The translations under genes and the position numbers were made by a program. The notes beneath the pieces were generated by a model that was given only the letters and a program-made list of their open reading frames with translations, ran no database searches and was not told where the DNA came from. Shown piece by piece: positions 1 through 64,000 of a stretch of 64,000 nt of DNA. The stretch's first letter is position 1. Each line of letters starts with the position of its first letter. Source of the stretch: Oscillospiraceae bacterium (GTDB taxonomy: Bacteria; Bacillota; Clostridia; Oscillospirales; Ruminococcaceae); assembly GCA_017461565.1 (NCBI GenBank), contig JAFTXQ010000006.1:1-64000 (forward strand), read 5' to 3'.

Positions 1-876
1 CACGATATCAGAAAACTTGATTTTAAAGTGCTTCACGATTTGGGCGGAATTAATGCGCTTGCTTTCGGGTTTCCTTGCAATGATTACAGTGTTGTCGGAG
101 AACAGAAAGGAATGAATGGTGTATACGGGCCGTTATATTCTTATGGAATTAAAGCTCTTAAAGAATTTGAACCAGATTGGTTTTTAGCAGAAAATGTAGG
201 TGGATTGAGAAATGCCAATGACGGCAAGGCTTTTCAGCAGATTTTAAATGAAATGGAAGCTGCCGGATATCGCTTGGTTCCTCATTTGTATAAGTTTGAA
301 GACTATGGTATTCCGCAGGCACGTCATAGAGTTATAATTATTGGCATTAAGAAAACTTTAGATGTCGTATTCAGAGTCCCTTCTCCTGAAGATTATGCAC
401 ATATAAATAATACTTGCAGAAACGCAATTGAAAATCCGCCTATTCCAGCGGATGCTGCAAACAATGAATTTACAAAACAGAGCAAAAATGTCATTGATAG
501 ATTGAACTGCATAAAACCCGGTGAAAATGCTTTTACTGCAAATCTACCTGAACATTTAAGGCTTAATGTAAGCGGAGCAAAAATCAGTCAAATTTACAAA
601 AGACTTGACCCGAATAAACCCGCCTATACTGTAACAGGAAGCGGCGGCGGTGGAACGCATATTTATCACTGGTCTGAAAACAGAGCACTGACAAATCGTG
701 AACGAGCACGGCTTCAGACATTTGATGACGACTATGTTTTCTGCGGTTCTAAAGAAAGTGTAAGAAAACAGATAGGAATGGCAGTTCCTGCTAAAGGAGC
801 TAAAATTATTTTTGAAGCCGTCTTAAACAGTTTTGCTGGTATTGAATATAAATATGTTGAACCTTCTTTAAAATAA
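1..876 (+). CDS. DNA (cytosine-5-)-methyltransferase, 5' end outside window
   Basis: This gene transfers a methyl group from SAM to carbon 5 of cytosine and would protect host DNA from the restriction enzymes encoded next to it. The reading frame is open to base 1, so the N-terminus and SAM-binding motif I are off the window. Visible are the catalytic motif IV (FPCNDYS, the Cys being the 26th visible residue), motif VI (ENV), motif VIII (QARHR) and a C-terminal motif IX/X region (RALTNRERARLQTF, then GMAVP). The variable target-recognition region lies between motifs VIII and IX. The next gene starts 13 bases downstream behind AAGGAG, so the two are probably cotranscribed. Composition is AT-rich like the following four genes. 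The family call is firm; the recognition site cannot be read from sequence. Confidence 0.93.
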   Translation, partial: HDIRKLDFKVLHDLGGINALAFGFPCNDYSVVGEQKGMNGVYGPLYSYGIKALKEFEPDWFLAENVGGLRNANDGKAFQQILNEMEAAGYRLVPHLYKFEDYGIPQARHRVIIIGIKKTLDVVFRVPSPEDYAHINNTCRNAIENPPIPADAANNEFTKQSKNVIDRLNCIKPGENAFTANLPEHLRLNVSGAKISQIYKRLDPNKPAYTVTGSGGGGTHIYHWSENRALTNRERARLQTFDDDYVFCGSKESVRKQIGMAVPAKGAKIIFEAVLNSFAGIEYKYVEPSLK

Positions 877-889
877 AGGAGCAAGTTAT

Positions 890-1834
890 ATGATAAGTTC
901 TGATTTAAGACACAGCATACTCATCCAGCCTGCCGTAGAGGGTGCAGATAAACTGTATATAGTTTCAGGCTATGCCTCTCCGAGTATGGTTTCTTGGCAG
1001 TACGACACTTTGAAAAATATGGGGATTGAATCTATATCAATTAATTTAATAATCGGTATGACCGCAGCAGAGGGTATTACTGTACCTAATCATAAAGGAT
1101 TTATAGAATTAGCAAACGCCATTGACGGATTTAACTGTCAATATCTATATCAAAATATGCCTGTTCATAGTAAGCTGTATGTATGGGAAAAGAATGGTGA
1201 GCCATATAAAGCTTTTGTTGGTTCTGCCAATTACACTCAACGCGCTTTTGGAAAATGTCAGAGGGAAATCATGTCAGAATGTGACCCTAGGGAAGCTTTA
1301 GATTATTTTTATGAAATTGACAAAGATACTATTTATTGTACAGAGTCTGAAGTTGACGATTTTATTGTAATTATCAATCCCATTCAAGAATTGAAAAAAG
1401 ATGATAGCAATAAATTAACGCTTTCACTACTAATGAACAACGGCAAAGGGGATATTGGCAAGAAATCAAGTTTAAATTGGGGGCAAAGAGGTAAAAGAGA
1501 ACCTAATCAAGCATATATACCATATCCGTCAGCTAAACGCAAAAAAGGCTTCTTTCCTGTGAAGGGAAACGATGCCTCTGCACCTCATTTTACCGTTGTA
1601 ACTGACGATATGAAAAGTTTGGTTTTAAGAGTTGAACAGCAAGGGAATAAGGCAATTACTACACCTGAAAAAAATTCCAAGCTTGGAGAATATTTCAGAT
1701 ATCGGCTTGGACTTCCAAACGGTGCATTTGTAACCAAAGAGGATTTAATACGTTACGGAAGAACCGACGTGGATTTTTATAAAATTGATGATGAGCAATA
1801 TTATATGGATTTTTCTGTACATACAGAAGATTAA
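890..1834 (+). CDS. NgoFVII-type (PLD-fold) restriction endonuclease
   Basis: This 314-residue protein is probably a type II restriction nuclease of the phospholipase D superfamily, the fold used by NgoFVII and BfiI, which cut DNA without a metal ion. The signature is H93-x-K95 (PVHSKLYVW) followed by GSANYT with N114; such enzymes carry one HKD-like motif per chain and act as dimers. The N-terminal half (about 1-140) is the nuclease domain, and the C-terminal half is basic and may bind DNA. The start has AAGGAG eight bases upstream. It sits between the C5 methyltransferase and an AlwI-type nuclease, which supports a restriction-modification role. The family assignment is from motif and context; the recognition site is unknown. 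Confidence 0.8.
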   Translation: MISSDLRHSILIQPAVEGADKLYIVSGYASPSMVSWQYDTLKNMGIESISINLIIGMTAAEGITVPNHKGFIELANAIDGFNCQYLYQNMPVHSKLYVWEKNGEPYKAFVGSANYTQRAFGKCQREIMSECDPREALDYFYEIDKDTIYCTESEVDDFIVIINPIQELKKDDSNKLTLSLLMNNGKGDIGKKSSLNWGQRGKREPNQAYIPYPSAKRKKGFFPVKGNDASAPHFTVVTDDMKSLVLRVEQQGNKAITTPEKNSKLGEYFRYRLGLPNGAFVTKEDLIRYGRTDVDFYKIDDEQYYMDFSVHTED

Positions 1835-1852
1835 CTGCAAGGAGTGATACGA

Positions 1853-3406
1853 ATGATTAATTATTGGTGGATTACACGTCCCAAAAGAAGATTAAACAGT
1901 ATTCCTGAAGTTCTTGCTTCTATATCAAAAGAATCGCTGAACGCTCAGTGGGCAGGACAAATAAATGCGCACCTTTCTGTTGAAGAAGCTCTTGAAGAAG
2001 CAGGATTAAAAAGAAAGGGCGACAGAAGAGACCAGACCGGAGGAGGGGCGAGAACATATATTGCGTGGGTTAAAAGCCTTGGATTAATGTTTGAACAGGA
2101 AAGCACCAAGCAGCTGAAATTGACTTTGGCAGGTGAAGCTATTCTTGCAGGCGAATCTCCTGTGAAAATTCTTACATCCCAGATTCTGAAATATCAATTT
2201 CCCTCTTCATTTTCCTTGAGCAGAAATGTTAATGTTTCGCCAAGATTTAAAATTCATCCGTTTGTATTTTTGTTCAGACTATTAGATGATAAGCGTATTA
2301 TAAATTTATCTAATGATGAAATTGCAAAAATAGTAATTACGGAAGCAGAAAATGAAACTGAAGAATGCTTTGAAAATATTGTAGCCAGAATACTTGAGTA
2401 TCGTGAAAGAGGCAATGTTTGTCTTGATGAAGATTTTGCTGTAAAGTATGCTTCAAGCAAAGGTGAAGCAAATGCGGATAATCCGTTTGACCATCTTGAA
2501 GATATTGCTAATACTATTATGAATTGGATGGAGTATACTCAGCTTGCGGTAAGGATTGACAGAAAGCTTCAGATTATACCTGAAAAGACAGACACGGTTA
2601 AATCAATTCTCAGCAAAACTTACAAATTCATAGACCATCCTGAAAATCACGAGAATTTCCAGAGAAAATACGGATTGGATTTAAAACACACCAAGGACAC
2701 GAGAAATCTTCTGAAATCAGATTCCATTACTAGCTCAATGCTCATTGAGAGTCAGATTAAGCACGCATTTATTGTCGAATCACTGAAGAAACCTATCTGC
2801 AAAATTACATCTTCATTAATTGAATCTATTTCAGAAAAAACAGGCTGCAACGCAAAGGTTGTTGAAGAAAAGCTTTGTAAGCTTTATCCTAACGGTGCAG
2901 TCGGTTCATTTATGACTGAATACTTTAATATGGCTTTTAAAGGAACTGAGCAGGCAGCTGATTTTGAAAAAGCTACAGTTGAATTATTTAGGGATGTTTT
3001 TGGCTACGAAACCGAACACGTTGGATCGATTGGTCTTACACCGGATGTTCTTCTTGTTTCTGACAGTGATGGGTATCAAGCGATATTTGACAATAAAGCA
3101 TATAGCTCGTATTCAATAAGCAATGACCACCGTAATCGTATGATTCATAATTATATTGAAAATCTCGGCAAATATAGCAAGCACTCTCATCCGCTGGCCT
3201 TCTTTTCATATATAGCAGGAGGATTTGGGAACAAAATTGACAGTCAAATCCAGTCTGTAGTTCAGGAAACTGGGATATCAGGAAGTGCCATAAGCGTTTC
3301 AAATGTTATTTCGCTTGTAGAAAAACATCAAAGCAATCCGTATTCACATAAACAACTTAAGGATTTGTTTAGTTTAGAACGTCAAATATTATTGTCAGAT
3401 TTATAA
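1853..3406 (+). CDS. AlwI-family type II restriction endonuclease
   Basis: This 517-residue protein resembles the AlwI restriction endonuclease family, whose founding member cuts beside GGATC. It begins with the family-like YWWITRPKRRLNSIPE. Near the C-terminus it has a probable PD-(D/E)xK nuclease core: TPDVLLV at about 397 followed by AIFDNKAYSSY. ATG at 1853 is preferred because AAGGAG at 1839-1844 is eight bases upstream; a GTG at 1844 lies inside that site. It follows the PLD-type nuclease by 18 bases and precedes vsr by 17, so all four genes look like one operon. Two unrelated nucleases behind a single methyltransferase is unusual. The family call is good; activity and site are unknown. 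Confidence 0.82.
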   Translation: MINYWWITRPKRRLNSIPEVLASISKESLNAQWAGQINAHLSVEEALEEAGLKRKGDRRDQTGGGARTYIAWVKSLGLMFEQESTKQLKLTLAGEAILAGESPVKILTSQILKYQFPSSFSLSRNVNVSPRFKIHPFVFLFRLLDDKRIINLSNDEIAKIVITEAENETEECFENIVARILEYRERGNVCLDEDFAVKYASSKGEANADNPFDHLEDIANTIMNWMEYTQLAVRIDRKLQIIPEKTDTVKSILSKTYKFIDHPENHENFQRKYGLDLKHTKDTRNLLKSDSITSSMLIESQIKHAFIVESLKKPICKITSSLIESISEKTGCNAKVVEEKLCKLYPNGAVGSFMTEYFNMAFKGTEQAADFEKATVELFRDVFGYETEHVGSIGLTPDVLLVSDSDGYQAIFDNKAYSSYSISNDHRNRMIHNYIENLGKYSKHSHPLAFFSYIAGGFGNKIDSQIQSVVQETGISGSAISVSNVISLVEKHQSNPYSHKQLKDLFSLERQILLSDL

Positions 3407-3423
3407 AGAGGTTGTTTTGCTTT

Positions 3424-3837
3424 ATGGATAATCACAGCAAAGAAGTAAGAAGCTATAATATGTCCCGAATAAAAAGCAAAGACACGAAACCAGAAGAACT
3501 TGTAAGAAAGTATTTGTTTGCACAAGGATTGCGATATAGGAAAAATGATAAACGATATCCGGGGCATCCGGATATCGTCATTCCTAAATATAAAGCAGTT
3601 GTTTTTGTTAACGGATGTTTTTGGCATATGCATGACGGATGTTCAAAATTTGTAATGCCTAAGAGCAGACCTGAATACTGGATTCCGAAACTTACACGAA
3701 ACAAACAACGTGATGAAGAAAACTTCAAGAAACTTACAGAAATGGGCTGGCGTGTCTTTGTGATTTGGGAGTGCGAAATTTCGCAAACAGTTCTCAGAAA
3801 TTTACACGCTGCTATTATATCACAAATAGAATTCTGA
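3424..3837 (+). CDS. vsr: Very short patch repair endonuclease Vsr
   Basis: Vsr nicks DNA 5' of T:G mismatches that arise when 5-methylcytosine deaminates, so DNA polymerase I and ligase can restore the C:G pair. The 137-residue sequence has the family signatures MSRIKSKDTKPE, HPDIVIP and FVNGCFWHMH (metal and zinc ligands), and a C-terminal FVIWECE, at the normal family length. ATG at 3424 is chosen over an upstream TTG at 3412 because the TTG abuts the ribosome-binding sequence AAAGAGG at 3405-3411. Vsr genes normally accompany a C5 methyltransferase, which is exactly the context here. Confidence 0.95.
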   Translation: MDNHSKEVRSYNMSRIKSKDTKPEELVRKYLFAQGLRYRKNDKRYPGHPDIVIPKYKAVVFVNGCFWHMHDGCSKFVMPKSRPEYWIPKLTRNKQRDEENFKKLTEMGWRVFVIWECEISQTVLRNLHAAIISQIEF

Positions 3838-3936
3838 GATAATTGAACGTGAGGGAGTTTTTTTAAATAATTGTACTGTGAGTTTTGGATTAAATGCTAA
3901 AATATAAGCAGGTTATGTTTAAAATGAGGATTATGT

Positions 3937-5085
3937 ATGATTAAAGGATTTATTTACTATAACGACCAAAAAATACCTTTTGTTTTGGACAATTATAGGC
4001 TGGATTTGTTTACAGATGATGAGATACTTTTAGATTTTATAAAAAAGCACAATTTCAAACATCACTACATACTTAAAGGTCAATGTTTTCGTTTCGGAAC
4101 AATGCCGCAGGATATAACACTTTTGATTGAACATTCTATGGGTAGTACATGCTATGTATGCTGTTATATTATTAAAATACTTGATAAAGAAGACGAATAT
4201 AATACTATTGGTTTGCAATCTCCATTTCTTGATGATGTTTTCAAATATAAATATAATTATATAGATATTGTTCGGTCAGGTACAAATCTTGCAATAGAAC
4301 CTAAGGAAATTTATCAAATTCCATTCTTAATGAATCAGCAGCAATATCAATTATCCTTCCGTATAGGTCATAACAATCGGCTTGGCCTTTTAGAAGATTT
4401 GGACAAAAAAGGAGAAGTAATAATACCGATTAAAACCAATGATATTCAAGAGTGTTTTGATATTGCACAAATTTTGTATCGTTTGGCTATGTTTATGACA
4501 TCACATTCAGAGGTACCTTTTAAATGTATCACTTTATATAAGAATGATTTGAAAGTAGGATGGTTTTATCTTCCGCTTGTTTCTGAAAATGCAGTTTCAG
4601 GATATGATGGCTTATTTCATGAATTTGATGTTATGAAATATGTTCCGAAAATTTTGAATAATATAGCATTGGATACAGGAAATAAAATCACGCAAAGCAT
4701 ACCATTAGGCCATTTAGGAAATTTGGATTCTATGTTTTCTCCGCAGCGTTTCATAGAACAAATCACAGCTTTTGAATACTTGTTTGCAAAGCTTGAAAGC
4801 CAAAAATCAAAAGACAAATCATTTCCATTAAAAAAAGAACTGCAATATATGTTTGATGCTTTTCCTAAAATACTGTCAAATACAAAATTGTCATCTGAAG
4901 AAATCAGCAATGAATTAAAAACAATTAGAGTGAACATAGTACATGGATATTCTTATTATTATGATTTTAAGAATGAACCTGATATAAAATATAAGATTAT
5001 ACTTCTTGATAAGTTGATTCTCAACATGAGTTTAAGATTGATTGGTTTTTCGGATTCAGATATAGAAACCTATCCTAGTATGTAA
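3937..5085 (+). CDS. HEPN-domain protein resembling the ApeA antiphage family
   Basis: This 382-residue protein has no signal peptide or membrane segment. Its N-terminal 230 residues look like the all-beta N-terminal domain of ApeA-type proteins. The C-terminal helical part (about 260-375) carries the HEPN ribonuclease signature R331-x4-H336 within TIRVNIVHGYSYYYDF. Known HEPN toxins and ApeA cleave RNA to abort phage infection; this protein would do so by inference only. It lies 99 bases after vsr in the same AT-rich segment and may have its own promoter. SD GAGGA lies at 3926-3930. It is shorter than the ApeA proteins I know of, so a different HEPN subfamily is possible. Confidence 0.6.
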   Translation: MIKGFIYYNDQKIPFVLDNYRLDLFTDDEILLDFIKKHNFKHHYILKGQCFRFGTMPQDITLLIEHSMGSTCYVCCYIIKILDKEDEYNTIGLQSPFLDDVFKYKYNYIDIVRSGTNLAIEPKEIYQIPFLMNQQQYQLSFRIGHNNRLGLLEDLDKKGEVIIPIKTNDIQECFDIAQILYRLAMFMTSHSEVPFKCITLYKNDLKVGWFYLPLVSENAVSGYDGLFHEFDVMKYVPKILNNIALDTGNKITQSIPLGHLGNLDSMFSPQRFIEQITAFEYLFAKLESQKSKDKSFPLKKELQYMFDAFPKILSNTKLSSEEISNELKTIRVNIVHGYSYYYDFKNEPDIKYKIILLDKLILNMSLRLIGFSDSDIETYPSM

Positions 5086-5138
5086 TATTAAAGAATAAAT
5101 CTCAATATATAAAACGCTTCTAACATTGCATACAAAAA

Positions 5139-5160
5139 GCCGACCTCATCTAAGGTCGGC
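5139..5160 (-). terminator. Rho-independent terminator of the DUF6809-like gene
   Basis: GCCGACCT and AGGTCGGC form a perfect 8-bp stem with a 6-base loop. Five A residues at 5134-5138 become a U-tract on the minus strand, so it ends the minus gene; it may also stop the plus-strand HEPN transcript. Confidence 0.85.
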
Positions 5161-5168
5161 TCATAAAT

Positions 5169-5441
5169 TTATTCCTTAATCGGCTTAAGCATTTCCATCA
5201 TAATCTGTGCGCCGACTTTCATTCCGAGTTGAAACTGTTGATAACCGAAAATATCAGCGGATTTGTAATGTGCGGTGCAGTAACTTTCAAGAAGCTGTTC
5301 TGCTTCGGGAAATGCTTCGAGCAGTTCTTTCTGAATTTTCAGAATTTGCTTTGATTTTTCATCATATTCTTTGGTTCTGTGCTGTATCTCCCAAAATGGA
5401 AGAACGTTTCCGAAATACATATCTTTGATAATATTGTCCAT
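5169..5441 (-). CDS. DUF6809-like small protein
   Basis: This is a 90-residue soluble, mostly helical protein of unknown function. The opening IIKDMYFGNVLPF, the central charged helix and the ending LGMKVGAQIMMEML match the layout I associate with DUF6809, a family common in Firmicute accessory regions. A good ribosome site (GGAGG, complement of 5448-5452) precedes the start. It is monocistronic, convergent with the HEPN gene and closed by a strong terminator. No function can be assigned. Confidence 0.62.
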   Translation of the reverse strand: MDNIIKDMYFGNVLPFWEIQHRTKEYDEKSKQILKIQKELLEAFPEAEQLLESYCTAHYKSADIFGYQQFQLGMKVGAQIMMEMLKPIKE

Positions 5442-5505
5442 GGTTATACCTCCGTCATAAACCTATATTTATTTTCAAAAATGTAGAGGTACACCGAATT
5501 TTGCA

Positions 5506-5523
5506 ATGACATTTCTGTCATTA
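5506..5523. promoter_or_regulatory. Inverted repeat upstream of the DUF6809-like gene
   Basis: AATGACA and TGTCATT form a perfect 7-bp inverted repeat with a 4-base loop, and a further direct copy (TGTCATT) follows at 5528-5534. It lies about 65 bases upstream of the minus-strand start, so it could be an operator; no regulator is identified. The rest of the gene-free stretch 5442-5758 shows only this repeat and the hairpin at 5679-5704. Confidence 0.35.
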
Positions 5524-5678
5524 AAGTGTCATTAAAGTTATTCAAGGGTACAGAAAGTCGGAATAATTCAGGTGCTTCAACTTACATAATTCAGCGAAAT
5601 TTTCATATTTTGCAAAGTTACAATATAAAAAAATGCCGACTCCAAGCGTTGATCGCTTTTACGAACAATATGCAATTT

Positions 5679-5704
5679 ACCTCCTCGGCTACGGGGAGGT
5701 TTTT
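5679..5704 (+). terminator. Terminator-like hairpin in the leader of the GNAT gene
   Basis: ACCTCCTCG pairs with the segment ending GGGGAGGT in a stem of about nine base pairs (one G-T pair) with loop GCTA, followed by TTTT. It sits 55 bases before the acetyltransferase start. No plus-strand gene ends upstream, so it terminates either an unrecognised short transcript or acts as an attenuator. Confidence 0.6.
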
Positions 5705-5758
5705 GTTTCCGTCATCCACATTATTCAGGCTTTTCAGGAATTTTGGCAGGAGGTTAAA

Positions 5759-6208
5759 ATGGTAAGACTTAGTGAAGTTACAAAAGATAATCTTGAAGCT
5801 CTGTTAGAACTTAAAATATCAGAAAAACAGGAAGGCTTTGTATCTTCTGTTGCAAATTCTTTGGCTCAAGCGTATGTTTATCACGAAACTGCTTTCCCAT
5901 TTGCGATATACGATGATGATATTGTGGTAGGGTTTATTATGTTTGGCTTTTATGAAGCGAGAGATCAATATACCTTGTGGAAATTTCTGATAGATGAACA
6001 TTTTCAGAATATGGGATATGGGAAAGCTGCGTTAGAACAAGGGCTTTCTTATATGAAGGAAAGATTTGCCACAAAGGAAATATACACGGGAGTTGCGCTG
6101 GGAAACGATGTGGCAAAGCGTTTGTATATTTCGCTTGGCTTTGAACAGACAGGGCTTATTGAGGATAATATGGAAGAATTGAAATACATTTACGAGCAGT
6201 GTGATTGA
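5759..6208 (+). CDS. GNAT-family N-acetyltransferase (spermidine/diamine acetyltransferase-like)
   Basis: This 149-residue protein should transfer an acetyl group from acetyl-CoA to an amine. The acetyl-CoA pyrophosphate-binding motif is QNMGYGKAAL, and the C-terminal beta-bulge region is NDVAKRLYISLGFEQTG. The arrangement WKFLIDEHFQ before the motif resembles the Blt/PaiA-type polyamine acetyltransferases, but substrate is not determinable. ATG at 5759 is chosen because GCAGGAGG at 5747-5753 precedes it; the frame extends upstream to 5633 through a terminator-like hairpin and that extension is not family-like. Confidence 0.85.
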   Translation: MVRLSEVTKDNLEALLELKISEKQEGFVSSVANSLAQAYVYHETAFPFAIYDDDIVVGFIMFGFYEARDQYTLWKFLIDEHFQNMGYGKAALEQGLSYMKERFATKEIYTGVALGNDVAKRLYISLGFEQTGLIEDNMEELKYIYEQCD

Positions 6209-6286
6209 CAAAGACAAGAAAACAATCGTACTATTAAATGTAACTATAAAAATTCCTGAATTGGCTAGCAAAGAAAAATAACAAAA

Positions 6287-6333
6287 ACAGACCATAACGT
6301 TCTGTGCATAAAGTGCAGATCGTTGCGGTCTGT
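6287..6333. terminator. Bidirectional terminator between the GNAT gene and bioY
   Basis: ACAGACC (6287-6293) pairs with GGTCTGT (6327-6333), and the inner AACG pairs with CGTT. A-rich sequence on the left and TTATTTTT on the right give U-tracts on both strands. It separates the AT-rich accessory segment from the housekeeping genes. Confidence 0.75.
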
Positions 6334-6894
6334 TTATTTTTCGTTATTCTCATAAAAAAGCAGTATCTTTTTTCTTAGAGAAACAGATACGGCTGCGGCA
6401 GCTGTGACCTTTAAGACATCTCCGACAAGAAATGGTACAACACACACCATCAATGCGGACATGATATCAGACCCAGTAAACACCATGAACCATACCGTAC
6501 CGATAATGTACAGCAATAATGTTCCTAGTGTCATCCCAACTACCAACGCAAGCGGCTTGCCGCCGAAGCTTTCGGAAAAAGCACCCGTAATGAATGCGCA
6601 GGGCAGATATCCGATTATGTATCCTCCTGTAGCGCCGAAAAGCACCGCAGGTCCTCCCATAAATCCTGAAAATACAGGAAGCCCCACAAGCCCCAGCAGG
6701 ATATATACCGCTACTGCCGCACTTCCTTTCACCTTGCCGAGCAATGCGCCCGCAAGATATACCGCCAGTGTTGCCAGCGATAACGGTACCGCCGTGGGCA
6801 TAGGTATGCTTAACGGAGCGGTTATACATATCGCCGCCGCCATTATCGCAGTAAATACCATGCCACGTACCGTGAACAAACGTTTATTTTCCAT
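6334..6894 (-). CDS. bioY: BioY family biotin transporter (ECF S component)
   Basis: BioY is the substrate-binding membrane subunit of the biotin ECF transporter; it works alone at low affinity or with a shared EcfAAT module, not encoded here. The 186-residue protein has about six hydrophobic segments and the family features LGLVGLPVFSGFMGGPAVLFGATGG (positions about 66-90) and GDVLK near the C-terminus. The start ATG overlaps the recR stop by one base (ATGA), so it is translationally coupled to recR, an unusual pairing. No BirA box was recognised. Confidence 0.93.
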   Translation of the reverse strand: MENKRLFTVRGMVFTAIMAAAICITAPLSIPMPTAVPLSLATLAVYLAGALLGKVKGSAAVAVYILLGLVGLPVFSGFMGGPAVLFGATGGYIIGYLPCAFITGAFSESFGGKPLALVVGMTLGTLLLYIIGTVWFMVFTGSDIMSALMVCVVPFLVGDVLKVTAAAAVSVSLRKKILLFYENNEK

Positions 6895-7490
6895 CAGATC
6901 TCGTTGCGGTTTTCAAGCGCCTTAAGGAGCGTCACATCGTCCGCAAATTCAAGCGCAGAGCCTGCGGGCAGTCCGTAAGCAAGACGTGATACCTTTATTC
7001 CCATCGGCTTGATAAGACGGCCGATATAAACAGCAGTCGCCTCTCCCTCTACCGTGGGATTAGTAGCCATGATGACCTCCTTTGCCGTGCCGAGACGTGC
7101 GAGAAGCTCCTTTATCTTAAGGCTTTCCGCTGTTATTCCATCCATCGGTGACAACAATCCATGAAGCACATGATAAACACCGTCATAGCCGCCCGAGCGC
7201 TCAAACGCAGATACATCCTTAGGGGATTCTACAACGCATATCACGTCCTTATCACGTCCATCATCGCTGCAAAGCTCGCACAGATCACGGTCTGTAAAGT
7301 TCTGACAGCATCTGCACAGCTGAACGCCACGGCGTGCTTTTACCAATGATGATGCAAATTCGTCAACCTCCTCGGCGGGGAGATTGAGCATATAGTACGC
7401 CAGTCGCTGTGCTGTTTTGATCCCGATTCCCGGGAGTTTTGCAAATTGCTCTGCGGCGAGCGCTAAGGGTGCGGAAATAAATTCAGCCAT
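6894..7490 (-). CDS. recR: Recombination protein RecR
   Basis: RecR helps RecO and RecF load RecA on gapped DNA. The 198-residue protein is of normal length: helix-hairpin-helix LPGIGIKTAQRLAYYML at the N-terminus, a zinc finger with CRCC and CELC, and a Toprim domain with VVESPKD and the conserved ATNPTVEGEATA. It starts 15 bases after the comEC stop and ends inside the bioY start. In many Firmicutes recR follows ybaB directly; here comEC is inserted between them. Confidence 0.97.
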   Translation of the reverse strand: MAEFISAPLALAAEQFAKLPGIGIKTAQRLAYYMLNLPAEEVDEFASSLVKARRGVQLCRCCQNFTDRDLCELCSDDGRDKDVICVVESPKDVSAFERSGGYDGVYHVLHGLLSPMDGITAESLKIKELLARLGTAKEVIMATNPTVEGEATAVYIGRLIKPMGIKVSRLAYGLPAGSALEFADDVTLLKALENRNEI

Positions 7491-7505
7491 AATAAATTCT
7501 CCGAT

Positions 7506-9497
7506 TCAGTTAAGATTGATTTCAAGCTCAGTGTCGAATATGTTTATCCCGTTTTCAGGGAGTAAATTCTGACGTGAGGAAATATAAAGCGGAAGCTTTG
7601 CGCCGTATTCAGGCTCGGAAAGCTTGTAGCTGTAATACATGACGATATCTGCGGTACATTCAGTATCTCCTGCCTTCGCACAGGAGATGATAACTCCGTC
7701 AGCTTCTGTCGCATCGGCATTGCCCTTTGTTGTGGACAGATCGGGTGCCTTTGCTGCAAGCCGCTGTAAGAAATACTCATCATTAGCCATAACGCCGTTG
7801 ACAGGATAGATCGAACGAAGACGTAATATCGCATCAGCGCCTGAGTAGTCGCCCTGAGGCGCCGATATACTGCTGATTTTGTATATCCCGTTTTGCAACA
7901 AGCAATCGGAGAGCTGTATGTCAAGATCGTCTCCGCTGCCACAGATAATTATTTTCGCCTCGTCTCTTTCGCACACCACGGCTGCGCCGCTTGTGCCGTT
8001 TGAAACAAATTCGATCCTGTGCCTGTTGAGCGATGATAGAAGGCAGAGACCGAAAGCCGCAATGACAGTCACTGCAAATGTGCAAGCACCTTGCTTAAGT
8101 ACATATTTCGGGAAAAAGACTGCGGCGGTAAACGCTAAAAGCGAAACCAACGCCAGCATTCCTGAGAACCCATGATCCATAACAAGCCAGAGCCTGCTTT
8201 GCGCTCCAAAAAGCTTTATTATCTCGCAGCATGCTTTCATGAACAATGAAAGTGCCGCCAGCGCAGGGGTCATGCCTGTAAATGCGAATACTATCGCAAA
8301 TGCCATAGCGAGCGTAAATATCGGTGTAAGTACGAGTGTGGTGAATGCACCTGCCAATGAAACTCCGCCGAAGATATCAGCGCTTATCGGGGATATGCAT
8401 ATCACGGCACAGGCAGACGGTATCAAAGCATTGGCTAAAGAGCGCAGCAACCGAGGCGCTCTGCACAGATATGGTGAGACCACTTTTATGGTGCGGCTTC
8501 CCAGTACCGATACTCCGAACACACCAAGCACCGACATCTGAAAACCAACATCCAGCATGACATAAGGCGTGAATACGGTCATTATCAGTATTGCAACACA
8601 CAGTGAGTTGAGGGTTTCGGCATGGCGGTTGAACAATGCGCCGCAGTTGCACAAAAGCAGCATTATGCCTGCACGCAGCACTGATGGGTCGGTGCCATAG
8701 AACATCACCGCAAGAGGTATTAATAGCACTGAAAGTACGGCACGCAGCTTTTTGCGCTTTTCGTTTATCAGCCCTAGCATGACGGTCATGATTATTACAA
8801 AGTGCGATCCCGAAACAGCGGTGAAGTGCATTATGCCGCTCACCTTTGCAGCATGCCGAAGCGTTGATGAGAACCTGCTCGTATCGCCGAACAGCATACC
8901 TTTTGATAAAGCGGCTGTGTCGTCGTCATCGATAAAGCCTGATATTTCATCGGAAAGCTGAGTCCGATATTCGGCGAGAGAACGCATAATATCAAACTTC
9001 GGACTTTCGACAGAAATAATATTCCTTACGGTTCCGCTTAGTATCAACTTTCGTGCGATGGCAGTGGGACTCTTATTTTCCTTAAGACTTACTTCAGCAG
9101 TGATAACATCTCCTATTTTGAAGTCATCGCCAGAGAAGAAAGTCAGACCCGATGAGCGACCGTTTATCTCTGTATCGCACTGATAATATGAATATCCGCC
9201 GTATTTCTGTGCATCAGTTATGCGCAAGGTAAGCGTCTGCGTCGTTCCGTCAGCGGCAAGCACAGGCTCGCACAAAAGTGTTGTGAAGCAGGTAATTGAC
9301 AGCATACCTGCAAGCAGTGCAGCAACACAGACTAACGCCTTGCGGTACAACAGAAGTACAGCTATCACAGCAGCAACTGCCGCAAGCACAAGCAGCCATT
9401 GCCTTTGTGCATTGGCACATAGAAGCACTCCTGCTGCAAAAAACGGGGCTATCTGTACAGGCGGCAGCTTTAAAACTGCCAGAAATTCCTTGTCCAT
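7506..9497 (-). CDS. comEC: ComEC/Rec2-family DNA uptake channel protein with degenerate C-terminal domain
   Basis: ComEC forms the inner-membrane channel for single-stranded DNA during natural transformation. The 663-residue protein has two N-terminal membrane segments, an OB-like soluble domain (about 80-190), the Competence domain with many membrane helices including HFTAVSGSHFVIIM at about 235, and a soluble tail (about 490-663). The tail has the size of the usual metallo-beta-lactamase domain but lacks HxHxDH; the aligned region reads ISAPQGDYSG. The nuclease activity is therefore probably absent. It starts 43 bases after ybaB, with a hairpin between them. Confidence 0.88.
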   Translation of the reverse strand: MDKEFLAVLKLPPVQIAPFFAAGVLLCANAQRQWLLVLAAVAAVIAVLLLYRKALVCVAALLAGMLSITCFTTLLCEPVLAADGTTQTLTLRITDAQKYGGYSYYQCDTEINGRSSGLTFFSGDDFKIGDVITAEVSLKENKSPTAIARKLILSGTVRNIISVESPKFDIMRSLAEYRTQLSDEISGFIDDDDTAALSKGMLFGDTSRFSSTLRHAAKVSGIMHFTAVSGSHFVIIMTVMLGLINEKRKKLRAVLSVLLIPLAVMFYGTDPSVLRAGIMLLLCNCGALFNRHAETLNSLCVAILIMTVFTPYVMLDVGFQMSVLGVFGVSVLGSRTIKVVSPYLCRAPRLLRSLANALIPSACAVICISPISADIFGGVSLAGAFTTLVLTPIFTLAMAFAIVFAFTGMTPALAALSLFMKACCEIIKLFGAQSRLWLVMDHGFSGMLALVSLLAFTAAVFFPKYVLKQGACTFAVTVIAAFGLCLLSSLNRHRIEFVSNGTSGAAVVCERDEAKIIICGSGDDLDIQLSDCLLQNGIYKISSISAPQGDYSGADAILRLRSIYPVNGVMANDEYFLQRLAAKAPDLSTTKGNADATEADGVIISCAKAGDTECTADIVMYYSYKLSEPEYGAKLPLYISSRQNLLPENGINIFDTELEINLN

Positions 9498-9510
9498 ATC
9501 CTATTAAGAA

Positions 9511-9532
9511 GCGGTCTTTTCGCAAAGACCGC
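9511..9532. terminator. Hairpin between ybaB and comEC
   Basis: GCGGTCTTT and AAAGACCGC form a perfect 9-bp stem with loop TCGC. The plus side is followed by CTTTTTATT and the minus side by TTCTTA. It probably reduces readthrough from ybaB into comEC. Confidence 0.65.
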
Positions 9533-9539
9533 CTTTTTA

Positions 9540-9887
9540 TTAGAAGAATCCGGGGAAGGATACGCCGCCTGTTACCTTTTCCATCTCGTTAGCGCCGTAG
9601 TCGTCAACTTCCTTGAGGATCTCATTAACGCCGCTGATGATCAGATCCTGGAGCATCTCGATATCATCGGGATCAACTACCTCGGGCTTGAGGGTAACGG
9701 ACTTGAGCTGCTTGTCGCCTGTCATAACAAGTTCAAGAGCGCCGCCGCCAACCTGCTTTGTGAACTCCTTGACTGCCAGCTCATCCTGTACCTTTGCCAT
9801 GTCCTCCTGCATCTTCTGTGCCTTCTTGACCATAGCGTTCATGTTGGGAGCTGCATTCTGGTATTCCTTGGGTAATCTTGCTTTCAT
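9540..9887 (-). CDS. YbaB/EbfC nucleoid-associated protein
   Basis: This small DNA-binding protein of the YbaB/EbfC family is associated with the nucleoid. The 115-residue sequence has the family helices (MNAMVKKAQKMQEDMAKVQDEL at about 16-37), the beta segment VGGGALELVMTGDKQLKSV and the C-terminal helix with LQDLIISGVNEIL. It lies 14 bases after dnaX, the conserved dnaX-ybaB-recR arrangement. Confidence 0.96.
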   Translation of the reverse strand: MKARLPKEYQNAAPNMNAMVKKAQKMQEDMAKVQDELAVKEFTKQVGGGALELVMTGDKQLKSVTLKPEVVDPDDIEMLQDLIISGVNEILKEVDDYGANEMEKVTGGVSFPGFF

Positions 9888-9901
9888 TTCGGTAATTCCT
9901 T

Positions 9902-11818
9902 TCAGTTTTTGATTTCAACATCTATTCCGAGCTGTCTTGCTTTCTGAAGCAGCTCCTTAACAGCGGGATATGTGTCCTCCGACGCTGTTTCTTCCTTTAT
10001 CTCACTTACCACTACTGCACGGACATTCTTGCCCATCAGTGCGCTAAGCTCTTTTTCTATCTCGCCGTAGCCTCTCTCCTTGACCATGTTGAGAAGCAGC
10101 AGATTGTCGGAATGTATCTCAAGCACTCCGTCGGCATTCACTATAGCGGTGGAGTCCTCAAGCATATAGCTTATCATGCCGTTCATAAGCTCCACACAGG
10201 ACTTCCAGTATTCGGGCGTCACGGGCGGAAGCTTGACTGCTGTGGGTACCAGCGGCTCTGCAACGGGCTGCAGTTCCTGTACAACAGGTTCTTCCGTTTT
10301 CGCAGGCTGCTGAGCATTTATCTCCTCGGCAGGGAACATCGCCATAGGCTCGGGCTTTGCTGCGGGAGCAGGTGGCGGTGCGGTATCGAACTCTCTTGGA
10401 GGGATATACTCTTCGGGTGGAAGCTCGGGCGGAGGTACAAAGTCATCCAACTGTGCGGCGGGAGCACTGTTAAGCTCGGGGAGCGGCGCAGGCTCTTCTG
10501 AGACAGCACTTATATCGCTTGCAGCGGCAGGCTGTTTGGCGGGAGCGGGTATTTCGTGCTCTTCAGCCATTTTGGTTATGCCTTCACTGATCGCTTTTGT
10601 TTTATTTATGATAGCCGCTACCTGCGGAGAAAGCTTATCGTCGGGTATGGGAGCGAACTCCTGACCCATGGGCTTGCTTACAGGCGTAGGCTTTGGCGGC
10701 TGGGGTGCAGTGTGCACGGGTGCATTTTCGCTTATTGCACTGCCGAGGCACATACGTATCAACGTCATCTCCGCAGCAGTTTTGCGGTGACGGGTCTTTC
10801 CGATGCTGTCGGCACACTTCTGCAGAAGCTCCAGACAGCGCAGGATATCGTTTAAAGTATAAAGTTCACAAAGACGCTCAAGCTCCGGATACTCGTCGGG
10901 TAGTGCGGAAAGCAGCCCTTTGTTTTCGGGTACAGTTTTATACAGCATGAGATCACGGTAATGTCCGCTAAGCTCGTCAATAAGTCGTGCGAGATCTTTT
11001 GAGGCACTGTAAAGCTGATTTAAAAGGTTGAGGCAGCCTGACAGATCCTTTGCTGCGATCATTTCCGCAAAGCAGAACAGATGTTGGTTATCCGCAACGC
11101 CCGCACAATTACGAACCACCTCGCAGGTGACATTCTCACCCGAAGTGATACAGCGGTCGAGGATAGACAGTGCGTCTCTCATTCCACCGTCCGAGAGACG
11201 GGAGATAAGCTCGGCTGCGTCTCGCTCAAGTGCGATACCCTCGGTCTTTGCCACGTCCATAAGACGGTCGGCGCTGTCCGCTATGTCGATGCGGCGGAAC
11301 TCAAAACGCTGACAGCGGGATACTATCGTTGCAGGAACCTTGTGAAGCTCAGTGGTCGCAAGTATGAAGATAACGTGCGCAGGCGGCTCCTCAAGCGTCT
11401 TGAGCAGTGCGTTGAACGCAGCGGTACTCATCATGTGTACCTCGTCAATTATATAGACACGGTATTTGCAGCTTACGGGGGTATACGCCACCTCGTCACG
11501 GAGCATACGCACATCGTTTACGCCGTTGTTTGAAGCGGCGTCCATCTCCACGATATCTACTGCAGCACCGCTTGCGATCTCTTTACACGCTGCACACTCA
11601 AGGCAGGGGCTGCCGTTCTTGGGGTCAAGGCAGTTCACTGCCATAGAAAGTATCTTGGCACAGGTAGTTTTACCTGTACCACGTGAGCCGGTGAAAAGAT
11701 AAGCGTGACCGTGCTTGCCGCTTGTTATCTGATTTTTCAGTGTGGTGGTGATATGCGGCTGGGATATAACGTCCTCAAATGTGGACGGACGGTATTTTCT
11801 GTATAACGCCAGATACAT
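9902..11818 (-). CDS. dnaX: DNA polymerase III subunit gamma/tau
   Basis: DnaX is the clamp-loader ATPase that organises the replicative polymerase. The 638-residue protein begins MYLALYRKYRPSTFEDV, the family start. Walker A is GSRGTGKTTCAK, the zinc module uses CLDPKNGSPCLECAAC, Walker B is IIDEVHMMS and the SRC sensor follows. A Pro/Ala/Glu-rich linker (about 410-540) leads to a C-terminal domain. ATG at 11818 is chosen because GGGAGGT precedes it at good distance; an upstream extension to 11941 would be translated from inside the SRP RNA gene and is rejected. Confidence 0.97.
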   Translation of the reverse strand: MYLALYRKYRPSTFEDVISQPHITTTLKNQITSGKHGHAYLFTGSRGTGKTTCAKILSMAVNCLDPKNGSPCLECAACKEIASGAAVDIVEMDAASNNGVNDVRMLRDEVAYTPVSCKYRVYIIDEVHMMSTAAFNALLKTLEEPPAHVIFILATTELHKVPATIVSRCQRFEFRRIDIADSADRLMDVAKTEGIALERDAAELISRLSDGGMRDALSILDRCITSGENVTCEVVRNCAGVADNQHLFCFAEMIAAKDLSGCLNLLNQLYSASKDLARLIDELSGHYRDLMLYKTVPENKGLLSALPDEYPELERLCELYTLNDILRCLELLQKCADSIGKTRHRKTAAEMTLIRMCLGSAISENAPVHTAPQPPKPTPVSKPMGQEFAPIPDDKLSPQVAAIINKTKAISEGITKMAEEHEIPAPAKQPAAASDISAVSEEPAPLPELNSAPAAQLDDFVPPPELPPEEYIPPREFDTAPPPAPAAKPEPMAMFPAEEINAQQPAKTEEPVVQELQPVAEPLVPTAVKLPPVTPEYWKSCVELMNGMISYMLEDSTAIVNADGVLEIHSDNLLLLNMVKERGYGEIEKELSALMGKNVRAVVVSEIKEETASEDTYPAVKELLQKARQLGIDVEIKN

Positions 11819-11844
11819 ATCTGCACCTCCCGAAACATAATAAA

Positions 11845-11980
11845 GCAAATGCTCTCGATTATGAGAACAGGCTTGCTGCGGCACACGGTGAGATCCGCTT
11901 AATGCTGCTCGGTTCCCCGCCTGACATGGTTCACGGCACACCGTTGCACAGGGCCTGCCCCCATAATCGGGAGCATTTGC
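11845..11980 (-). ncRNA. ffs: Signal recognition particle RNA (small SRP RNA)
   Basis: The RNA scaffold of SRP, bound by Ffh. The minus strand contains the domain IV consensus: GTCAGG, CGGGGAACC and GAGCAGC in order. The two ends, GCAAATGCTCTCGATTATG-type and its partner, pair over about 19 positions with few mismatches and close the rod. At about 136 nt it is longer than the usual 100-115 nt small form but much shorter than the Bacillus form with an Alu domain. It lies just upstream of dnaX, a common Firmicute location. Confidence 0.92.
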
Positions 11981-11995
11981 AAATCAACTTTTATT

Positions 11996-12024
11996 ATTAT
12001 ACTCTATAATACGGAAAAAATCAA
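11996..12024 (-). promoter_or_regulatory. Promoter of the SRP RNA / dnaX transcript
   Basis: On the minus strand TTGATT (plus 12019-12024) and TATAAT (plus 11996-12001) are separated by 17 bases. The expected transcript start falls a few bases before the paired SRP RNA 5' end. Confidence 0.85.
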
Positions 12025-12072
12025 GACCTTTTGCGAAAAATTAGATCCTGCCATTTGTCGTGCTTCTTAAGA

Positions 12073-13959
12073 TCACACCTTGCAGTAAACTACTGCATAA
12101 TCAAATGGCGAAACGGTGATCTTTCCGTCTTGGATGCCCTTTCCGTAGCGATCGAATGCGGGAACGAAATCGAAGAACATATCCGTTTTGTCGTTCACTA
12201 TATCAAAGGTGTGTCCCTGTGTGGACTTGTTGAGGTACACAATAGCAGCTTCACGGGTGATCTTGTCATATCTTGCGAATGCTACTACCTTATCTGTTAC
12301 CTCGATGAACTGGAAGTGGCCCTGCTCAAATGCACGGGTACCCTTTCTCACCAGCGAAAGCTGACGGGTGAACTCGATAAGATCCAGGTTCTCCTTGCCC
12401 CAGGGATAGCAGCGGCGGTTGAACGGATCACGATAGCCCTCCATACCTGCCTCATCGCCGTAGTAAACGGAGGGGATGCCGGGTAGGAAGAACTGAAGCA
12501 CCATCGCACACTTAAGCAGCGAGATGCCGTACATATACTGCTGACCGTCGAGATAACGCTCACACTGCCAGTCCTTATCGTGCCAGCCTATCTCCTCGCC
12601 GCCAAGGCGTGTTAATGCGCGCTCCGTATCGTGAGTGGAAAGGAAGTTCATCAGCATATCCACTGCAGGCTTGGGATAGTGGTCGAGGATGGTCATTATG
12701 CTGTCGTAGAACACCTTTGCATCGGCATACTTGACGTAGTTCAGTATAGCCTCCTTGAAGGGATAGTTCATAACACTGTCAAGCTGACCGCCCGTGAGGT
12801 AACGGCGGCGCACGCCGTAGCTCTCCTTGTTGGAGGCGTCCTCCCAGACCTCGCCATATATGATCTTGTCATTTCCCATCGCCTTTACAGCCTTGTTCAG
12901 GTTATCAAGGAACTCATCGGGAAGCTCGTCCGCAACATCAAGTCGCCAGCCGCAGGCACCAAGCTTTATCCACTTCTGGAGGATACCGCCGTCGCCGCAG
13001 ATGTAGTTTGTATATTGCTCGTTGTTCTCATTTACATTGGGAAGTGTTGTGATGCCCCACCAGCTCTCGTATCTGTCGGGGTAATGAGTGAAGCTGTACC
13101 AGGGATAGTAGGGGGAATTTCTGTCACGGAAAGCGCCTGTGTTATCACCGTATCTGCCGAACTTGTTGAAATATACGGAGTCAGCGCCTGTATGAGAGAA
13201 CACACCGTCAAGGATGATATCCATTCCGTGTTCCTTTGCCTTCTGGCAAAGCTCCACAAAATCCTCCTCTGTACCGAGCAGCGGGTCTATCTTCTCATAG
13301 CTTGCGGTGTTGTAGCGATGATTCTCATGCGCCTCGAAGATGGGATTGAGGTATATCACCGTAACACCGAGGCTCTTAAGATAAGGAAGCTTTTCAATGA
13401 TGCCCTGAAGGTCGCCGCCGAAATAGTCGTTATTGCGCACGATGCCCTTTTCGTCAGGCTTGTACAGAGGTGTACCATACCAGTCGTCACGCATTATTCT
13501 GTCAGCGGGAACGCCCTCATGATGTTTGCCGCTCTTTGCAAAACGGTCGGGGAATATCTGATACATGATACCACCTCGGATGAATGAGGGGGTATAGAGA
13601 TTTTCGTCAAATACAGTCAGCTGGAAAAGCTCCTCGCCTTCAAACACGCCCTCGGAAGCTCCGTGGCGCTTGATATAACGGCGTCTGCCGTCCAGTACAC
13701 AGGTGAAATAATAGTAGTGCAGACCTGTGTTGTTGGGGGCAAACACGCAGGAGTAGATATTGTCGTCGCCACTCTCATCCTGTAAGACAAGCTCGATAAA
13801 GCGCTCCTTATACCCTGGGCGGAACATCACCAGCATAAGGTCTGATACCGCCATATACTTAGGGATGCGGATGTTGAAGATGCTTGGCTGACCACGGCGA
13901 AGCGCACCGAACGGGTGCTTGTAATTATTATCAAAACAATCAAATAACGGAAGGCTCAT
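12073..13959 (-). CDS. GH13 alpha-amylase / neopullulanase-type glycosidase, cytoplasmic
   Basis: This 628-residue protein probably hydrolyses imported maltodextrins or glycogen fragments. Residues about 1-120 form an N-terminal beta domain like those of neopullulanases and maltogenic amylases. The GH13 barrel follows with GVFSHTG (region I), the nucleophile in GWRLDVADE, the acid/base in YGEVWED and the third carboxylate in STHDTE. There is no signal peptide, so it acts in the cytoplasm. It lies 118 bases downstream of glycogen phosphorylase on the same strand, separated by a hairpin, suggesting a shared role in alpha-glucan breakdown. Exact specificity is not determinable. Confidence 0.92.
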   Translation of the reverse strand: MSLPLFDCFDNNYKHPFGALRRGQPSIFNIRIPKYMAVSDLMLVMFRPGYKERFIELVLQDESGDDNIYSCVFAPNNTGLHYYYFTCVLDGRRRYIKRHGASEGVFEGEELFQLTVFDENLYTPSFIRGGIMYQIFPDRFAKSGKHHEGVPADRIMRDDWYGTPLYKPDEKGIVRNNDYFGGDLQGIIEKLPYLKSLGVTVIYLNPIFEAHENHRYNTASYEKIDPLLGTEEDFVELCQKAKEHGMDIILDGVFSHTGADSVYFNKFGRYGDNTGAFRDRNSPYYPWYSFTHYPDRYESWWGITTLPNVNENNEQYTNYICGDGGILQKWIKLGACGWRLDVADELPDEFLDNLNKAVKAMGNDKIIYGEVWEDASNKESYGVRRRYLTGGQLDSVMNYPFKEAILNYVKYADAKVFYDSIMTILDHYPKPAVDMLMNFLSTHDTERALTRLGGEEIGWHDKDWQCERYLDGQQYMYGISLLKCAMVLQFFLPGIPSVYYGDEAGMEGYRDPFNRRCYPWGKENLDLIEFTRQLSLVRKGTRAFEQGHFQFIEVTDKVVAFARYDKITREAAIVYLNKSTQGHTFDIVNDKTDMFFDFVPAFDRYGKGIQDGKITVSPFDYAVVYCKV

Positions 13960-14018
13960 TGGTTCTTCTCCTAAAAATTTATTTGGTTATTGGACACGTT
14001 GAACGTGATATATAAAAT

Positions 14019-14051
14019 GTGTAGGGGCGGAATCTTTTTCCGCCCGTACAC
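14019..14051 (-). terminator. Terminator of glgP
   Basis: GTGTAGGGGCGG (14019-14030) pairs with CCGCCCGTACAC (14040-14051) with one mismatch around a loop of about nine bases. On the minus strand ATTTTATAT follows. Readthrough into the GH13 gene is possible. Confidence 0.7.
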
Positions 14052-14077
14052 TATAAATAGATGATATTACCGAAAAA

Positions 14078-16474
14078 TTATTTGAGGTTCCAGATGTCAC
14101 GAGCATAGTCTGTAACAGCTCTGTCAGCAGAGAAGCGGCCTGCGCCTGCAATGTTGAACAGGGACTTTCTGTTCCACTCCTCAGCATTCTTGTATACCTC
14201 ACTGATATACTGCTGAGTGCCACGGTAGCTGTCGAAGTCTGCAAGAGCCATGTAGAAGTCCTTGAACTTGATGGAGTTTGCAACCTCCTCGAATGTAGCG
14301 CCGTTGATACCGTTGTACATTCTCTGCATAGCGTCCTTGATAGTCTGGCTGTTGTTGATATACTGCTCGGGGTGGTAGCCTCTGATACGGAGCTCGTTTA
14401 CCTCGGGTGTTCTCATACCGAATACGAAGATGTTGTCGTCTCCAACTGCTTCGTGGATCTCAACGTTAGCACCGTCGTATGTGCCGACTGTAAGCGCACC
14501 GTTCAGCATGAACTTCATGTTACCTGTACCGGAAGCCTCTGTACCTGCAAGAGAGATCTGCTCGGAAACCTCGGCTGCGGGCATCAGCATCTCGGACAGA
14601 GTTACACGGTAGTCCTCAAGGAATACTACCTGCAGCTTCTCACGCAGCTTGGGATCGTGTTTGATCTCTTCGCCGATGCACCAGATCATCTTGATGATCT
14701 GCTTAGCGATGTAGTATCCGGGAGCTGCCTTTGCTGCGAAGATGTATGTCTTGGGAGTAAATGGAGCATCGGGATTCTGCTTGAGGTAGTTGTAGTCAGC
14801 GATGATGTTCAGCGCATTGAGCTGCTGACGCTTGTATTCGTGCAGACGCTTAACCTGTACGTCGAAGATGGAGTCTACGTTCAGCTTTGTGCCTGTTGTG
14901 CTCTCAACATACTTTGCAAAGCGCTCCTTGTTGGCTCTCTTGATCTTGCCAAGCTTCTCGAGAACAGCCTTGTCGTTTGCAAATACCTGGAACTTGATAA
15001 GCTCGGAAGCGTCCTTCTTGAAGCCCTCGCCTATGCACTCGGACAGAAGCTCTGTGAGACCCTGGTTGGACTGGAGCAGCCATCTTCTGTAAGCGATACC
15101 GTTGGTAACGTTCTTGAACTGAGAGGGCTTGTCGGTAGCCTGAAGATTGAATACATCATCCTTGATAATCTGGCTGTGCAGCTTGGAAACGCCGTTTACG
15201 CTGTGGGAAGCTGCAACGCAGAGGTTAGCCATGTGGATCTTGTTATCCTGGATGATGGACATCTTTGTAACCTTCTCGCTGTTCTGTGTTCTGTTGAACA
15301 GCTCCTCGCAGTAGCGGCGGTTGATCTCACAGATGATAGAGAAGATTCTGGGGAGGATCTTTTCGATAAGCGGAACATCCCACTTCTCAAGAGCCTCAGC
15401 CATAACGGTGTGGTTTGTATATGCAAATGCATTTGTAACGATGTGCCATGCCTGCTCCCAGCCGTAGCCGCAGTCGTCAAGCAGTATTCTCATAAGCTCG
15501 GGAACTGCAAGTGTGGGGTGGGTATCGTTGATATGGATAGCGACCTTCTCGTGGAAGTTCTCAAGTGTACCGTATACCTTCATGTGGCGCATTACGATAT
15601 CGCCGACAGAAGCTGCGCACATGAAGTACTGCTGTCTCAGACGGAGTGCCTTACCCTCCATGTGGTTATCATTGGGGTAAAGTACCTTGGAGATGGAGTG
15701 AGCGATGTTGGATGCGCCCAGTGCCTTTGCATAGTCGCCACTGTTGAAGCTGCCCATATCAAAGGACATATTTTCAGCGCTCCACAGACGGAGCTTGGAG
15801 ACACCCTTGCTGTCGTAGCCGGATACATACATATCATAGGGAACAGCGTTTACTGTTGTGTAGTCAACGTGCTCGAGGTGGTGGTAGTTCTCGTCCCAAT
15901 ACTCGTTGATGTGACCGTCAAAGTGTACCTCAACAGCCTGATCGGGGTTGGGGACCAGCCATGCGCCGCCGCCGGGAAGCCAGTTATCGGGAAGCTCGGT
16001 CTGCCAGCCGTCTACGATCTTCTGCTTGAAGATACCGTATTCATAACGGATGGAGTAGCCGGTTGCGGGGTAGTCGCAGGTTGCAAGACCATCAAGGTAG
16101 CAAGCTGCCAGACGGCCGAGGCCGCCGTTACCGAGACCTGCGTCAGGCTCTTCCTCGAAGATCCTGTCAAGCTTGATGCCCCAGTCGGAGAATGCAGCCT
16201 CTGCTTCCTTTTCCATACCGAGGTTGTAAAGGCTGGTCTTGAGGGAGCGACCCATCAGGAACTCCATGGAGAGGTAGTATACCTGCTTTTTGCCCTGGGA
16301 ATTTACCTCACGCATAAAGTTGTGACGCTTTTCCTTGAGGTAGTTTACAACGATGGAGGACAGCGCACGGTAAAGCTGTGCGTCTGTTGCGTTCTTGGAA
16401 TCTGTTCTGAAGTCATATTCCAGAATTCCTTCGAGCTGCTTTTTCAGCTCTTCTTTTGTGAACGGAGATTTCAT
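14078..16474 (-). CDS. glgP: Glycogen/starch phosphorylase
   Basis: The enzyme releases glucose-1-phosphate from alpha-1,4-glucans using inorganic phosphate and PLP. The 798-residue protein has the normal length and the PLP-lysine signature EASGTGNMKFMLNGALT; the N-terminal half contains GLGNGGLGRLAACYLDG and the mid-protein motif VKRLHEYKRQQLN. It is cytoplasmic. With glgB and the GH13 enzyme elsewhere in this window it makes up much of a glycogen storage and recovery set; glgA and glgC are not here. Confidence 0.98.
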   Translation of the reverse strand: MKSPFTKEELKKQLEGILEYDFRTDSKNATDAQLYRALSSIVVNYLKEKRHNFMREVNSQGKKQVYYLSMEFLMGRSLKTSLYNLGMEKEAEAAFSDWGIKLDRIFEEEPDAGLGNGGLGRLAACYLDGLATCDYPATGYSIRYEYGIFKQKIVDGWQTELPDNWLPGGGAWLVPNPDQAVEVHFDGHINEYWDENYHHLEHVDYTTVNAVPYDMYVSGYDSKGVSKLRLWSAENMSFDMGSFNSGDYAKALGASNIAHSISKVLYPNDNHMEGKALRLRQQYFMCAASVGDIVMRHMKVYGTLENFHEKVAIHINDTHPTLAVPELMRILLDDCGYGWEQAWHIVTNAFAYTNHTVMAEALEKWDVPLIEKILPRIFSIICEINRRYCEELFNRTQNSEKVTKMSIIQDNKIHMANLCVAASHSVNGVSKLHSQIIKDDVFNLQATDKPSQFKNVTNGIAYRRWLLQSNQGLTELLSECIGEGFKKDASELIKFQVFANDKAVLEKLGKIKRANKERFAKYVESTTGTKLNVDSIFDVQVKRLHEYKRQQLNALNIIADYNYLKQNPDAPFTPKTYIFAAKAAPGYYIAKQIIKMIWCIGEEIKHDPKLREKLQVVFLEDYRVTLSEMLMPAAEVSEQISLAGTEASGTGNMKFMLNGALTVGTYDGANVEIHEAVGDDNIFVFGMRTPEVNELRIRGYHPEQYINNSQTIKDAMQRMYNGINGATFEEVANSIKFKDFYMALADFDSYRGTQQYISEVYKNAEEWNRKSLFNIAGAGRFSADRAVTDYARDIWNLK

Positions 16475-16539
16475 TTTGTAGTGGCCCCTTTCTTTTATTC
16501 AGGCGCACTGCGCCCTATTTCTTACAATAATACTTTTTA

Positions 16540-16568
16540 ATTATACATGGTTTCTTTTAAAAATGCAA
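16540..16568 (-). promoter_or_regulatory. Promoter of glgP
   Basis: On the minus strand TTGCAT (plus 16563-16568) and TATAAT (plus 16540-16545) are 17 bases apart, about 65 bases upstream of the glgP start. I see nothing clear in 16569-16825. Confidence 0.75.
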
Positions 16569-16825
16569 GTGCAAAGGAGCATAACTGTTATTTAGAATAA
16601 ATTTAGTCAGCTAAACCGAAATAATTTATACATTTTTTATACTTCTTTTATTTTGGAAACGATAACATTTTACAAATATATCCATGCTGTACCGCTACGG
16701 TGTCCGTATCGGGATCCGTTGGCTTTGTAATGCGGATTTTTCTAAAACCTCCATAGATGATCTTTTAACATTTATCTCATTATATATAGAATTTTTATAT
16801 TTTCGGATAAATTTTTAAAAAAGCA

Positions 16826-16854
16826 TTGACAAATCCGAAAAGCGGTGATATACT
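16826..16854 (+). promoter_or_regulatory. Promoter of the T-box/trpB transcript
   Basis: TTGACA (16826-16831) and TATACT (16849-16854) are separated by exactly 17 bases, close to the vegetative consensus and just upstream of the T-box leader. Confidence 0.9.
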
Positions 16855-16864
16855 GTACTAACAA

Positions 16865-17148
16865 CCGAATAGAAAACCGTTGAAGCGGAGATAACGGCAA
16901 TCATGCCTTTACAGAGAGCCTGTGGTGCTGAGAGTCAGGTAAGAAACAAGTTGTCAAATGGACCGCTGAGGGCGCAGTCAAATGTGCAATGCACAGAGTA
17001 TTCTGCGACGTGTTGGCATACGTCAGTTGCCGGGGATATGCAGGTATCCCGCAAGCGCACAGCTCGCCGCTGTGAATCAGGGTGGCACCACGGATAAGTA
17101 TTTATTCGTCCCTGACAGATGGAGTATCCTTCTGTCAGGGACGTTTTT
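16865..17148 (+). ncRNA. Tryptophan-specific T-box riboswitch
   Basis: This leader senses uncharged tRNA and controls transcription of trpB. The T-box core AGGGTGGCACCACGG lies at 17079-17093. Downstream, a 13-bp terminator stem (17107-17119 with 17131-17143) is followed by TTTTTG. The stem I region shows the usual GCTGAGAG-type loop, and TGG at 16959-16961, followed by ACCGC, is in the expected specifier position, reading Trp. That matches the downstream tryptophan synthase beta gene. Uncharged tRNA-Trp should stabilise the antiterminator and allow transcription. Confidence 0.92.
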
Positions 17149-17192
17149 GTTTCCCCGACAGTGAGGTATGGCAGATAACGGAGGTAAATACA

Positions 17193-17228
17193 ATGTTCAT
17201 ACTCTCAAAGCGATGGCGAGGCAGGTAA
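17193..17228 (+). CDS. Possible 11-codon leader peptide between T-box and trpB
   Basis: ATG at 17193 opens a short frame encoding [11 protein letters not shown], with GGAGG at 17180-17184 as a good ribosome site. It contains one Trp codon. It sits after the T-box terminator and 49 bases before trpB. It may be a coupling or leader peptide, or chance; there is no obvious second attenuator hairpin. Confidence 0.35.
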
Positions 17229-17277
17229 AGTCCCAACAGCCAACAAAATACAACTGATATATACGGAGGAAACAATT

Positions 17278-18495
17278 ATGAAACACAACAACTTTGAATT
17301 TGACACCTACTTCAAGAACTACCCCGACAAGGACGGATTTTTCGGCAAATACGGCGGCTCTTATATCACCGAGGATCTGAAAAAGGCCATGGATGAGATA
17401 ACTGAAGCGTACTTCACGATATGCAAATCCAGCAGATTTATCGGAGAGCTTCGCAGGATACGCAAGGAGTTCCAGGGCAGACCTACTCCCATATCCTATC
17501 TTGAGCGTCTTTCAAAAAGCCTCGGTAACGTACAGCTCTATGTGAAGCGTGAGGACCTCAACCACACGGGCGCTCATAAGCTCAATCACTGCATGGGAGA
17601 AGCACTGCTTGCAAAATATATGGGCAAGAAAAAGGTGATAGCCGAAACAGGCGCAGGTCAGCATGGCGTTGCCCTTGCTACTGCGGCGGCTTATTTCGGT
17701 CTGGAATGTGACATATATATGGGCGCAGTGGACATCAAAAAGCAGGCGCCAAATGTTGCAAGAATGAAGATCCTTGGCGCAAATGTAGTAGAGGTAACAG
17801 ACGGTCTTGCCACTCTGAAAGAAGCGGTAGACGCTGCATTTGCCGCCTACAGCAGAGATTATAAGGACAGTATATATTGTATAGGCTCGGTAGTAGGACC
17901 TCATCCTTTTCCTATGATGGTCCGTGATTTCCAGAGCGTTGTCGGAATAGAGGCACGTGAGCAGTTTCTTGAGATGACAGGCGAGCTTCCCGACGCTGTC
18001 GTTGCCTGTGTTGGCGGTGGCTCCAATGCGATGGGTATGTTCTCGGGCTTCCTTAATGATCCTGTCGATATCTACGGTATAGAGCCCCTCGGAAGAGGAA
18101 CAGCCCTCGGCGATCACGCTGCAAGCCTCAAGTACGGCACAGAGGGTGTCATGCACGGCTTCAACAGCATAATGCTGAAGGACGAAAACGGCGAGCCTGC
18201 TCCCGTTTACTCGGTAGCTAGCGGTCTTGATTATCCCTCTTCGGGACCCGAGCACGCATTTCTGCATGATCTCGGCAGAGTGAAGTATGACGTTATAAAC
18301 GATGATGAAACGATCGACGCATTCTTTTCTCTCTCCAGAATGGAGGGTATCATCCCCGCTATCGAGAGTGCCCACGCCGTTGCATACGGCATAAAGCTCG
18401 CAAAGCAGATGGGCAGAGGCTCGGTGCTTATCAATCTTTCGGGCAGAGGCGACAAGGATATGGATTATATCATAGAAAAATACGGTATCCGTTGA
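17278..18495 (+). CDS. trpB: Tryptophan synthase beta subunit
   Basis: TrpB makes tryptophan from indole and serine with PLP. The 405-residue protein has [12 protein letters not shown], the PLP-lysine motif HTGAHKLNH (family consensus HTGAHKINN), [10 protein letters not shown] and the phosphate-binding GGGSNAMG. The start has GGAGGA ten bases upstream. No trpA or other trp gene adjoins it, and a terminator closes it, so it is transcribed alone; it could partner with a TrpA elsewhere or salvage indole from the gut. Expression is governed by the upstream Trp T-box. Confidence 0.96.
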
Positions 18496-18558
18496 GACGC
18501 AACGTTGTGTTACGTAAAAAACATTAGCGGAATGATAATATAGCACATTATGAAATAG

Positions 18559-18587
18559 GTCCGATATCTCATCGGACTTATTTTTTT
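18559..18587 (+). terminator. Terminator of trpB
   Basis: GTCCGAT and ATCGGAC form a 7-bp stem with a 5-base loop, followed by a run of seven T. Confidence 0.85.
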
Positions 18588-18643
18588 GAATGATGATATT
18601 TACAAGCTATTATAATAATGTATTGATATTTTCCTGTTTTTTC

Positions 18644-18672
18644 TTGACAGTGTAGCTTTTTCGTGATATAAT
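18644..18672 (+). promoter_or_regulatory. Promoter of the murT/gatD-like operon
   Basis: TTGACA (18644-18649) and TATAAT (18667-18672) are separated by 17 bases: a consensus vegetative promoter 100 bases upstream of the first gene. Confidence 0.9.
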
Positions 18673-18774
18673 TAACTGAAGTATGCTTTTGCGTTGTAAC
18701 AGAATAAAGCTGTATCGTGGCATGAGCATACGGTTTGACATGAAATAAAGAAAATATATTAAGGAGAATCAATA

Positions 18775-20091
18775 ATGAAATACGCATTTGTTGCATTGGT
18801 CTGCAAAATGCTCACTCTTGCGGGAAAGATACTGGGCGGAGGTACTGACCTGCCCGGAAAGATCGCCCTTAAGATGTATCCGCAGATAATGAAAAAGCTC
18901 AGCTTCAAGGGAAAGGTCATTGCAGTGACAGGCTCTAACGGCAAGACCACTACATCAAATCTCATTGCGCATATAATGCGTGAGAGCGGATATAAGGTAG
19001 TAAACAACGAGCTTGGCTCCAATATGAAGAGCGGTATAACATCTGCGCTTGTAAGCGCTGCTTCGCTTTCGGGCAAGGTCAAGGCTGATTATGTTGTTCT
19101 TGAGGTGGATGAGTGCTATTCACGTTTCATTTTCGAGGACATCAAGGTCGACTATTACCTTGTGCTTAACCTGCTGCGTGATCAGGTTGCAAGAAACGGC
19201 AATCCCGATGTGGTATTTGAGAAGATCGCCGAGGCTATCTCCAAGCAGCCTGATATGACTCTGATACTCAATGCAAACGAGCCTATCAGTATGAACCTTA
19301 CTATTCCCGACAGGACGCTGTATTTTGCTATGGAGCGCACATCACGTTCCACAGACGAGTGTGTCAGTGGTACGCATGACTGCAAGATATGTCCCAGGTG
19401 CTTCCATGAGATGAAATACGATTTCTACCATTACAATCACCTTGGACAGTTCCATTGTTCCAACTGTGACTACGGAACTCCCAAGGCGGATTTCCTTGGA
19501 ACACAGATAGATTTTGATAACAAGAAGCTCCTTATCAATGGCGAGGCTGTTACCATCCCGTTCGATACCACTTTTAATATGTTCAACAGCATTGCAGCCT
19601 GCGCAGTGTGCAGCACTGTGGGTATCACAATGGAGCAGTTCAGGAGCGGTATAGCAGGCTTCAAGGGCGCCAAGGGCAGACGTGAGAGCTTCAGCTTTGA
19701 GGGCAGGACAGTAAACCTTATGCTGACAAAACAGAATGCGGCATCGCTTGACCAGTCGATCTCCTTTGTACTGGAGCAGGAGGGTGACAAGACTATACTT
19801 CTGTTTGTGAATAATGTTATCTATCTTGACTATAAGGATGTTTCCTGGTTGTACGATGTTGCGTTCCAGCGCCTTAACGGTAAGGTCAAGAATGTTGTTT
19901 GCTCGGGAAACCGTGCGCTTGATACCGCTATCCGTCTTAAGGCTGCGGGCATACCCGAGGATGTGCTCATCTATGAGAACGATATTACCAAGGTAAAGGA
20001 CGCTTTGCGCCGTACCGAGGGCGACATCTACATTCTTGCCGCATCTGCATTCGGCGATGAGGGCAAAATAATCGAGGAGCTGAAAAAGTAA
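18775..20091 (+). CDS. murT: MurT-like Mur ligase family protein
   Basis: MurT is the ATP-using subunit of lipid II isoglutaminyl synthase, which amidates D-Glu in peptidoglycan stem peptides. The 438-residue protein has the Mur ligase P-loop GSNGKTTTSNLI, a MurT-type four-Cys zinc ribbon inserted in the middle domain (CKICPRC and CSNC, about 201-228), and the MurT C-terminal domain. Its stop overlaps the start of a GatD-like gene (TAATG). The segment LTKQNAASLDQS differs from the KNPxGxNE-type sequence I expect in MurT, so substrate may differ. N-terminal hydrophobic residues suggest membrane proximity. Confidence 0.85.
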   Translation: MKYAFVALVCKMLTLAGKILGGGTDLPGKIALKMYPQIMKKLSFKGKVIAVTGSNGKTTTSNLIAHIMRESGYKVVNNELGSNMKSGITSALVSAASLSGKVKADYVVLEVDECYSRFIFEDIKVDYYLVLNLLRDQVARNGNPDVVFEKIAEAISKQPDMTLILNANEPISMNLTIPDRTLYFAMERTSRSTDECVSGTHDCKICPRCFHEMKYDFYHYNHLGQFHCSNCDYGTPKADFLGTQIDFDNKKLLINGEAVTIPFDTTFNMFNSIAACAVCSTVGITMEQFRSGIAGFKGAKGRRESFSFEGRTVNLMLTKQNAASLDQSISFVLEQEGDKTILLFVNNVIYLDYKDVSWLYDVAFQRLNGKVKNVVCSGNRALDTAIRLKAAGIPEDVLIYENDITKVKDALRRTEGDIYILAASAFGDEGKIIEELKK

Positions 20092-20813
20092 TGAAAACTG
20101 TAAAAATACTTCACTTATATTCACAGGCGATGGATCTTTACGGCGATTATAACAACATCACCGTGCTGTGCCAGCGTATAAAGGAAACAGGAAACGATGT
20201 TGAGGTCACCGCTCCCGGGCTTTATGAGCCGATAGAGCTTGATGGCTATGATATGGTCTACATAGGTCACGGCAAGGCACGTAATCTCGCTGCAATATCG
20301 GAGCATTTTGTGAGCCATGCCGACATAATCAAGGAAGCTATCGAAAACGGACAGGTATGGTATGCCTCAGGAAATTCAAGAGAGCTTTTCGGAGAGAGCT
20401 TCACCTCTCCCGATGGCAAGGAGCATGAGGGAATAGGCCTGTTTGATTATCGTGGTGTGGAGACAAATCAGGTGTTTGTCTGTGATATGATAGGCAGACC
20501 AGACTATGACAAGGATGAGATAGTTTACGGATTTGCAAACCGCACAGCTTATCTTGAGGGAAAGAATAAATATCCGCTGTTTGATGTCATCACAGGCTTC
20601 AGTGATGGCAGCGCCCCCAATGGACTTGAGGGCACTCATTACAAGAATTTCTTTGGTACATGGGGAATAGGTCCTGTGCTGGTGCGTAATCCCTCATTTA
20701 TGAAGCATATACTGAAGCTGCTTCTCGGAGATGACTACAAGGAGTGCGATTTTACTCTTGAGCAGAATGCGCTTGACCTTGTTATAGCCGAGTTCAAAGA
20801 TAAAAAAGACTGA
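20091..20813 (+). CDS. gatD: GatD-like glutamine amidotransferase subunit lacking catalytic residues
   Basis: GatD normally hydrolyses glutamine and channels ammonia to MurT. The 240-residue protein matches the family fold and landmarks: DLYGDYNNI, SPDGKEHEGIGLFDY and GTHYKNFFGTW-GPVL. The nucleophile region, ICGGYQ-like in GatD, reads YASGNSRELFG with no Cys, and the His in GTYLHGP reads GTWGIGP. Both catalytic residues are therefore missing. It overlaps murT by one base and should form the complex, but probably cannot release ammonia from glutamine. Confidence 0.82.
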   Translation: MKTVKILHLYSQAMDLYGDYNNITVLCQRIKETGNDVEVTAPGLYEPIELDGYDMVYIGHGKARNLAAISEHFVSHADIIKEAIENGQVWYASGNSRELFGESFTSPDGKEHEGIGLFDYRGVETNQVFVCDMIGRPDYDKDEIVYGFANRTAYLEGKNKYPLFDVITGFSDGSAPNGLEGTHYKNFFGTWGIGPVLVRNPSFMKHILKLLLGDDYKECDFTLEQNALDLVIAEFKDKKD

Positions 20814-20831
20814 TATACGGAGGTTTGGTGA

Positions 20832-22262
20832 ATGAGTAATAACGAAAATGAACAGAAGCTTGCCCGTAATCTTAAACCGATAAATGTATGGGCGTTGGCA
20901 CTGGGCAGTATAATCGGCTGGGGCGCATTTGTAATGCCCGGCAACACATTCCTGCCTAATGCAGGCCCTCTCGGTACGGCAATCGCTATGACGATTGCTG
21001 CGCTGATAATGATCTCTATCGCATTCAACTACAGCTATATGATAAACCGTTTCCCCGTTGCGGGCGGTGAGTATGTGTATACCAAGGAATCCTTTGGTAA
21101 GATAATGGGCTTTATCTGTGCATGGTTCTTAGGTCTGTCATATCTTGCTATTGTTCCCCTTAACGCTACGGCGCTGGCGCTTATCGGACGCAATCTGTTT
21201 CCTGCGGTGTTCCAGTGGGGTCATCTTTATACCGTTGAGGGCTATGGCATCTACCTTGGCGAGGTGCTTCTTGCGGTGGTTGCGCTTGTGCTTTTTGCGT
21301 TCCTGTGCATCCGTGGTGTAGGAGTTGCAGGTAAGTTCCAGACCTTCCTTGCGTTTGCATTGGTGGGTTGTGTGCTGCTTCTCGGTATTGCTGCACTTAT
21401 CAGTCCCGCAGCAACCATTGAAAATCTTACACCTGCGTTCCAGCAGACAGCCTCGGGCGACATCAATATCGGTGGTATCGTTGCTGTTATCGCTGTTGCT
21501 CCCTGGGCTTTCGTAGGCTTCGACTCTATTCCTCAGGCATCTGAGGAGTTCAACTTCTCTCCTAAGAAGAGCAAGATCATCATGGTGCTTTCCATCCTGT
21601 TCGGCGGTCTGCTTTATATCGTGCTTAATACGATAACAGCGGCTGTTGTTCCCGATGGTTATGCAAACTGGACCGAGTACATAGCTGCCGCAGGCAGCCT
21701 TGAGGGTATCAAGTCCATGCCTACTTTCAATGCGGCTGAAACGCTGCTTGGTATCCCCGGACTTATCATCCTGTCCATTGCATTGTTCTGTGCGGTGCTT
21801 AGTGGAATGATAGGCTTTTATATGGCTACCAGCCGTCTGCTGTACTCCATCGCAAAGGACAATGTGCTGCCCTCTGCATTTGCAAAGCTTCACCCCAAAT
21901 ACAAGACGCCCTATGTCGCTATCCTGTTTGTAATGGGCATTTCCCTTATTGCTCCCTGGTTCGGACGTGAGGTGCTCGGCTGGATAGTTGATATGTCCTC
22001 CATCGGTGCGGCTATCGGTTATGCTTTCACCTCTGCTGCGACGTTCATGACTATCAGAAAGTACCGTGACGCAGGCGCCGGTCTTAAGATAAACAGCGTG
22101 ATCGGTACGCTGTTCTCGCTGGCCTTTGTCGTTATGCTGCTCAGTCCCAAGGAGTGGGGCTACGGCGGACTTGGAATACAGTCACGTATTGCGCTGGTAG
22201 TATGGTGCGTGCTGGGCGTAGTGATGTTCGTAGTAAGCCATTTTAAGAAGAAAAAGGCGTGA
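20832..22262 (+). CDS. APC superfamily amino acid permease
   Basis: This 476-residue integral membrane protein has about twelve hydrophobic segments. The first carries the APC unwound-helix motif GSIIGWGAFVMPG. It probably moves amino acids in symport or exchange; substrate cannot be told. GGAGG lies eight bases before the ATG, 18 bases after gatD, so it is likely cotranscribed with the murT/gatD-like pair. It ends KKKKA and is followed by a strong terminator. Confidence 0.9.
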   Translation: MSNNENEQKLARNLKPINVWALALGSIIGWGAFVMPGNTFLPNAGPLGTAIAMTIAALIMISIAFNYSYMINRFPVAGGEYVYTKESFGKIMGFICAWFLGLSYLAIVPLNATALALIGRNLFPAVFQWGHLYTVEGYGIYLGEVLLAVVALVLFAFLCIRGVGVAGKFQTFLAFALVGCVLLLGIAALISPAATIENLTPAFQQTASGDINIGGIVAVIAVAPWAFVGFDSIPQASEEFNFSPKKSKIIMVLSILFGGLLYIVLNTITAAVVPDGYANWTEYIAAAGSLEGIKSMPTFNAAETLLGIPGLIILSIALFCAVLSGMIGFYMATSRLLYSIAKDNVLPSAFAKLHPKYKTPYVAILFVMGISLIAPWFGREVLGWIVDMSSIGAAIGYAFTSAATFMTIRKYRDAGAGLKINSVIGTLFSLAFVVMLLSPKEWGYGGLGIQSRIALVVWCVLGVVMFVVSHFKKKKA

Positions 22263-22275
22263 TCAGATAAGAAAA

Positions 22276-22303
22276 AATACCCGTGAAAACATTCACGGGT
22301 ATT
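22276..22303 (+). terminator. Terminator after the APC permease
   Basis: AATACCCGTGAA and TTCACGGGTATT form a perfect 12-bp stem with loop AACA, followed by TTTGG. Confidence 0.92.
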
Positions 22304-22379
22304 TTTGGCGTATGCTGCTTAATTTTCAGGGCTGCTGTATATAATAATGCAGCACAGGATCTTTTGATCCCTTGATTTG

Positions 22380-22408
22380 TTGACATAACGGCTCGTTTGT
22401 GATAAACT
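22380..22408 (+). promoter_or_regulatory. Promoter of the PepV-like gene
   Basis: TTGACA (22380-22385) and TAAACT (22403-22408) are 17 bases apart. A TATAAT at 22410-22415 is closer to consensus but 24 bases from the -35. Confidence 0.65.
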
Positions 22409-22444
22409 TTATAATGATCATAATAACCAAAAAGGAGATTAAAA

Positions 22445-23824
22445 ATGCTTTCAAAGATGAATGAATATATGCGTTCCAATAAGGATAATATGCTTTCGCT
22501 GCTTGCGGAGCTTATTGAGATACCTAGCGTAAGGGGAGATGCGACACCTGGCGCCCCTTTTGGAGAGGAGCCTAAGCGTGCGCTTGACAAAATGCTTGAA
22601 ATTTGCGAGAATATGGGTCTTAAGACCGCTTGTTGTGAAAATGTCGTAGGAAGTGCCGATTATGCTCCCGATGGCTCAGAGGTGGAGCTTGGTATACTAT
22701 GTCATCTTGATGTGGTGCCTGTGGAGCCTGCAAACTGGAGCTATCCACCTTTTAAGCTTACTGAAAAGGATGGAATACTTTACGGGCGTGGCGTTATCGA
22801 TGACAAAGGTCCTGCTGTTGCGGCACTGTATGCAATCAAGTGCATAAAGGACCTCGGTATACCGCTTAAAAAGGGCGTGCGTTTCATCTTCGGTACTGAT
22901 GAAGAGAACGGCAGCGGTGATATGGAGATCTATATGAAGCACGAGAAGATGCCCCCCTGCGTGTTCACGCCCGATGGCAGCTTTCCTGTGATCAATGTCG
23001 AAAAGGGTATGATGCGCTCTTTCTTCAAGGGCGGCTACGATGGCGGCAGTGTGCGCTGCTTCCACGGCGGAAGTATCCCCAATGCTGTGCCTGACAAGGC
23101 TTATGCAGAGGTGCTGGTATCACTTGATGCTGTAAATAACGCTATTGCCGAGGATAAGAGCGGCGCTGTATTCACTGTCGAGGATATCGGCGGTGCGGTA
23201 AAGATAAGCGCAGACGGAAAGTCCGCTCACGCCTCCACTCCCGAGGCGGGAATAAACGCTGTTACGGCTCTTATCTCGCTGATAAACAGACTGGGCTTTG
23301 AGGGTTCACAGGCGGATATCCTTAAGGGGCTGGAAAAGGCATTCCCTTGCGGTGAAACGGACGCTGAATCTGTGGGTCTTAAGGCGCAGGACAAGACAGG
23401 AGCGACGACTATCGTGTTCAGCATCTTCGATATGGAGAACGGCGAGTGCAGCGGCGTAGTTGATGTGCGCTTCCCCACCTGTCTTGACCTTAAGACGGTA
23501 GAGGAGAAGGAGCGTGCTGCTTTTGCGGCGGCAGGCTGCGAGCTTGACAGGTTCATGGGTGATGAGCCTCATTGCGTTGACGAGGACAGCGAGTTCGTAC
23601 AGGCGCTGCTTCGTGTTTACGAGCGTGTCGAGGGCGAAAAGGGCAGGTGCATTGCTATCGGCGGTGGCACCTATGTTCATCACATCGACGGCGGAGTTGC
23701 GTTCGGCGTAGAGCGTGGCGATACCGACTATCACATGCACGGTGCGGACGAGTTCTTCCCTGTTGAGGAGCTGCTTCGTGATGCGGTGATGTTTGCGGCA
23801 GCCATAGTAGAAATATGTGGATAA
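22445..23824 (+). CDS. PepV-like M20 family dipeptidase
   Basis: This 459-residue cytoplasmic dizinc peptidase probably cleaves dipeptides. Metal ligands and catalytic residues are visible in ILCHLDVVP, GVIDDKGPAV, FGTDEENGS and the C-terminal ADEFFP; the motif WSYPPF...LYGRG is typical of PepV. A lid domain occupies about 185-300. ATG at 22445 follows AAGGAG. The gene is followed by a terminator 10 bases downstream. Confidence 0.93.
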   Translation: MLSKMNEYMRSNKDNMLSLLAELIEIPSVRGDATPGAPFGEEPKRALDKMLEICENMGLKTACCENVVGSADYAPDGSEVELGILCHLDVVPVEPANWSYPPFKLTEKDGILYGRGVIDDKGPAVAALYAIKCIKDLGIPLKKGVRFIFGTDEENGSGDMEIYMKHEKMPPCVFTPDGSFPVINVEKGMMRSFFKGGYDGGSVRCFHGGSIPNAVPDKAYAEVLVSLDAVNNAIAEDKSGAVFTVEDIGGAVKISADGKSAHASTPEAGINAVTALISLINRLGFEGSQADILKGLEKAFPCGETDAESVGLKAQDKTGATTIVFSIFDMENGECSGVVDVRFPTCLDLKTVEEKERAAFAAAGCELDRFMGDEPHCVDEDSEFVQALLRVYERVEGEKGRCIAIGGGTYVHHIDGGVAFGVERGDTDYHMHGADEFFPVEELLRDAVMFAAAIVEICG

Positions 23825-23832
23825 AAACAGTA

Positions 23833-23855
23833 AAGGGCGGAGCATATCCGCCCTT
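23833..23855 (+). terminator. Terminator after the PepV-like gene
   Basis: AAGGGCGGA and TCCGCCCTT form a 9-bp stem with a 5-base loop, then TTGTTTG. The following gene starts only 24 bases later, so partial readthrough is likely. Confidence 0.7.
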
Positions 23856-23878
23856 GTTTGTAATATGAGAGGTGCACA

Positions 23879-25087
23879 ATGTCGCTTAACAACAGGAAAA
23901 AGGACTTTACGCCCTTTGATATGAAAAAGCCGCCGAAAAAACCGAACCCTCTGCTTATGCCTGTAATGTGGGCGGCGAGCTTTGTCTGCACACGCAGATT
24001 TTCGCTGAAGATAGACAAGAGCGCTGTAAAGGGGCTTAAGCCGCCGTATCTTGTGCTTGCCACACATCAGGGCTTTGCGGATTATTATATCGCACCGCTT
24101 GCGCTGTTTCCGCACAGGGCGGGATATGTTTCGGATATGGAGGGTTTTGCCGCTTTCGGTGAGCACCTATACCGTGGCATCGGCTGTATAGGTAAGCGAC
24201 GTTTCGTGCCCGACCCGTCGGTGATAGTGAATATCCGTCACATACTGCGGCAGGGCAGACCCGCGGTGCTGTATCCCGAGTCCCGCCACTGCAATGCGGG
24301 AGTTACCTCGCTTGTTCCCGCCAACATGGGTAAGCTGTGCAAGCTTCTGGGCGTACCTGTTGTGACGCTCGCCGCAAAGGGCTGCTACCTTGCTAACCCT
24401 TTCTGGGACGAGGAGCACACCCGTCCTGCGAAAATAACGGCAAAGCTCGAGTGTATATGCACAGCGGAGCAGCTTGCGGATATCAGCGCCGATGAGCTTC
24501 AGCAGCGGATAGAAGAAAAGCTTGCTTATAACGAGTACGAGTATCAGCAGGCGGCAGGAATACGCATTACATATAAGGAGCGGTGCAGGGGGCTTCACAA
24601 GGCGCTTTACCGTTGCCACGCCTGTAAGGCGGAGTTCAGTATGAGGAGTGAGGGGAGCCGCATCTTCTGCGAAAGCTGCGGCGCATCCTGGGAGATGGAC
24701 GAGTACGGCTCCCTCGGGGATATCTCGGTGCCCGAATGGTACGAAGAACAGCGTGCTGCTGTAATGGATGAGATACAGTGCGGCAAATATACAGCTGATT
24801 TTATTGTAAATATCGAGGCGCTGCCGAATGAAAAGGGGTTCATCTCTATGGGTGAAGGACGGCTAGTTCACAGTGCGGAGGGATTTGCGCTCACGCTGTC
24901 CGACCGCACGCTGAAATTCAGCTCCCGTACTATGGAATCGGTGCAGACGGAGTATGACTATCGTGGGCGTGGCACCTGCCTTGTACTGTCCGACAGAGAC
25001 TGCTGCTATTACTGTTATTGCAGCGCACCTGATTTCAATGTAACAAAAATACAGTTTGCGGCAGAGTTTTTTCACACAGACCCTTGA
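23879..25087 (+). CDS. Lysophospholipid acyltransferase-like protein with C-terminal zinc ribbon
   Basis: The first 240 residues match the PlsC/LPLAT fold: the catalytic HX4D is H63-QGFA-D68 and the glycerolipid-binding motif III is YPESRHC. It would acylate a lysophospholipid or related lipid at the membrane. Unlike ordinary PlsC, it has a zinc ribbon (CHAC and CESC, about 246-270) and a further 130-residue C-terminal domain with an unusual Cys-rich patch (DCCYYCYC). I do not recognise that domain. It may be cotranscribed with the zinc-ribbon gene downstream, though that gene has its own promoter. Confidence 0.8.
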   Translation: MSLNNRKKDFTPFDMKKPPKKPNPLLMPVMWAASFVCTRRFSLKIDKSAVKGLKPPYLVLATHQGFADYYIAPLALFPHRAGYVSDMEGFAAFGEHLYRGIGCIGKRRFVPDPSVIVNIRHILRQGRPAVLYPESRHCNAGVTSLVPANMGKLCKLLGVPVVTLAAKGCYLANPFWDEEHTRPAKITAKLECICTAEQLADISADELQQRIEEKLAYNEYEYQQAAGIRITYKERCRGLHKALYRCHACKAEFSMRSEGSRIFCESCGASWEMDEYGSLGDISVPEWYEEQRAAVMDEIQCGKYTADFIVNIEALPNEKGFISMGEGRLVHSAEGFALTLSDRTLKFSSRTMESVQTEYDYRGRGTCLVLSDRDCCYYCYCSAPDFNVTKIQFAAEFFHTDP

Positions 25088-25113
25088 CTTTGTCGGCTTT
25101 TGTGTGATATACT
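25084..25113 (+). promoter_or_regulatory. Promoter of the zinc-ribbon membrane pair
   Basis: TTGACT (25084-25089), overlapping the upstream stop codon, and TATACT (25108-25113) are 18 bases apart. Confidence 0.7.
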
Positions 25114-25161
25114 TTTATAAACTAAACCAATAACAGACTATCACGACAGAAAGGTGTTATT

Positions 25162-26241
25162 ATGGCTGAATTGCTTGAGTACGAATGCCCGTGTTGCGGC
25201 GGTAAGATCGAGTTTGACAGTGCCTCGCAGGCGATGAAGTGTCCCTACTGCGACACCACGTTTGAGATGGATGCGCTGAAGAACTATTCCGACATCATGA
25301 ACGAGCAGACCCAGGATGATATGACCTGGGATGTCACTCCGGGTGGAGAATGGCAGGAGGGCGAAACGGCAGGTATGTCCGTTTATAGCTGTAACTCCTG
25401 TGGCGGCGAGATCGTTGCGGATCAGACCACAGGTGCCACAAGCTGTCCCTACTGCGACAGCCCCGTTGTGCTTTCGGGTCAGTTCAAGGGCGATCTGCGT
25501 CCCGATTATGTTATCCCCTTCAAGTTCGACAAAGAAGCGGCAAAGAACTCACTCAGGAAGCATCTTGAGGGCAAATGGCTGCTGCCAAAGGCTTTCAAGG
25601 ACGAGAACCACATCGACGAGATCAAGTGTGTGTATGTCCCTTTCTGGCTGTTTGACGCTTCCGCAAAGGGCAGGATAGTGTACAAGGCTACCAGAGTGCG
25701 CCGCTGGGAGGACAATAACTATCGCTACAAGGAAACAAAGTTCTATTCCGTTATCCGTGCAGGCGGACTGCGCTGCAAGAACGTCCCCGTTGACGGCTCC
25801 TCAAAGATGCCCGACGACCTTATGGAGTCCATCGAGCCGTTCAATTACAGCGAGCTTCAGCCCTTCAATACTGCGTATCTTTCAGGATACCTCGCAGATA
25901 AGTATGACGTTACCGCCGAGGACAGCATAGACCGTGCAAATCAGCGTGTAAAGCAGAGTGTGCGTGATGAGATCGCTGCCACTGTAAAGGGCTATGATAC
26001 TGTTTCGCAGCAGCGCGAGTCCATCAGCTTACAGAACGGCACCGCAAAATATGTGCTGTGTCCCGTGTGGATACTCAATACTACATGGAATAATGAGAAG
26101 TTCCTGTTCGCTATGAACGGACAGACTGGTAAGTTTGTCGGAAATCTTCCTGTTGATATGGGAAAATTCTGGCGCTGGCTGCTGATATTCTCCGCAATAC
26201 TCGGTCCTATCGGCGGAATCATCGGCGCATTCTTGGGTTAA
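25162..26241 (+). CDS. Double zinc-ribbon protein with C-terminal membrane segment
   Basis: This 359-residue protein is of unknown function and of a type common in Firmicutes. It has two zinc ribbons, CPCCGGKIEFD with CPYCDTTFE at about 10-33 and CNSCGGEIVAD with CPYCDSPVV at about 77-101, then a conserved soluble domain, and ends with a hydrophobic helix (about 333-358). The soluble domain contains YVPFWLFDASAKG and a matching CPVWILNT. AAAGG precedes the start. The downstream small membrane protein begins 12 bases later, so they probably act together. Confidence 0.8.
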   Translation: MAELLEYECPCCGGKIEFDSASQAMKCPYCDTTFEMDALKNYSDIMNEQTQDDMTWDVTPGGEWQEGETAGMSVYSCNSCGGEIVADQTTGATSCPYCDSPVVLSGQFKGDLRPDYVIPFKFDKEAAKNSLRKHLEGKWLLPKAFKDENHIDEIKCVYVPFWLFDASAKGRIVYKATRVRRWEDNNYRYKETKFYSVIRAGGLRCKNVPVDGSSKMPDDLMESIEPFNYSELQPFNTAYLSGYLADKYDVTAEDSIDRANQRVKQSVRDEIAATVKGYDTVSQQRESISLQNGTAKYVLCPVWILNTTWNNEKFLFAMNGQTGKFVGNLPVDMGKFWRWLLIFSAILGPIGGIIGAFLG

Positions 26242-26253
26242 GGAGGTACGGAT

Positions 26254-26592
26254 ATGAAAAAACTTATAGCATTATTGCTTGCGGCTGTTATGCTTTGTTG
26301 CTGTGGCGTCAGCGCTTGTGCTGAGTCAGCCTCCGATGCCTCATACAGCATGAGTCGAAGCTCAGATAGCGATGACGATGGCGGAAGTGTGATATTCATA
26401 ATTGGCGGTGCCGCAGTCGGAATAATCATTGCTGTCTGCATAATGATGTACCATAAGGGGCAGCTTAAAAGCGTACGGATGGAGCGGTCCGCAAGAAATT
26501 ACGTTGAGCCGGGAAGCTTCAATATTACATATTCAGATGAGATATACTTATACAAAAAGGTCGATCGCTCCGAAAAACCGAAAAATGACTGA
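26254..26592 (+). CDS. Small exported membrane protein, unknown function
   Basis: This 112-residue protein has a Sec signal peptide with a lipobox-like Cys cluster (MLCCCGVSACAES), a Ser/Asp-rich segment, one membrane helix (about 47-66) and a short basic cytoplasmic tail. It looks like a reduced relative of proteins with a TPM domain that often adjoin zinc-ribbon genes like the one upstream, but the TPM domain itself is absent. AAGGAGG precedes the start. Confidence 0.7.
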   Translation: MKKLIALLLAAVMLCCCGVSACAESASDASYSMSRSSDSDDDGGSVIFIIGGAAVGIIIAVCIMMYHKGQLKSVRMERSARNYVEPGSFNITYSDEIYLYKKVDRSEKPKND

Positions 26593-26605
26593 ATACATAA
26601 TAAAT

Positions 26606-26633
26606 CGACCCGTTTCTGCTCGGAAACGGGTCG
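26606..26633. terminator. Bidirectional terminator between convergent genes
   Basis: CGACCCGTTTC and GAAACGGGTCG form an 11-bp stem with a 6-base loop, with TATTTTA on the right and AAT-rich sequence on the left; it serves the small membrane gene and glgB. Confidence 0.85.
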
Positions 26634-26637
26634 TATT

Positions 26638-28440
26638 TTATGATACTGTAATATCGGCTAATGTGTAATAGGCTGCTGAGTACCTTGGCACATTCATTGT
26701 TACATTACCGTTTTGGTCTGCTTTCAGCGTTTTTTTGTAGTGAGGCAGACAGCCGTTGAACTCGTCGGCTGTGCTGTCAAGCAGTATCGTCAGTTTCTTA
26801 CCTGCGCCGATATTGAAGCTGTAATGCTCCTGCACGCTGTCAGAGAAGTTCATCACTATGACGATTGGCTTTTCCCCGTCGCAGCGACGTATCATGGTAT
26901 AGCAGCGCCTGAGTGCGCTGTCACAGTCCAGCCACGCAAAGCCGTCGGGTGTATCGTCCCAGCGTGACAGGACAGGCTTCTTGAGATACAATTTACAAAG
27001 CTTCTTCATGAACGCAGAAAACGCATCATGGATGGGGTATTTCAACATATCCCAGTCCTGCTCCCTGGTCTCGTCCCATTCACGCAGCTGCCCGAATTCG
27101 CTGCCCATGAAATTCAGTTTCTTGCCGGGATGGGCGTACATATACATATATAATGCACGTGCCTGCGGGAATTTGTCGTCGTATCCGCCGTTCATCTTCT
27201 GCATGATGGTGGCTTTTCCGTGTACGTTTTCATCGTGGGAGAGGGGGAGTATGTATTTCTCGCTGTAATTGTACAGCATGGAGAAAGTAAGCTTGTGATA
27301 ATGAGGCACACGCTCTTCAGGGTTTTTTATGAAATAATCCAGCGTATCGTTCATCCAGCCCATGTCCCATTTGTAGTCAAAGCCGAGACCGCCTTCAGCG
27401 ACCGAGCGTGTTACATTCGGGTAGTCGGTAGAGTCCTCTGCACAGAGTATCGCAGAGGGGTGTATCCATTTAAGTCCTGCGTTCATGTTTTTCAGGAATT
27501 CCAGACCGTTTTCGTTGACACCACGCTGCGGCTCGCCCATCCAGTAGATAACACGGCTGATGGCGTCCATGCGCAGTCCGTCGAAGTGATATTCTGTCAG
27601 CCAGTAATTTGCGGCAGAATTAAGGAAGCTACGCACATAGCCCTTGCTGAAATCAAAATTTCTGCTACCCCACTCGCTGTATGAGATATCGTCGTATTCC
27701 GACTCGAAAAGCGGAGTTCCGTCGAAATTTGCAAGCGCATATCCGTCCACCGCAAAATGAACTGGCACGAAGTCCATTATCACTGCTATGCTGTGCTTGT
27801 GACACTGTTCAACGAATTGTTTAAGCTGTTTTGCCTCGCCGTAGCGGGCGGTAGGTGCGAAAAAGCCCGTTGCCTGATAGCCCCAGGAGTTATCGCAGGG
27901 GTACTCGTTCAATGGCATAAGCTCAATGCAGTTGTAGCCGTGCTCCTTACAGTAGGAGATGAGCTTCGGTGCAAGCTCGCTGTAATCGTACCAGCCGTTG
28001 GGGTCATCGGGGTTCTCTTTCCATGAGCCGAGGTGTACCTCGTATATGTTGAGGGCATCTCCGTGCCAGACGCCTCTGCCATTCATCCAGGGAAAATCGT
28101 CGAAATCATATCGTATATCACGTATCACGGAGGCGCTTTCGGGTCTGAGCTGCATCCCGAATGCGTATGGGTCGGAATGCTCTGTTGCTGTGCCATTGTG
28201 ATATATGCGGTATTTATACATGTCTCCTGCTTTTGCATTTGATACATATAGCGCCCAGAAGCTTCCATCTCCTATACGGCTCATCTGTGCGTCGTTCCAG
28301 TCATTGAAGCTTCCGATCACCGATACTGAATCTGCGTGTGGTGCAAACACCCTGAACATCGTTCCTGTTGAGTCTGTGTGGGCGCCCAGCCATGTGTAGC
28401 TGTCGAAGCTTCTGCCAGAATAAAATTCATCTAACCTCAT
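26638..28440 (-). CDS. glgB: 1,4-alpha-glucan branching enzyme
   Basis: GlgB makes the alpha-1,6 branches of glycogen. The 600-residue protein has an N-terminal CBM48 domain (TMFRVFAPHADSVSVIGSFNDW), the GH13 barrel with the nucleophile in FDGLRMDAI, the acid/base in CAEDSTDYPNV, the third carboxylate in LPLSHDENVHGK, and a C-terminal beta domain. It is cytoplasmic. The start is divergent from a TetR-family gene, and both promoters share one palindrome, so the regulator may control it. Confidence 0.97.
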   Translation of the reverse strand: MRLDEFYSGRSFDSYTWLGAHTDSTGTMFRVFAPHADSVSVIGSFNDWNDAQMSRIGDGSFWALYVSNAKAGDMYKYRIYHNGTATEHSDPYAFGMQLRPESASVIRDIRYDFDDFPWMNGRGVWHGDALNIYEVHLGSWKENPDDPNGWYDYSELAPKLISYCKEHGYNCIELMPLNEYPCDNSWGYQATGFFAPTARYGEAKQLKQFVEQCHKHSIAVIMDFVPVHFAVDGYALANFDGTPLFESEYDDISYSEWGSRNFDFSKGYVRSFLNSAANYWLTEYHFDGLRMDAISRVIYWMGEPQRGVNENGLEFLKNMNAGLKWIHPSAILCAEDSTDYPNVTRSVAEGGLGFDYKWDMGWMNDTLDYFIKNPEERVPHYHKLTFSMLYNYSEKYILPLSHDENVHGKATIMQKMNGGYDDKFPQARALYMYMYAHPGKKLNFMGSEFGQLREWDETREQDWDMLKYPIHDAFSAFMKKLCKLYLKKPVLSRWDDTPDGFAWLDCDSALRRCYTMIRRCDGEKPIVIVMNFSDSVQEHYSFNIGAGKKLTILLDSTADEFNGCLPHYKKTLKADQNGNVTMNVPRYSAAYYTLADITVS

Positions 28441-28462
28441 TGCTTTGCTTTATCCTCTTAGT

Positions 28463-28506
28463 ATGATAAATTAATTATTGACAATTGTCTATTTTTGTAC
28501 TATAAT
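28463..28506. promoter_or_regulatory. Divergent overlapping promoters with a shared palindrome
   Basis: Plus promoter: TTGACA (28478-28483), 17 bases, TATAAT (28501-28506). Minus promoter: TAGACA (plus 28486-28491), 17 bases, TATCAT (plus 28463-28468). The perfect 10-bp palindrome GACAATTGTC (28480-28489) includes parts of both -35 boxes and is the likely operator of the TetR-family protein. Confidence 0.75.
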
Positions 28507-28643
28507 ATATTATAATGGAGTAAAACGTATTAATCAACCATCAGTTTTTTTGCTTAAGTTTATTATACGACTGATTTTAAAATATGTATAATAAACTTAT
28601 CGAGCGTTTGGCTGATCGATATTTATTGTGCGGAGGTAACTAT

Positions 28644-29195
28644 ATGGATCTCAGAATACAGCGGACCAAAGCCGCTATAAAAGAAGCGTTTCTTGAGCTT
28701 CGTGAAAAAAAGCCGATCGAAAAGATAACAGTCACAGAGCTTACAAGGCTGGCTAATATAAATAAGGCGACATTTTATCTGCATTATTCGGATATTTATT
28801 CTTTGTCCGATGAGATAGAGAATGCGATCATTGATGAGGTGCTTCTTGATCTTGAGGTGCAGAACAAATTCTTTGAGGATCATCAGCAGTATGCCAAGGA
28901 GATATTCAATGCGATGGTAGCCCACCGTGAACAGCTTGACTGTGTATTCTCAGGAAGCCGAAATGCCATTTTCAGTGACAAGATAGAAGCACGCATCAAA
29001 AAGATACTGTATGAGGCATATCCCGGTTTTAAGACTGAAAAAAATGACACTATTCTCACGTTCCTTATTCAGGGAGTGTTTCATTCGGTAAAGACCAGCC
29101 GTATGACAGGGGATATGCAAAAGACTTATGATGAGCTTTCACGGCTTACGGCAATGATCATTATGGAGACCGATCCGCCTGCCACAACTGCATAA
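28644..29195 (+). CDS. TetR/AcrR family transcriptional regulator
   Basis: This 183-residue protein has an N-terminal TetR helix-turn-helix (RTKAAIKEAFLELREKK, KITVTELTRLANINKATFYLHY) and a helical ligand-binding C-terminal domain of unknown specificity. ATG at 28644 is preferred because GGAGG at 28633-28637 precedes it; an in-frame ATG at 28584 adds 20 residues and lacks a comparable site. It probably represses itself and perhaps glgB through the palindrome at 28480-28489. Confidence 0.88.
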   Translation: MDLRIQRTKAAIKEAFLELREKKPIEKITVTELTRLANINKATFYLHYSDIYSLSDEIENAIIDEVLLDLEVQNKFFEDHQQYAKEIFNAMVAHREQLDCVFSGSRNAIFSDKIEARIKKILYEAYPGFKTEKNDTILTFLIQGVFHSVKTSRMTGDMQKTYDELSRLTAMIIMETDPPATTA

Positions 29196-29212
29196 TAATG
29201 TAAAATGATGTG

Positions 29213-29239
29213 ACCCGAGTTGTTGACAACGACTCGGGT
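29213..29239 (+). terminator. Terminator of the TetR gene, containing a -35 box
   Basis: ACCCGAGT (29213-29220) pairs with ACTCGGGT (29232-29239), then TTGTGTT. The loop region holds TTGACA of the next promoter. Confidence 0.75.
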
Positions 29240-29251
29240 TTGTGTTATAAT
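29223..29251 (+). promoter_or_regulatory. Promoter of the GH95 gene
   Basis: TTGACA (29223-29228) and TATAAT (29246-29251) are both perfect consensus, separated by 17 bases; the -35 lies in the loop of the preceding terminator. Confidence 0.88.
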
Positions 29252-29328
29252 GACTGTGATTAATGTGCTAAAGCGATGGTGTGCTGATTTGCTTGCAATA
29301 TCGCTTCGCAGAAAGGAACTTTATCAAA

Positions 29329-31617
29329 ATGAGCAACGGAAATGTTATTTATTTTGACCATGAGGGCGATTTTTCCTTGTGGGAGCAGACCTGTCTGCCT
29401 ATCGGCAACGGATATATAGGCGCAAGTATGTTCGGAGGCATCCGCACAGAGCGTATCGTTTTTAATGAAAAGACTCTGTGGGCAGGCGGTCCCTGCGAAA
29501 ACCGACCTGATTATTACGGCGGCAACAAGCGTGACAGATATAAATATGTTAAGCAGGTGCAGGAAGAGCTTAAAAACGGCAGCTACGACAAGGTACTGGA
29601 GCTTCTGCCGAAGCTCACGGGCGATGGTGATTTCGGCTCATATCTGCTGCTCTGCGATATGGTGATAGATTTCAATGTTCCTAATGGTCAGGCTTCAAAT
29701 TACCGCCGTGCGCTGGATCTCGACAAATCTCTTTATACCTGCGAGTTTGAGATAGGCGGCGTGAAGTACACCCGTGAAGCCTTTGCAAGCTATCCCGCAA
29801 GGATAATGGCGTTCCGTTTTTCTGCTTCCCAAAAGGGCAAGCTCGGCTTCAGCCTGTGGGTGGACAAGACACATCCCTGCACTATTGACGCAGAGGGCAA
29901 CCTCATGTGTTACAGCGGTTATGTCGAGGACAACGGCATGCGATTTGACGCAAGGGCGATGGTACAGACCGACGGTGAAATACTTACAACGGGCGGCAAG
30001 CTTATAGTGAAGGACGCTACCGAAGCCGTACTGTATCTTACCGCTGCCACTGACTATGAGATGAAGTATCCCGACTACCGCAGCAATATCGACCCTGCCA
30101 CTGTTACCATTCCGCTGGTGCAGGCAGCCTCGATGCTCGGCTGGGACGCACTTTATCAGGAGCATTATGCGGATTACTCCTCTATATTCAACCGTGTGGA
30201 GCTGAAGCTTAATGATGAGGAAGCTGACATGCCTGCTGACAGGCTTATCGAAGCTTACAGACGTGGAGAGCGTGCCGCTATGAACAAGCTGGAGTCGCTG
30301 TATTTCCAGTACGGAAGATATCTGCTGATCTCCTCTTCAAGAGAAGGCTCGCTGCCTGCAAACCTCCAGGGCGTATGGAACGAGAGCAACACGCCTCCGT
30401 GGTGCTGTGATTATCATATAAATGTAAACCTCCAGATGAACTACTGGGGTGCTTACAACACAAATATGGCTGAAACAGTGCCCCCGTTGGTGGATTTTCT
30501 CGATTCGCTCAGAGAGCCGGGCCGCATAACCGCAAAGGAATATTATAATATCATTTCAACTGAAGATCAGCCCGAAAACGGTTGGACGGCGCACACTCAA
30601 TGCTCGCCATTCGGCTGGACAGCACCCGGATGGGATTTCTACTGGGGCTGGTCCACTGCAGCTGTTGCGTGGCTGATGCAGAATATCTGGGAACATTATG
30701 AGTTCACAGGCGACAAGCGCTATCTTGCAGAGAAGATATATCCGATAATGCGTGAAAGCGTGCGCTTTTACACTCAGTGGCTGATATATGATGAAAAGCA
30801 GGACAGATTCGTGTCCTCTCCCACATACAGCCCCGAGCATGGTCCTGCCACCATCGGCAATACTTACGAGCAGAGCCTTATTGCACAGCTTTTTGAGGAC
30901 TTTTTAAAGGCTGCCGAGGCACTTAACACGGATCCTGAGCTTTGTCACAGAGTAAAGGAACTGCTGCCGAGGCTGAAGCCGTATTCGGTAGGAAAAACAG
31001 GACTTCTCAAGGAATGGTACGAGGAGGACGAGCCGGATTTCGACAGCTCCAAGGTGCAGAAAAATCACCGTCATATCTCACATCTGATGGGGCTTTACCC
31101 CGGCAAATACATAAATCATTCCCGTCCCGAGCTTATGCAGGCGGCTATTGCTACGATGAACGACCGTGGTGACGAGTCTACGGGCTGGGCGAGAGCCTAT
31201 AAGATAAATCTATGGGCAAGAACAGGCGACGGAAACCGCACCTACAAGCTGCTCAACGGACTTTTAAGCTCCTGCACCTTTGTGAACCTGTGGGATTTCC
31301 ATCCGCCGTTCCAGATCGACGGAAACTTCGGAGCTTCGGCAGGTATTGCTGAAATGCTCGTACAGAGCCACGAGGGCGTTATCAGGCTGCTTCCCGCACT
31401 CCCTGACGAGTGGAAGAGCGGAAGCTTCAGGGGCCTGTGTGCAAGAGGTGGCTTTGTGATAAACGCAAGCTGGGAAAACGGAGAGATAGTTTCGGCAGAG
31501 GTGTTCTCCAAAAACGGAGGCGAGTGCAGGCTTGAGCTTCCCGCAAACGGTATTATCGAAAAGATAATCATAAACACAGGCAAGAATGAAAAGGAGATCA
31601 TCATGCCTGTAAAATAA
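29329..31617 (+). CDS. GH95 family glycosidase (alpha-L-fucosidase type), cytoplasmic
   Basis: GH95 enzymes remove alpha-1,2-linked L-fucose, or related L-galactose, by an inverting mechanism. The 762-residue protein shows the family start (LPIGNGYIGASMFGG, TERIVFNEKTLWAGGP), the catalytic Asn pair region DYHINVNLQMNYW, the general acid region PTYSPEHGP, and DGNFGASAGIAEML near the C-terminus. No signal peptide is present from ATG 29329 (AAAGGA upstream), so it acts on imported oligosaccharides. No transporter is adjacent. Upstream in-frame starts to 29281 lack a ribosome site. Confidence 0.92.
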   Translation: MSNGNVIYFDHEGDFSLWEQTCLPIGNGYIGASMFGGIRTERIVFNEKTLWAGGPCENRPDYYGGNKRDRYKYVKQVQEELKNGSYDKVLELLPKLTGDGDFGSYLLLCDMVIDFNVPNGQASNYRRALDLDKSLYTCEFEIGGVKYTREAFASYPARIMAFRFSASQKGKLGFSLWVDKTHPCTIDAEGNLMCYSGYVEDNGMRFDARAMVQTDGEILTTGGKLIVKDATEAVLYLTAATDYEMKYPDYRSNIDPATVTIPLVQAASMLGWDALYQEHYADYSSIFNRVELKLNDEEADMPADRLIEAYRRGERAAMNKLESLYFQYGRYLLISSSREGSLPANLQGVWNESNTPPWCCDYHINVNLQMNYWGAYNTNMAETVPPLVDFLDSLREPGRITAKEYYNIISTEDQPENGWTAHTQCSPFGWTAPGWDFYWGWSTAAVAWLMQNIWEHYEFTGDKRYLAEKIYPIMRESVRFYTQWLIYDEKQDRFVSSPTYSPEHGPATIGNTYEQSLIAQLFEDFLKAAEALNTDPELCHRVKELLPRLKPYSVGKTGLLKEWYEEDEPDFDSSKVQKNHRHISHLMGLYPGKYINHSRPELMQAAIATMNDRGDESTGWARAYKINLWARTGDGNRTYKLLNGLLSSCTFVNLWDFHPPFQIDGNFGASAGIAEMLVQSHEGVIRLLPALPDEWKSGSFRGLCARGGFVINASWENGEIVSAEVFSKNGGECRLELPANGIIEKIIINTGKNEKEIIMPVK

Positions 31618-31623
31618 ATATCA

Positions 31624-31653
31624 AGACCGCTTTCCGGTTGCTGAAAGCGGTCT
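31624..31653 (+). terminator. Terminator of the GH95 gene
   Basis: AGACCGCTTTC and GAAAGCGGTCT form an 11-bp stem with an 8-base loop, followed by TTAAAAATTT. Confidence 0.8.
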
Positions 31654-31686
31654 TTAAAAATTTATATAAAAAATTAAAGAAAGTGC

Positions 31687-31715
31687 TTGACAAATAGATG
31701 AGCTTGTGATATAAT
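31687..31715 (+). promoter_or_regulatory. Promoter of tRNA-Ser
   Basis: TTGACA (31687-31692) and TATAAT (31710-31715), both perfect, are 17 bases apart. Confidence 0.9.
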
Positions 31716-31754
31716 AATTAAGTCGATACGGAGAGTATCGGGAATAAATGGTGT

Positions 31755-31846
31755 GGACAGTTGGCTGAGCTGGTCTAAGGCGCACGATTGGAAATCGTGT
31801 AACGGCTAATACCCGTTCCAGGGTTCGAATCCCTGACTGTCCGCCA
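31755..31846 (+). tRNA. tRNA-Ser (GGA anticodon), CCA encoded
   Basis: Acceptor arms GGACAGT and ACTGTCC pair perfectly. The anticodon stem-loop is CACGATT-GGA-AATCGTG, a long variable arm follows (TAACGGCTAATACCCGTTC), and the T-loop is GGTTCGAATCC. Long variable arm plus GGA anticodon identify serine, reading UCC/UCU. CCA is encoded at 31844-31846. Confidence 0.97.
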
Positions 31847-31848
31847 AA

Positions 31849-31878
31849 AACGCTGAACGAAAGTTCAGCGTTTTTTTG
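31849..31878 (+). terminator. Terminator of tRNA-Ser
   Basis: AACGCTGAAC and GTTCAGCGTT form a 10-bp stem with a GAAA loop, followed by TTTTT. Confidence 0.92.
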
Positions 31879-31961
31879 TTGTCTGATCGGGTGTTGAGTT
31901 TGCTGCGGTTGGATCGGTCTGTCGTTATGCGTCGTCTGTTCATCATTATATCGCTTCGATA

Positions 31962-31990
31962 TTGATTTTTTCTTTACTGTGTGCTATAAT
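31962..31990 (+). promoter_or_regulatory. Promoter of the remA-gmk-priA operon
   Basis: TTGATT (31962-31967) and TATAAT (31985-31990) are 17 bases apart, about 65 bases upstream of remA. Confidence 0.82.
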
Positions 31991-32056
31991 ATATTATTAT
32001 AGTGTATAAAGGGCAGTGTTGCCTTTTTGCGCATAAAAAGAGAGGTGCGTTGAAAT

Positions 32057-32305
32057 ATGAAGCTGATAAACATAGGCTTTGGTAATACTGTAAACGCCGA
32101 CAGGATAGTGTCGGTGGTAAGTCCCGAGGCTGCCCCCGTGAAGCGTATAGTACAGCTTGCCAAGGACGGCGGCACGGCTATCGACGCCACCTGCGGGCGC
32201 AAGACACGCTCGGTAATTATATGTGACAGCGGACATGTCGTGCTGTCCGCATTACAGCCCGAGACCATTTCGGGCAAAACGACAGGGGAGGACGAAGATG
32301 AATAA
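32057..32305 (+). CDS. remA: RemA-like regulator (DUF370)
   Basis: RemA in Bacillus is a DNA-binding activator of matrix genes and osmoprotection. The 82-residue protein has the family core [29 protein letters not shown] and the conserved [19 protein letters not shown]. It overlaps gmk by eight bases, the usual Firmicute arrangement remA-gmk. Confidence 0.95.
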
Positions 32306-32903
32306 GGGACTTTTATTTGTTGTATCAGCGCCTGCAGGCTGCGGAAAGGATACTATACTTGAACAGGTACTGGCAAAGACCGAGAATGTTGGTTATTCCG
32401 TTTCCGCTACCACAAGAGCGCCACGCCCCGGAGAGGTGGACGGCGTCCACTATCACTTCCACACAAGAGAGAGCTTTGAGCAGATGATAAAGGACGGAGC
32501 GGTGCTTGAATATACCGAGTACATAGGCAACTATTACGGCACTCCCCGTAAGGCGGTGGAGGATATGCTGGCGCAGGGTAAGGATGTTATCCTTAAGATA
32601 GAGGTAGAGGGGGCGATGAACATCAAAAAGCTGTTCCCCGAGTGCTGCCTTGTATTCATTCTTCCCCCTTCCATGGCGGAGCTTGAGCGTCGCCTGAGAA
32701 AGCGTGGCACAGAGGATGAAGAAACCATCCTCCGCCGCACGGCACAGGCAAGAAACGAGATAGGCACCGCAGTGAATTATGATTATTTCGTGGTGAACGA
32801 CGCACTTGAGGAGGCAGTCGATGATCTTATTGCGGTCATCCGTGCTGAGAAATGTCGTAAGGCAAGATGTATGGAAATGCTTGAAAAAATAAAGGGTGAA
32901 TAA
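32298..32903 (+). CDS. gmk: Guanylate kinase
   Basis: Gmk phosphorylates GMP to GDP. The 201-residue protein begins [19 protein letters not shown], a P-loop that departs from the usual GPSGVGKGT in having [25 protein letters not shown] and the [13 protein letters not shown] lid region are typical. ATG at 32298 has GGGGAGG upstream; a longer frame back to 32223 overlaps remA and is not family-like. rpoZ, often next, is absent. Confidence 0.97.
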
Positions 32904-32910
32904 ATTCCCG

Positions 32911-35337
32911 ATGGAACAGACTCTTATTGCACTGGTGGCGGTGGAAAACACCTCGTATAGCTTTGACACGCTTTTCAGCTATATCGTACCCGAGGGGCTT
33001 TGTGAAACGCTCCGTTCGGGAATGAGAGTGGCTGTGCCCTTTGGCAGAGGAAACAAGAGCCGTATAGGTCTTGTGTTCGATATTGCTGAGGGAGCTTCCG
33101 AAAAGCTTAAGGAGCTGCTTTTTGCGGTGGATGAGGAGCCCTGCATATCTGAGGAGCAGCTAAAGCTGTGCCGATGGCTGAGGGATACCACGTTCTGCAC
33201 TTATTTTGATGCGTTCAGGACGATACTTCCGCCAGGGCTCAGCTTCTCGTTGAAAACGCACTATTGTGTAAACGGGGAATATTCGGGCGAGCTTACCGAC
33301 AAGGAGCGGGAGTTTATCGCAAAGCTCTCTGCCGCTTCGGATGGCATAGCACGTGACGAGATAGTGACATCCTGTGGCGATGGCGGCAGGATGCTCAAAG
33401 CACTTCTCCAAAAGGGCGCAGTGCGTGAGAATGACGAGCTTAAACGCCGTGTCGGCGATGAAACAGCTCGGCTGGTAAGGCTTGCAGAGCCGGAGGAAAT
33501 GCCTAAGCTCACACCTAAGCAGAAGCAGGTGGTAGAGTTTGTAGAGGGTGCCGAAGCTGCATCGGTAAAAGAGGTGTGCTATGCCTGCTGTGTCACAGCG
33601 GCGGTGGTGAAGCGTCTTGTTGAAAAGGGTGTGCTGGAGCTGTACGAGCAGACGGTGTTCCGCACCGAGCCTGCCGAAATGGCGTCGCAGAGTCCTGAGA
33701 GCATAGTGTTTTCCGAAAAGCAGCAGGAGGTATTTGACGGTCTGCTTGGGCTTATGAGACTGCCCGAGCCGAAGTGCGCACTTCTTAGGGGCATTACGGG
33801 AAGCGGCAAGACCTCCGTGTTCATCCGCCTTATAAACGAGGCACTCAAAGACGGAAGATCCGCCATGATGCTGGTGCCCGAGATATCCCTTACACCGCAG
33901 ATGGTGGGTAAATTCCGTAGTCTTTTCGGCGGCGAGGTGGCTGTGCTTCACAGCAGCCTTTCGCTGGGAGAACGTGCTGACGAGTACCGCCGCATCGAAT
34001 GCGGCAAGGCGAGGATAGTTATAGGCACCCGCAGTGCGGTGTTTGCGCCTGTGCGGAATTTAGGCATAATCGTCATTGACGAGGAGGGCGAAAGCACCTA
34101 TAAGTCGGAGAACGCTCCCCGCTATCACGCAAGGGAGGCGGCAAAGCAGAGGTGCTTTGCACATAATGCGTTTCTTCTTCTGGCTTCGGCTACGCCGTCG
34201 CTTGAGAGCTACTATAACGCAAAGACGGGGCGTTACAGCCTGTTTGAGCTGGACGAGCGTTACAACAACGCTGTGCTTCCCGATGTATATATAGTTGATA
34301 TGAAAGTGGAGCAGCAGAACGGCAACCATTCTTCTTTCAGTATGCCGCTGCTTGACGAGATACAGGCAAACCTGGAGCGAGGCGAGCAGTCGATACTGCT
34401 GCTTAACCGCCGTGGATATCACACAAGCGTGCGGTGCGCCCACTGTGGTGCCTCAACGGAGTGTCCCAACTGCGCTGTGCCGCTTACCTATCATAAGGCT
34501 AACGGCAGCGTTATCTGTCATTACTGCGGATTTTCGCAGCGGCTTGCGCAGACCTGTCCCAAATGCGGCAGCAGGTACATGATGATGAAGGGTACGGGTA
34601 CCCAGCGTGTGGAGGACGAGCTTTCCGAGATCTTCCCGAGGGCAAGGATACTGCGAATGGATGCAGATACCACCTCTACAAAGCACGCATTCGAGCAGAA
34701 GTTCAGGGCGTTTGCCGACGGAGAGTATGATATAATAGTCGGCACGCAGATGATAGCCAAGGGGCTGGATTTCCCTAATGTTACGCTGGTCGGCGTGCTT
34801 AAAACGGATAACTCGCTTTATGCGGGGGATTTTAAGGCGTATGAGCGCACATTCTCACTTGTGACACAGGTAGTCGGGCGTTCGGGTCGGGGCGGCAGAA
34901 AGGGCAGAGCGATGATCCAGACCTTTACGCCTGAGCATTATGTGCTTAATCTTGCGGCAAGGCAGGACTACCCTGCGTTTTACGAGGAGGAGATAAAGCT
35001 GCGTGAGGCGATGCTCTATCCTCCGTTCTGTGATATAATATCGGTGACGTTTTCTGCGCTGTCTGAAAGTAATTGTGCGCTGGCTGCAAGAAGATTTACG
35101 CAGCTTCTGGAGCAGAAACGGGCACAGCTTGGGAGAGAGATACCGCTTCGGGTGCTTGGTCCCGCAAAATGTGCCGCTGCAAAGATAAACGGCCGTCATC
35201 GTTACAGGCTGATAATAAAGTGCCGCAGCAGCAGTGCGTTAAGAGAGCTTATCGAGAACACGCTGAAAGCAGCGGGGCAGGATGAGGCGTTCCGTAATGT
35301 CGGTTTTTTTGCAGACATGAACGGCGAAACGCTGTGA
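32911..35337 (+). CDS. priA: Primosomal replication helicase PriA
   Basis: PriA restarts stalled replication forks by loading the helicase. The 808-residue protein has an N-terminal DNA 3'-end-binding domain, Walker A GITGSGKTS, motif II IVIDEEGES where DEEH is normal, the zinc-binding Cys pairs CAHC, CPNC, CHYC and CPKC (about 510-560), and helicase motifs V/VI including QVVGRSGRGGRKG. ATG 32911 is chosen; GTG 32896 overlaps the end of gmk and is possible. The Gly in DEEG is the notable oddity. Confidence 0.96.
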   Translation: MEQTLIALVAVENTSYSFDTLFSYIVPEGLCETLRSGMRVAVPFGRGNKSRIGLVFDIAEGASEKLKELLFAVDEEPCISEEQLKLCRWLRDTTFCTYFDAFRTILPPGLSFSLKTHYCVNGEYSGELTDKEREFIAKLSAASDGIARDEIVTSCGDGGRMLKALLQKGAVRENDELKRRVGDETARLVRLAEPEEMPKLTPKQKQVVEFVEGAEAASVKEVCYACCVTAAVVKRLVEKGVLELYEQTVFRTEPAEMASQSPESIVFSEKQQEVFDGLLGLMRLPEPKCALLRGITGSGKTSVFIRLINEALKDGRSAMMLVPEISLTPQMVGKFRSLFGGEVAVLHSSLSLGERADEYRRIECGKARIVIGTRSAVFAPVRNLGIIVIDEEGESTYKSENAPRYHAREAAKQRCFAHNAFLLLASATPSLESYYNAKTGRYSLFELDERYNNAVLPDVYIVDMKVEQQNGNHSSFSMPLLDEIQANLERGEQSILLLNRRGYHTSVRCAHCGASTECPNCAVPLTYHKANGSVICHYCGFSQRLAQTCPKCGSRYMMMKGTGTQRVEDELSEIFPRARILRMDADTTSTKHAFEQKFRAFADGEYDIIVGTQMIAKGLDFPNVTLVGVLKTDNSLYAGDFKAYERTFSLVTQVVGRSGRGGRKGRAMIQTFTPEHYVLNLAARQDYPAFYEEEIKLREAMLYPPFCDIISVTFSALSESNCALAARRFTQLLEQKRAQLGREIPLRVLGPAKCAAAKINGRHRYRLIIKCRSSSALRELIENTLKAAGQDEAFRNVGFFADMNGETL

Positions 35338-35354
35338 TATGAAAGGAGCATGAA

Positions 35355-35807
35355 ATGGCTTTAAGAGAGATAGTAAAATACGGAGATGATATACTTCGCA
35401 AGAAGTGCAGACCTGTCACTGCTTTTGACGAAAAGCTGCACATCCTGCTTGACGATATGAGAGAGACACTTGCAAAGGCGGAGGGTGCAGGTCTTGCCGC
35501 ACCTCAGGTCGGAATGCTCCGCAGAGTTGTAATTATCGATGTGCATGACAAAAACGGCGTTATCGAGCTTATCAATCCCGAGATAATTGAGACAGAGGGC
35601 GTGCAGTGCGGCGGCGAGGGCTGCCTTTCCCTGCCCGGCGAGTGGCACGAGGTGGAGCGCCCCTTAAAGGTAACTGTAAAGGCACAGGACAGGGACGGAA
35701 AAGAGTTCACCCTGACAGGCGAGGGTCTGCTTGCAAGGGCATTCTGTCATGAGCTTGACCATCTTGAGGGCGTGCTGTTTATTGACAGAATGAAGCCTGA
35801 GACCTGA
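35355..35807 (+). CDS. def: Peptide deformylase (first copy)
   Basis: Removes the N-formyl group from nascent proteins. The 150-residue metalloenzyme has all three motifs: GAGLAAPQVG, EGCLSLPG (Cys metal ligand) and CHELDH (two His ligands and catalytic Glu). AAAGGAG precedes the start. It is 17 bases after priA; a second deformylase lies 770 bases downstream. Confidence 0.96.
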   Translation: MALREIVKYGDDILRKKCRPVTAFDEKLHILLDDMRETLAKAEGAGLAAPQVGMLRRVVIIDVHDKNGVIELINPEIIETEGVQCGGEGCLSLPGEWHEVERPLKVTVKAQDRDGKEFTLTGEGLLARAFCHELDHLEGVLFIDRMKPET

Positions 35808-35810
35808 TAA

Positions 35811-36485
35811 ATGGACAGAAGAACGTTTAAACTGATAGAAGACTATATGATGTCCTGTATGAAAGACAGCGCCCACGACAGAGAACACGTATACCGTGTG
35901 CTTTATAATGCTCTGGATATAGCTGCTTGTGAAAAGAATGTTGATATGGACGTTCTCGTTGCGGCGTGTCTGCTGCATGATATCGGAAGAGCAGAGCAGC
36001 TTGCCGACCCGTCGCTGTGTCATGCCGAGGCAGGCGGCAAAAAGGCGTATGATTTCTTGCTGTCGATCGGATTTTCCGAAGCTTTCTCAATACAGGTGAG
36101 AGATTGTGTGATAACACATCGTTTCAGAAAGAGCAGACCTCCGAAGAGCCTTGAAGCAAAGATATTATTCGATGCTGACAAGCTCGATGCGGCAGGGGCG
36201 GTTGGCATAGCACGGACGCTGATCTATAAAGGGACAGTAGGCGAGCCGCTTTATAGTCTTACATCGGACGGAAAGGTTTCGGATGGAAGCGGAGATGAAC
36301 CGCCATCGTTTTTTCGTGAGTATAAGATGAAGCTGGAAAAGATATATTCGGGATTTTACACCGAAAAAGGCAGACAGCTGGCAAAAGAGCGGCGTGATGC
36401 GGCAATAAGCTTTTACGAGAGTCTGTATCATGAGGTAAGCGCATCACGTGAACGTGGCAGAAGTATGCTTGATAGGATGCTGTGA
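35811..36485 (+). CDS. HD-domain phosphohydrolase
   Basis: This 224-residue protein is a metal-dependent phosphohydrolase of unknown substrate. HD-superfamily residues are seen as AHDREHVYRV (first His), CLLHDIGR (His-Asp) and LFDADKLDAAG (last Asp). It resembles YedJ-like HD proteins. It starts three bases after the first def stop and separates the two deformylases; the C-terminus is helical and charged. Confidence 0.88.
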   Translation: MDRRTFKLIEDYMMSCMKDSAHDREHVYRVLYNALDIAACEKNVDMDVLVAACLLHDIGRAEQLADPSLCHAEAGGKKAYDFLLSIGFSEAFSIQVRDCVITHRFRKSRPPKSLEAKILFDADKLDAAGAVGIARTLIYKGTVGEPLYSLTSDGKVSDGSGDEPPSFFREYKMKLEKIYSGFYTEKGRQLAKERRDAAISFYESLYHEVSASRERGRSMLDRML

Positions 36486-36573
36486 GCCTGTTGATAGTAT
36501 GTAAATAAATCCGTATTTTGTGCGGATGTTCAATATTTACCGCAGATATACATATAACTGAGAGGAATTAAAA

Positions 36574-37038
36574 ATGGCAAAGCGTGAAATAGTAAAGTTC
36601 GGAGAGGATGTGCTCCGTCAGAAATGCGAGGAGGTCACTGAGTTCAACGAGGAACTCTGGGAGCTGCTTGATGATATGTACGACACGATGATGGAGGCTA
36701 ACGGCGTGGGCCTTGCGGCACCGCAGGTAGGCGTACTCAAGCGTGTTGTGGTGATAGATGTGGACGATGACAACGGCACTATCGAGCTTATTAATCCTGT
36801 TATCACAAGGATGACAGGCAAGCAGAACGGTACTGAGGGTTGCCTTTCCTATCCCAATAAATACGGCTATGTACAGCGTCCCAATAAGGTGAGGGTAAAG
36901 GCTCTCAACCGCTACGGAAAGCCCGTGGAGTACAGGGGAACAGAGCTTCTCGCCCGTGCGTTCTGCCATGAGATAGACCACCTTAACGGTATACTTTTCT
37001 CCGATAAGGTGACGGAATGGGTAGAGGAGGAAAAGTGA
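36574..37038 (+). CDS. def: Peptide deformylase (second copy)
   Basis: This 154-residue paralogue of the upstream deformylase has GVGLAAPQVG, EGCLSYPN and CHEIDH, so all metal and catalytic residues are present. It is followed by fmt with one base between, the classical def-fmt pairing, so this is probably the ancestral copy. An 88-base gap upstream may hold a promoter. GAGAGGA precedes the start. Confidence 0.96.
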   Translation: MAKREIVKFGEDVLRQKCEEVTEFNEELWELLDDMYDTMMEANGVGLAAPQVGVLKRVVVIDVDDDNGTIELINPVITRMTGKQNGTEGCLSYPNKYGYVQRPNKVRVKALNRYGKPVEYRGTELLARAFCHEIDHLNGILFSDKVTEWVEEEK

Positions 37039-37039
37039 T

Positions 37040-37972
37040 ATGAAGATAGTATTTATGGGTACTCCTGTGTTCTCACTCGCTTGCCTTGAGTCGCTGATAG
37101 AAGCAGGGCACGAGGTCGCTGCGGTATTTACCCAGCCCGACAAACCCAAGAACCGTGGCAAGCAGATAATGATGACCCCTGTTAAGGAGTGTGCGCTGAA
37201 GCACGATATCCCCGTATACCAGCCGCTGAGCCTGAGGAAAGGCGAGGACGCTGAAAGCTCCATGCAGACACTGCGTGAGATAGCTCCCGACTGCATCGTG
37301 GTGGTGGCTTACGGACAGATACTTCCAAGGGGAGTTCTTGAGCTGCCGAAGTACGGCTGTATCAACGTTCACGCCTCGCTTCTCCCGAAGTACAGGGGTG
37401 CTGCGCCTATCCAGCGTGTCATCCAGGACGGTGAAACCGTGAGCGGAGTGACTACCATGTACATGGCAGAGGGTCTTGACACAGGTGATATGATCCTTAA
37501 AGAAGAGGTGCAGATCCCTGTGGATATGACAGGCGCACAGCTTCATGATGCGCTTTCTGCCTGCGGCGCTGCGCTTATCGTAAAGACGCTTGCGGCTTTA
37601 GAGGACGGCACGGCTGTAAGGACTCCTCAGGAGGGCGAGACCTGCTATGCTTCCATGATCTCCAAGGAAGAGTTGAAGCTTGACTTCACAAAGCCTGCAA
37701 AGCAGGTGTACGATTTCATCAGGGCCATGTCGGATGCCCCTTGTGCATATACTATGCTTGAGGGTAAGCGCATGAAGGTCTTCATGTCCCGTATAGCAGA
37801 GGGAGTGAACGCACCTGCGGGTACTATTGCGGATGCCGAACATTTTATCGTTGCCTGCGGCGACGGTAACGGCGTAGCCTTTACCGAGATACAGCCCGAG
37901 GGTGGCAAGCGCATGGATGTTTCCGCATACCTGAGAGGAAAAAAGCTTGAAAAGGGTACTGTTTTAGGCTGA
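37040..37972 (+). CDS. fmt: Methionyl-tRNA formyltransferase
   Basis: Fmt formylates initiator Met-tRNA. The 310-residue protein has MKIVFMGTPVFSLACLE, the formyl-folate-binding segment NVHASLLPKYRGAAPIQR and GVTTMYMAEGLDTGD, then the C-terminal OB-like domain. It works in the same cycle as the adjoining deformylase. Confidence 0.98.
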   Translation: MKIVFMGTPVFSLACLESLIEAGHEVAAVFTQPDKPKNRGKQIMMTPVKECALKHDIPVYQPLSLRKGEDAESSMQTLREIAPDCIVVVAYGQILPRGVLELPKYGCINVHASLLPKYRGAAPIQRVIQDGETVSGVTTMYMAEGLDTGDMILKEEVQIPVDMTGAQLHDALSACGAALIVKTLAALEDGTAVRTPQEGETCYASMISKEELKLDFTKPAKQVYDFIRAMSDAPCAYTMLEGKRMKVFMSRIAEGVNAPAGTIADAEHFIVACGDGNGVAFTEIQPEGGKRMDVSAYLRGKKLEKGTVLG

Positions 37973-37988
37973 TCGAAAGGAATCTATT

Positions 37989-38756
37989 ATGTCAAATGCA
38001 CTTATGATATTATCCGCCGCAAGTCACACCAGCGGGCTCAGACACAACTCGGGCAGCGGTTTCGCAGACTTTCTCGGCGACAATTATATGCTGACATATT
38101 TTCTGTGCATAGCGGCGTTTATTTTTGCGCTGGTATGCTCCGCAAAGGTGAAGAGCACCTATGCAAAATACTCCAAAGTGTCAAGCAAGCGGCAACTGCA
38201 GGCATGGCAGGTAGCACGTCAGATACTTGACAACAACGGACTTTACGATGTTGCGGTGGTGAGAATAAGCGGACATCTCACCGATAATTACAATCCCAAG
38301 ACCAATGTGGTATCGCTGTCAGACAGCGTTTACGACAGCAGTTCACTTGCGGCTATCGGTGTTGCGGCGCATGAGTGCGGCCATGCTGTCCAGCACGCAA
38401 AGGGCTATGTGCCGATAAAGATACGCTCCGCTATCGTTCCTATTGCTAATCTCGGCAGTATGGCGTATATCTATATCTTTATTTTAGGACTGATAATGAA
38501 CAACGATCTGTTCGTAAATCTCGGAATAATCCTGTTTGCGTTTGTGGTGTTGTTCCAGCTCGTTACACTGCCTGTGGAGTTCAACGCAAGCCGCCGTGCC
38601 ATGAAAACGCTGGAGAGCGAGCTTATCCTTGAGCGTGACGAGCTTTACGGTGCACGAAAGACCCTCAGTGCAGCTGCGATGACCTATGTTGCGAGCCTTA
38701 CGGTATCCATAACACAGCTTCTGCGGCTTATTGCAAGAGCTAACAGACGAAGATAA
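37989..38756 (+). CDS. YugP-like neutral zinc metallopeptidase, membrane bound
   Basis: This 255-residue protein belongs to the YugP family of putative zinc proteases. The metal site is AAHECGHAVQHA at about 124-135, with LPVEFNASRRA as the probable third-ligand region. There is one N-terminal and about two further membrane segments. Genes of this family commonly sit between fmt and rsmB in Firmicutes, as here. Substrate is unknown. Confidence 0.9.
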   Translation: MSNALMILSAASHTSGLRHNSGSGFADFLGDNYMLTYFLCIAAFIFALVCSAKVKSTYAKYSKVSSKRQLQAWQVARQILDNNGLYDVAVVRISGHLTDNYNPKTNVVSLSDSVYDSSSLAAIGVAAHECGHAVQHAKGYVPIKIRSAIVPIANLGSMAYIYIFILGLIMNNDLFVNLGIILFAFVVLFQLVTLPVEFNASRRAMKTLESELILERDELYGARKTLSAAAMTYVASLTVSITQLLRLIARANRRR

Positions 38757-38779
38757 GACAACAGAAAGGAGCCTGTAAA

Positions 38780-40099
38780 ATGGCTGACGCAAGACTTACA
38801 GCGGTCAAGATGCTGCTGAAAATGGAGGACAGCGATTCCTTCTCAAATATCCTGCTTGACTCCGTTCTGTCGGAGGCGCAGCTCAGCGACAGGGACAAGG
38901 CATTTGCTGCGGCGCTGTTCTACGGTGTTACAGAACGCAGGCTCACTCTTGATTATATCATTGAAAAGAATTCAAAGATCGCTTTTGAGAAGCTTGACAG
39001 GGCGGCGGTAGCGATACTTCGTGTGGGACTGTATCAGCTCCTGTATATGTCCAATGTACCTGAAAGCGCAGCAGTAAACGAGAGCGTAAAGCTGTGCAAG
39101 AAGCTTAAGCTGTTTTCGGCACAGGGATTTGTGAACGGTATGCTGAGAAGCTTTGTAAGAAACGGCAAGAAGATAAGCTATCTCGGACTTGAGGCGGCAG
39201 ACAGGCTTTCGATAGAGTATTCCTGTCCGAAATGGCTGGTCGAAAAGTGGATAGATGAATACGATGTAGAGCGCACTGTAAAGGCGCTGAAAGCTTCTAT
39301 AGGAAAACCACCTGTCTATGCAAGGGTGAATACCCTTAAGACTACTTCGGACAAGCTTATCGCAGAGCTTGCAAGAGATAAGATAGCGGCAAAGAAATAT
39401 GCGGGACTTGATGATTGCATAGTCCTTGAAAAGACGGGCGATATTGAAAAGTCCAGGGCATACAAGGCGGGACTTTTCCATGTGCAGGATATCTCCTCAC
39501 AGCTTTGCTGTCTTACGCTGCGACCCGTGGTAAATGAGACTGTTATCGATATGTGTGCAGCTCCCGGCGGAAAGAGCTTCACCATGGCGGAGCTTATGGG
39601 CAACAACGGTAAGCTGTACAGCCTTGACCTGCACGATATGAGGGTCGCACTGATAGAGGACGGAGCGTCACGTCTTGGACTCCGTATAATAAGTGCGATG
39701 CAGGGCGATGCTACAAAGTACAATACCGAGCTTCCGCAGGCAGACAGGGTGCTTTGCGATGTCCCTTGTTCGGGACTTGGCGTTATCCGCCGCAAGCCCG
39801 AGATAAAATACAAGCGTCCCGAGGATTTTGAGGAGCTTCCCGATATACAGCGCCGTATACTTGAAACGGCATCGAAATATGTCAAGGTAGGCGGTACGCT
39901 GGTGTACTCTACCTGCACCCTCAGCCGTGCCGAGAACGATGATGTTGTAGAGGCTTTTGCAGCGGTGCACCCCGAGTTCTCACCGATAGTGCAGACTGTG
40001 CCGTATAAGGATGCGGAGAACAGCTTCAGGCGTACATATTTCCCCGATGAAAACGGCGGAGACGGCTTTTTCACAGCCTCTTTCAGGAGAATAAAATAA
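38780..40099 (+). CDS. rsmB: 16S rRNA m5C967 methyltransferase RsmB
   Basis: RsmB methylates C967 of 16S rRNA. The 439-residue protein has an N-terminal NusB-like domain (about 1-135), then the SAM domain with DMCAAPGGKSFTMAELM, the CDVPCSGLGVIRRKPE motif and the catalytic YSTCTLSRAEN. AAAGGAG precedes the start, and rlmN follows two bases later. Confidence 0.97.
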   Translation: MADARLTAVKMLLKMEDSDSFSNILLDSVLSEAQLSDRDKAFAAALFYGVTERRLTLDYIIEKNSKIAFEKLDRAAVAILRVGLYQLLYMSNVPESAAVNESVKLCKKLKLFSAQGFVNGMLRSFVRNGKKISYLGLEAADRLSIEYSCPKWLVEKWIDEYDVERTVKALKASIGKPPVYARVNTLKTTSDKLIAELARDKIAAKKYAGLDDCIVLEKTGDIEKSRAYKAGLFHVQDISSQLCCLTLRPVVNETVIDMCAAPGGKSFTMAELMGNNGKLYSLDLHDMRVALIEDGASRLGLRIISAMQGDATKYNTELPQADRVLCDVPCSGLGVIRRKPEIKYKRPEDFEELPDIQRRILETASKYVKVGGTLVYSTCTLSRAENDDVVEAFAAVHPEFSPIVQTVPYKDAENSFRRTYFPDENGGDGFFTASFRRIK

Positions 40100-40101
40100 C
40101 C

Positions 40102-41154
40102 ATGGAAAACAACGAAAAGATCGATATACTATCCCTGTCAAGGGACGAGCTTACGGCAGAGCTTACGGCACTTGGTGAAAAGGCTTTCAGGGCAAAGCAG
40201 ATATATGATTGGCTTCATGTTAAAAAAGTCAAAGATTTTTCGCAGATGAGCAATATTTCTGCACAACTGAGAGATACACTCGAAAAAAAGTTTTGTCTAA
40301 AATCACTAATTATCAAAAAAAAGCTTGTATCGGACATAGATAATACGGTAAAATACTTATATGGTTTGCCCGATGGCGAGTCAGTGGAGACCGTACTAAT
40401 GGAATACAAGCACGGAAACAGCCTATGCATCTCCACTCAGGTGGGATGCAGGATGGGCTGCCGTTTTTGCGCTTCCACGATAGCGGGCTTCGTGCGGCAC
40501 CTGCTTCCGTCTGAAATGCTTCTGCAGATATACGAAACTGAGCGTGACAGCGGTCGCCATGTGGACAGCATAGTGCTTATGGGCATCGGCGAGCCGCTTG
40601 ATAATTTCGACAATGTGATGAAGTTCCTTTCGCTGCTCAATGACGAGGGCGACGGAATGAGTCTGCGACATATCTCCCTTTCCACCTGCGGCATAGTGGA
40701 CAGGATATACGAGCTTGCCGAGATGAAAACGGGGCTTACCCTTTCAATCTCGCTCCATGCTGCCACGGACGAGAAGCGCAGCTCCATCATGCCGATCAAC
40801 AAGAAATATAACTTACAGCAGCTTATGACAGCCTGTCGTGACTACTTTAAAAAGACAGGCAGACGCATAAGCTTTGAATACTCTCTTATCGAGGGGGTAA
40901 ACGACACCGAGCAGTCCGCTGAGGAGCTGATAAGGCTTCTTAAAGGAATGCTGTGCCATGTAAACCTCATTCCGATCAACGAGATAAGAGAGAGGGACTT
41001 TAAAAAGAGCCGTTATGTCGAAAGATTCCAGAAGCGTCTTACAGATGCAGGGATCAATGCGACAGTGCGAAGAACGCTGGGTGCGGATATCAATGCCGCC
41101 TGCGGTCAGCTTCGCAGGGATGACGGCGCAGCTCACGGGGCGGTGAAGGAATGA
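40102..41154 (+). CDS. rlmN: Dual-specificity 23S rRNA/tRNA adenine C2-methyltransferase RlmN
   Basis: RlmN is a radical SAM enzyme that methylates C2 of A2503 in 23S rRNA and of A37 in some tRNAs. The 350-residue protein has CRMGCRFCAST for the 4Fe-4S cluster, GIGEPLDNFDNV, and the C-terminal catalytic Cys in AACGQL. Its stop overlaps the prpC start by four bases. Confidence 0.97.
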   Translation: MENNEKIDILSLSRDELTAELTALGEKAFRAKQIYDWLHVKKVKDFSQMSNISAQLRDTLEKKFCLKSLIIKKKLVSDIDNTVKYLYGLPDGESVETVLMEYKHGNSLCISTQVGCRMGCRFCASTIAGFVRHLLPSEMLLQIYETERDSGRHVDSIVLMGIGEPLDNFDNVMKFLSLLNDEGDGMSLRHISLSTCGIVDRIYELAEMKTGLTLSISLHAATDEKRSSIMPINKKYNLQQLMTACRDYFKKTGRRISFEYSLIEGVNDTEQSAEELIRLLKGMLCHVNLIPINEIRERDFKKSRYVERFQKRLTDAGINATVRRTLGADINAACGQLRRDDGAAHGAVKE

Positions 41155-41891
41155 ACGTTTACAGCAAGACAGATATAGGATTACAGCGTGAGGAGAACCA
41201 GGATACGGTCTGGTCCGAGCGCCTCAGCGATACAGCTGTTGCTGCGGTACTCTGCGATGGAATGGGCGGAGAGACATCGGGCGGACTGGCAAGTCAGCTG
41301 GCGGTGGATGTGATATCCAGGCGCATAAAGGAGAGCTTCTCCGAGATGATGAACCGAAACTCCGTCAGGAACCTGCTTATTACGGCGGTGTCGGCGGCAA
41401 ACAGCATCGTATACGAGACGGCACAGCGGGAGCTGGACCATTCGGTCATGGGTACCACCTGCGTGGCTGCGATAGTTTTTGGCGGCTGTGCGTACATAGT
41501 AAATGTCGGCGACAGCCGTGCATATCATCTGTTCTCTTCCGATGAGGATGAGTGCATAAGACAGGTCACACGTGACCACTCACATGTGAGAGAGCTTATC
41601 GACCGTGGAGAGATAACCGAGGAGCAGGCAAAGACCCATCCCAAGCGTAACAAGATAACCCGTGCAATAGGCGCTGAGAGCGGCGTCACTCCCGATTATT
41701 TCGAGCTGGAGCTTAATGATGGCGATATGTTGCTGCTTTGCTCTGATGGCCTTTCAGCCTATGGAGATGATATGGATATACTTGATATCTGCTTTGAGGT
41801 CAAGCCCGAGGATGTGACAGAGGCGCTTATAAGATACGCCAACAACAACGGTGGACATGATAATGTTTCGGTGGCTTTCGTAACCGTCTGA
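41151..41891 (+). CDS. prpC: PP2C-family Ser/Thr protein phosphatase
   Basis: This phosphatase reverses phosphorylation by the PASTA kinase encoded next. The 246-residue protein has the PP2C metal-binding motifs (REENQDT, LCDGMGGETSGG, VNVGDSRAYHL, LLLCSDGLSAYG and GGHDNVSV). It is soluble and translationally coupled to rlmN; prkC follows after 201 bases with a probable internal promoter. Confidence 0.96.
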   Translation: MNVYSKTDIGLQREENQDTVWSERLSDTAVAAVLCDGMGGETSGGLASQLAVDVISRRIKESFSEMMNRNSVRNLLITAVSAANSIVYETAQRELDHSVMGTTCVAAIVFGGCAYIVNVGDSRAYHLFSSDEDECIRQVTRDHSHVRELIDRGEITEEQAKTHPKRNKITRAIGAESGVTPDYFELELNDGDMLLLCSDGLSAYGDDMDILDICFEVKPEDVTEALIRYANNNGGHDNVSVAFVTV

Positions 41892-41957
41892 AACACGGAT
41901 GAAATGTTACGATACGGTAACAAATTTTACAATTCAATTACAGTTTTATCCGTTTGG

Positions 41958-41989
41958 TTGACAAAATCAGTGCTTCGTGTTAGTATAAT
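41958..41989 (+). promoter_or_regulatory. Probable promoter of prkC
   Basis: TTGACA at 41958-41963 is followed after 17 bases by TAGTAT (41981-41986), overlapping TATAAT at 41984-41989. The -10 choice is uncertain. Confidence 0.6.
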
Positions 41990-42092
41990 AATGTGTAAGA
42001 GCAGTATTTGTACCAAATCTGAAATAAAATGACACCGCTGCCATACGGCGGTGCGCTGAATATAAAGTGTATGGAGAAATGGCGGAAAATAC

Positions 42093-44387
42093 ATGGACAG
42101 TAATATTGGAAAAAAGCTTGACGGAAGATATGAGCTGCTGGAGCTTATCGGCGTCGGCGGAATGGCTGATATCTACCGTGCTAGGGATATCGAGGATGAC
42201 CGTATCGTAGCGGTAAAGATACTCAAGACGGAGTTTGCAGGCAGCGATGAGTTCCTTCGCCGCTTCAGAAACGAGTCTAAGGCGATCGCACTGCTTTCCC
42301 ATCCCAATATCGTAAAGATATACGATGTGGGCTTCACAGAGAAGGTCCAGTTCATCGTTATGGAGTATGTGGATGGTATCACACTTACCGATTATATCGA
42401 GCAGCAGAGCGTGCTCAAGTGGCGTGACTCCATTCACTTTACCATACAGATCTTAAAGGCGCTTCAGCATGCACATGACAGGGGAATAGTCCACCGTGAT
42501 GTGAAGTCCTCCAATGTGATGCTGCTGAGTGACGGCACTATCAAGGTCATGGACTTCGGTATCGCACGCTTTAACCGCGAGAACAACAAGACCATGTCTG
42601 AAAAGACCATCGGTTCGGTTCATTACATCAGCCCTGAGCAGGCACGTGGAGATATTACCGACGAGCGCAGCGACATCTATTCCGTTGGCGTTGCACTGTA
42701 TGAGATGGTCACAGGTAAGAAGCCGTTTGACGGCGATACGCCTGTATCCATTGCACTGATGCACATGCAGAGCACTCCCAAGAAGCCTACCGAGCTCAAC
42801 AGTACTATCCCAGAGGGTCTGGAGCAGATAATCCTCCGTGCTATGCAGAAGGAGCCTAATCAGCGATACCAGACAGCGGGCGAGATGATAAAGGATCTTG
42901 AAGAACTGAAGAAGAATCCCGGCATCATCTTTGAATACAAGTATAATTCAACTGACGGTACTACAAAGTATTTTGATCGTCCGATCCCAGCAGGAGAGCA
43001 GGAGCAGCCCCGCCGCCGTAAGGAGATGGCTGTACACATCCCTGACGAGGAATATGACGACGATGATGAGTATGATGACGACGATGATGACGAATATGAG
43101 GAGCGCCGTTCGCCGTTGATTCCTATACTATTCGCTGTTGGTACGGCGTTTATCATTGCGGCTGTATTCCTTGTGCTTGTGCTCATAAATAAGTATTTCG
43201 GAGAACCGCCTACATCTTCAGGCGGCAGTTCTCTTGACAGCACAGGCTCCAACATCAGTGTCAATCAGGACAACACCATTCCCATGCCTCAGCTTGTAGG
43301 ATATACATGGGATGAGGCTGTGGATGAATTTGGTTCTTATCTCAATCTTCAGGCACAGCAGGAATGGTCCGAGTATGAAAAGGACCAGATCTTTGATCAG
43401 GAGTTCCCGGAGGGCAGACAGGTCAAGATCGGCTCAACTGTTGTTGTAAAGGTAAGCAAGGGTATCAAGCAGGTAGAGGTGCAGGATCTTTCCAACCGTA
43501 CTGTTGATGCCGCAGAGCGTCAGCTTATCAAGGATGGCTTTAAAGTATCCAAATCCTACGAGGAGAGCGAGGATATCCCTGAAAACCATGTTATCAGGAC
43601 TATTCCCGCAGCGCATACCATGGCTCCGCAGGGTTCTACCGTAAAGCTTATCATAAGCTACGGTGCTCCCGATACTCTTATCCCGATAATCAACTTTGTA
43701 GGTCTGCCGCTTGATGTGGCACTTGAGCGCTGTGAGGAATACAAGCTCACTCCTATCCTTGACTATCAGGACAGTGAGGAAGAAAAGGATACCATCATTG
43801 ATCAGGATATCGAGCCCAACGAGATGAAGGAGCCCGGAACAGAGATCACACTTACTGTAAGCTCGGGCGAGATACCTAACATCGAAAAGTCGTTCAGGAT
43901 CACCGTTCCCAAGAGCGCAGAGGGCGAGTTTGAGTTCAAGTATTATATCGACGGTCTGCTTGATACCACTCGTGAGAACGAGATACGTGATGTTGGACTT
44001 GCTTCCAATAAGGAGATCAAGTACACTATCAGCGGTAAGCCCGGTGAAGTAAAGGAGTTCGTTCTCAAGGTAACATCCACGAAAACAGGCGAGAGCGGAA
44101 CCTATATGATCTATAAGTTTACGTTCAAAGAAGACGGTACGATGTCCAGCGACAAGATCGAAAGCAATTCCAAGATCTTCTCTCAGCTTATGGCATCAGT
44201 TCCCGATGAGCCTGCGCCTGAGACCGCAGAGCCGCCTGCAACGTCGACAGACTCTCCGGAGGCACCTGCTGAGACGCAGGAAGTGCCTGCTGATACACCC
44301 GCAGAGACAGTTGAGCCTGACTCTCCCGATGTAACGGAAACAACCGAGTCGGGGCAGGCACCGGGCGGAGCGATTCCCGTAGAATGA
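42093..44387 (+). CDS. prkC: PASTA-domain Ser/Thr protein kinase
   Basis: PrkC/StkP kinases sense muropeptides or lipid II and control growth, division and dormancy. The 764-residue protein has a cytoplasmic kinase domain (about 10-275) with GVGGMADIYRA, VAVKIL, IVHRDVKSSNVML and MDFGIARF, an acidic juxtamembrane stretch with long Asp runs (about 317-332), one membrane helix (about 345-368), three extracellular PASTA repeats (about 395-590), a beta domain, and a Pro/Glu/Thr-rich tail. The adjacent PP2C gene is its usual partner. Its stop lies in GAATGATC, next to the unusual rsgA start. Confidence 0.96.
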   Translation: MDSNIGKKLDGRYELLELIGVGGMADIYRARDIEDDRIVAVKILKTEFAGSDEFLRRFRNESKAIALLSHPNIVKIYDVGFTEKVQFIVMEYVDGITLTDYIEQQSVLKWRDSIHFTIQILKALQHAHDRGIVHRDVKSSNVMLLSDGTIKVMDFGIARFNRENNKTMSEKTIGSVHYISPEQARGDITDERSDIYSVGVALYEMVTGKKPFDGDTPVSIALMHMQSTPKKPTELNSTIPEGLEQIILRAMQKEPNQRYQTAGEMIKDLEELKKNPGIIFEYKYNSTDGTTKYFDRPIPAGEQEQPRRRKEMAVHIPDEEYDDDDEYDDDDDDEYEERRSPLIPILFAVGTAFIIAAVFLVLVLINKYFGEPPTSSGGSSLDSTGSNISVNQDNTIPMPQLVGYTWDEAVDEFGSYLNLQAQQEWSEYEKDQIFDQEFPEGRQVKIGSTVVVKVSKGIKQVEVQDLSNRTVDAAERQLIKDGFKVSKSYEESEDIPENHVIRTIPAAHTMAPQGSTVKLIISYGAPDTLIPIINFVGLPLDVALERCEEYKLTPILDYQDSEEEKDTIIDQDIEPNEMKEPGTEITLTVSSGEIPNIEKSFRITVPKSAEGEFEFKYYIDGLLDTTRENEIRDVGLASNKEIKYTISGKPGEVKEFVLKVTSTKTGESGTYMIYKFTFKEDGTMSSDKIESNSKIFSQLMASVPDEPAPETAEPPATSTDSPEAPAETQEVPADTPAETVEPDSPDVTETTESGQAPGGAIPVE

Positions 44388-44403
44388 TCAGGGGGGATTC
44401 GAA

Positions 44404-45300
44404 ATTTCTACTGAATTTAATGGCAAGATTATAAAGGCTGTTGGGGGTATCTACTATGTAGATGCCCTCAGCGGCATATTGGCAGGCGATGTTGTGAAAT
44501 GCAGCGCACGTGGAATTTTCCGGAAGGACGGAATAAGTCCATGCGCAGGAGACAATGTGCGCATTGTCATGGAGGATAACACCGACCCTGTTATTGCAGA
44601 GATATACGAGCGCAAAAACCATCTGATACGTCCGCCGCTTGCAAATCTTGACGGTATAGTATTCGTCAATTCCTGTGTTGAGCCTGTGCCCAACCGGTTT
44701 GTGCTGGACAAGCTTATTGCAATAGCTGACAGCAAGGGCATAGAGCCGATTGTCGTGTTCACAAAGATCGATCTTGAGGACGCAGGCGATATCATAGATG
44801 TATATCGGTCCATAGGAATAAAAGTGTGTATGGTTAATAACATCAGCGGTGATGGAGCAGATGAAGTGCTTCGGTTTGTCCGAGGCAAGACCACCGCATT
44901 TGTAGGCAACTCGGGAGTAGGCAAGTCCAGTCTGCTCAATTCACTGTTCCCTGAGCTGGCGCTTGAAACGGCTCACATCAGCCGAAAGCTTGGAAGAGGC
45001 AGACATACGACACGTCAGGTTGAGATGTACAAGCTTGCAGGTGGATACATCGCCGACACTCCCGGTTTTTCTACTGTGGAGACCGAGCGCTACTGCCGTA
45101 TTCCAAAGGGAGAGCTTGACGGTGCATTCCGTGAGTTTTCGGGGTTTGTTGGAGGTTGTCAGTTTGCAGATTGTGCTCACATAAAGGAAAAGGGCTGTGC
45201 AGTGCGTGCGGCGGTGGATGAGGGAAACATCCCACGATCACGTTATGACAGTTATCTTAGGATGTATGAGGAAGCGAGTAAGATAAATGAGTGGGAATAA
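44404..45300 (+). CDS. rsgA: Ribosome small-subunit GTPase RsgA, non-canonical start
   Basis: RsgA is a circularly permuted GTPase that checks maturation of the 30S subunit. An OB domain comes first, then G4 FTKIDL, G1 GNSGVGKSS, G3 DTPGF, and a zinc site (GGCQFADCAHIKEKGC). Family-like coding begins well before the first conventional start (TTG 44479): KIIKAVGGIYYVDALSG is encoded from 44419. The only plausible in-frame initiation codon is ATT at 44404, with AGGGGGG at 44390-44396 seven bases before it. An ATG at 44384 is out of frame by one base at the six-G run. Product from ATT would be 298 residues. Confidence 0.85.
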   Translation: MSTEFNGKIIKAVGGIYYVDALSGILAGDVVKCSARGIFRKDGISPCAGDNVRIVMEDNTDPVIAEIYERKNHLIRPPLANLDGIVFVNSCVEPVPNRFVLDKLIAIADSKGIEPIVVFTKIDLEDAGDIIDVYRSIGIKVCMVNNISGDGADEVLRFVRGKTTAFVGNSGVGKSSLLNSLFPELALETAHISRKLGRGRHTTRQVEMYKLAGGYIADTPGFSTVETERYCRIPKGELDGAFREFSGFVGGCQFADCAHIKEKGCAVRAAVDEGNIPRSRYDSYLRMYEEASKINEWE

Positions 45301-45913
45301 TAAGATTTGCTCTATAATCTGCGGCTCTCCCGATGGAAGCATTGATAGATCGCTGGTAGAAGGGCTTATTATATGCGCTGACAGCGGATTACACCATGCG
45401 ATCGCCGCAGGTATAGATCCGGATATCGTGGTCGGTGATTTTGACAGCTGCACTGCGGATATCCCTGAAAGCGCAGAGGTCATCCGAGTTTCTCCGATAA
45501 AGGACGATACCGATACTATCCTTGCGGCTGATACAGCCATGCAGTACGGCTGCAATGAGCTGCGTTTTTTCTGTGCTCTTGGCGGCAGATTTGATCATGC
45601 GTTTGCGAATGTGCAGACACTGGAGTATCTGTATCAGAAGGGAGTCAGGGCTACGCTTTATGGCGGCGGTGAAAAGCTTCGCCTGCTTCATCAGGGGGAC
45701 AGCGTTAAGATCGGTAAATTTGACGGGTTTGTCTCATTGTTCGCATTTACCGAGACTTCAACGGTCACGGAGTACGGTATGAAATATCCGTTGGTACGTT
45801 ACCGTCTGGACAGAGCATACCCTCTTGGTATCAGTAATGAGGTCGCAGAGGCTGAGGCTGAGGTCATAGTTCACAGCGGCACTGTAATTTTGTATGAGGT
45901 AGCAGGTAAGTGA
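45287..45913 (+). CDS. thiN: Thiamine pyrophosphokinase
   Basis: This enzyme makes thiamine diphosphate from thiamine and ATP. The 208-residue protein has VVGDFDSC, KDDTDTILAAD and LGGRFDHAFAN, then a C-terminal beta domain that binds thiamine. The start overlaps the rsgA stop by 14 bases. rpe usually lies between rsgA and thiN in Firmicutes and is absent here. Confidence 0.94.
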   Translation: MSGNNKICSIICGSPDGSIDRSLVEGLIICADSGLHHAIAAGIDPDIVVGDFDSCTADIPESAEVIRVSPIKDDTDTILAADTAMQYGCNELRFFCALGGRFDHAFANVQTLEYLYQKGVRATLYGGGEKLRLLHQGDSVKIGKFDGFVSLFAFTETSTVTEYGMKYPLVRYRLDRAYPLGISNEVAEAEAEVIVHSGTVILYEVAGK

Positions 45914-45943
45914 CGGCTGTGGTTTATTTCAGATTAATAAATC

Positions 45944-45970
45944 GACCCAGGAAGATGATCTTCTTGGGTC
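45944..45970 (+). terminator. Terminator after thiN
   Basis: GACCCA pairs with TGGGTC and an inner GAAGA with TCTTC, followed by TTTCGG. It closes the long housekeeping operon. Confidence 0.75.
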
Positions 45971-46025
45971 TTTCGGCTTTATAGGGTATTAAGGTTTTAC
46001 ATCAGAGAGCATAAAAAGTCGTGCA

Positions 46026-46049
46026 AAATAACGTTATTTGTGATAGAAT
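46026..46049 (+). promoter_or_regulatory. Palindromic operator in the promoter of the AraC-type gene
   Basis: AAATAACGTTATTT (46026-46039) is a perfect 14-bp palindrome directly before a -10-like TAGAAT (46044-46049) and overlapping the spacer. It is 27 bases before the start codon and suits autoregulation. Confidence 0.5.
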
Positions 46050-46075
46050 ATTGTCACAGCTGAAAGGAGACGGTC

Positions 46076-46903
46076 ATGAACGGATGGGCAGAAGGTATAC
46101 AAAATGCAGTGCAGTACATAGAAGATAATCTTACAGAGGAGCTTGATATTGCAGAGATATCAGCAAGGGCGTATGTATCGCCGTTCCATTTCCAGCGAAT
46201 ATTCAGTGTTCTGTGCGGCCTTACAGTGGGTGAATACATAAGATGCAGGAGACTTACGCTTGCGGCTCAGGAGCTTAGCTGTTCGGATGCAAGAGTAATA
46301 GATATAGCATTGAAATACGGTTACGAATCCCACGACAGCTTTACCAGGGCGTTCACTAAGTTTCATGGCATATCTCCATCTGCTGCAAAGGAGCAGGGAG
46401 CGAGGCTCAAGGCTTTTGCTCCGTTGCGCATAAAGCTTACATTGGAGGGCGGTACTATGACAGAGTACAGAATAGTAGAAAAAGCGGCATTTACTATTAT
46501 GGGAAAATGCAGAAAGTTCAATACGGAGACATCCTACACAGAGATTCCGCTGTTCTGGCAGGAGCATTATCAGAATGGTGGCGGAGAGATCATAAAGGGT
46601 GTGTTCGGTGCCTGTGTTGACAGCGACGGTAAGGAATTTGACTATTATATCGCAGACCTTTACATTCCTGCTTTTGAGATCCCTGAAGGTTGCAGCACAA
46701 AAACCTTTGAAGCAGGTACATGGGCGGTGTTTCCCTATGTCGGCGAATGTCCTAAAGCACTTCAGGATGTAAATACAAGGATCTGGAGCGAATGGCTTCC
46801 TAACTGCAAGGAGTATAGGTTAGCAGGCAATTACAATCTTGAAGTTTACTTTGACGAGCAACACGGAGAGATCTGGGTGCCTGTCAAAAAAATTGACACA
46901 TAA
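46076..46903 (+). CDS. AraC-type regulator with GyrI-like effector domain
   Basis: This 275-residue protein has an N-terminal AraC/XylS double helix-turn-helix (about 8-108; LDIAEISARAYVSPFHFQRIF and IDIALKYGYESHDSFTRAFTKFHG) and a C-terminal GyrI-like domain (about 125-272; EYRIVEKAAFTIMGKCRKF, YYIADLY, FEAGTWAVFPYVG). Such proteins (Rob, BmrR-like logic) bind small hydrophobic compounds and control drug or stress responses. GAAAGGAG precedes the start. It is a single-gene transcript. Confidence 0.92.
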   Translation: MNGWAEGIQNAVQYIEDNLTEELDIAEISARAYVSPFHFQRIFSVLCGLTVGEYIRCRRLTLAAQELSCSDARVIDIALKYGYESHDSFTRAFTKFHGISPSAAKEQGARLKAFAPLRIKLTLEGGTMTEYRIVEKAAFTIMGKCRKFNTETSYTEIPLFWQEHYQNGGGEIIKGVFGACVDSDGKEFDYYIADLYIPAFEIPEGCSTKTFEAGTWAVFPYVGECPKALQDVNTRIWSEWLPNCKEYRLAGNYNLEVYFDEQHGEIWVPVKKIDT

Positions 46904-46911
46904 ACAAAAGC

Positions 46912-46941
46912 AGCCGCTTCCGATATGCTTCGGGAGCGGCT
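46912..46941. terminator. Bidirectional terminator between AraC-type and GGDEF genes
   Basis: AGCCGCTTCCG and CGGGAGCGGCT pair over about 11 positions with a mismatch, with AAAA to the left and TTTTG to the right, serving both convergent genes. Confidence 0.8.
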
Positions 46942-46945
46942 TTTG

Positions 46946-48829
46946 TTATATTCTTGCCTTGCGTTTTGCGATTTTGTCGCTGTACATGAGCCTGTCTGCA
47001 GATTTGGTTATATCATCCAGCGTGGTGAGCTCAGACGGCTTTACAGTGACTATTCCTATACTCGATGTTATCTCGTAAGGCTTATTGTTTTCGAGAACGA
47101 GCTTTTCAAGGTAAGTACGGATATCTTCTTTTATGCGATATTCCTCGCATCCTCCTACGAAGAGCGCTACCATTTCGTCTCCGCCCCAGCGTGCAAGCAG
47201 GGCGTGAGGCGGTGCGGCGGCACGTAGCGCATCTGCCACGGCACGTATCGCATAGTCTCCCTCGGTGTGTCCGAAGGTGTCGTTGATGTATTTCAGTCTG
47301 TCCAGGTCGGAGATGATAAAAGTGATATCTTCATCGCCGTTCTTCATACGGTCGTAGGTTTCCTCAAAGGTATTTACCAGTGCGTTTCTGTTGAACAGAC
47401 CTGTAAGGCGGTCAAGCTTATATATCTCTTCAAGGCGTGCATTGAGGAATTGCTGGAAGCGCATATTGCGGTATCCGCCTATTGCGTTATTGAGAATGCT
47501 GACTGTTTGCGGAACACGATAATAGTTGTTCATATCGGCGTTGTGATAGTGGAAGCACACATATCCGAGAGGAATATTGATGAAGTTCAGTGCCACAAAA
47601 ATCAGCGGATCACCTATTTCTATAAGCTTGTCTAGCTCAGGGATAAGATCTGCTCGTTTGAATTCATAAGGTTCAAACGGAGCTGACTTATCTGTTTCAA
47701 ACAGGACGAACACATTTTCTTCGTCCTTGTTTTTAGGTATGGAAAGCGGGTTTATCTTTTCGTTTATGCATTCCTTATAGAGTATGCAGGTGAGATCGAA
47801 GAAGCTGGAGCGCATAAGCGTATCCGATACATCGTTTATGTTGTTGAGTGTAAAGATGTTTGCGACCATTTCAAACAGATTAAGCTCTTCCGACTGATAG
47901 CGGTTGAAGCGGTCGTTAAGCATAGTCAGATGATCGGCTGCATTGAATGTGATATGCGGATTGCAGCCGCAGGATTGTGCAAGCTCCATTTTTGGAGTAA
48001 CTATGCACTCGAAATTGTCGGAGAGGTGATCTCCTTCAATAATATAGTCAGCTATCCTGTCGGCAATCTCTATATTGCTGCACATACAGGTAGTGATGGT
48101 GGGGTTGGAAACACGTGCGTCTCCAATACCGTCGAAGCCGGTCACTATGATGTCATCGGGAACCGAGATGCCATGGCGCATGAGTACTCCGCACACATTT
48201 ACAGCCATGCTGTCGTTGGCGCAGATTATGGCGTCGGGCAGTTTGCCGGTTTCTATCAGCTTTTCGGTTGCGGCAATGGTGGGACCCGACCAGAAATCGC
48301 CGTAGCTTTTCATGCTGTCATCGTAAGGGATGTTATTTTCTGCAAGCACCTGTCTGAACATTTCGAAACGGTCCTCAGAAAATTTATTGCCCTCAAAGCC
48401 TGCCATGAAATGTGGGCGTTTTACGCCGTGGTGTTCTATAACATGGCGGGACATTTCAAGAAAGCCTGCCTTGTAGTCGAAGTTTACGTTTATACAGCCG
48501 TCGATATTTCCGTTGATGACAAAAACAGGTTTTCCTTTTTCACGGGCACGACGGATTATTTCGTTTGAAAGCGCACGGTCCTTTATCTTTTCATAGTTGA
48601 CTACAAGGATATCGATCACATTGAAATCCAGCAGATCAAATACGCTTTCTTCGCCCTTGTCACTGGGGTTCAGCTGATAAAGCTCCGAGCAGGTGGAATA
48701 GACGAATACTATATATCCGTGCTCACGAACACGGTCATTGAGATGCGTAATGAGCGAGTTTGCGGAAGGTGTATTCACCTTTGTTGTGCATATCGCAATT
48801 ATTTTTTTCCCGTGAAGCACACATCTCAC
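46946..48829 (-). CDS. LacI-type sugar-binding domain fused to a GGDEF domain
   Basis: This 627-residue protein is a putative ligand-regulated diguanylate cyclase. Residues about 1-290 form a periplasmic-binding-protein fold like the effector domain of LacI regulators (KKIIAICTTKVNTPSANSL, PDAIICANDSMAVNVCGVL, DDIIVTGFDG), but without a LacI helix-turn-helix. About 300-450 is a linker domain, and 460-625 is the GGDEF domain (LDRLTGLFNRNAL; active site ARWGGDEMVALF, with Met for Phe). No signal peptide or membrane segment, so the sensor is cytoplasmic. Start has AAAGGA upstream. Confidence 0.88.
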   Translation of the reverse strand: MRCVLHGKKIIAICTTKVNTPSANSLITHLNDRVREHGYIVFVYSTCSELYQLNPSDKGEESVFDLLDFNVIDILVVNYEKIKDRALSNEIIRRAREKGKPVFVINGNIDGCINVNFDYKAGFLEMSRHVIEHHGVKRPHFMAGFEGNKFSEDRFEMFRQVLAENNIPYDDSMKSYGDFWSGPTIAATEKLIETGKLPDAIICANDSMAVNVCGVLMRHGISVPDDIIVTGFDGIGDARVSNPTITTCMCSNIEIADRIADYIIEGDHLSDNFECIVTPKMELAQSCGCNPHITFNAADHLTMLNDRFNRYQSEELNLFEMVANIFTLNNINDVSDTLMRSSFFDLTCILYKECINEKINPLSIPKNKDEENVFVLFETDKSAPFEPYEFKRADLIPELDKLIEIGDPLIFVALNFINIPLGYVCFHYHNADMNNYYRVPQTVSILNNAIGGYRNMRFQQFLNARLEEIYKLDRLTGLFNRNALVNTFEETYDRMKNGDEDITFIISDLDRLKYINDTFGHTEGDYAIRAVADALRAAAPPHALLARWGGDEMVALFVGGCEEYRIKEDIRTYLEKLVLENNKPYEITSSIGIVTVKPSELTTLDDITKSADRLMYSDKIAKRKARI

Positions 48830-48875
48830 CGTCCTTTCGTGTTAGCATCACTATAATTAAAGTGTATATATTAAC

Positions 48876-48904
48876 ATCATATCATAATTTATAGCATTTT
48901 GCAA
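48876..48904 (-). promoter_or_regulatory. Promoter of the GGDEF gene
   Basis: On the minus strand TTGCAA (plus 48899-48904) and TATGAT (plus 48876-48881) are 17 bases apart, about 50 bases before the start codon. Confidence 0.65.
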
Positions 48905-48930
48905 GTGTAATTTGCAGTTTTCTTGTAAAA

Positions 48931-48958
48931 ATATCCCTGCCCGATAGGGCAGGGATAT
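48931..48958 (-). terminator. Terminator of the leader-like small gene
   Basis: ATATCCCTGCCC and GGGCAGGGATAT form a perfect 12-bp stem with loop GATA; four A at 48927-48930 give a U-tract on the minus strand. TTTTG on the right makes it bidirectional. Confidence 0.9.
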
Positions 48959-48964
48959 TTTGTA

Positions 48965-49195
48965 TCAATCCTTCTTGCCGAAGCCGCCGAACAGACCGCC
49001 GATCTTATCCGCAATTCCGTCAAAGTTTACTTTGGACTTTACGCCGTCGATGACGTTGTTTACTACCTCGTCGGGCAGGTCAACACCGAGAACATCCTCT
49101 ACTGCCTTGATAGGCTCTTTTTTGAACTTTTCTGCGAAATTGGGGTCGTTCTTTACCTTTTCAACGATTTCTTCGATTTTTGCCTTGATATCCAT
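48965..49195 (-). CDS. Small NHLP/Nif11-leader-like protein
   Basis: This 76-residue protein has a charged helical body, DIKAKIEEIVEKVKNDPNFAEKFKKEP, then IKAVEDVLGVDLPDEVVNNVIDGV, and a Gly/Phe-rich tail (GGLFGGFGKKD). The middle matches the pattern of nitrile-hydratase-like and Nif11 leader peptides (DPxxAxxxxLGxxLPxxV) used by RiPP pathways. No Gly-Gly cleavage site in the usual place and no modification enzyme adjoins it, so it may be a stand-alone housekeeping relative. AAAGAGGT precedes the start. Function unknown. Confidence 0.65.
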   Translation of the reverse strand: MDIKAKIEEIVEKVKNDPNFAEKFKKEPIKAVEDVLGVDLPDEVVNNVIDGVKSKVNFDGIADKIGGLFGGFGKKD

Positions 49196-49295
49196 TGTGA
49201 AGTACCTCTTTCATAAAATTTTGGTAATTACAGTATAGCATATTTTTATTTTTAATGCAAGTGTTGATCTACTATGCAAATTAAACAACTATGCT

Positions 49296-50297
49296 TCAGA
49301 CGTTGTTCTGCTCCTCAAGTGCCGCACGGAGCGCTTCGGTGTACTGTGCTTTAAGCTCAGGCGGATCCAGTATCTGTACATTAGTTCCGAATTTGAAGAG
49401 CCATCCGAAAAACGGCATGGGATGCTCTGTTTTTACCTGCACTCTGACCACGAAATGATCGTCTCCGTCGGGATGGATCGAAATATTCTTTCCAAAGCGG
49501 TCGATCACAGCGTTTATCATGCCTGACTCACGTCGGAAGCGCAGCTTGACCGACTCGGCTTCACCGCTGAACATGGAGAAGGTCGAATTGAGATAATCAG
49601 CCAGCCTGAAATTGTCGGGCAGCGGTCTCGAGCGTATAGTACGCACTTCAATGCTTTCCATGCGGTCTATACGGAAGTGTGATATAGTGTTGTATTTTGG
49701 GTAATATGCCACAAGGTAATAGTTCTCCTCGTTCCAGGTGAGGGCGTATGGAGAGCAGGTATAGAAACCCTCTCTGTACTTTTTCTTTGCGCCAAGATCA
49801 TAATCGAAATATCTGAACTTTATCTGCATTTTTTCAGAAATGGCACGATGTATTACATCGATATTTATGTAGATACGTTCATTCATGGATTTTACACGGT
49901 CAGCAACGTATACCTGACGCTGTATCTGCTTGGCTTCGTATTTGCTGGTGAGTGTACCCAGCTTTTTCAGCAGCTCTGCGGATTTCTTTTCAGTAAGAAA
50001 ACGTGAGGACGATACTGCGTCTGCCAGAAGTTTAAGCTCGGGAAGCTCGAAATCACGGCTTGCGACATAATAGCACGAATATTTGCCTTTTGCCGAGATT
50101 ATATCCATTCCAAAAGAGCGCAGTGCTTCGATATCCTCGTACAGGGCTTTTCTTGCCGCCTGTATTCCACATAGCGCAAGTTGTTCTATGATCTCGGGCA
50201 TAGTTATGCTGTGTTCCTCGTCGGTGTGCTCAAGCAGTATTTTGTAAAGATACAGTATTTTGAGTCGCTGAGCCGAAGTCTTGAAGCTGTCAGCCAT
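49296..50297 (-). CDS. WYL-domain transcriptional regulator
   Basis: This 333-residue protein has an N-terminal winged helix (SAQRLKILYLYKILLEHTDEE, ITMPEIIEQLALCGIQAARKALYEDIEAL), a WYL ligand-sensing domain (about 150-225; CSPYALTWNEENYYLVAYYPKY, FRIDRM) and the WCX C-terminal domain. WYL proteins respond to nucleotides or nucleic-acid ligands and regulate defence or stress genes. GGAGGA precedes the start. Its own promoter carries the same motif as the two tiny genes that are divergent from it. Confidence 0.93.
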   Translation of the reverse strand: MADSFKTSAQRLKILYLYKILLEHTDEEHSITMPEIIEQLALCGIQAARKALYEDIEALRSFGMDIISAKGKYSCYYVASRDFELPELKLLADAVSSSRFLTEKKSAELLKKLGTLTSKYEAKQIQRQVYVADRVKSMNERIYINIDVIHRAISEKMQIKFRYFDYDLGAKKKYREGFYTCSPYALTWNEENYYLVAYYPKYNTISHFRIDRMESIEVRTIRSRPLPDNFRLADYLNSTFSMFSGEAESVKLRFRRESGMINAVIDRFGKNISIHPDGDDHFVVRVQVKTEHPMPFFGWLFKFGTNVQILDPPELKAQYTEALRAALEEQNNV

Positions 50298-50376
50298 TTG
50301 TTCTTCCTCCTGTTGTTATCTGAAATATGCTCCTAACTGTCCTCCTTATATCGTGTCAGACTTGTCTTGCATTTCT

Positions 50377-50417
50377 TATTATATATCAGTTGTTGTTTCG
50401 GTTTCAGGACAATTAGA
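50377..50417 (-). promoter_or_regulatory. WYL gene promoter with shared motif (copy 3)
   Basis: On the minus strand, TAATTGTCCTGAAA is followed by a GAAACA and then TATAAT. Exactly 23 bases separate AATTGTCC from the -10 hexamer, as in the two plus-strand copies. This suggests autoregulation by the WYL protein. Confidence 0.75.
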
Positions 50418-50490
50418 TTTAATGATATTATACGCTCGTGCTTGGGAAAAGTCAAGAGCATAACATCCGAAAAAACTTTCGAACAATGCT

Positions 50491-50529
50491 TTAATTGTCC
50501 CGAAAATGAAACAGGCGTTGTGATACAAT
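50491..50529 (+). promoter_or_regulatory. Promoter of first tiny gene with shared motif (copy 1)
   Basis: TTAATTGTCC (50491-50500), CGAAAATGAAACAGG (50501-50515) and -10 TACAAT (50524-50529); 23 bases between AATTGTCC and the -10. There is no good -35 box, so an activator is likely needed. It differs from copy 2 at one base over 25. Confidence 0.8.
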
Positions 50530-50597
50530 ATAGTCACAGGGTCAGACAAGAGGATCCGAAAACATCAGTCAGTTGACATGAAACGGGGGATATGAAA

Positions 50598-50741
50598 ATG
50601 TTGTTTATTTTATGGGTTCTGCTTTATATAGCGTTCGGAATAGCAGAGGATATGAAGAACACCGGGCAGTCTGAAAAACAAGCGCAGGAATACTGTGAAA
50701 ATGAATACGGCTGTGCTGAATATTATGATGTAGCTGCATAA
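50598..50741 (+). CDS. 47-residue single-pass membrane protein (tiny paralogue A)
   Basis: ATG at 50598, with GGGGG at 50585-50589 as ribosome site, opens a frame for a protein that begins MLFILWVLLYIAFGIAED (one membrane helix) and ends in an acidic tail with two Cys (EYCENEYGCAEYYDVAA). The N-terminus aligns with the downstream tiny protein: W-x-LL-x-x-A-x-GI-x-E-x-x-K. The promoter carries the shared motif. No function known. Confidence 0.7.
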   Translation: MLFILWVLLYIAFGIAEDMKNTGQSEKQAQEYCENEYGCAEYYDVAA

Positions 50742-50750
50742 AATGTGACG

Positions 50751-50789
50751 TTAATTGTCCTGAAAATGAAACAGGACGTATGGTAAAAT
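50751..50789 (+). promoter_or_regulatory. Promoter of second tiny gene with shared motif (copy 2)
   Basis: TTAATTGTCC (50751-50760), TGAAAATGAAACAGG (50761-50775) and -10 TAAAAT (50784-50789), again 23 bases from AATTGTCC. GTCCTG (50757-50762) and CAGGAC (50770-50775 region) form an inverted repeat with an eight-base spacer in this copy. Confidence 0.8.
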
Positions 50790-50858
50790 AGTAACATAAG
50801 GGAAACGGCAGTGCCGTTGATGATGATTTTTTAACGGGCAAAGTCCGGGGAGGTAATT

Positions 50859-50984
50859 ATGTTTTTATTCTGGTTATTGCTTGCGCTTGCCATCGGTATC
50901 AGTGAGAATATCAAGGACTCGTATGATGCTTACAAGTACCATCAGACTCCTGAGTATCAAAAGGAGCTTAGGAGATTTCGATAA
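50859..50984 (+). CDS. 41-residue single-pass membrane protein (tiny paralogue B)
   Basis: ATG at 50859, with GGGGAGG at 50847-50853, encodes MFLFWLLLALAIGISENIKD followed by a basic, Tyr-rich tail (YKYHQTPEYQKELRRFR). One membrane helix is followed by a soluble tail opposite in charge to that of paralogue A. Same promoter motif as A and the WYL gene. Stretch 50985-51132 shows no gene. Confidence 0.7.
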   Translation: MFLFWLLLALAIGISENIKDSYDAYKYHQTPEYQKELRRFR

Positions 50985-51132
50985 TATTCGGAATGGACAC
51001 TGAAGCTTTTACGCAATCTTACATTTTACTCCATTTCTTCCTTTTCTTCATCGAAACAGGCGGCTTTTTTGCTGCCTGTTTCCATAATCTGCTAATAAAA
51101 TTATAAAATTTTTGGTTTTTTTGTTTTAGGTA

Positions 51133-51161
51133 TTGAAATCTACGGCGATTTGTGGTAAAAT
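51133..51161 (+). promoter_or_regulatory. Promoter of the dockerin gene
   Basis: TTGAAA (51133-51138) and TAAAAT (51156-51161) are 17 bases apart, 73 bases before the start codon. Confidence 0.72.
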
Positions 51162-51234
51162 TATCGTGTATAAATGTAATCTTTTACGATTTTTTCAACC
51201 ATATAATTTTCTAGCGATTAGGAGAGATCTATCT

Positions 51235-54200
51235 ATGACATTAAAACGCAGGATCACAGTTATATCAACAGCGTTACTGGTGATGGTGGCTGCTGCTGCT
51301 TTCATTATACCAGGTATTGCGGCTTCAGTGCCGATATCTGAGGTGTTCGGAAGCCTGACTGTGACTTACGATCAGGATGATAAGGCAGAGGTAAGCGCAG
51401 GCTTGTCTTATGAAAATAACGTACTTACGCTGACTACATCTGCACCTGTTATCCTCAGCGGTACATCCGTGACTGACAGGGTGGTCGTTGACGGCGCAGC
51501 TGACATAACTCTGTCGGGACTTGATATCGATGTTTCAGCTGTCGATGGTGCGTGCGCACTGATGATAGCGGACGATCTTTCCGATGATGTTACCATAACA
51601 CTTGCAGACGGTACAGAGAACACACTGACAAGTGGTGAGGGCTGTGCTGGTCTTCAGAAGAATGTAACTGACGCTTCGTCCTGCGGTAAGCTGATGCTCA
51701 ACGGCGGTGAAGCTAATACAGGTGTGCTCAAGGCTGTCGGTGGTGCAGGCGGTGCAGGTATAGGCGGTGGCGGCGCCGGCAATACGGCAGGCATCGTTAT
51801 AAACGGCGGCGTTATCACAGCCAATGGTACAGATGGCGGAGCAGGTATAGGTGGCGGCTCGGTTGGCGCATGTGCATCGGTAGAGATAAACGGTGGCTCG
51901 ATAAAGGCGGCGGGAAGCGTGAATTCCGTTATTCCCGGTGATCCTCTGGGCGCTGATATCGGCGATGGATTTGCTTATGATGGTTCTGTGGCGTCTCACG
52001 GCAGGGACGCAGCGCTCGTAAACAGCAACGGAAGAACTGTTGTATGCTTCCCTATCGAAACAAACGGTGAAGTTGTTACTATCAACGGCGTTGCCCATGC
52101 TTCAGAGCATGACGGCGAGCAGAAGATATACCCTTACATAGCTCAGGAATTCAACCTTATATATGTAGGTGACACTAATATTTCGGGCTTGTACAATCCC
52201 ATTGACGGAACCACTGAGCCTGTGCATTTGAATGTGCAGGGTGATGATATCGTATACGGCAGAGATTTCACATATAAGCTTTATGTGGTAGATGATGGAA
52301 ACGGTGGCAGCAAGCTGAACGGTATCCTGCACATCCTCTCGGATAAGCCTATGACGATAAGCGGCGTGGCTGATCTTAATTACTCCACTGACCGTGACCG
52401 TATCTTTATCGAGCCCGTGGGGGCAAATGTTGCACTGGATGGATTTACTATCGGAACTACGGGTTCCGTTGAGATAACGGACGGCGGATATACTTACGGA
52501 TGCGCTCCTGTAACCGTAGGCTTCGGCAAGAGTGGCAACAGCTATGCTGATAACGCTACAACTATTGTTCTTAATAGCGGTACTACCAGCACGTTTAAGA
52601 GCGGTGAGGGCTTCTCAGGCATAGAAAACGGCGAGCTTACATCTCTTGTGATAGCTTGCGAGTCCTATGGCGAAGAGGGCCACAACTGTGATTACTACTC
52701 CTGTGGCAAGCTTGTTGCGTCCGGTGGCAGGGATGGTGCAGGTATCGGCGGCACAAACGGCAGCGATATCACTATCAACGGCGGTTGTGTTATTGCAAAC
52801 GGCGGCGAGAACGGTGCGGCTATCGGTGGCGGCAGCGGAGTTGATGGCAAGACTATATCGATCAACAATGCTGTTGTAACGGCACGTGGCGGCAAGGGCG
52901 GCGCAGCCATCGGCGGTGGCAAGGGTGGCAGTGCGTCTGACATCGTTATAAACGGCGGTTCTGTTTATACAGAGGTGACGGCGCTCAACGGATTTGATCC
53001 TGCTGAGATCGGCGGCGGTGCTTCTGACAGTGCTGACGGCACAGCTGTGACTCCTACAAACGGAGCGGCTAAGGTCTATCTGATGGAGATAAGTAACAGT
53101 GCAAACGACGCTGTTTCCATTGATGGCGTTGAGTATTATCCCACACAGCACGGGGTTGACAGCGATACTAATGTTTATGCATATCTTACAGGCGAGTATC
53201 ATTCTGTAACCAAGGGCAATGATACTGTTGAATATACCTTTGACGGCACAAGATTTGTAACTCCCGATCTCAGGATAAGCGGAGATGAGCTTAAGACAGG
53301 CGTTGATTTCAGCTATAAGGGCGGAGTTGTCACAGTTCTTACTGATAAGCAGATCACTGTTTCGATGGCTGACGGAGTAGATGTGACGACAGATACCATT
53401 GCAGTTGCCAAGGATGTTTCGGCAAGTATCGTGCTTGACGGAGTGAATATCACTGCGGCTGACGATAAGGCGGCATTTCATATTTACGAGAGCAGCACAG
53501 GCAGTGTTACTGTAACGCTTGCAGACGGAAGTGAAAACATTCTTGTCAGCGGTGCAAACTGCGCCGGTATCCAGAAGAACGGCACAAAGGGCTCGCTCAC
53601 AGTAAATGGAAGTGGCTCGCTTGAGGTAACAGGCGGTGAAAACGGTGCAGGCATCGGTGGCAGCAAGGCTAACAGCACTGCAAATGTCACGATAGAAGGC
53701 GGAAGCCTCGTGGTGACAGGCGGCGCAAACGCCCCTGCGATAGGCGGAAATACCGCAACAGGTATAACTGTAAGTGGCGGTTCTGTTACAGCTGTATCTG
53801 ACGTTGCGGGCATCGGCGGCACGACCAGGGCAACAAACATCGCAATCAAGGGAGGCTCTGTAAAGCTCCCCGAAAACAAGGAGATAATGGCTAACGGAAA
53901 CGCTGTTGTTCCTACAAACGGAGCCGCAGCATCTCCGGTTCCCGTATATCTTTACAAGATCGAAGCAAACGGCAGTGTTGTTAAGGTGGACGGAGAGGAA
54001 TATGTTCCTCAGTCTCACAGCGACGCTGACAGCAATATTTATGCTTATCTTACGGGGTCGCTGCACAGTGTTGATATCGGCGGCACATTGACAAATGTGA
54101 TCTATGACCTTGATGCAAATGCTTGGGTGGAGATAGGAACGGATCTTGACCTTTCCTGCGATGAGGAGCTTGTTTATAATACTGACTTTACATATCCAAA

Positions 54201-57200
54201 GGGCGGAGCTCTTACCATAAAGACAGATAAATCTATCACAATCTCCATGGCAGACGGCGTTGATTCTACATCAGACACTATCGTAGTAGCGGCAGACGTA
54301 AATGCGGATATAACTCTTGACAATGTAACGATCAATGCGACTCTTTCAGCTGCGTTCTCAATTGAAAATGCAAGCTGTGGCAATGTCAAGCTGACGATTA
54401 AGAATGATAATACGCTTGTCGGCGCAAACGGTTATGCAGGCATTGAGAAGAACGGTACCGGCGACCTTGTGGGAACGCTTACCATCTCAGGCGACGGTTC
54501 TCTCGATGTTAACGGAGGTGCAGGCGGCGCAGGTATCGGTGCAAGTAAGAACAATGCTACTCAAAATATAGTGATCGACAGCGGCGTTATTGTCGCAAAG
54601 GGTGGCGAATATGCGGCAGGCATCGGCGGTGGTGACGGCAATGTTTCCAACGATGCAGGCAATGCAGAGAACATCACCGTAAGCGGTGGCTTTGTGACAG
54701 CTATCGGCATGAATACGGCAGCGGGCATCGGCGGCGGTTTCGGCGGTGATGCAAAGGATATCACGATAAGCGGCGGCTCGGTGACAGCCGAGGGCGGTGA
54801 GCGTGGTGCTGCGATTGGTGCAGCGGCTGGCAGATCTGTAAATGGTATTATTATTTCGGGCGGTTCTGTAAAGGTTTCTGACAAGACCTTTACAGACAAT
54901 GGCACAGATTACTTTGTGCCTGCTTTCGGTTCAGGCGTGCTCAACACAGACGGCAGATATACCGATGGTTCAGCTGTAACTCCTACCTGTGCAAGTAAGC
55001 CTGTATTCCTTATCGTTGTCGACACAGACGGCCATAGCACGCCCATTTATATTAACGATATTAATATCGGCATAACAAGCCACAGCGATACTGATTCAAA
55101 CCTGTATCTCTATCGTTACGAGGAGCTCGTGACAGTGATGTATGGTACAGATGCGGATACGGATCAGTTCAGACTTTACACAGACGAATATCTTCCTGTG
55201 CCTGAGGCTGATCAGTTTATTTTTGATGGACCTGTCAGCACTGAGTATAACAGTGATCCTAAGGAGGCAGTTGTCAGCGCAATCGATCCTGCTATCGGAG
55301 ATATCACTGTAAAGTATTACGATGAAAACGGCACGGAGCTTGATTCCGCACCCGTTGACGCAGGAACATACACAGTAAAGATCGATGTAGCAAAGAGCGA
55401 GGACTATGCAGAGGCAGAGGATCTGACCGACGCATCCTGGAGCTTTACGATAGATAAGCAGGAGATAGACTTCCCGACTTATACAGTTGCCGAAAAGGTA
55501 TACGACGGCACTGTTTCAGCTAAGGTGAGCGATCTTGTATTCACTGATGGAAACGGAGTAGATCTTGGATTCACATCCGCTGATTATACAGTTTCGGGTG
55601 AGTTTTCCGATGCAAACGCCGACACAGATAAGATCGTTACAATTACAGTTACACTTAAGGAAACGGCTAAAACAAAGAATTATAAGCTCTCGACCGATAC
55701 AGATGTATACGATCAGGGCGTCATTACCGCTGCTGAGATCAAGGTTTCTGGCGCTGTACTTTACGAAAGAGAATACGACGGCACGGTTGACGGTATGGTC
55801 GAGTCTGTGGTGTTCAAGACGGTAGCAGGTAACAAGACGATCAGTGATCTCGAGATAGGCGTTGACTATACTGCAACGGCAGTTTACAACGATGCAAACG
55901 CAGGAACAAATAAATCTGCGGAAGTTACAGCTTCAATGCGTAATTCCGACAGAGCAAATAACTATGTTCTGACAGTTGATACCTACACGGTAACAGGTCA
56001 GACTATCAAAAAGGCTGAGATCGATGTAACAGCCATTGATATCGCAGAAAAGACCTATGATGGTGATGCTGATGCCGAGCTTATCGGTATCACGTTTGAG
56101 TTCAATGGTATGGCTGTTGATCTCGTAAAGGATACAGATTATACTGCTGAGGCAGTATTTACGGATCCTAATGCCGGAACAGGCAAGACGGTGAGCGTTA
56201 CTGTATCCCTCAAGAATACCACATCGGCAGGCAACTTTACAGTCAGCGAGGCTGTCGAGTTTGACAACTTCGAGATACTTAAGGCGGCTGCGCCCACGGT
56301 AGAGGACACGGATGTATCCTTCGCATGGGGTGAAATTGGTGAGCATAGCGTAACTATCCCCACGCTGCCCGATGATCTTGGCGAGGTGTTCGATGTATCG
56401 GCTGATATCACAGATGACGGCGACATCATAAGCGATGTTGTAAGCGTTGATAACGGTACAGTGACATTCACTCTCAATGAAAACGCTGTTGACAATATCG
56501 GCGACAGCGCAATAGTAGAGATCGTTGTGGAAACCCAGAACTATGAGGATATCACAGCGCTTGTGACTATCGTGATAGCTGATAAGGAACAGCCGCAGGA
56601 GCCTGAATGCAATATCACATTCATGCAGGCTAACGACGGAACATTTACAGCTGTGATTGAACAGCAGGATGGCGCTGAATATAAATTCAATGACGGTGAG
56701 TGGAGCACTTCGAACACTGTTTCGGGGCTGGGCTACAACAACACTGTTACAGGTTATATCCGCCTTGTTGAAACTGACACACATTACGGAAGCTCAGAGG
56801 TATCCGCTACCGCTACAACTCCCAAGGATACTGTAAAGACTCCTGTTATCGTGCCGTCAGGAGAGACTACATATTACAACTCTCAGACTGTTATCATCAC
56901 CTGTGCGACAGAGGGAGCATCCATCTATTATACAACAGATGGCTCCAAGCCCGATGCAAACAGTACACTGTACGAGGGCGAGTTTGTCATCACATCCAGT
57001 ATGACAGTCAATGCTGTTGCAATACTTGACGGAATGAACGACAGCGGCCTTGCGACAGCAAAGTTCACAAGAGAGTATTACACCGTTAAGACTCCCGTGA
57101 TAATCCCGACAGGCGATACTGTGTTCTATGATTCACAGACTGTTATCATCACTTGCGCAACGCCCGGTGCGACTATCTATTACACAACGGACGGCTCCAA

Positions 57201-59394
57201 GCCCACTGTAAACAGCACTCCTTACACCGGTGAGTTTACAGTTGCGACAAATACCACTGTAAATGCGATTGCAGTATACGAGGGTATGCTTGACAGTGAG
57301 ATTGCAACTGCAAAGTTTACAAGGGAATACTACACAGTAAAGACACCTGTTATTTCCCCGGCAGGTACTACCTATTACGGAGAGCAGCTTATCAGCATTA
57401 CCTGCGCTACACAGGGTGCTACGATCTATTATACCATCGACGGATCCGATCCTACCGATGAGTACTCCACACGTAAGGTGTACGACGGTCCTTTTGAGAT
57501 CAAAGAGAGCATGACTGTAAAGGCCTATGCGGTTGCTGACGATATGTACGACAGTGCGGTTGCATCTGAGGTATATGTAAGAGATCTTCATACTGTAAAG
57601 TCTCCGGTTATTTCTCCTGCAACTTCTATCTACTATAATTCTCAGACGGTTGTCATAACCTGTGCAACAAAGGAAGCGACCATCCATTATACAACCGATG
57701 GAAGTGTTCCTACTTCGGAAAGTCCCGTATACACAGGACCTTTTGAGATAACTGCTACGACAATAGTCAAGGCAGTTGCGGTTGCTGACGATATGTACGA
57801 CAGCGCCGTGGTTACCGAGACACTTACAAGAGAGTTCTACACAGTTGAAACTCCTGTGATAACTCCTGCGGATGGTTCTGAATTTGTACTGTCCCAGACA
57901 GTCACCATCTCCTGTGCGACAGAGGGTGCTACTATATATTATACAACAGACGGTACGATGCCTACTATAAAGAGCGAGAAGTATACAAAGCCCTTTACTG
58001 TTACAGCGACTACCACTGTTAAGGCTTATGCGGTAGCAACAGAGATGTACGACAGCGCAGTGGCTTCCGCAAAGCTTACAAGAAAGATCGTTCCTGCGGC
58101 AACACCTGTTATCACCCCTGTTGACGGAACAGCGTTTGCAGGTGCGCAGACTGTTACTATCACCTGTGCAACAGAGGGCGCAACTATCTACTATACTACC
58201 AACGGCTCTGAGCCTACAACAAAGAGCAGAAAGTACACAGGTCCCTTTGGCATCACAGCGACTACAACGATCAAGGCGTTTGCGGTATGTGACAAGATCG
58301 ACGACAGTGCGGTGGCAACAGCAAAGCTTACAAAGCAGGTAATTGCTTCGGCTAAGACCGTGGCAACTCCCACTTTCATGCCGGGAGACGGCTCGGAGTT
58401 CGGCTCTGTTGAATATGTAACAATCAACTGTGCAACAGAGGGAGTAATGATATTCTATACGACCGATGGAAGCACACCTACTACATCCAGCTCAAGATAC
58501 ACAGGAAATATTACACTCACCAAGACCACGACGATAAAGGCTATCGCAGTGCATGAGGGTATGAATGACAGTGCTGTTGCTACAGCAAGGTTTACAAAGT
58601 ATACTCCTTCAGGAAGCACAGGCGGTTCAACAGGCGGCTCCGGTAGTTCCGGTGGCTCGGGCGGCGGTTCTTCCGGCGGTACCGGAGGCGGAACCACGGC
58701 TGATAAGGCTGTTCCTTCTATCCACGGTAATGGTATGTCCTGGCCGCAGATCGTTGATGTGATCAAAAACGACTATAAGGGCGGCACTGTTACTATCGAG
58801 CTTAATGGTAACCAGTCAGTTCCCGAGTACGTTATCAAAGCGCTTGCTGACGCTGAATGTGTTGTAACATTTGAGGTCGATGGCACCACTTCCTGGATCA
58901 TTGACGGTAATGATGTTAAAAAACCTGCTAAGGCAGACCTTACTATCACAAATGTTGTAAGGAATGACACACAGAAGCTTGACGGTGATGTTGGCAGACA
59001 GTTCAAAATTTCAAATGTCAATGCTCCTGTTCAGCTGAGCATAAACTTCAAGAAGAGCAATCAGTTCAAATTTGCCGATCTTTACAGGTGGAACGGAACA
59101 AAGTACGTGTATGTATGCAGTGCGAGAATAACCAAGGATGGCACTGCCACACTGCCCTATGTCGAGTCCGCAGGTTACTACACTGTGATGATAAACAATG
59201 AGCTTCACGGAGATGTAAACGGCGACGGCAAGGTTAATGTACTTGATGCTTCTGCAATACTCATGAAGATCGCAGGTATCGCCCTTCCCAAGAATCCGGA
59301 AGAAGTGGATTATAACATTGACGGTGTTGACAGCGTCGCAGATGCGTCCGCAATACTTAAAATGCTTATCAGCACGATTTCTTCCGATGCTTAA
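51235..59394 (+). CDS. Giant secreted multidomain protein with type I dockerin
   Basis: This 2,719-residue protein has a signal peptide (about 1-33) and should be exported and docked to a cohesin scaffold. Four modules (about 35-1300) repeat a beta-helix pattern of the Cthe_2159 type, such as LDGVNIT, TVTLADGSEN and Gly-rich GAGIGGS turns. Then come an MBG-like domain (about 1320-1407), three YDG-type repeats with VYDG/EYDG/TYDG (1408-1685), seven chitobiase-type repeats with ATIYYTTDG (1865-2458), a Ser/Gly linker, an unassigned 170-residue domain, and the dockerin (GDVNGDGKVNVLDASAIL, DYNIDGVDSVADASAIL; last 60). No catalytic domain is visible. ATG 51235 follows AGGAGA. Confidence 0.92.
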   Translation: MTLKRRITVISTALLVMVAAAAFIIPGIAASVPISEVFGSLTVTYDQDDKAEVSAGLSYENNVLTLTTSAPVILSGTSVTDRVVVDGAADITLSGLDIDVSAVDGACALMIADDLSDDVTITLADGTENTLTSGEGCAGLQKNVTDASSCGKLMLNGGEANTGVLKAVGGAGGAGIGGGGAGNTAGIVINGGVITANGTDGGAGIGGGSVGACASVEINGGSIKAAGSVNSVIPGDPLGADIGDGFAYDGSVASHGRDAALVNSNGRTVVCFPIETNGEVVTINGVAHASEHDGEQKIYPYIAQEFNLIYVGDTNISGLYNPIDGTTEPVHLNVQGDDIVYGRDFTYKLYVVDDGNGGSKLNGILHILSDKPMTISGVADLNYSTDRDRIFIEPVGANVALDGFTIGTTGSVEITDGGYTYGCAPVTVGFGKSGNSYADNATTIVLNSGTTSTFKSGEGFSGIENGELTSLVIACESYGEEGHNCDYYSCGKLVASGGRDGAGIGGTNGSDITINGGCVIANGGENGAAIGGGSGVDGKTISINNAVVTARGGKGGAAIGGGKGGSASDIVINGGSVYTEVTALNGFDPAEIGGGASDSADGTAVTPTNGAAKVYLMEISNSANDAVSIDGVEYYPTQHGVDSDTNVYAYLTGEYHSVTKGNDTVEYTFDGTRFVTPDLRISGDELKTGVDFSYKGGVVTVLTDKQITVSMADGVDVTTDTIAVAKDVSASIVLDGVNITAADDKAAFHIYESSTGSVTVTLADGSENILVSGANCAGIQKNGTKGSLTVNGSGSLEVTGGENGAGIGGSKANSTANVTIEGGSLVVTGGANAPAIGGNTATGITVSGGSVTAVSDVAGIGGTTRATNIAIKGGSVKLPENKEIMANGNAVVPTNGAAASPVPVYLYKIEANGSVVKVDGEEYVPQSHSDADSNIYAYLTGSLHSVDIGGTLTNVIYDLDANAWVEIGTDLDLSCDEELVYNTDFTYPKGGALTIKTDKSITISMADGVDSTSDTIVVAADVNADITLDNVTINATLSAAFSIENASCGNVKLTIKNDNTLVGANGYAGIEKNGTGDLVGTLTISGDGSLDVNGGAGGAGIGASKNNATQNIVIDSGVIVAKGGEYAAGIGGGDGNVSNDAGNAENITVSGGFVTAIGMNTAAGIGGGFGGDAKDITISGGSVTAEGGERGAAIGAAAGRSVNGIIISGGSVKVSDKTFTDNGTDYFVPAFGSGVLNTDGRYTDGSAVTPTCASKPVFLIVVDTDGHSTPIYINDINIGITSHSDTDSNLYLYRYEELVTVMYGTDADTDQFRLYTDEYLPVPEADQFIFDGPVSTEYNSDPKEAVVSAIDPAIGDITVKYYDENGTELDSAPVDAGTYTVKIDVAKSEDYAEAEDLTDASWSFTIDKQEIDFPTYTVAEKVYDGTVSAKVSDLVFTDGNGVDLGFTSADYTVSGEFSDANADTDKIVTITVTLKETAKTKNYKLSTDTDVYDQGVITAAEIKVSGAVLYEREYDGTVDGMVESVVFKTVAGNKTISDLEIGVDYTATAVYNDANAGTNKSAEVTASMRNSDRANNYVLTVDTYTVTGQTIKKAEIDVTAIDIAEKTYDGDADAELIGITFEFNGMAVDLVKDTDYTAEAVFTDPNAGTGKTVSVTVSLKNTTSAGNFTVSEAVEFDNFEILKAAAPTVEDTDVSFAWGEIGEHSVTIPTLPDDLGEVFDVSADITDDGDIISDVVSVDNGTVTFTLNENAVDNIGDSAIVEIVVETQNYEDITALVTIVIADKEQPQEPECNITFMQANDGTFTAVIEQQDGAEYKFNDGEWSTSNTVSGLGYNNTVTGYIRLVETDTHYGSSEVSATATTPKDTVKTPVIVPSGETTYYNSQTVIITCATEGASIYYTTDGSKPDANSTLYEGEFVITSSMTVNAVAILDGMNDSGLATAKFTREYYTVKTPVIIPTGDTVFYDSQTVIITCATPGATIYYTTDGSKPTVNSTPYTGEFTVATNTTVNAIAVYEGMLDSEIATAKFTREYYTVKTPVISPAGTTYYGEQLISITCATQGATIYYTIDGSDPTDEYSTRKVYDGPFEIKESMTVKAYAVADDMYDSAVASEVYVRDLHTVKSPVISPATSIYYNSQTVVITCATKEATIHYTTDGSVPTSESPVYTGPFEITATTIVKAVAVADDMYDSAVVTETLTREFYTVETPVITPADGSEFVLSQTVTISCATEGATIYYTTDGTMPTIKSEKYTKPFTVTATTTVKAYAVATEMYDSAVASAKLTRKIVPAATPVITPVDGTAFAGAQTVTITCATEGATIYYTTNGSEPTTKSRKYTGPFGITATTTIKAFAVCDKIDDSAVATAKLTKQVIASAKTVATPTFMPGDGSEFGSVEYVTINCATEGVMIFYTTDGSTPTTSSSRYTGNITLTKTTTIKAIAVHEGMNDSAVATARFTKYTPSGSTGGSTGGSGSSGGSGGGSSGGTGGGTTADKAVPSIHGNGMSWPQIVDVIKNDYKGGTVTIELNGNQSVPEYVIKALADAECVVTFEVDGTTSWIIDGNDVKKPAKADLTITNVVRNDTQKLDGDVGRQFKISNVNAPVQLSINFKKSNQFKFADLYRWNGTKYVYVCSARITKDGTATLPYVESAGYYTVMINNELHGDVNGDGKVNVLDASAILMKIAGIALPKNPEEVDYNIDGVDSVADASAILKMLISTISSDA

Positions 59395-59424
59395 TAATTC
59401 CTAAATGTAAATTAATTTATAACA

Positions 59425-59466
59425 AATAAATCCGGAGAAGAATTTGAGTTCCTCTCCGGATTTATT
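59425..59466 (+). terminator. Terminator of the dockerin gene
   Basis: AATAAATCCGGAGA and TCTCCGGATTTATT form a perfect 14-bp stem with a loop of 14 bases. T-rich arms on both sides allow bidirectional use with the convergent pyk. Confidence 0.85.
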
Positions 59467-59510
59467 AATTATTTGAAAAAGTGAGTATAAGGTTTATTTT
59501 CGAAGTATCC

Positions 59511-61280
59511 TCAGCACTCTTCGCCTGAGGATACTGTTCCCCTTTCGGCATCCATAGTAACGGCGGTTCCTGATTTAAGTATCAGGGAAGCGTTTGCCGC
59601 ACCATAGATAACGGGAATGTCCAGCGTCATGCCAACGATAGCTGCATGACACTCGGGATCGTTTTCCTCGGTGATGATGCCCGAAGCCGCTTTCAGCACA
59701 GGCAGAAGTGTGGTGCTTGTGTGGGGTATACACAGGATCTGGCCAGCCTCGAAGCGTTCCTGAGCCTCTTCCTCGGTTGCGCACACGCACAGTGTAGAGG
59801 TTACGCTGCCCTTACCGATACCTGTGCCGGTAACCAGCACATCGCCGACGATATGGACCTTCATGAGGTTGGTTGTACCGCTTACACCGAGGGGCACGCC
59901 TGCTGTGATAACAACAAGATCGCCGTTTTTAAGAAGTCCTGCCTCGCATGCCTTGTGTACAGCGTGGTGGATGAGGTCATCGGTGCTTGTTATCATTTCC
60001 TCTGCCATGAGTGGGATAACACCCCAGGACATATTGAGCTGGCGCATAGCGGTCTCGCTAGTGGTGCAGGAGATTATCGGACACTCGGGACGGTATCTGG
60101 AGATCATACGTGCAGTAGAGCCTGTTTTTGTAACAGTGAGAATAGCTGTTGCACCCAGATCCATCGCTGCTGCCACAGTCGCATGGGAAATGGCAGTAGA
60201 AACATTGACAGAGCTTTTTGTTTCCAGCTCATAGAAACGCTTTTTGTAGTTGATGGCGTTCTCGGTGGTCTCCGCGATAAGCGCCATAGTTTTTACTGCC
60301 TCAACGGGGTGCTCGCCTGCAGCGGTCTCGCCTGAAAGCATAATAGCGGAAGTGCCATCGTAGATGGCATTTGCAACGTCAGTGGTCTCGGCTCTTGTGG
60401 GACGGGGATTGTGTATCATAGACTCCAGCATCTGGGTCGCAGTGATGACCTGCTTGTTTGCATTGTAGCCTTTCTTTATCAGCATTTTCTGGAGCTGAGG
60501 GATCTTTTCAAAGGGAATCTCAACGCCCATATCTCCTCGTGCGACCATGATTCCGTCTGCAACACGCAGGATATCGTCGATGTTCTTTACGCCCTCGCCG
60601 TTTTCAATTTTGGCGATGATGCGGATATCGCCTCTTCCTTCTTCTTCGAGTATCTTGCGGACAGATACAACATCCTCGGCACAGGTCACAAAGGATGCAG
60701 CGATGAAGTCAAAATTCTCTTTTGCTGCAAAGCGGATGTCAGAGATATCGACCTCGCTGAGGTAAGGCATGGAGAGCTTGACGCCGGGGATGTTTACACC
60801 CTTGCGGTCGGAAACAACGCCGCCGCTGGTTACGGTACATACGATATCGGAAGTACCGTCCGCATTTCTGAGGATGTCTGCACAGCGCAGTGACACATTG
60901 CCATCATCAATGAGTATCTTGGTGCCTACCTCGATATCGTCCGCAAGATCCTTATAGGTGATGGAAACACACTTTTCGTCGCCCTCCACCTCACGGGTCG
61001 TGAGAGTAAATGTGCTGCCGTTCTGAAGCTCTGGGCGCATACCGCCTGCGAACTTCTTCAGACGTATCTCAGGACCCTTGGTGTCCAGCAAGGTTGCGAC
61101 AGGCTTGCCCATCTCCTTTGCGATGCGCACTATCTGGTCGTGCGTTACTTTGTGGCTTTCGTGGGTTCCGTGGGAAAAGTTCTGGCGTGCAACGTTCATG
61201 CCGTTTTCGATAAGGCGACGCAGTATCTCGTCATCCTTTGTTGCAGGTCCCAGCGTACATACGATCTTGGTTCTTCTCAT
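59511..61280 (-). CDS. pyk: Pyruvate kinase with C-terminal extra domain
   Basis: Converts PEP and ADP to pyruvate and ATP. The 589-residue protein starts MRRTKIVCTLGPATKDD. The K+/Mg2+ and PEP site is IIAKIENGEGVKNIDD and MVARGDMGVEIP; TATQMLESM is the ADP region. Beyond the usual 470 residues is a roughly 110-residue domain (GIITEENDPECHAAIVGMTLDIPVI) related to the phosphohistidine domain of PEP-utilising enzymes, as in Bacillus pyruvate kinase. ATG 61280 has AAAGGAA upstream; the extension to 61316 crosses the leader. Confidence 0.97.
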   Translation of the reverse strand: MRRTKIVCTLGPATKDDEILRRLIENGMNVARQNFSHGTHESHKVTHDQIVRIAKEMGKPVATLLDTKGPEIRLKKFAGGMRPELQNGSTFTLTTREVEGDEKCVSITYKDLADDIEVGTKILIDDGNVSLRCADILRNADGTSDIVCTVTSGGVVSDRKGVNIPGVKLSMPYLSEVDISDIRFAAKENFDFIAASFVTCAEDVVSVRKILEEEGRGDIRIIAKIENGEGVKNIDDILRVADGIMVARGDMGVEIPFEKIPQLQKMLIKKGYNANKQVITATQMLESMIHNPRPTRAETTDVANAIYDGTSAIMLSGETAAGEHPVEAVKTMALIAETTENAINYKKRFYELETKSSVNVSTAISHATVAAAMDLGATAILTVTKTGSTARMISRYRPECPIISCTTSETAMRQLNMSWGVIPLMAEEMITSTDDLIHHAVHKACEAGLLKNGDLVVITAGVPLGVSGTTNLMKVHIVGDVLVTGTGIGKGSVTSTLCVCATEEEAQERFEAGQILCIPHTSTTLLPVLKAASGIITEENDPECHAAIVGMTLDIPVIYGAANASLILKSGTAVTMDAERGTVSSGEEC

Positions 61281-61323
61281 AATCGTTATTCCTTTCCAAA
61301 TATGGTTTTCATTCAATAAAAAT

Positions 61324-61365
61324 GACCGTCCCCGATACTGCCCGTGGCAATACCGCAGGGCGGTC
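61324..61365 (-). terminator. Terminator of the SCIFF maturase gene
   Basis: GACCG (61324-61328) pairs with CGGTC (61361-61365), with inner GC-rich pairing (CCC/GGG and TGCC/GGCA), followed on the minus strand by ATTTTTATTG. Confidence 0.75.
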
Positions 61366-61373
61366 GCTGATTT

Positions 61374-62732
61374 TTATCCTTGCTCCTTAACAGCTCTGTC
61401 TGCGGCGAGTGCCAGCGCACATTCAAGGCGCTTCTTCTGCATTTCACAGGAGAGCTTGTGGGGCTTGTTTATATCGCCCTCATATATGAAGCTGTTAGCG
61501 TTGCAGCCACCTGAACAGAAGAATTTTGCCCAGCAGTCACGGCAGCCCTGCTTGCTGTAAACGTGGGTGCCTGCAAAGGTGTCCTTGATATCGTTATTGA
61601 ATGTTCCGTCATACAGGTTGCCCATCTTCCATTCGTCGATGCCTACGAACTGATGGCAGGGGAAGATATCGCCGTTGGGAGTTACCGCAACATAATCATT
61701 GCCGCAGCCGCAGCCACGCAGTCTCTTGATCGCACAGGGTCCCTGATTCAGATCCACCATGAAGTGGAAGAAGTTGAACTTGTTCTCTGTGCGCTCAGAC
61801 ATCACCTCGCACAGACGGTCATACTCCGAGAACACACGGGGCAGATCAGCCTCTGTGATAGCATAGGGCATCTTGAGGTCTGTTACAACAGGCTCAGCCG
61901 AGAGCTGTTCAAAGCCAAGATCTCTCATGTGCAGCACGTCGTCGGTGAAATCAAGGTTGTACTTAGTAAATGTGGCACGGACATAATAATCCTTGTCGCC
62001 TCTGTTCTCCACAAGCTTCTGGAAGCGGGGCACGATGATATCGTAGCATCCCTTGCCGTTAACTGTCTTGCGGATTCGGTCTGTAACTTCCTTTCTGCCG
62101 TCGAGAGAGAGCACACAGTTGGACATCTCACGGTTTATGTACTCTATCTTGTCGTCGGTCAGCAGCATACCGTTTGTGGTGATAGTGAATCGGAAGTTCT
62201 TACCGTGCTGCTTTTCGATGGAGCGGGCATAATCTACGGTCTGTACCACGGTGTCCCATGCCATCAGCGGCTCGCCGCCGAAGAAATCCAGCTCCAGATT
62301 AACTCTGTCGGCGGAGTTCTTTATAAGAAAATCGATTGCCTTCTTACCTGTTTCGGGGGACATTATACAGCGGTCGCCACCGAAATCTCCTGTCTCGGCG
62401 AAGCAGTACTCGCAGCGCAGGTTGCAGTCGTGGGAAACGTTAAGGCACATCGATTTTACGGGAGATTTTACCTTTGTACCTGTGTAGCGCTCGTAATCGT
62501 CTTCGGTGAACAGTGCGCCATCTTTGTAAAGCTGGTAAAGCTCGGCATAGCTTTCACGGATATCATCTTCGGGATAAGAGAGCTTGCTGATAAGCTCCGA
62601 AGGACACTCTTCAGCCATTTTTTCATCGATATGATCAAGTATATCGTATGCGCAGTCATCCAGCAGGTGAACGCCATTGCTGTTAACATCCAACACTATA
62701 TTATAACCCAATTGTTTGAACTTATGTATCAT
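61374..62732 (-). CDS. scfB: SCIFF peptide radical SAM maturase
   Basis: This enzyme installs Cys-to-Thr thioether crosslinks in the SCIFF peptide encoded just upstream. The 452-residue protein has an N-terminal peptide-recognition domain, the radical SAM motif CNLRCEYC, and a SPASM/auxiliary cluster region (GCGCGNDYVAVTPNGDIFPCHQ, then QGCRDCWAKFFCSGGCNANSF). ATG 62732 (AAAGGT upstream) gives the family-like start MIHKFKQLGYNIVLD. It lies 88 bases after scfA on the same strand. Confidence 0.96.
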   Translation of the reverse strand: MIHKFKQLGYNIVLDVNSNGVHLLDDCAYDILDHIDEKMAEECPSELISKLSYPEDDIRESYAELYQLYKDGALFTEDDYERYTGTKVKSPVKSMCLNVSHDCNLRCEYCFAETGDFGGDRCIMSPETGKKAIDFLIKNSADRVNLELDFFGGEPLMAWDTVVQTVDYARSIEKQHGKNFRFTITTNGMLLTDDKIEYINREMSNCVLSLDGRKEVTDRIRKTVNGKGCYDIIVPRFQKLVENRGDKDYYVRATFTKYNLDFTDDVLHMRDLGFEQLSAEPVVTDLKMPYAITEADLPRVFSEYDRLCEVMSERTENKFNFFHFMVDLNQGPCAIKRLRGCGCGNDYVAVTPNGDIFPCHQFVGIDEWKMGNLYDGTFNNDIKDTFAGTHVYSKQGCRDCWAKFFCSGGCNANSFIYEGDINKPHKLSCEMQKKRLECALALAADRAVKEQG

Positions 62733-62774
62733 TACAAATATACCTTTCAAAATAGAATAAAGGTCAAAAATTTT

Positions 62775-62793
62775 GGGCGGAAAATTACCGCCC
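62775..62793 (-). terminator. Attenuator-like hairpin between scfA and scfB
   Basis: GGGCGG and CCGCCC form a 6-bp stem with a 7-base loop; on the minus strand AAAATTTTTG follows. It probably lowers scfB expression relative to the precursor peptide. Confidence 0.6.
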
Positions 62794-62820
62794 AAAATAA
62801 TTTCCTGTTTTAAGCGTAAA

Positions 62821-62964
62821 TTACTTTACGGCTTCGCACTTCTGGTTTGCAACTGTGCAGGATGTCTTGCAAGCAGACTGGCAGGAGGACTGGCACTTGC
62901 CGCAGCCGCCCTTAGCAGCAGTAGACTTGAGATTAGCCTTGTTGATAGTTGTGATGTGCTTCAA
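62821..62964 (-). CDS. scfA: SCIFF ranthipeptide precursor
   Basis: This is the six-Cys-in-forty-five-residues peptide, widespread in Clostridia, with six Cys at 21, 24, 28, 32, 36 and 43 of 47 residues (CGKCQSSCQSACKTSC in the core) after a conserved leader (KHITTINKANLKSTAAKGG). No ATG is in the right place; TTG at 62964 is the probable start, with AGAGGTG a few bases before it. The mature product is a thioether-crosslinked ranthipeptide implicated in quorum-like regulation. Confidence 0.95.
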   Translation of the reverse strand: MKHITTINKANLKSTAAKGGCGKCQSSCQSACKTSCTVANQKCEAVK

Positions 62965-63026
62965 AAGGAACACCTCTTTCTTAATAAATATATTGCTCTT
63001 GGACTTTGTCCTGTTGCTTACTGTAT

Positions 63027-63055
63027 AGTATAACATATTCCGAAGGATTTTTCAA
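63027..63055 (-). promoter_or_regulatory. Promoter of scfA-scfB
   Basis: On the minus strand TTGAAA (plus 63050-63055) and TATACT (plus 63027-63032) are separated by 17 bases, about 63 bases before the peptide start. Confidence 0.82.
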
Positions 63056-63226
63056 GGGGGTACGGAAATTTTTATATATACTATATACTGATATCGACCG
63101 TCATGGAAAGATGAATGTGCGGAAATATATTGGTATTTGAACGCTGTTGTCATCATTGTTTTCCGGTATGTATAAGAAAAGCAATGAAACCGATACGGAG
63201 GCGTGTCAAAAGATATGCTTACAGCA

Positions 63227-63769
63227 TCACTTTTTAGGCGCCTGTGCTGCCTGCTGAGCCTGAGCCGGCTGCTGTGCTCTCTGGGCTGCCTGCTGCTTTG
63301 CGGGGTCTATCTGGATATCACTGCCTGCGTTGAGTGTCTTTCTCATCACACGAAGATTGTTTATATCCTTTGCGAGAAGCTCCTCTACTCTTGCGAGCAT
63401 CTTGTCTGTAAACTCATTTGTGGATGTGCGGATAAGATTTGAGCGTGCCTGAGCGTTGCTGATCTCCTCGGTTGCACGCTTACGTGCTTCTTTCATGATC
63501 GCATTTTCATTGAGAAGCTCGTTTCTGCGCTGCTCTGCCTTGCGGATGATCTCCTCTGCTTCACGCTTGGCGTCGGATATTATACGGTTCTTGTCTGCGA
63601 CAACGTTCTGTGCCTGCTGTATCTCCTTGGGGAGCACAAGGCGCATTTCCGTTGCGATCTCATCGATCTGTGCTACGTCTACCATGCTCTTTTTTGAAAG
63701 AGGAACGGGGCTTGCTTTTCTGACTACCTCGTCAAGCATAGAAATAAGGTCTAAAAGGCTGTAATCCAT
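63227..63769 (-). CDS. DivIVA-like coiled-coil protein
   Basis: This 180-residue protein has a long central coiled coil (about 45-150, rich in Lys, Glu, Arg, Ala) and a Gln/Ala/Pro-rich tail. It begins MDYSLLDLISMLDEVVRKAS and contains IISDAKREAEEIIRKAEQ, similar to the SepIVA/DivIVA-related proteins that often follow coaD in Firmicutes. It probably has a structural or cell-division role, by inference. It starts 30 bases after coaD. Confidence 0.75.
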   Translation of the reverse strand: MDYSLLDLISMLDEVVRKASPVPLSKKSMVDVAQIDEIATEMRLVLPKEIQQAQNVVADKNRIISDAKREAEEIIRKAEQRRNELLNENAIMKEARKRATEEISNAQARSNLIRTSTNEFTDKMLARVEELLAKDINNLRVMRKTLNAGSDIQIDPAKQQAAQRAQQPAQAQQAAQAPKK

Positions 63770-63799
63770 TGTGATATCCTGTCCTTTCTGTAAAACTTT

Positions 63800-64000
63800 T
63801 TACTGTTTTCCGTTCTTTTCAGCGGCTTTTCTTGCCGCAGTAAACTCACTGTTTAGCTTCTGTTTTATCTCCTCGTGGATACATTCGGGTAGGTATTTGC
63901 TTACATCACCGCCGAACATTGCCACCTGCTTTACCATGCTGGAGGAGATGAATGTAGTGTTCTGGCTTGCAGGGATGAATACTGTTTCGGCTCTTGGGTT
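63800..64000 (-). CDS. coaD: Phosphopantetheine adenylyltransferase, C-terminal part
   Basis: CoaD makes dephospho-CoA from 4'-phosphopantetheine. Only the last 66 codons are inside the window: the visible protein contains ETVFIPASQNTTFISSSMVK and VAMFGGDVSKYLP, the hallmark C-terminal CoaD segment. The reading frame runs off the window end; the 5' part is beyond 64000. Confidence 0.93.
   Translation of the reverse strand, partial: NPRAETVFIPASQNTTFISSSMVKQVAMFGGDVSKYLPECIHEEIKQKLNSEFTAARKAAEKNGKQ

Follow-up and report, generated by a model that had tools for sequence, protein, structure and literature searches.

A promoter box shared by a WYL regulator gene and two tiny genes points to a probable DriD-like activator in a relative of gut Ruminococcus

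WYL proteins are numerous, with an average of about 2.8 in each of the Firmicutes (PMC6789036), yet few of them have a known site, signal and target set. DriD of Caulobacter crescentus is a homodimeric activator switched on by single-stranded DNA (ssDNA); its dimer covers a weak -35 whose distance to the -10 is fixed, and it holds RNA polymerase through contacts with the beta subunit and the alpha-CTD (PMC12340889, with the DriD structures 9PFQ, 9PFV and 9PGA). It turns on repair genes and didA (PMC12340889, PMC4211646), and DidA, like SidA (29 aa), is described as a small membrane protein inhibiting division (PMC4211646). PafBC of mycobacteria (PMC11804915) is a heterodimer of two proteins that contacts DNA at about -24/-26, while SiwR of Mycobacterium smegmatis is a homodimeric WYL activator encoded beside its targets, DinB/YfiT-like genes, with a 19-bp imperfect palindrome between -35 and -10 and a GGA at -26 (PMC10693628). 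BrxR and CapW are WYL repressors acting on inverted repeats, often on their own gene; their repeat, with arms of 11 bp and a spacer of 5 bp, is located downstream of the -10 (PMC9122601).

A WYL gene and two tiny genes under a common promoter box

The locus of this study comes from a bacterium related to gut Ruminococcus and comprises one WYL regulator gene and two tiny genes. It lies in a stretch of 64,000 nucleotides, the whole of which was analysed and is called the window here. The WYL gene is present once at the locus, with one match in its own genome. The features are as follows.

49296..50297, minus strand: WYL regulator gene, 333 aa, with WYL and WCX domains
50394..50411, minus strand: WYL box in the promoter of the WYL gene itself, TGTCCTGAAACCGAAACA, assigned by motif and spacing
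50378..50383, minus strand: -10 of the WYL promoter, TATAAT, 10 bp past the box
50496..50513, plus strand: WYL box of tiny gene 1, TGTCCCGAAAATGAAACA, assigned by motif and spacing
50524..50529, plus strand: -10 of tiny gene 1, TACAAT, with TGTGA directly before it as an extended -10
50592..50741, plus strand: tiny gene 1, 49 aa, single hydrophobic N-terminal stretch
50756..50773, plus strand: WYL box of tiny gene 2, TGTCCTGAAAATGAAACA, assigned by motif and spacing
50784..50789, plus strand: -10 of tiny gene 2, TAAAAT, with TATGG directly before it as an extended -10
50859..50984, plus strand: tiny gene 2, 41 aa, single hydrophobic N-terminal stretch and charged tail

Tiny gene 2 has a ribosome-binding site, GGGGAGG, immediately upstream. 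The window also contains, at 51133-59394 on the plus strand, a 2,753-codon reading frame; the encoded protein is secreted and rich in repeats, with a tail (GDVNGDGKVNVLDASAILMKI...) that resembles a dockerin by eye.

The first-pass annotation had described one motif at three promoters, each with its -10 at 23 bases, and this was confirmed. AATTGTCC[C/T]GAAAnnGAAACA occurs in three promoters between 50,290 and 50,990, one directed toward the WYL gene and two toward the tiny genes, and in all three the -10 (TATAAT, TACAAT, TAAAAT) starts 23 bases past AATTGTCC. Three mismatch-free copies of AATTGTCCYGAAANNGAAACA are found in the window (50394-50414 on the minus strand, 50493-50513 and 50753-50773 on the plus strand) together with one further match at three mismatches (4084-4104), compared with a mean of 0.06 matches, and at most one per shuffle, when up to three mismatches were allowed in dinucleotide-preserving shuffles of the window. 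These three are the only perfect copies in the 2.19 Mb of the own genome, which has two other matches with three mismatches each. A chance origin of the motif was rejected from the window shuffles and from the reversed-pattern controls given below. The plus-strand copies have TTAATTGTCC[C/T]GAAAATGAAACAGG in common and, as had been claimed, differ at one base in 25.

The unit of the box is an 18-bp imperfect inverted repeat at the -35 position, TGTCC-N7-G-NNACA, which reads TGTCC-N8-AAACA in the window and is a perfect TGTCC-N8-GGACA in four relatives (L014, L065, L066 and L069). Constant among relatives are TGTCC, the G thirteen bases in and the terminal ACA, with a variable centre; the 5-bp half-sites, TGTCC and NNACA, are both partly imposed by the search pattern. 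A direct repeat with GAAAnnGAAACA as its unit was rejected, because TGTCC and ACA are kept in relatives while GAAA varies. Since the box ends 10-11 bp before the -10, it covers about -40 to -23 and is centred on the -35 position, a geometry that fits the earlier proposal of a regulator bound there.

Promoter statistics were taken over 49 distinct sites, 37 with a spacing of 10 and 12 with a spacing of 11, some of them near copies of one another and with both spacings and much of the box imposed by the pattern. The best match to TTGACA at spacers of 16-18 had on average 3.22 mismatches at these sites and 3.42 in random sequence of the same composition, so that the claimed lack of a proper -35 holds statistically, and the -35 is random-like and, as at DriD promoters, weak. 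An extended -10 is frequent: T stands three bases ahead of the -10 in 42 of 49 sites and G two bases ahead in 38 of 49. It is seen in both tiny-gene promoters; the WYL promoter of the window has none in that register. An alternative sigma factor is not favoured, because the -10 is TATAAT-like and box-less relatives have TTGACA-N17-TATAAT.

Searched against Pfam, the WYL protein matched WYL (48.9 bits) and WCX (39.4 bits), both above cut-off, and an N-terminal HTH_11 at 14.6 bits, under the Pfam cut-off of 25; activators of the DriD type combine an N-terminal winged HTH with WYL and WCX in a single chain. Its closest solved relative in a sequence search of the PDB is DriD: the best five of six matching chains gave E values of 3e-7 to 9e-7, matching the WYL and WCX domains only (residues 175-326), and aligning the protein with DriD shows that FRxDRM in the WYL domain is conserved. 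The matched entries 7u02, 7tzv, 8tp8 and 9cu3 are presumably DriD as well. PafBC followed at E 0.05 and nothing further at E<=1, BrxR/CapW chains being absent at that threshold.

The locus resembles DriD in its WYL and WCX domains, fixed geometry and weak -35 and, via relatives, in its repair targets. It differs in the box (TGTCC-N8-GGACA versus ATACGAC-N7-GTCGTAT), in that the WYL gene of the window and those of relatives carry their own box, whereas DriD acts without self-regulation, and in belonging to another phylum, with recA, addB, sbcDC, immA-like and HIRAN genes as targets and two tandem tiny genes beside the regulator. As its half-sites differ from the DriD consensus, we do not file the WYL protein as DriD. 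Compared with PafBC, which has two WYL subunits and a site near -26 without RNAP-free binding, there is one gene and an inverted repeat at about -40 to -23. The SiwR palindrome lies nearer the -10 than the window box. Unlike the BrxR/CapW operator, the box is upstream of the -10 in all three window promoters, with one exception among relatives (L187).

The box in related genomes

WYL relatives were fetched by protein alone from 61 related genomes (39 with a match at E<=0.001), from a genome collection (14 loci) and from 297 family genomes (21 at E<=1e-100), leaving 60 loci and 261,446 bases after removal of four duplicate loci. These contain 16 core matches and none to the reversed pattern. 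Fifteen of the 16 (in 13 loci) have a nearby -10, at 10-11 bp from the box in 14 of 15 and at only 5 bp in L069; the sixteenth, in L019, has no -10. Motif and spacing, whose conservation in related genomes the first-pass annotation had set beforehand as its test, are thus conserved, and the box keeps a fixed distance to the -10 over the -35 as in DriD. The site points toward the WYL gene or an operon ending in it in 12 of 13 loci, the set of the window pointing also toward the tiny genes, and away from the WYL gene in L062. Two of the 60 loci, L060 with a divergent copy and variants of the L086 type, have weaker sites that stand outside the core-match count. In L187, the repeat lies downstream of a -10, which is repressor-like, or is part of a divergent promoter.

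No core match with a promoter was found in 47 of the 60 loci (46 and L019), several of which are shortened by contig ends. Many close WYL orthologues, such as L008-L011 and L013 (57-62% identical), have a normal promoter and no nearby box, and several (L009, L011, L013) carry a plain TTGACA-N17-TATAAT in its place. TATAAT is present in 18 of the 46 motif-less WYL loci, and their -35 averages 2.0 mismatches, four being perfect. When the box label is mapped onto a tree of 41 WYL proteins, it requires 5 changes versus 12.5 in shuffles, with L012 labelled box-positive though its box sits on another contig.

A repeat with a -10 was also seen just behind the WYL gene, not ahead of it, in L168 (G649), L172 (G364) and L194 (a Subdoligranulum plasmid); in G649 it drives a 34-aa hydrophobic protein. 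Another WYL relative (L193, Monoglobus record, 2224-4909) stands directly behind radC and a second JAB-domain gene, with an ImmA gene near and no box of the TGTCC inverted-repeat type found. The best WYL match was 48% in plasmids and 54% in phage records, and the three plasmid or phage WYL loci inspected (L192-L194) showed no box ahead of the WYL gene. Viral contigs yielded no WYL relative and no tiny-protein relative; seven matches to a box pattern fall on viral contigs, none of which encodes a WYL relative.

Patterns were also searched in whole genomes. A strict pattern, TGTCCNGWAAMYGNNACA-N9-12-TANNAT, matched five places in 3 of 43 genus genomes, all five beside the WYL gene; among 295 order genomes it matched the own genome only. 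A broader pattern, TGTCC-N7-GRNACA-N10-11-TANNAT, matched 30 places in 16 of 24 chosen genomes, compared with one for the reversed control and three for a pattern shifted by one base, none of the three adjoining a WYL gene by coordinates. Across 396 family genomes, the tight pattern, which is the box pattern with TATAAT, matched 44 places, spread over 25 genomes, and its reversal matched none. A WYL protein at E<=1e-60 is encoded by 195 of these 396 genomes, namely 21 of the 25 with a tight box versus 174 of the 371 others; the four box-bearing genomes without one are G419, G546 (56% complete), G555 and G497, the last with a WYL relative at 1.5e-43. Among the 30 genomes with the best WYL match at E<=1e-92, a cut chosen post hoc over related genomes, 14 have the box versus 11 of the 366 others, a count given for that reason with no p-value. 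The predicted binding of the box by the WYL protein, which would act as a dimer, is well supported.

Targets of the box and the tiny proteins

Surroundings were fetched for 43 of the 44 tight sites, G663:C144 being left out. The targets are as follows.

WYL gene or WYL-ending operon, the commonest target, 11 of 44 sites: G000, G016, G425, G443, G512, G601, G553, G437, G337 (WYL truncated, only WCX detected), G694, G663
recA, 3 sites: G368, G663, G676 (as nth-recA-recX)
addB, 2 sites: G364, G676
sbcD-sbcC, 1 site: G434
M78/ImmA proteases, 4 sites: G497, G261, G344, G337 (there followed by a Y-family polymerase)
HIRAN without WYL, 1 site: G344
hsdM, 1 site: G437
OLD-like ATPase, 1 site: G555
IS1595-type transposase, 5 sites, all in G663: one by Pfam, three near copies, one not fetched
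Small proteins, 6 sites: 32 aa in G546, 34 aa in G649 beside the WYL gene, 57 aa in G676 and G640, 56 aa in G443 and G512
No theme, 9 sites: three in G422, two in G223, one each in G443, G601, G553 and G419

RecA was above the family cut-off in three of three cases, and SbcD, M78, HsdM, HD, transposase and HIRAN assignments are also backed by family searches, one HIRAN being 0.2 bits under the cut-off. For SbcC, AddB, Nth, RecX and the polymerase, the best families are so named at scores below the NCBIfam strict cut-offs, the Y-family polymerase scoring above the Pfam cut-off. The OLD-like ATPase has anti-phage family matches, and the themeless targets include two secreted 473-aa proteins (G223) and a SIMPL protein (G443). 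Operons of HIRAN and WYL recur (L038, L039 and, with the truncated WYL, G337), and ImmA is combined with WYL in L037. As the box stands ahead of DNA-repair genes in relatives, it is probably part of a DNA-damage response; no repair gene is under the box in the window genome, so this link rests on the relatives. The self-contained regulon proposed earlier agrees with the own genome, which has the three sites only, but in relatives further genes, among them recA, addB, sbcDC and immA-like ones, have come under the box, so that the tiny genes appear as one branch of a wider DNA-damage-like regulon.

Several further arrangements were seen around the tight sites. In G663, near-identical WYL-box promoters stand at contig ends (L132, L153, L154, L155 and G663:C144:38-71), one of which precedes the gene of an IS1595-type transposase. 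The WYL box seems to have been acquired by an insertion sequence, which might therefore move upon DNA damage. L150 (G337) and L037 (G608) look like mobile cassettes: both have relaxase-like genes (by eye), an XRE-like protein and an ImmA-type protease, and L150 in addition has HIRAN and HD proteins, a Y-family polymerase and a WYL gene that breaks off in its middle. A 187-aa protein without a Pfam family has its own box each time in L096 and L107 (both G422) and L060 (G603), with a gene for 285-296 aa behind each of the two copies in G422. Two more conserved small-protein families, of 57 aa (L147/L158, in G676 and G640) and 56 aa (L100/L101, in G443 and G512), lie directly under the box.

The tiny proteins of the window matched no Pfam or NCBIfam family. 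They are 38% identical over their alignment and, because they also have a common upstream box, look like a tandem duplication. Homologues were found in G026, G337, G567 and G519, the last three at E<=1e-5, and only one of these four, that of G026, has a box at the -35: this homologue (L086, 60% identical) carries the variant TGTGCTGCAAACGGGACA with TATACT at 10 bp. No box at -35 was found for those of G337, G567 and G519, two of which carry TGTAC-N8-GTACA some 120-145 bases ahead of the start codon. The G026 tiny gene adjoins rpmG at a contig end, the G026 WYL gene lies 40 bases from another contig end, and the WYL gene of G028 adjoins rpmG and nusG, which makes it probable that box, tiny gene and WYL gene lie side by side in G026 too. 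By eye, another small reading frame, containing KGGG(G)CLVSALSIIG, was seen behind the tiny gene in both G337 and G567, and a similar one (KGGGCLISALSIIG) between box and WYL gene in L036.

Selection has acted on the tiny protein. Between tiny gene 2 and its G026 homologue there are 22.7 changes per 21.7 synonymous sites versus 32.3 per 98.3 others, and for G337 (29 codons) the values are 0.69 synonymous versus 0.20 non-synonymous; such mostly synonymous changes are as expected of a real protein. Each tiny protein has a hydrophobic stretch of about 15 residues, with a 15-residue Kyte-Doolittle mean of 2.5-2.6. This is short for a membrane span, and judged from it a membrane location is likely.

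Competing readings and their meaning

With a probability of roughly 60%, we consider the WYL protein to be a DriD-like, probably DNA-damage-responsive activator, which here controls itself and two duplicated small predicted membrane proteins. The shared geometry, the weak -35, the nearest sequence kin and the targets in relatives together lead us to read it as such an activator with positive feedback. A WYL dimer would bind the inverted repeat TGTCC-N7-G-NNACA over the -35 of sigma-A-type promoters with a weak -35 and recruit RNA polymerase from there, the constant 10-11 bp to the -10 holding it in register with the polymerase. Its signal would probably be ssDNA that arises from DNA damage and binds in the WYL domain. 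The protein would drive its own gene and the two tandem-duplicated tiny genes in this genome, and in relatives DNA repair and defence genes. On this reading, the tiny proteins might be membrane effectors induced by damage, for instance brakes on division of the SidA or DidA kind, which is a guess with the odds against it.

Whether the regulator activates or represses had been left open by the first-pass annotation; fixed spacing and weak -35 favour activation. If the WYL protein were instead a repressor that blocks polymerase over the -35, like BrxR/CapW, and is released by a ligand, the regulon would be the same with its sign reversed. Sites that overlap the promoter and self-regulate are found with many repressors, an extended -10 could supply basal activity without a -35, and BrxR, itself a WYL protein, represses via inverted repeats (PMC9122601). 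Plain repression is disfavoured by the constant 10-11 bp at 14 of 15 protein-fetched sites, a register for which a repressor has no need, and the off-spacing sites, L069 at 5 bp and L187 downstream of its -10, keep this reading alive. The BrxR repeat lies downstream of the -10 (PMC9122601), the -35 beneath our box is random-like, and among solved structures the closest by sequence are those of activators, DriD and, at a long distance, PafBC, so that we regard repression as rather unlikely.

The target list bears on two further readings. Since recA, addB, nth and polymerase genes are typical of an SOS regulon and four box genomes have no WYL at E<=1e-60, the box could belong to another regulator, such as LexA or an XRE protein, with the WYL gene as one target. 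LexA usually controls its own gene, but none of the 43 inspected tight sites (of 44; first reading frames, by eye) drives lexA. WYL genes, moreover, head the target list (11 of 44), every strict-pattern match in the genus stands beside WYL (5 of 5), and the Gram-positive LexA consensus fits the window promoters poorly, with 2-4 mismatches in 14; another owner of the box is very unlikely. Alternatively, the WYL protein may watch invading DNA rather than DNA damage, as a regulator of phage defence or mobile elements with the tiny proteins as toxic membrane effectors. This would suit hsdM and the OLD-like ATPase with its anti-phage matches, the relaxase-like genes (by eye) next to the L037 and L150 cassettes and the association of WYL proteins with defence islands (PMC9122601), and a phage could be the source of ssDNA. 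Against it, recA, recX, nth, addB and sbcDC are house-keeping repair genes and not defence islands, and no viral contig has a close WYL or tiny relative. We hold it to be unlikely, while noting that the phage-defence and DNA-damage readings overlap.

The DriD-like activator may be given a wider and more tentative form. The WYL protein could be the founder of a LexA-independent, ssDNA-triggered DNA-damage response in Oscillospiraceae, able to take over recA, addAB and sbcCD and travelling in cassettes that also carry ImmA, HIRAN and polymerase genes; its effectors of division arrest would be small membrane proteins that several lineages have invented anew. A WYL damage regulon in Clostridia was not found reported in the open-licence literature of PubMed Central. 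Here, site, geometry and target list could be read from sequence alone in a large group of gut bacteria. This makes it testable whether a WYL activator takes part beside or instead of LexA in the damage response of these Clostridia, and whether the unannotated proteins of 30-57 aa under the box may be damage-induced division or membrane effectors.
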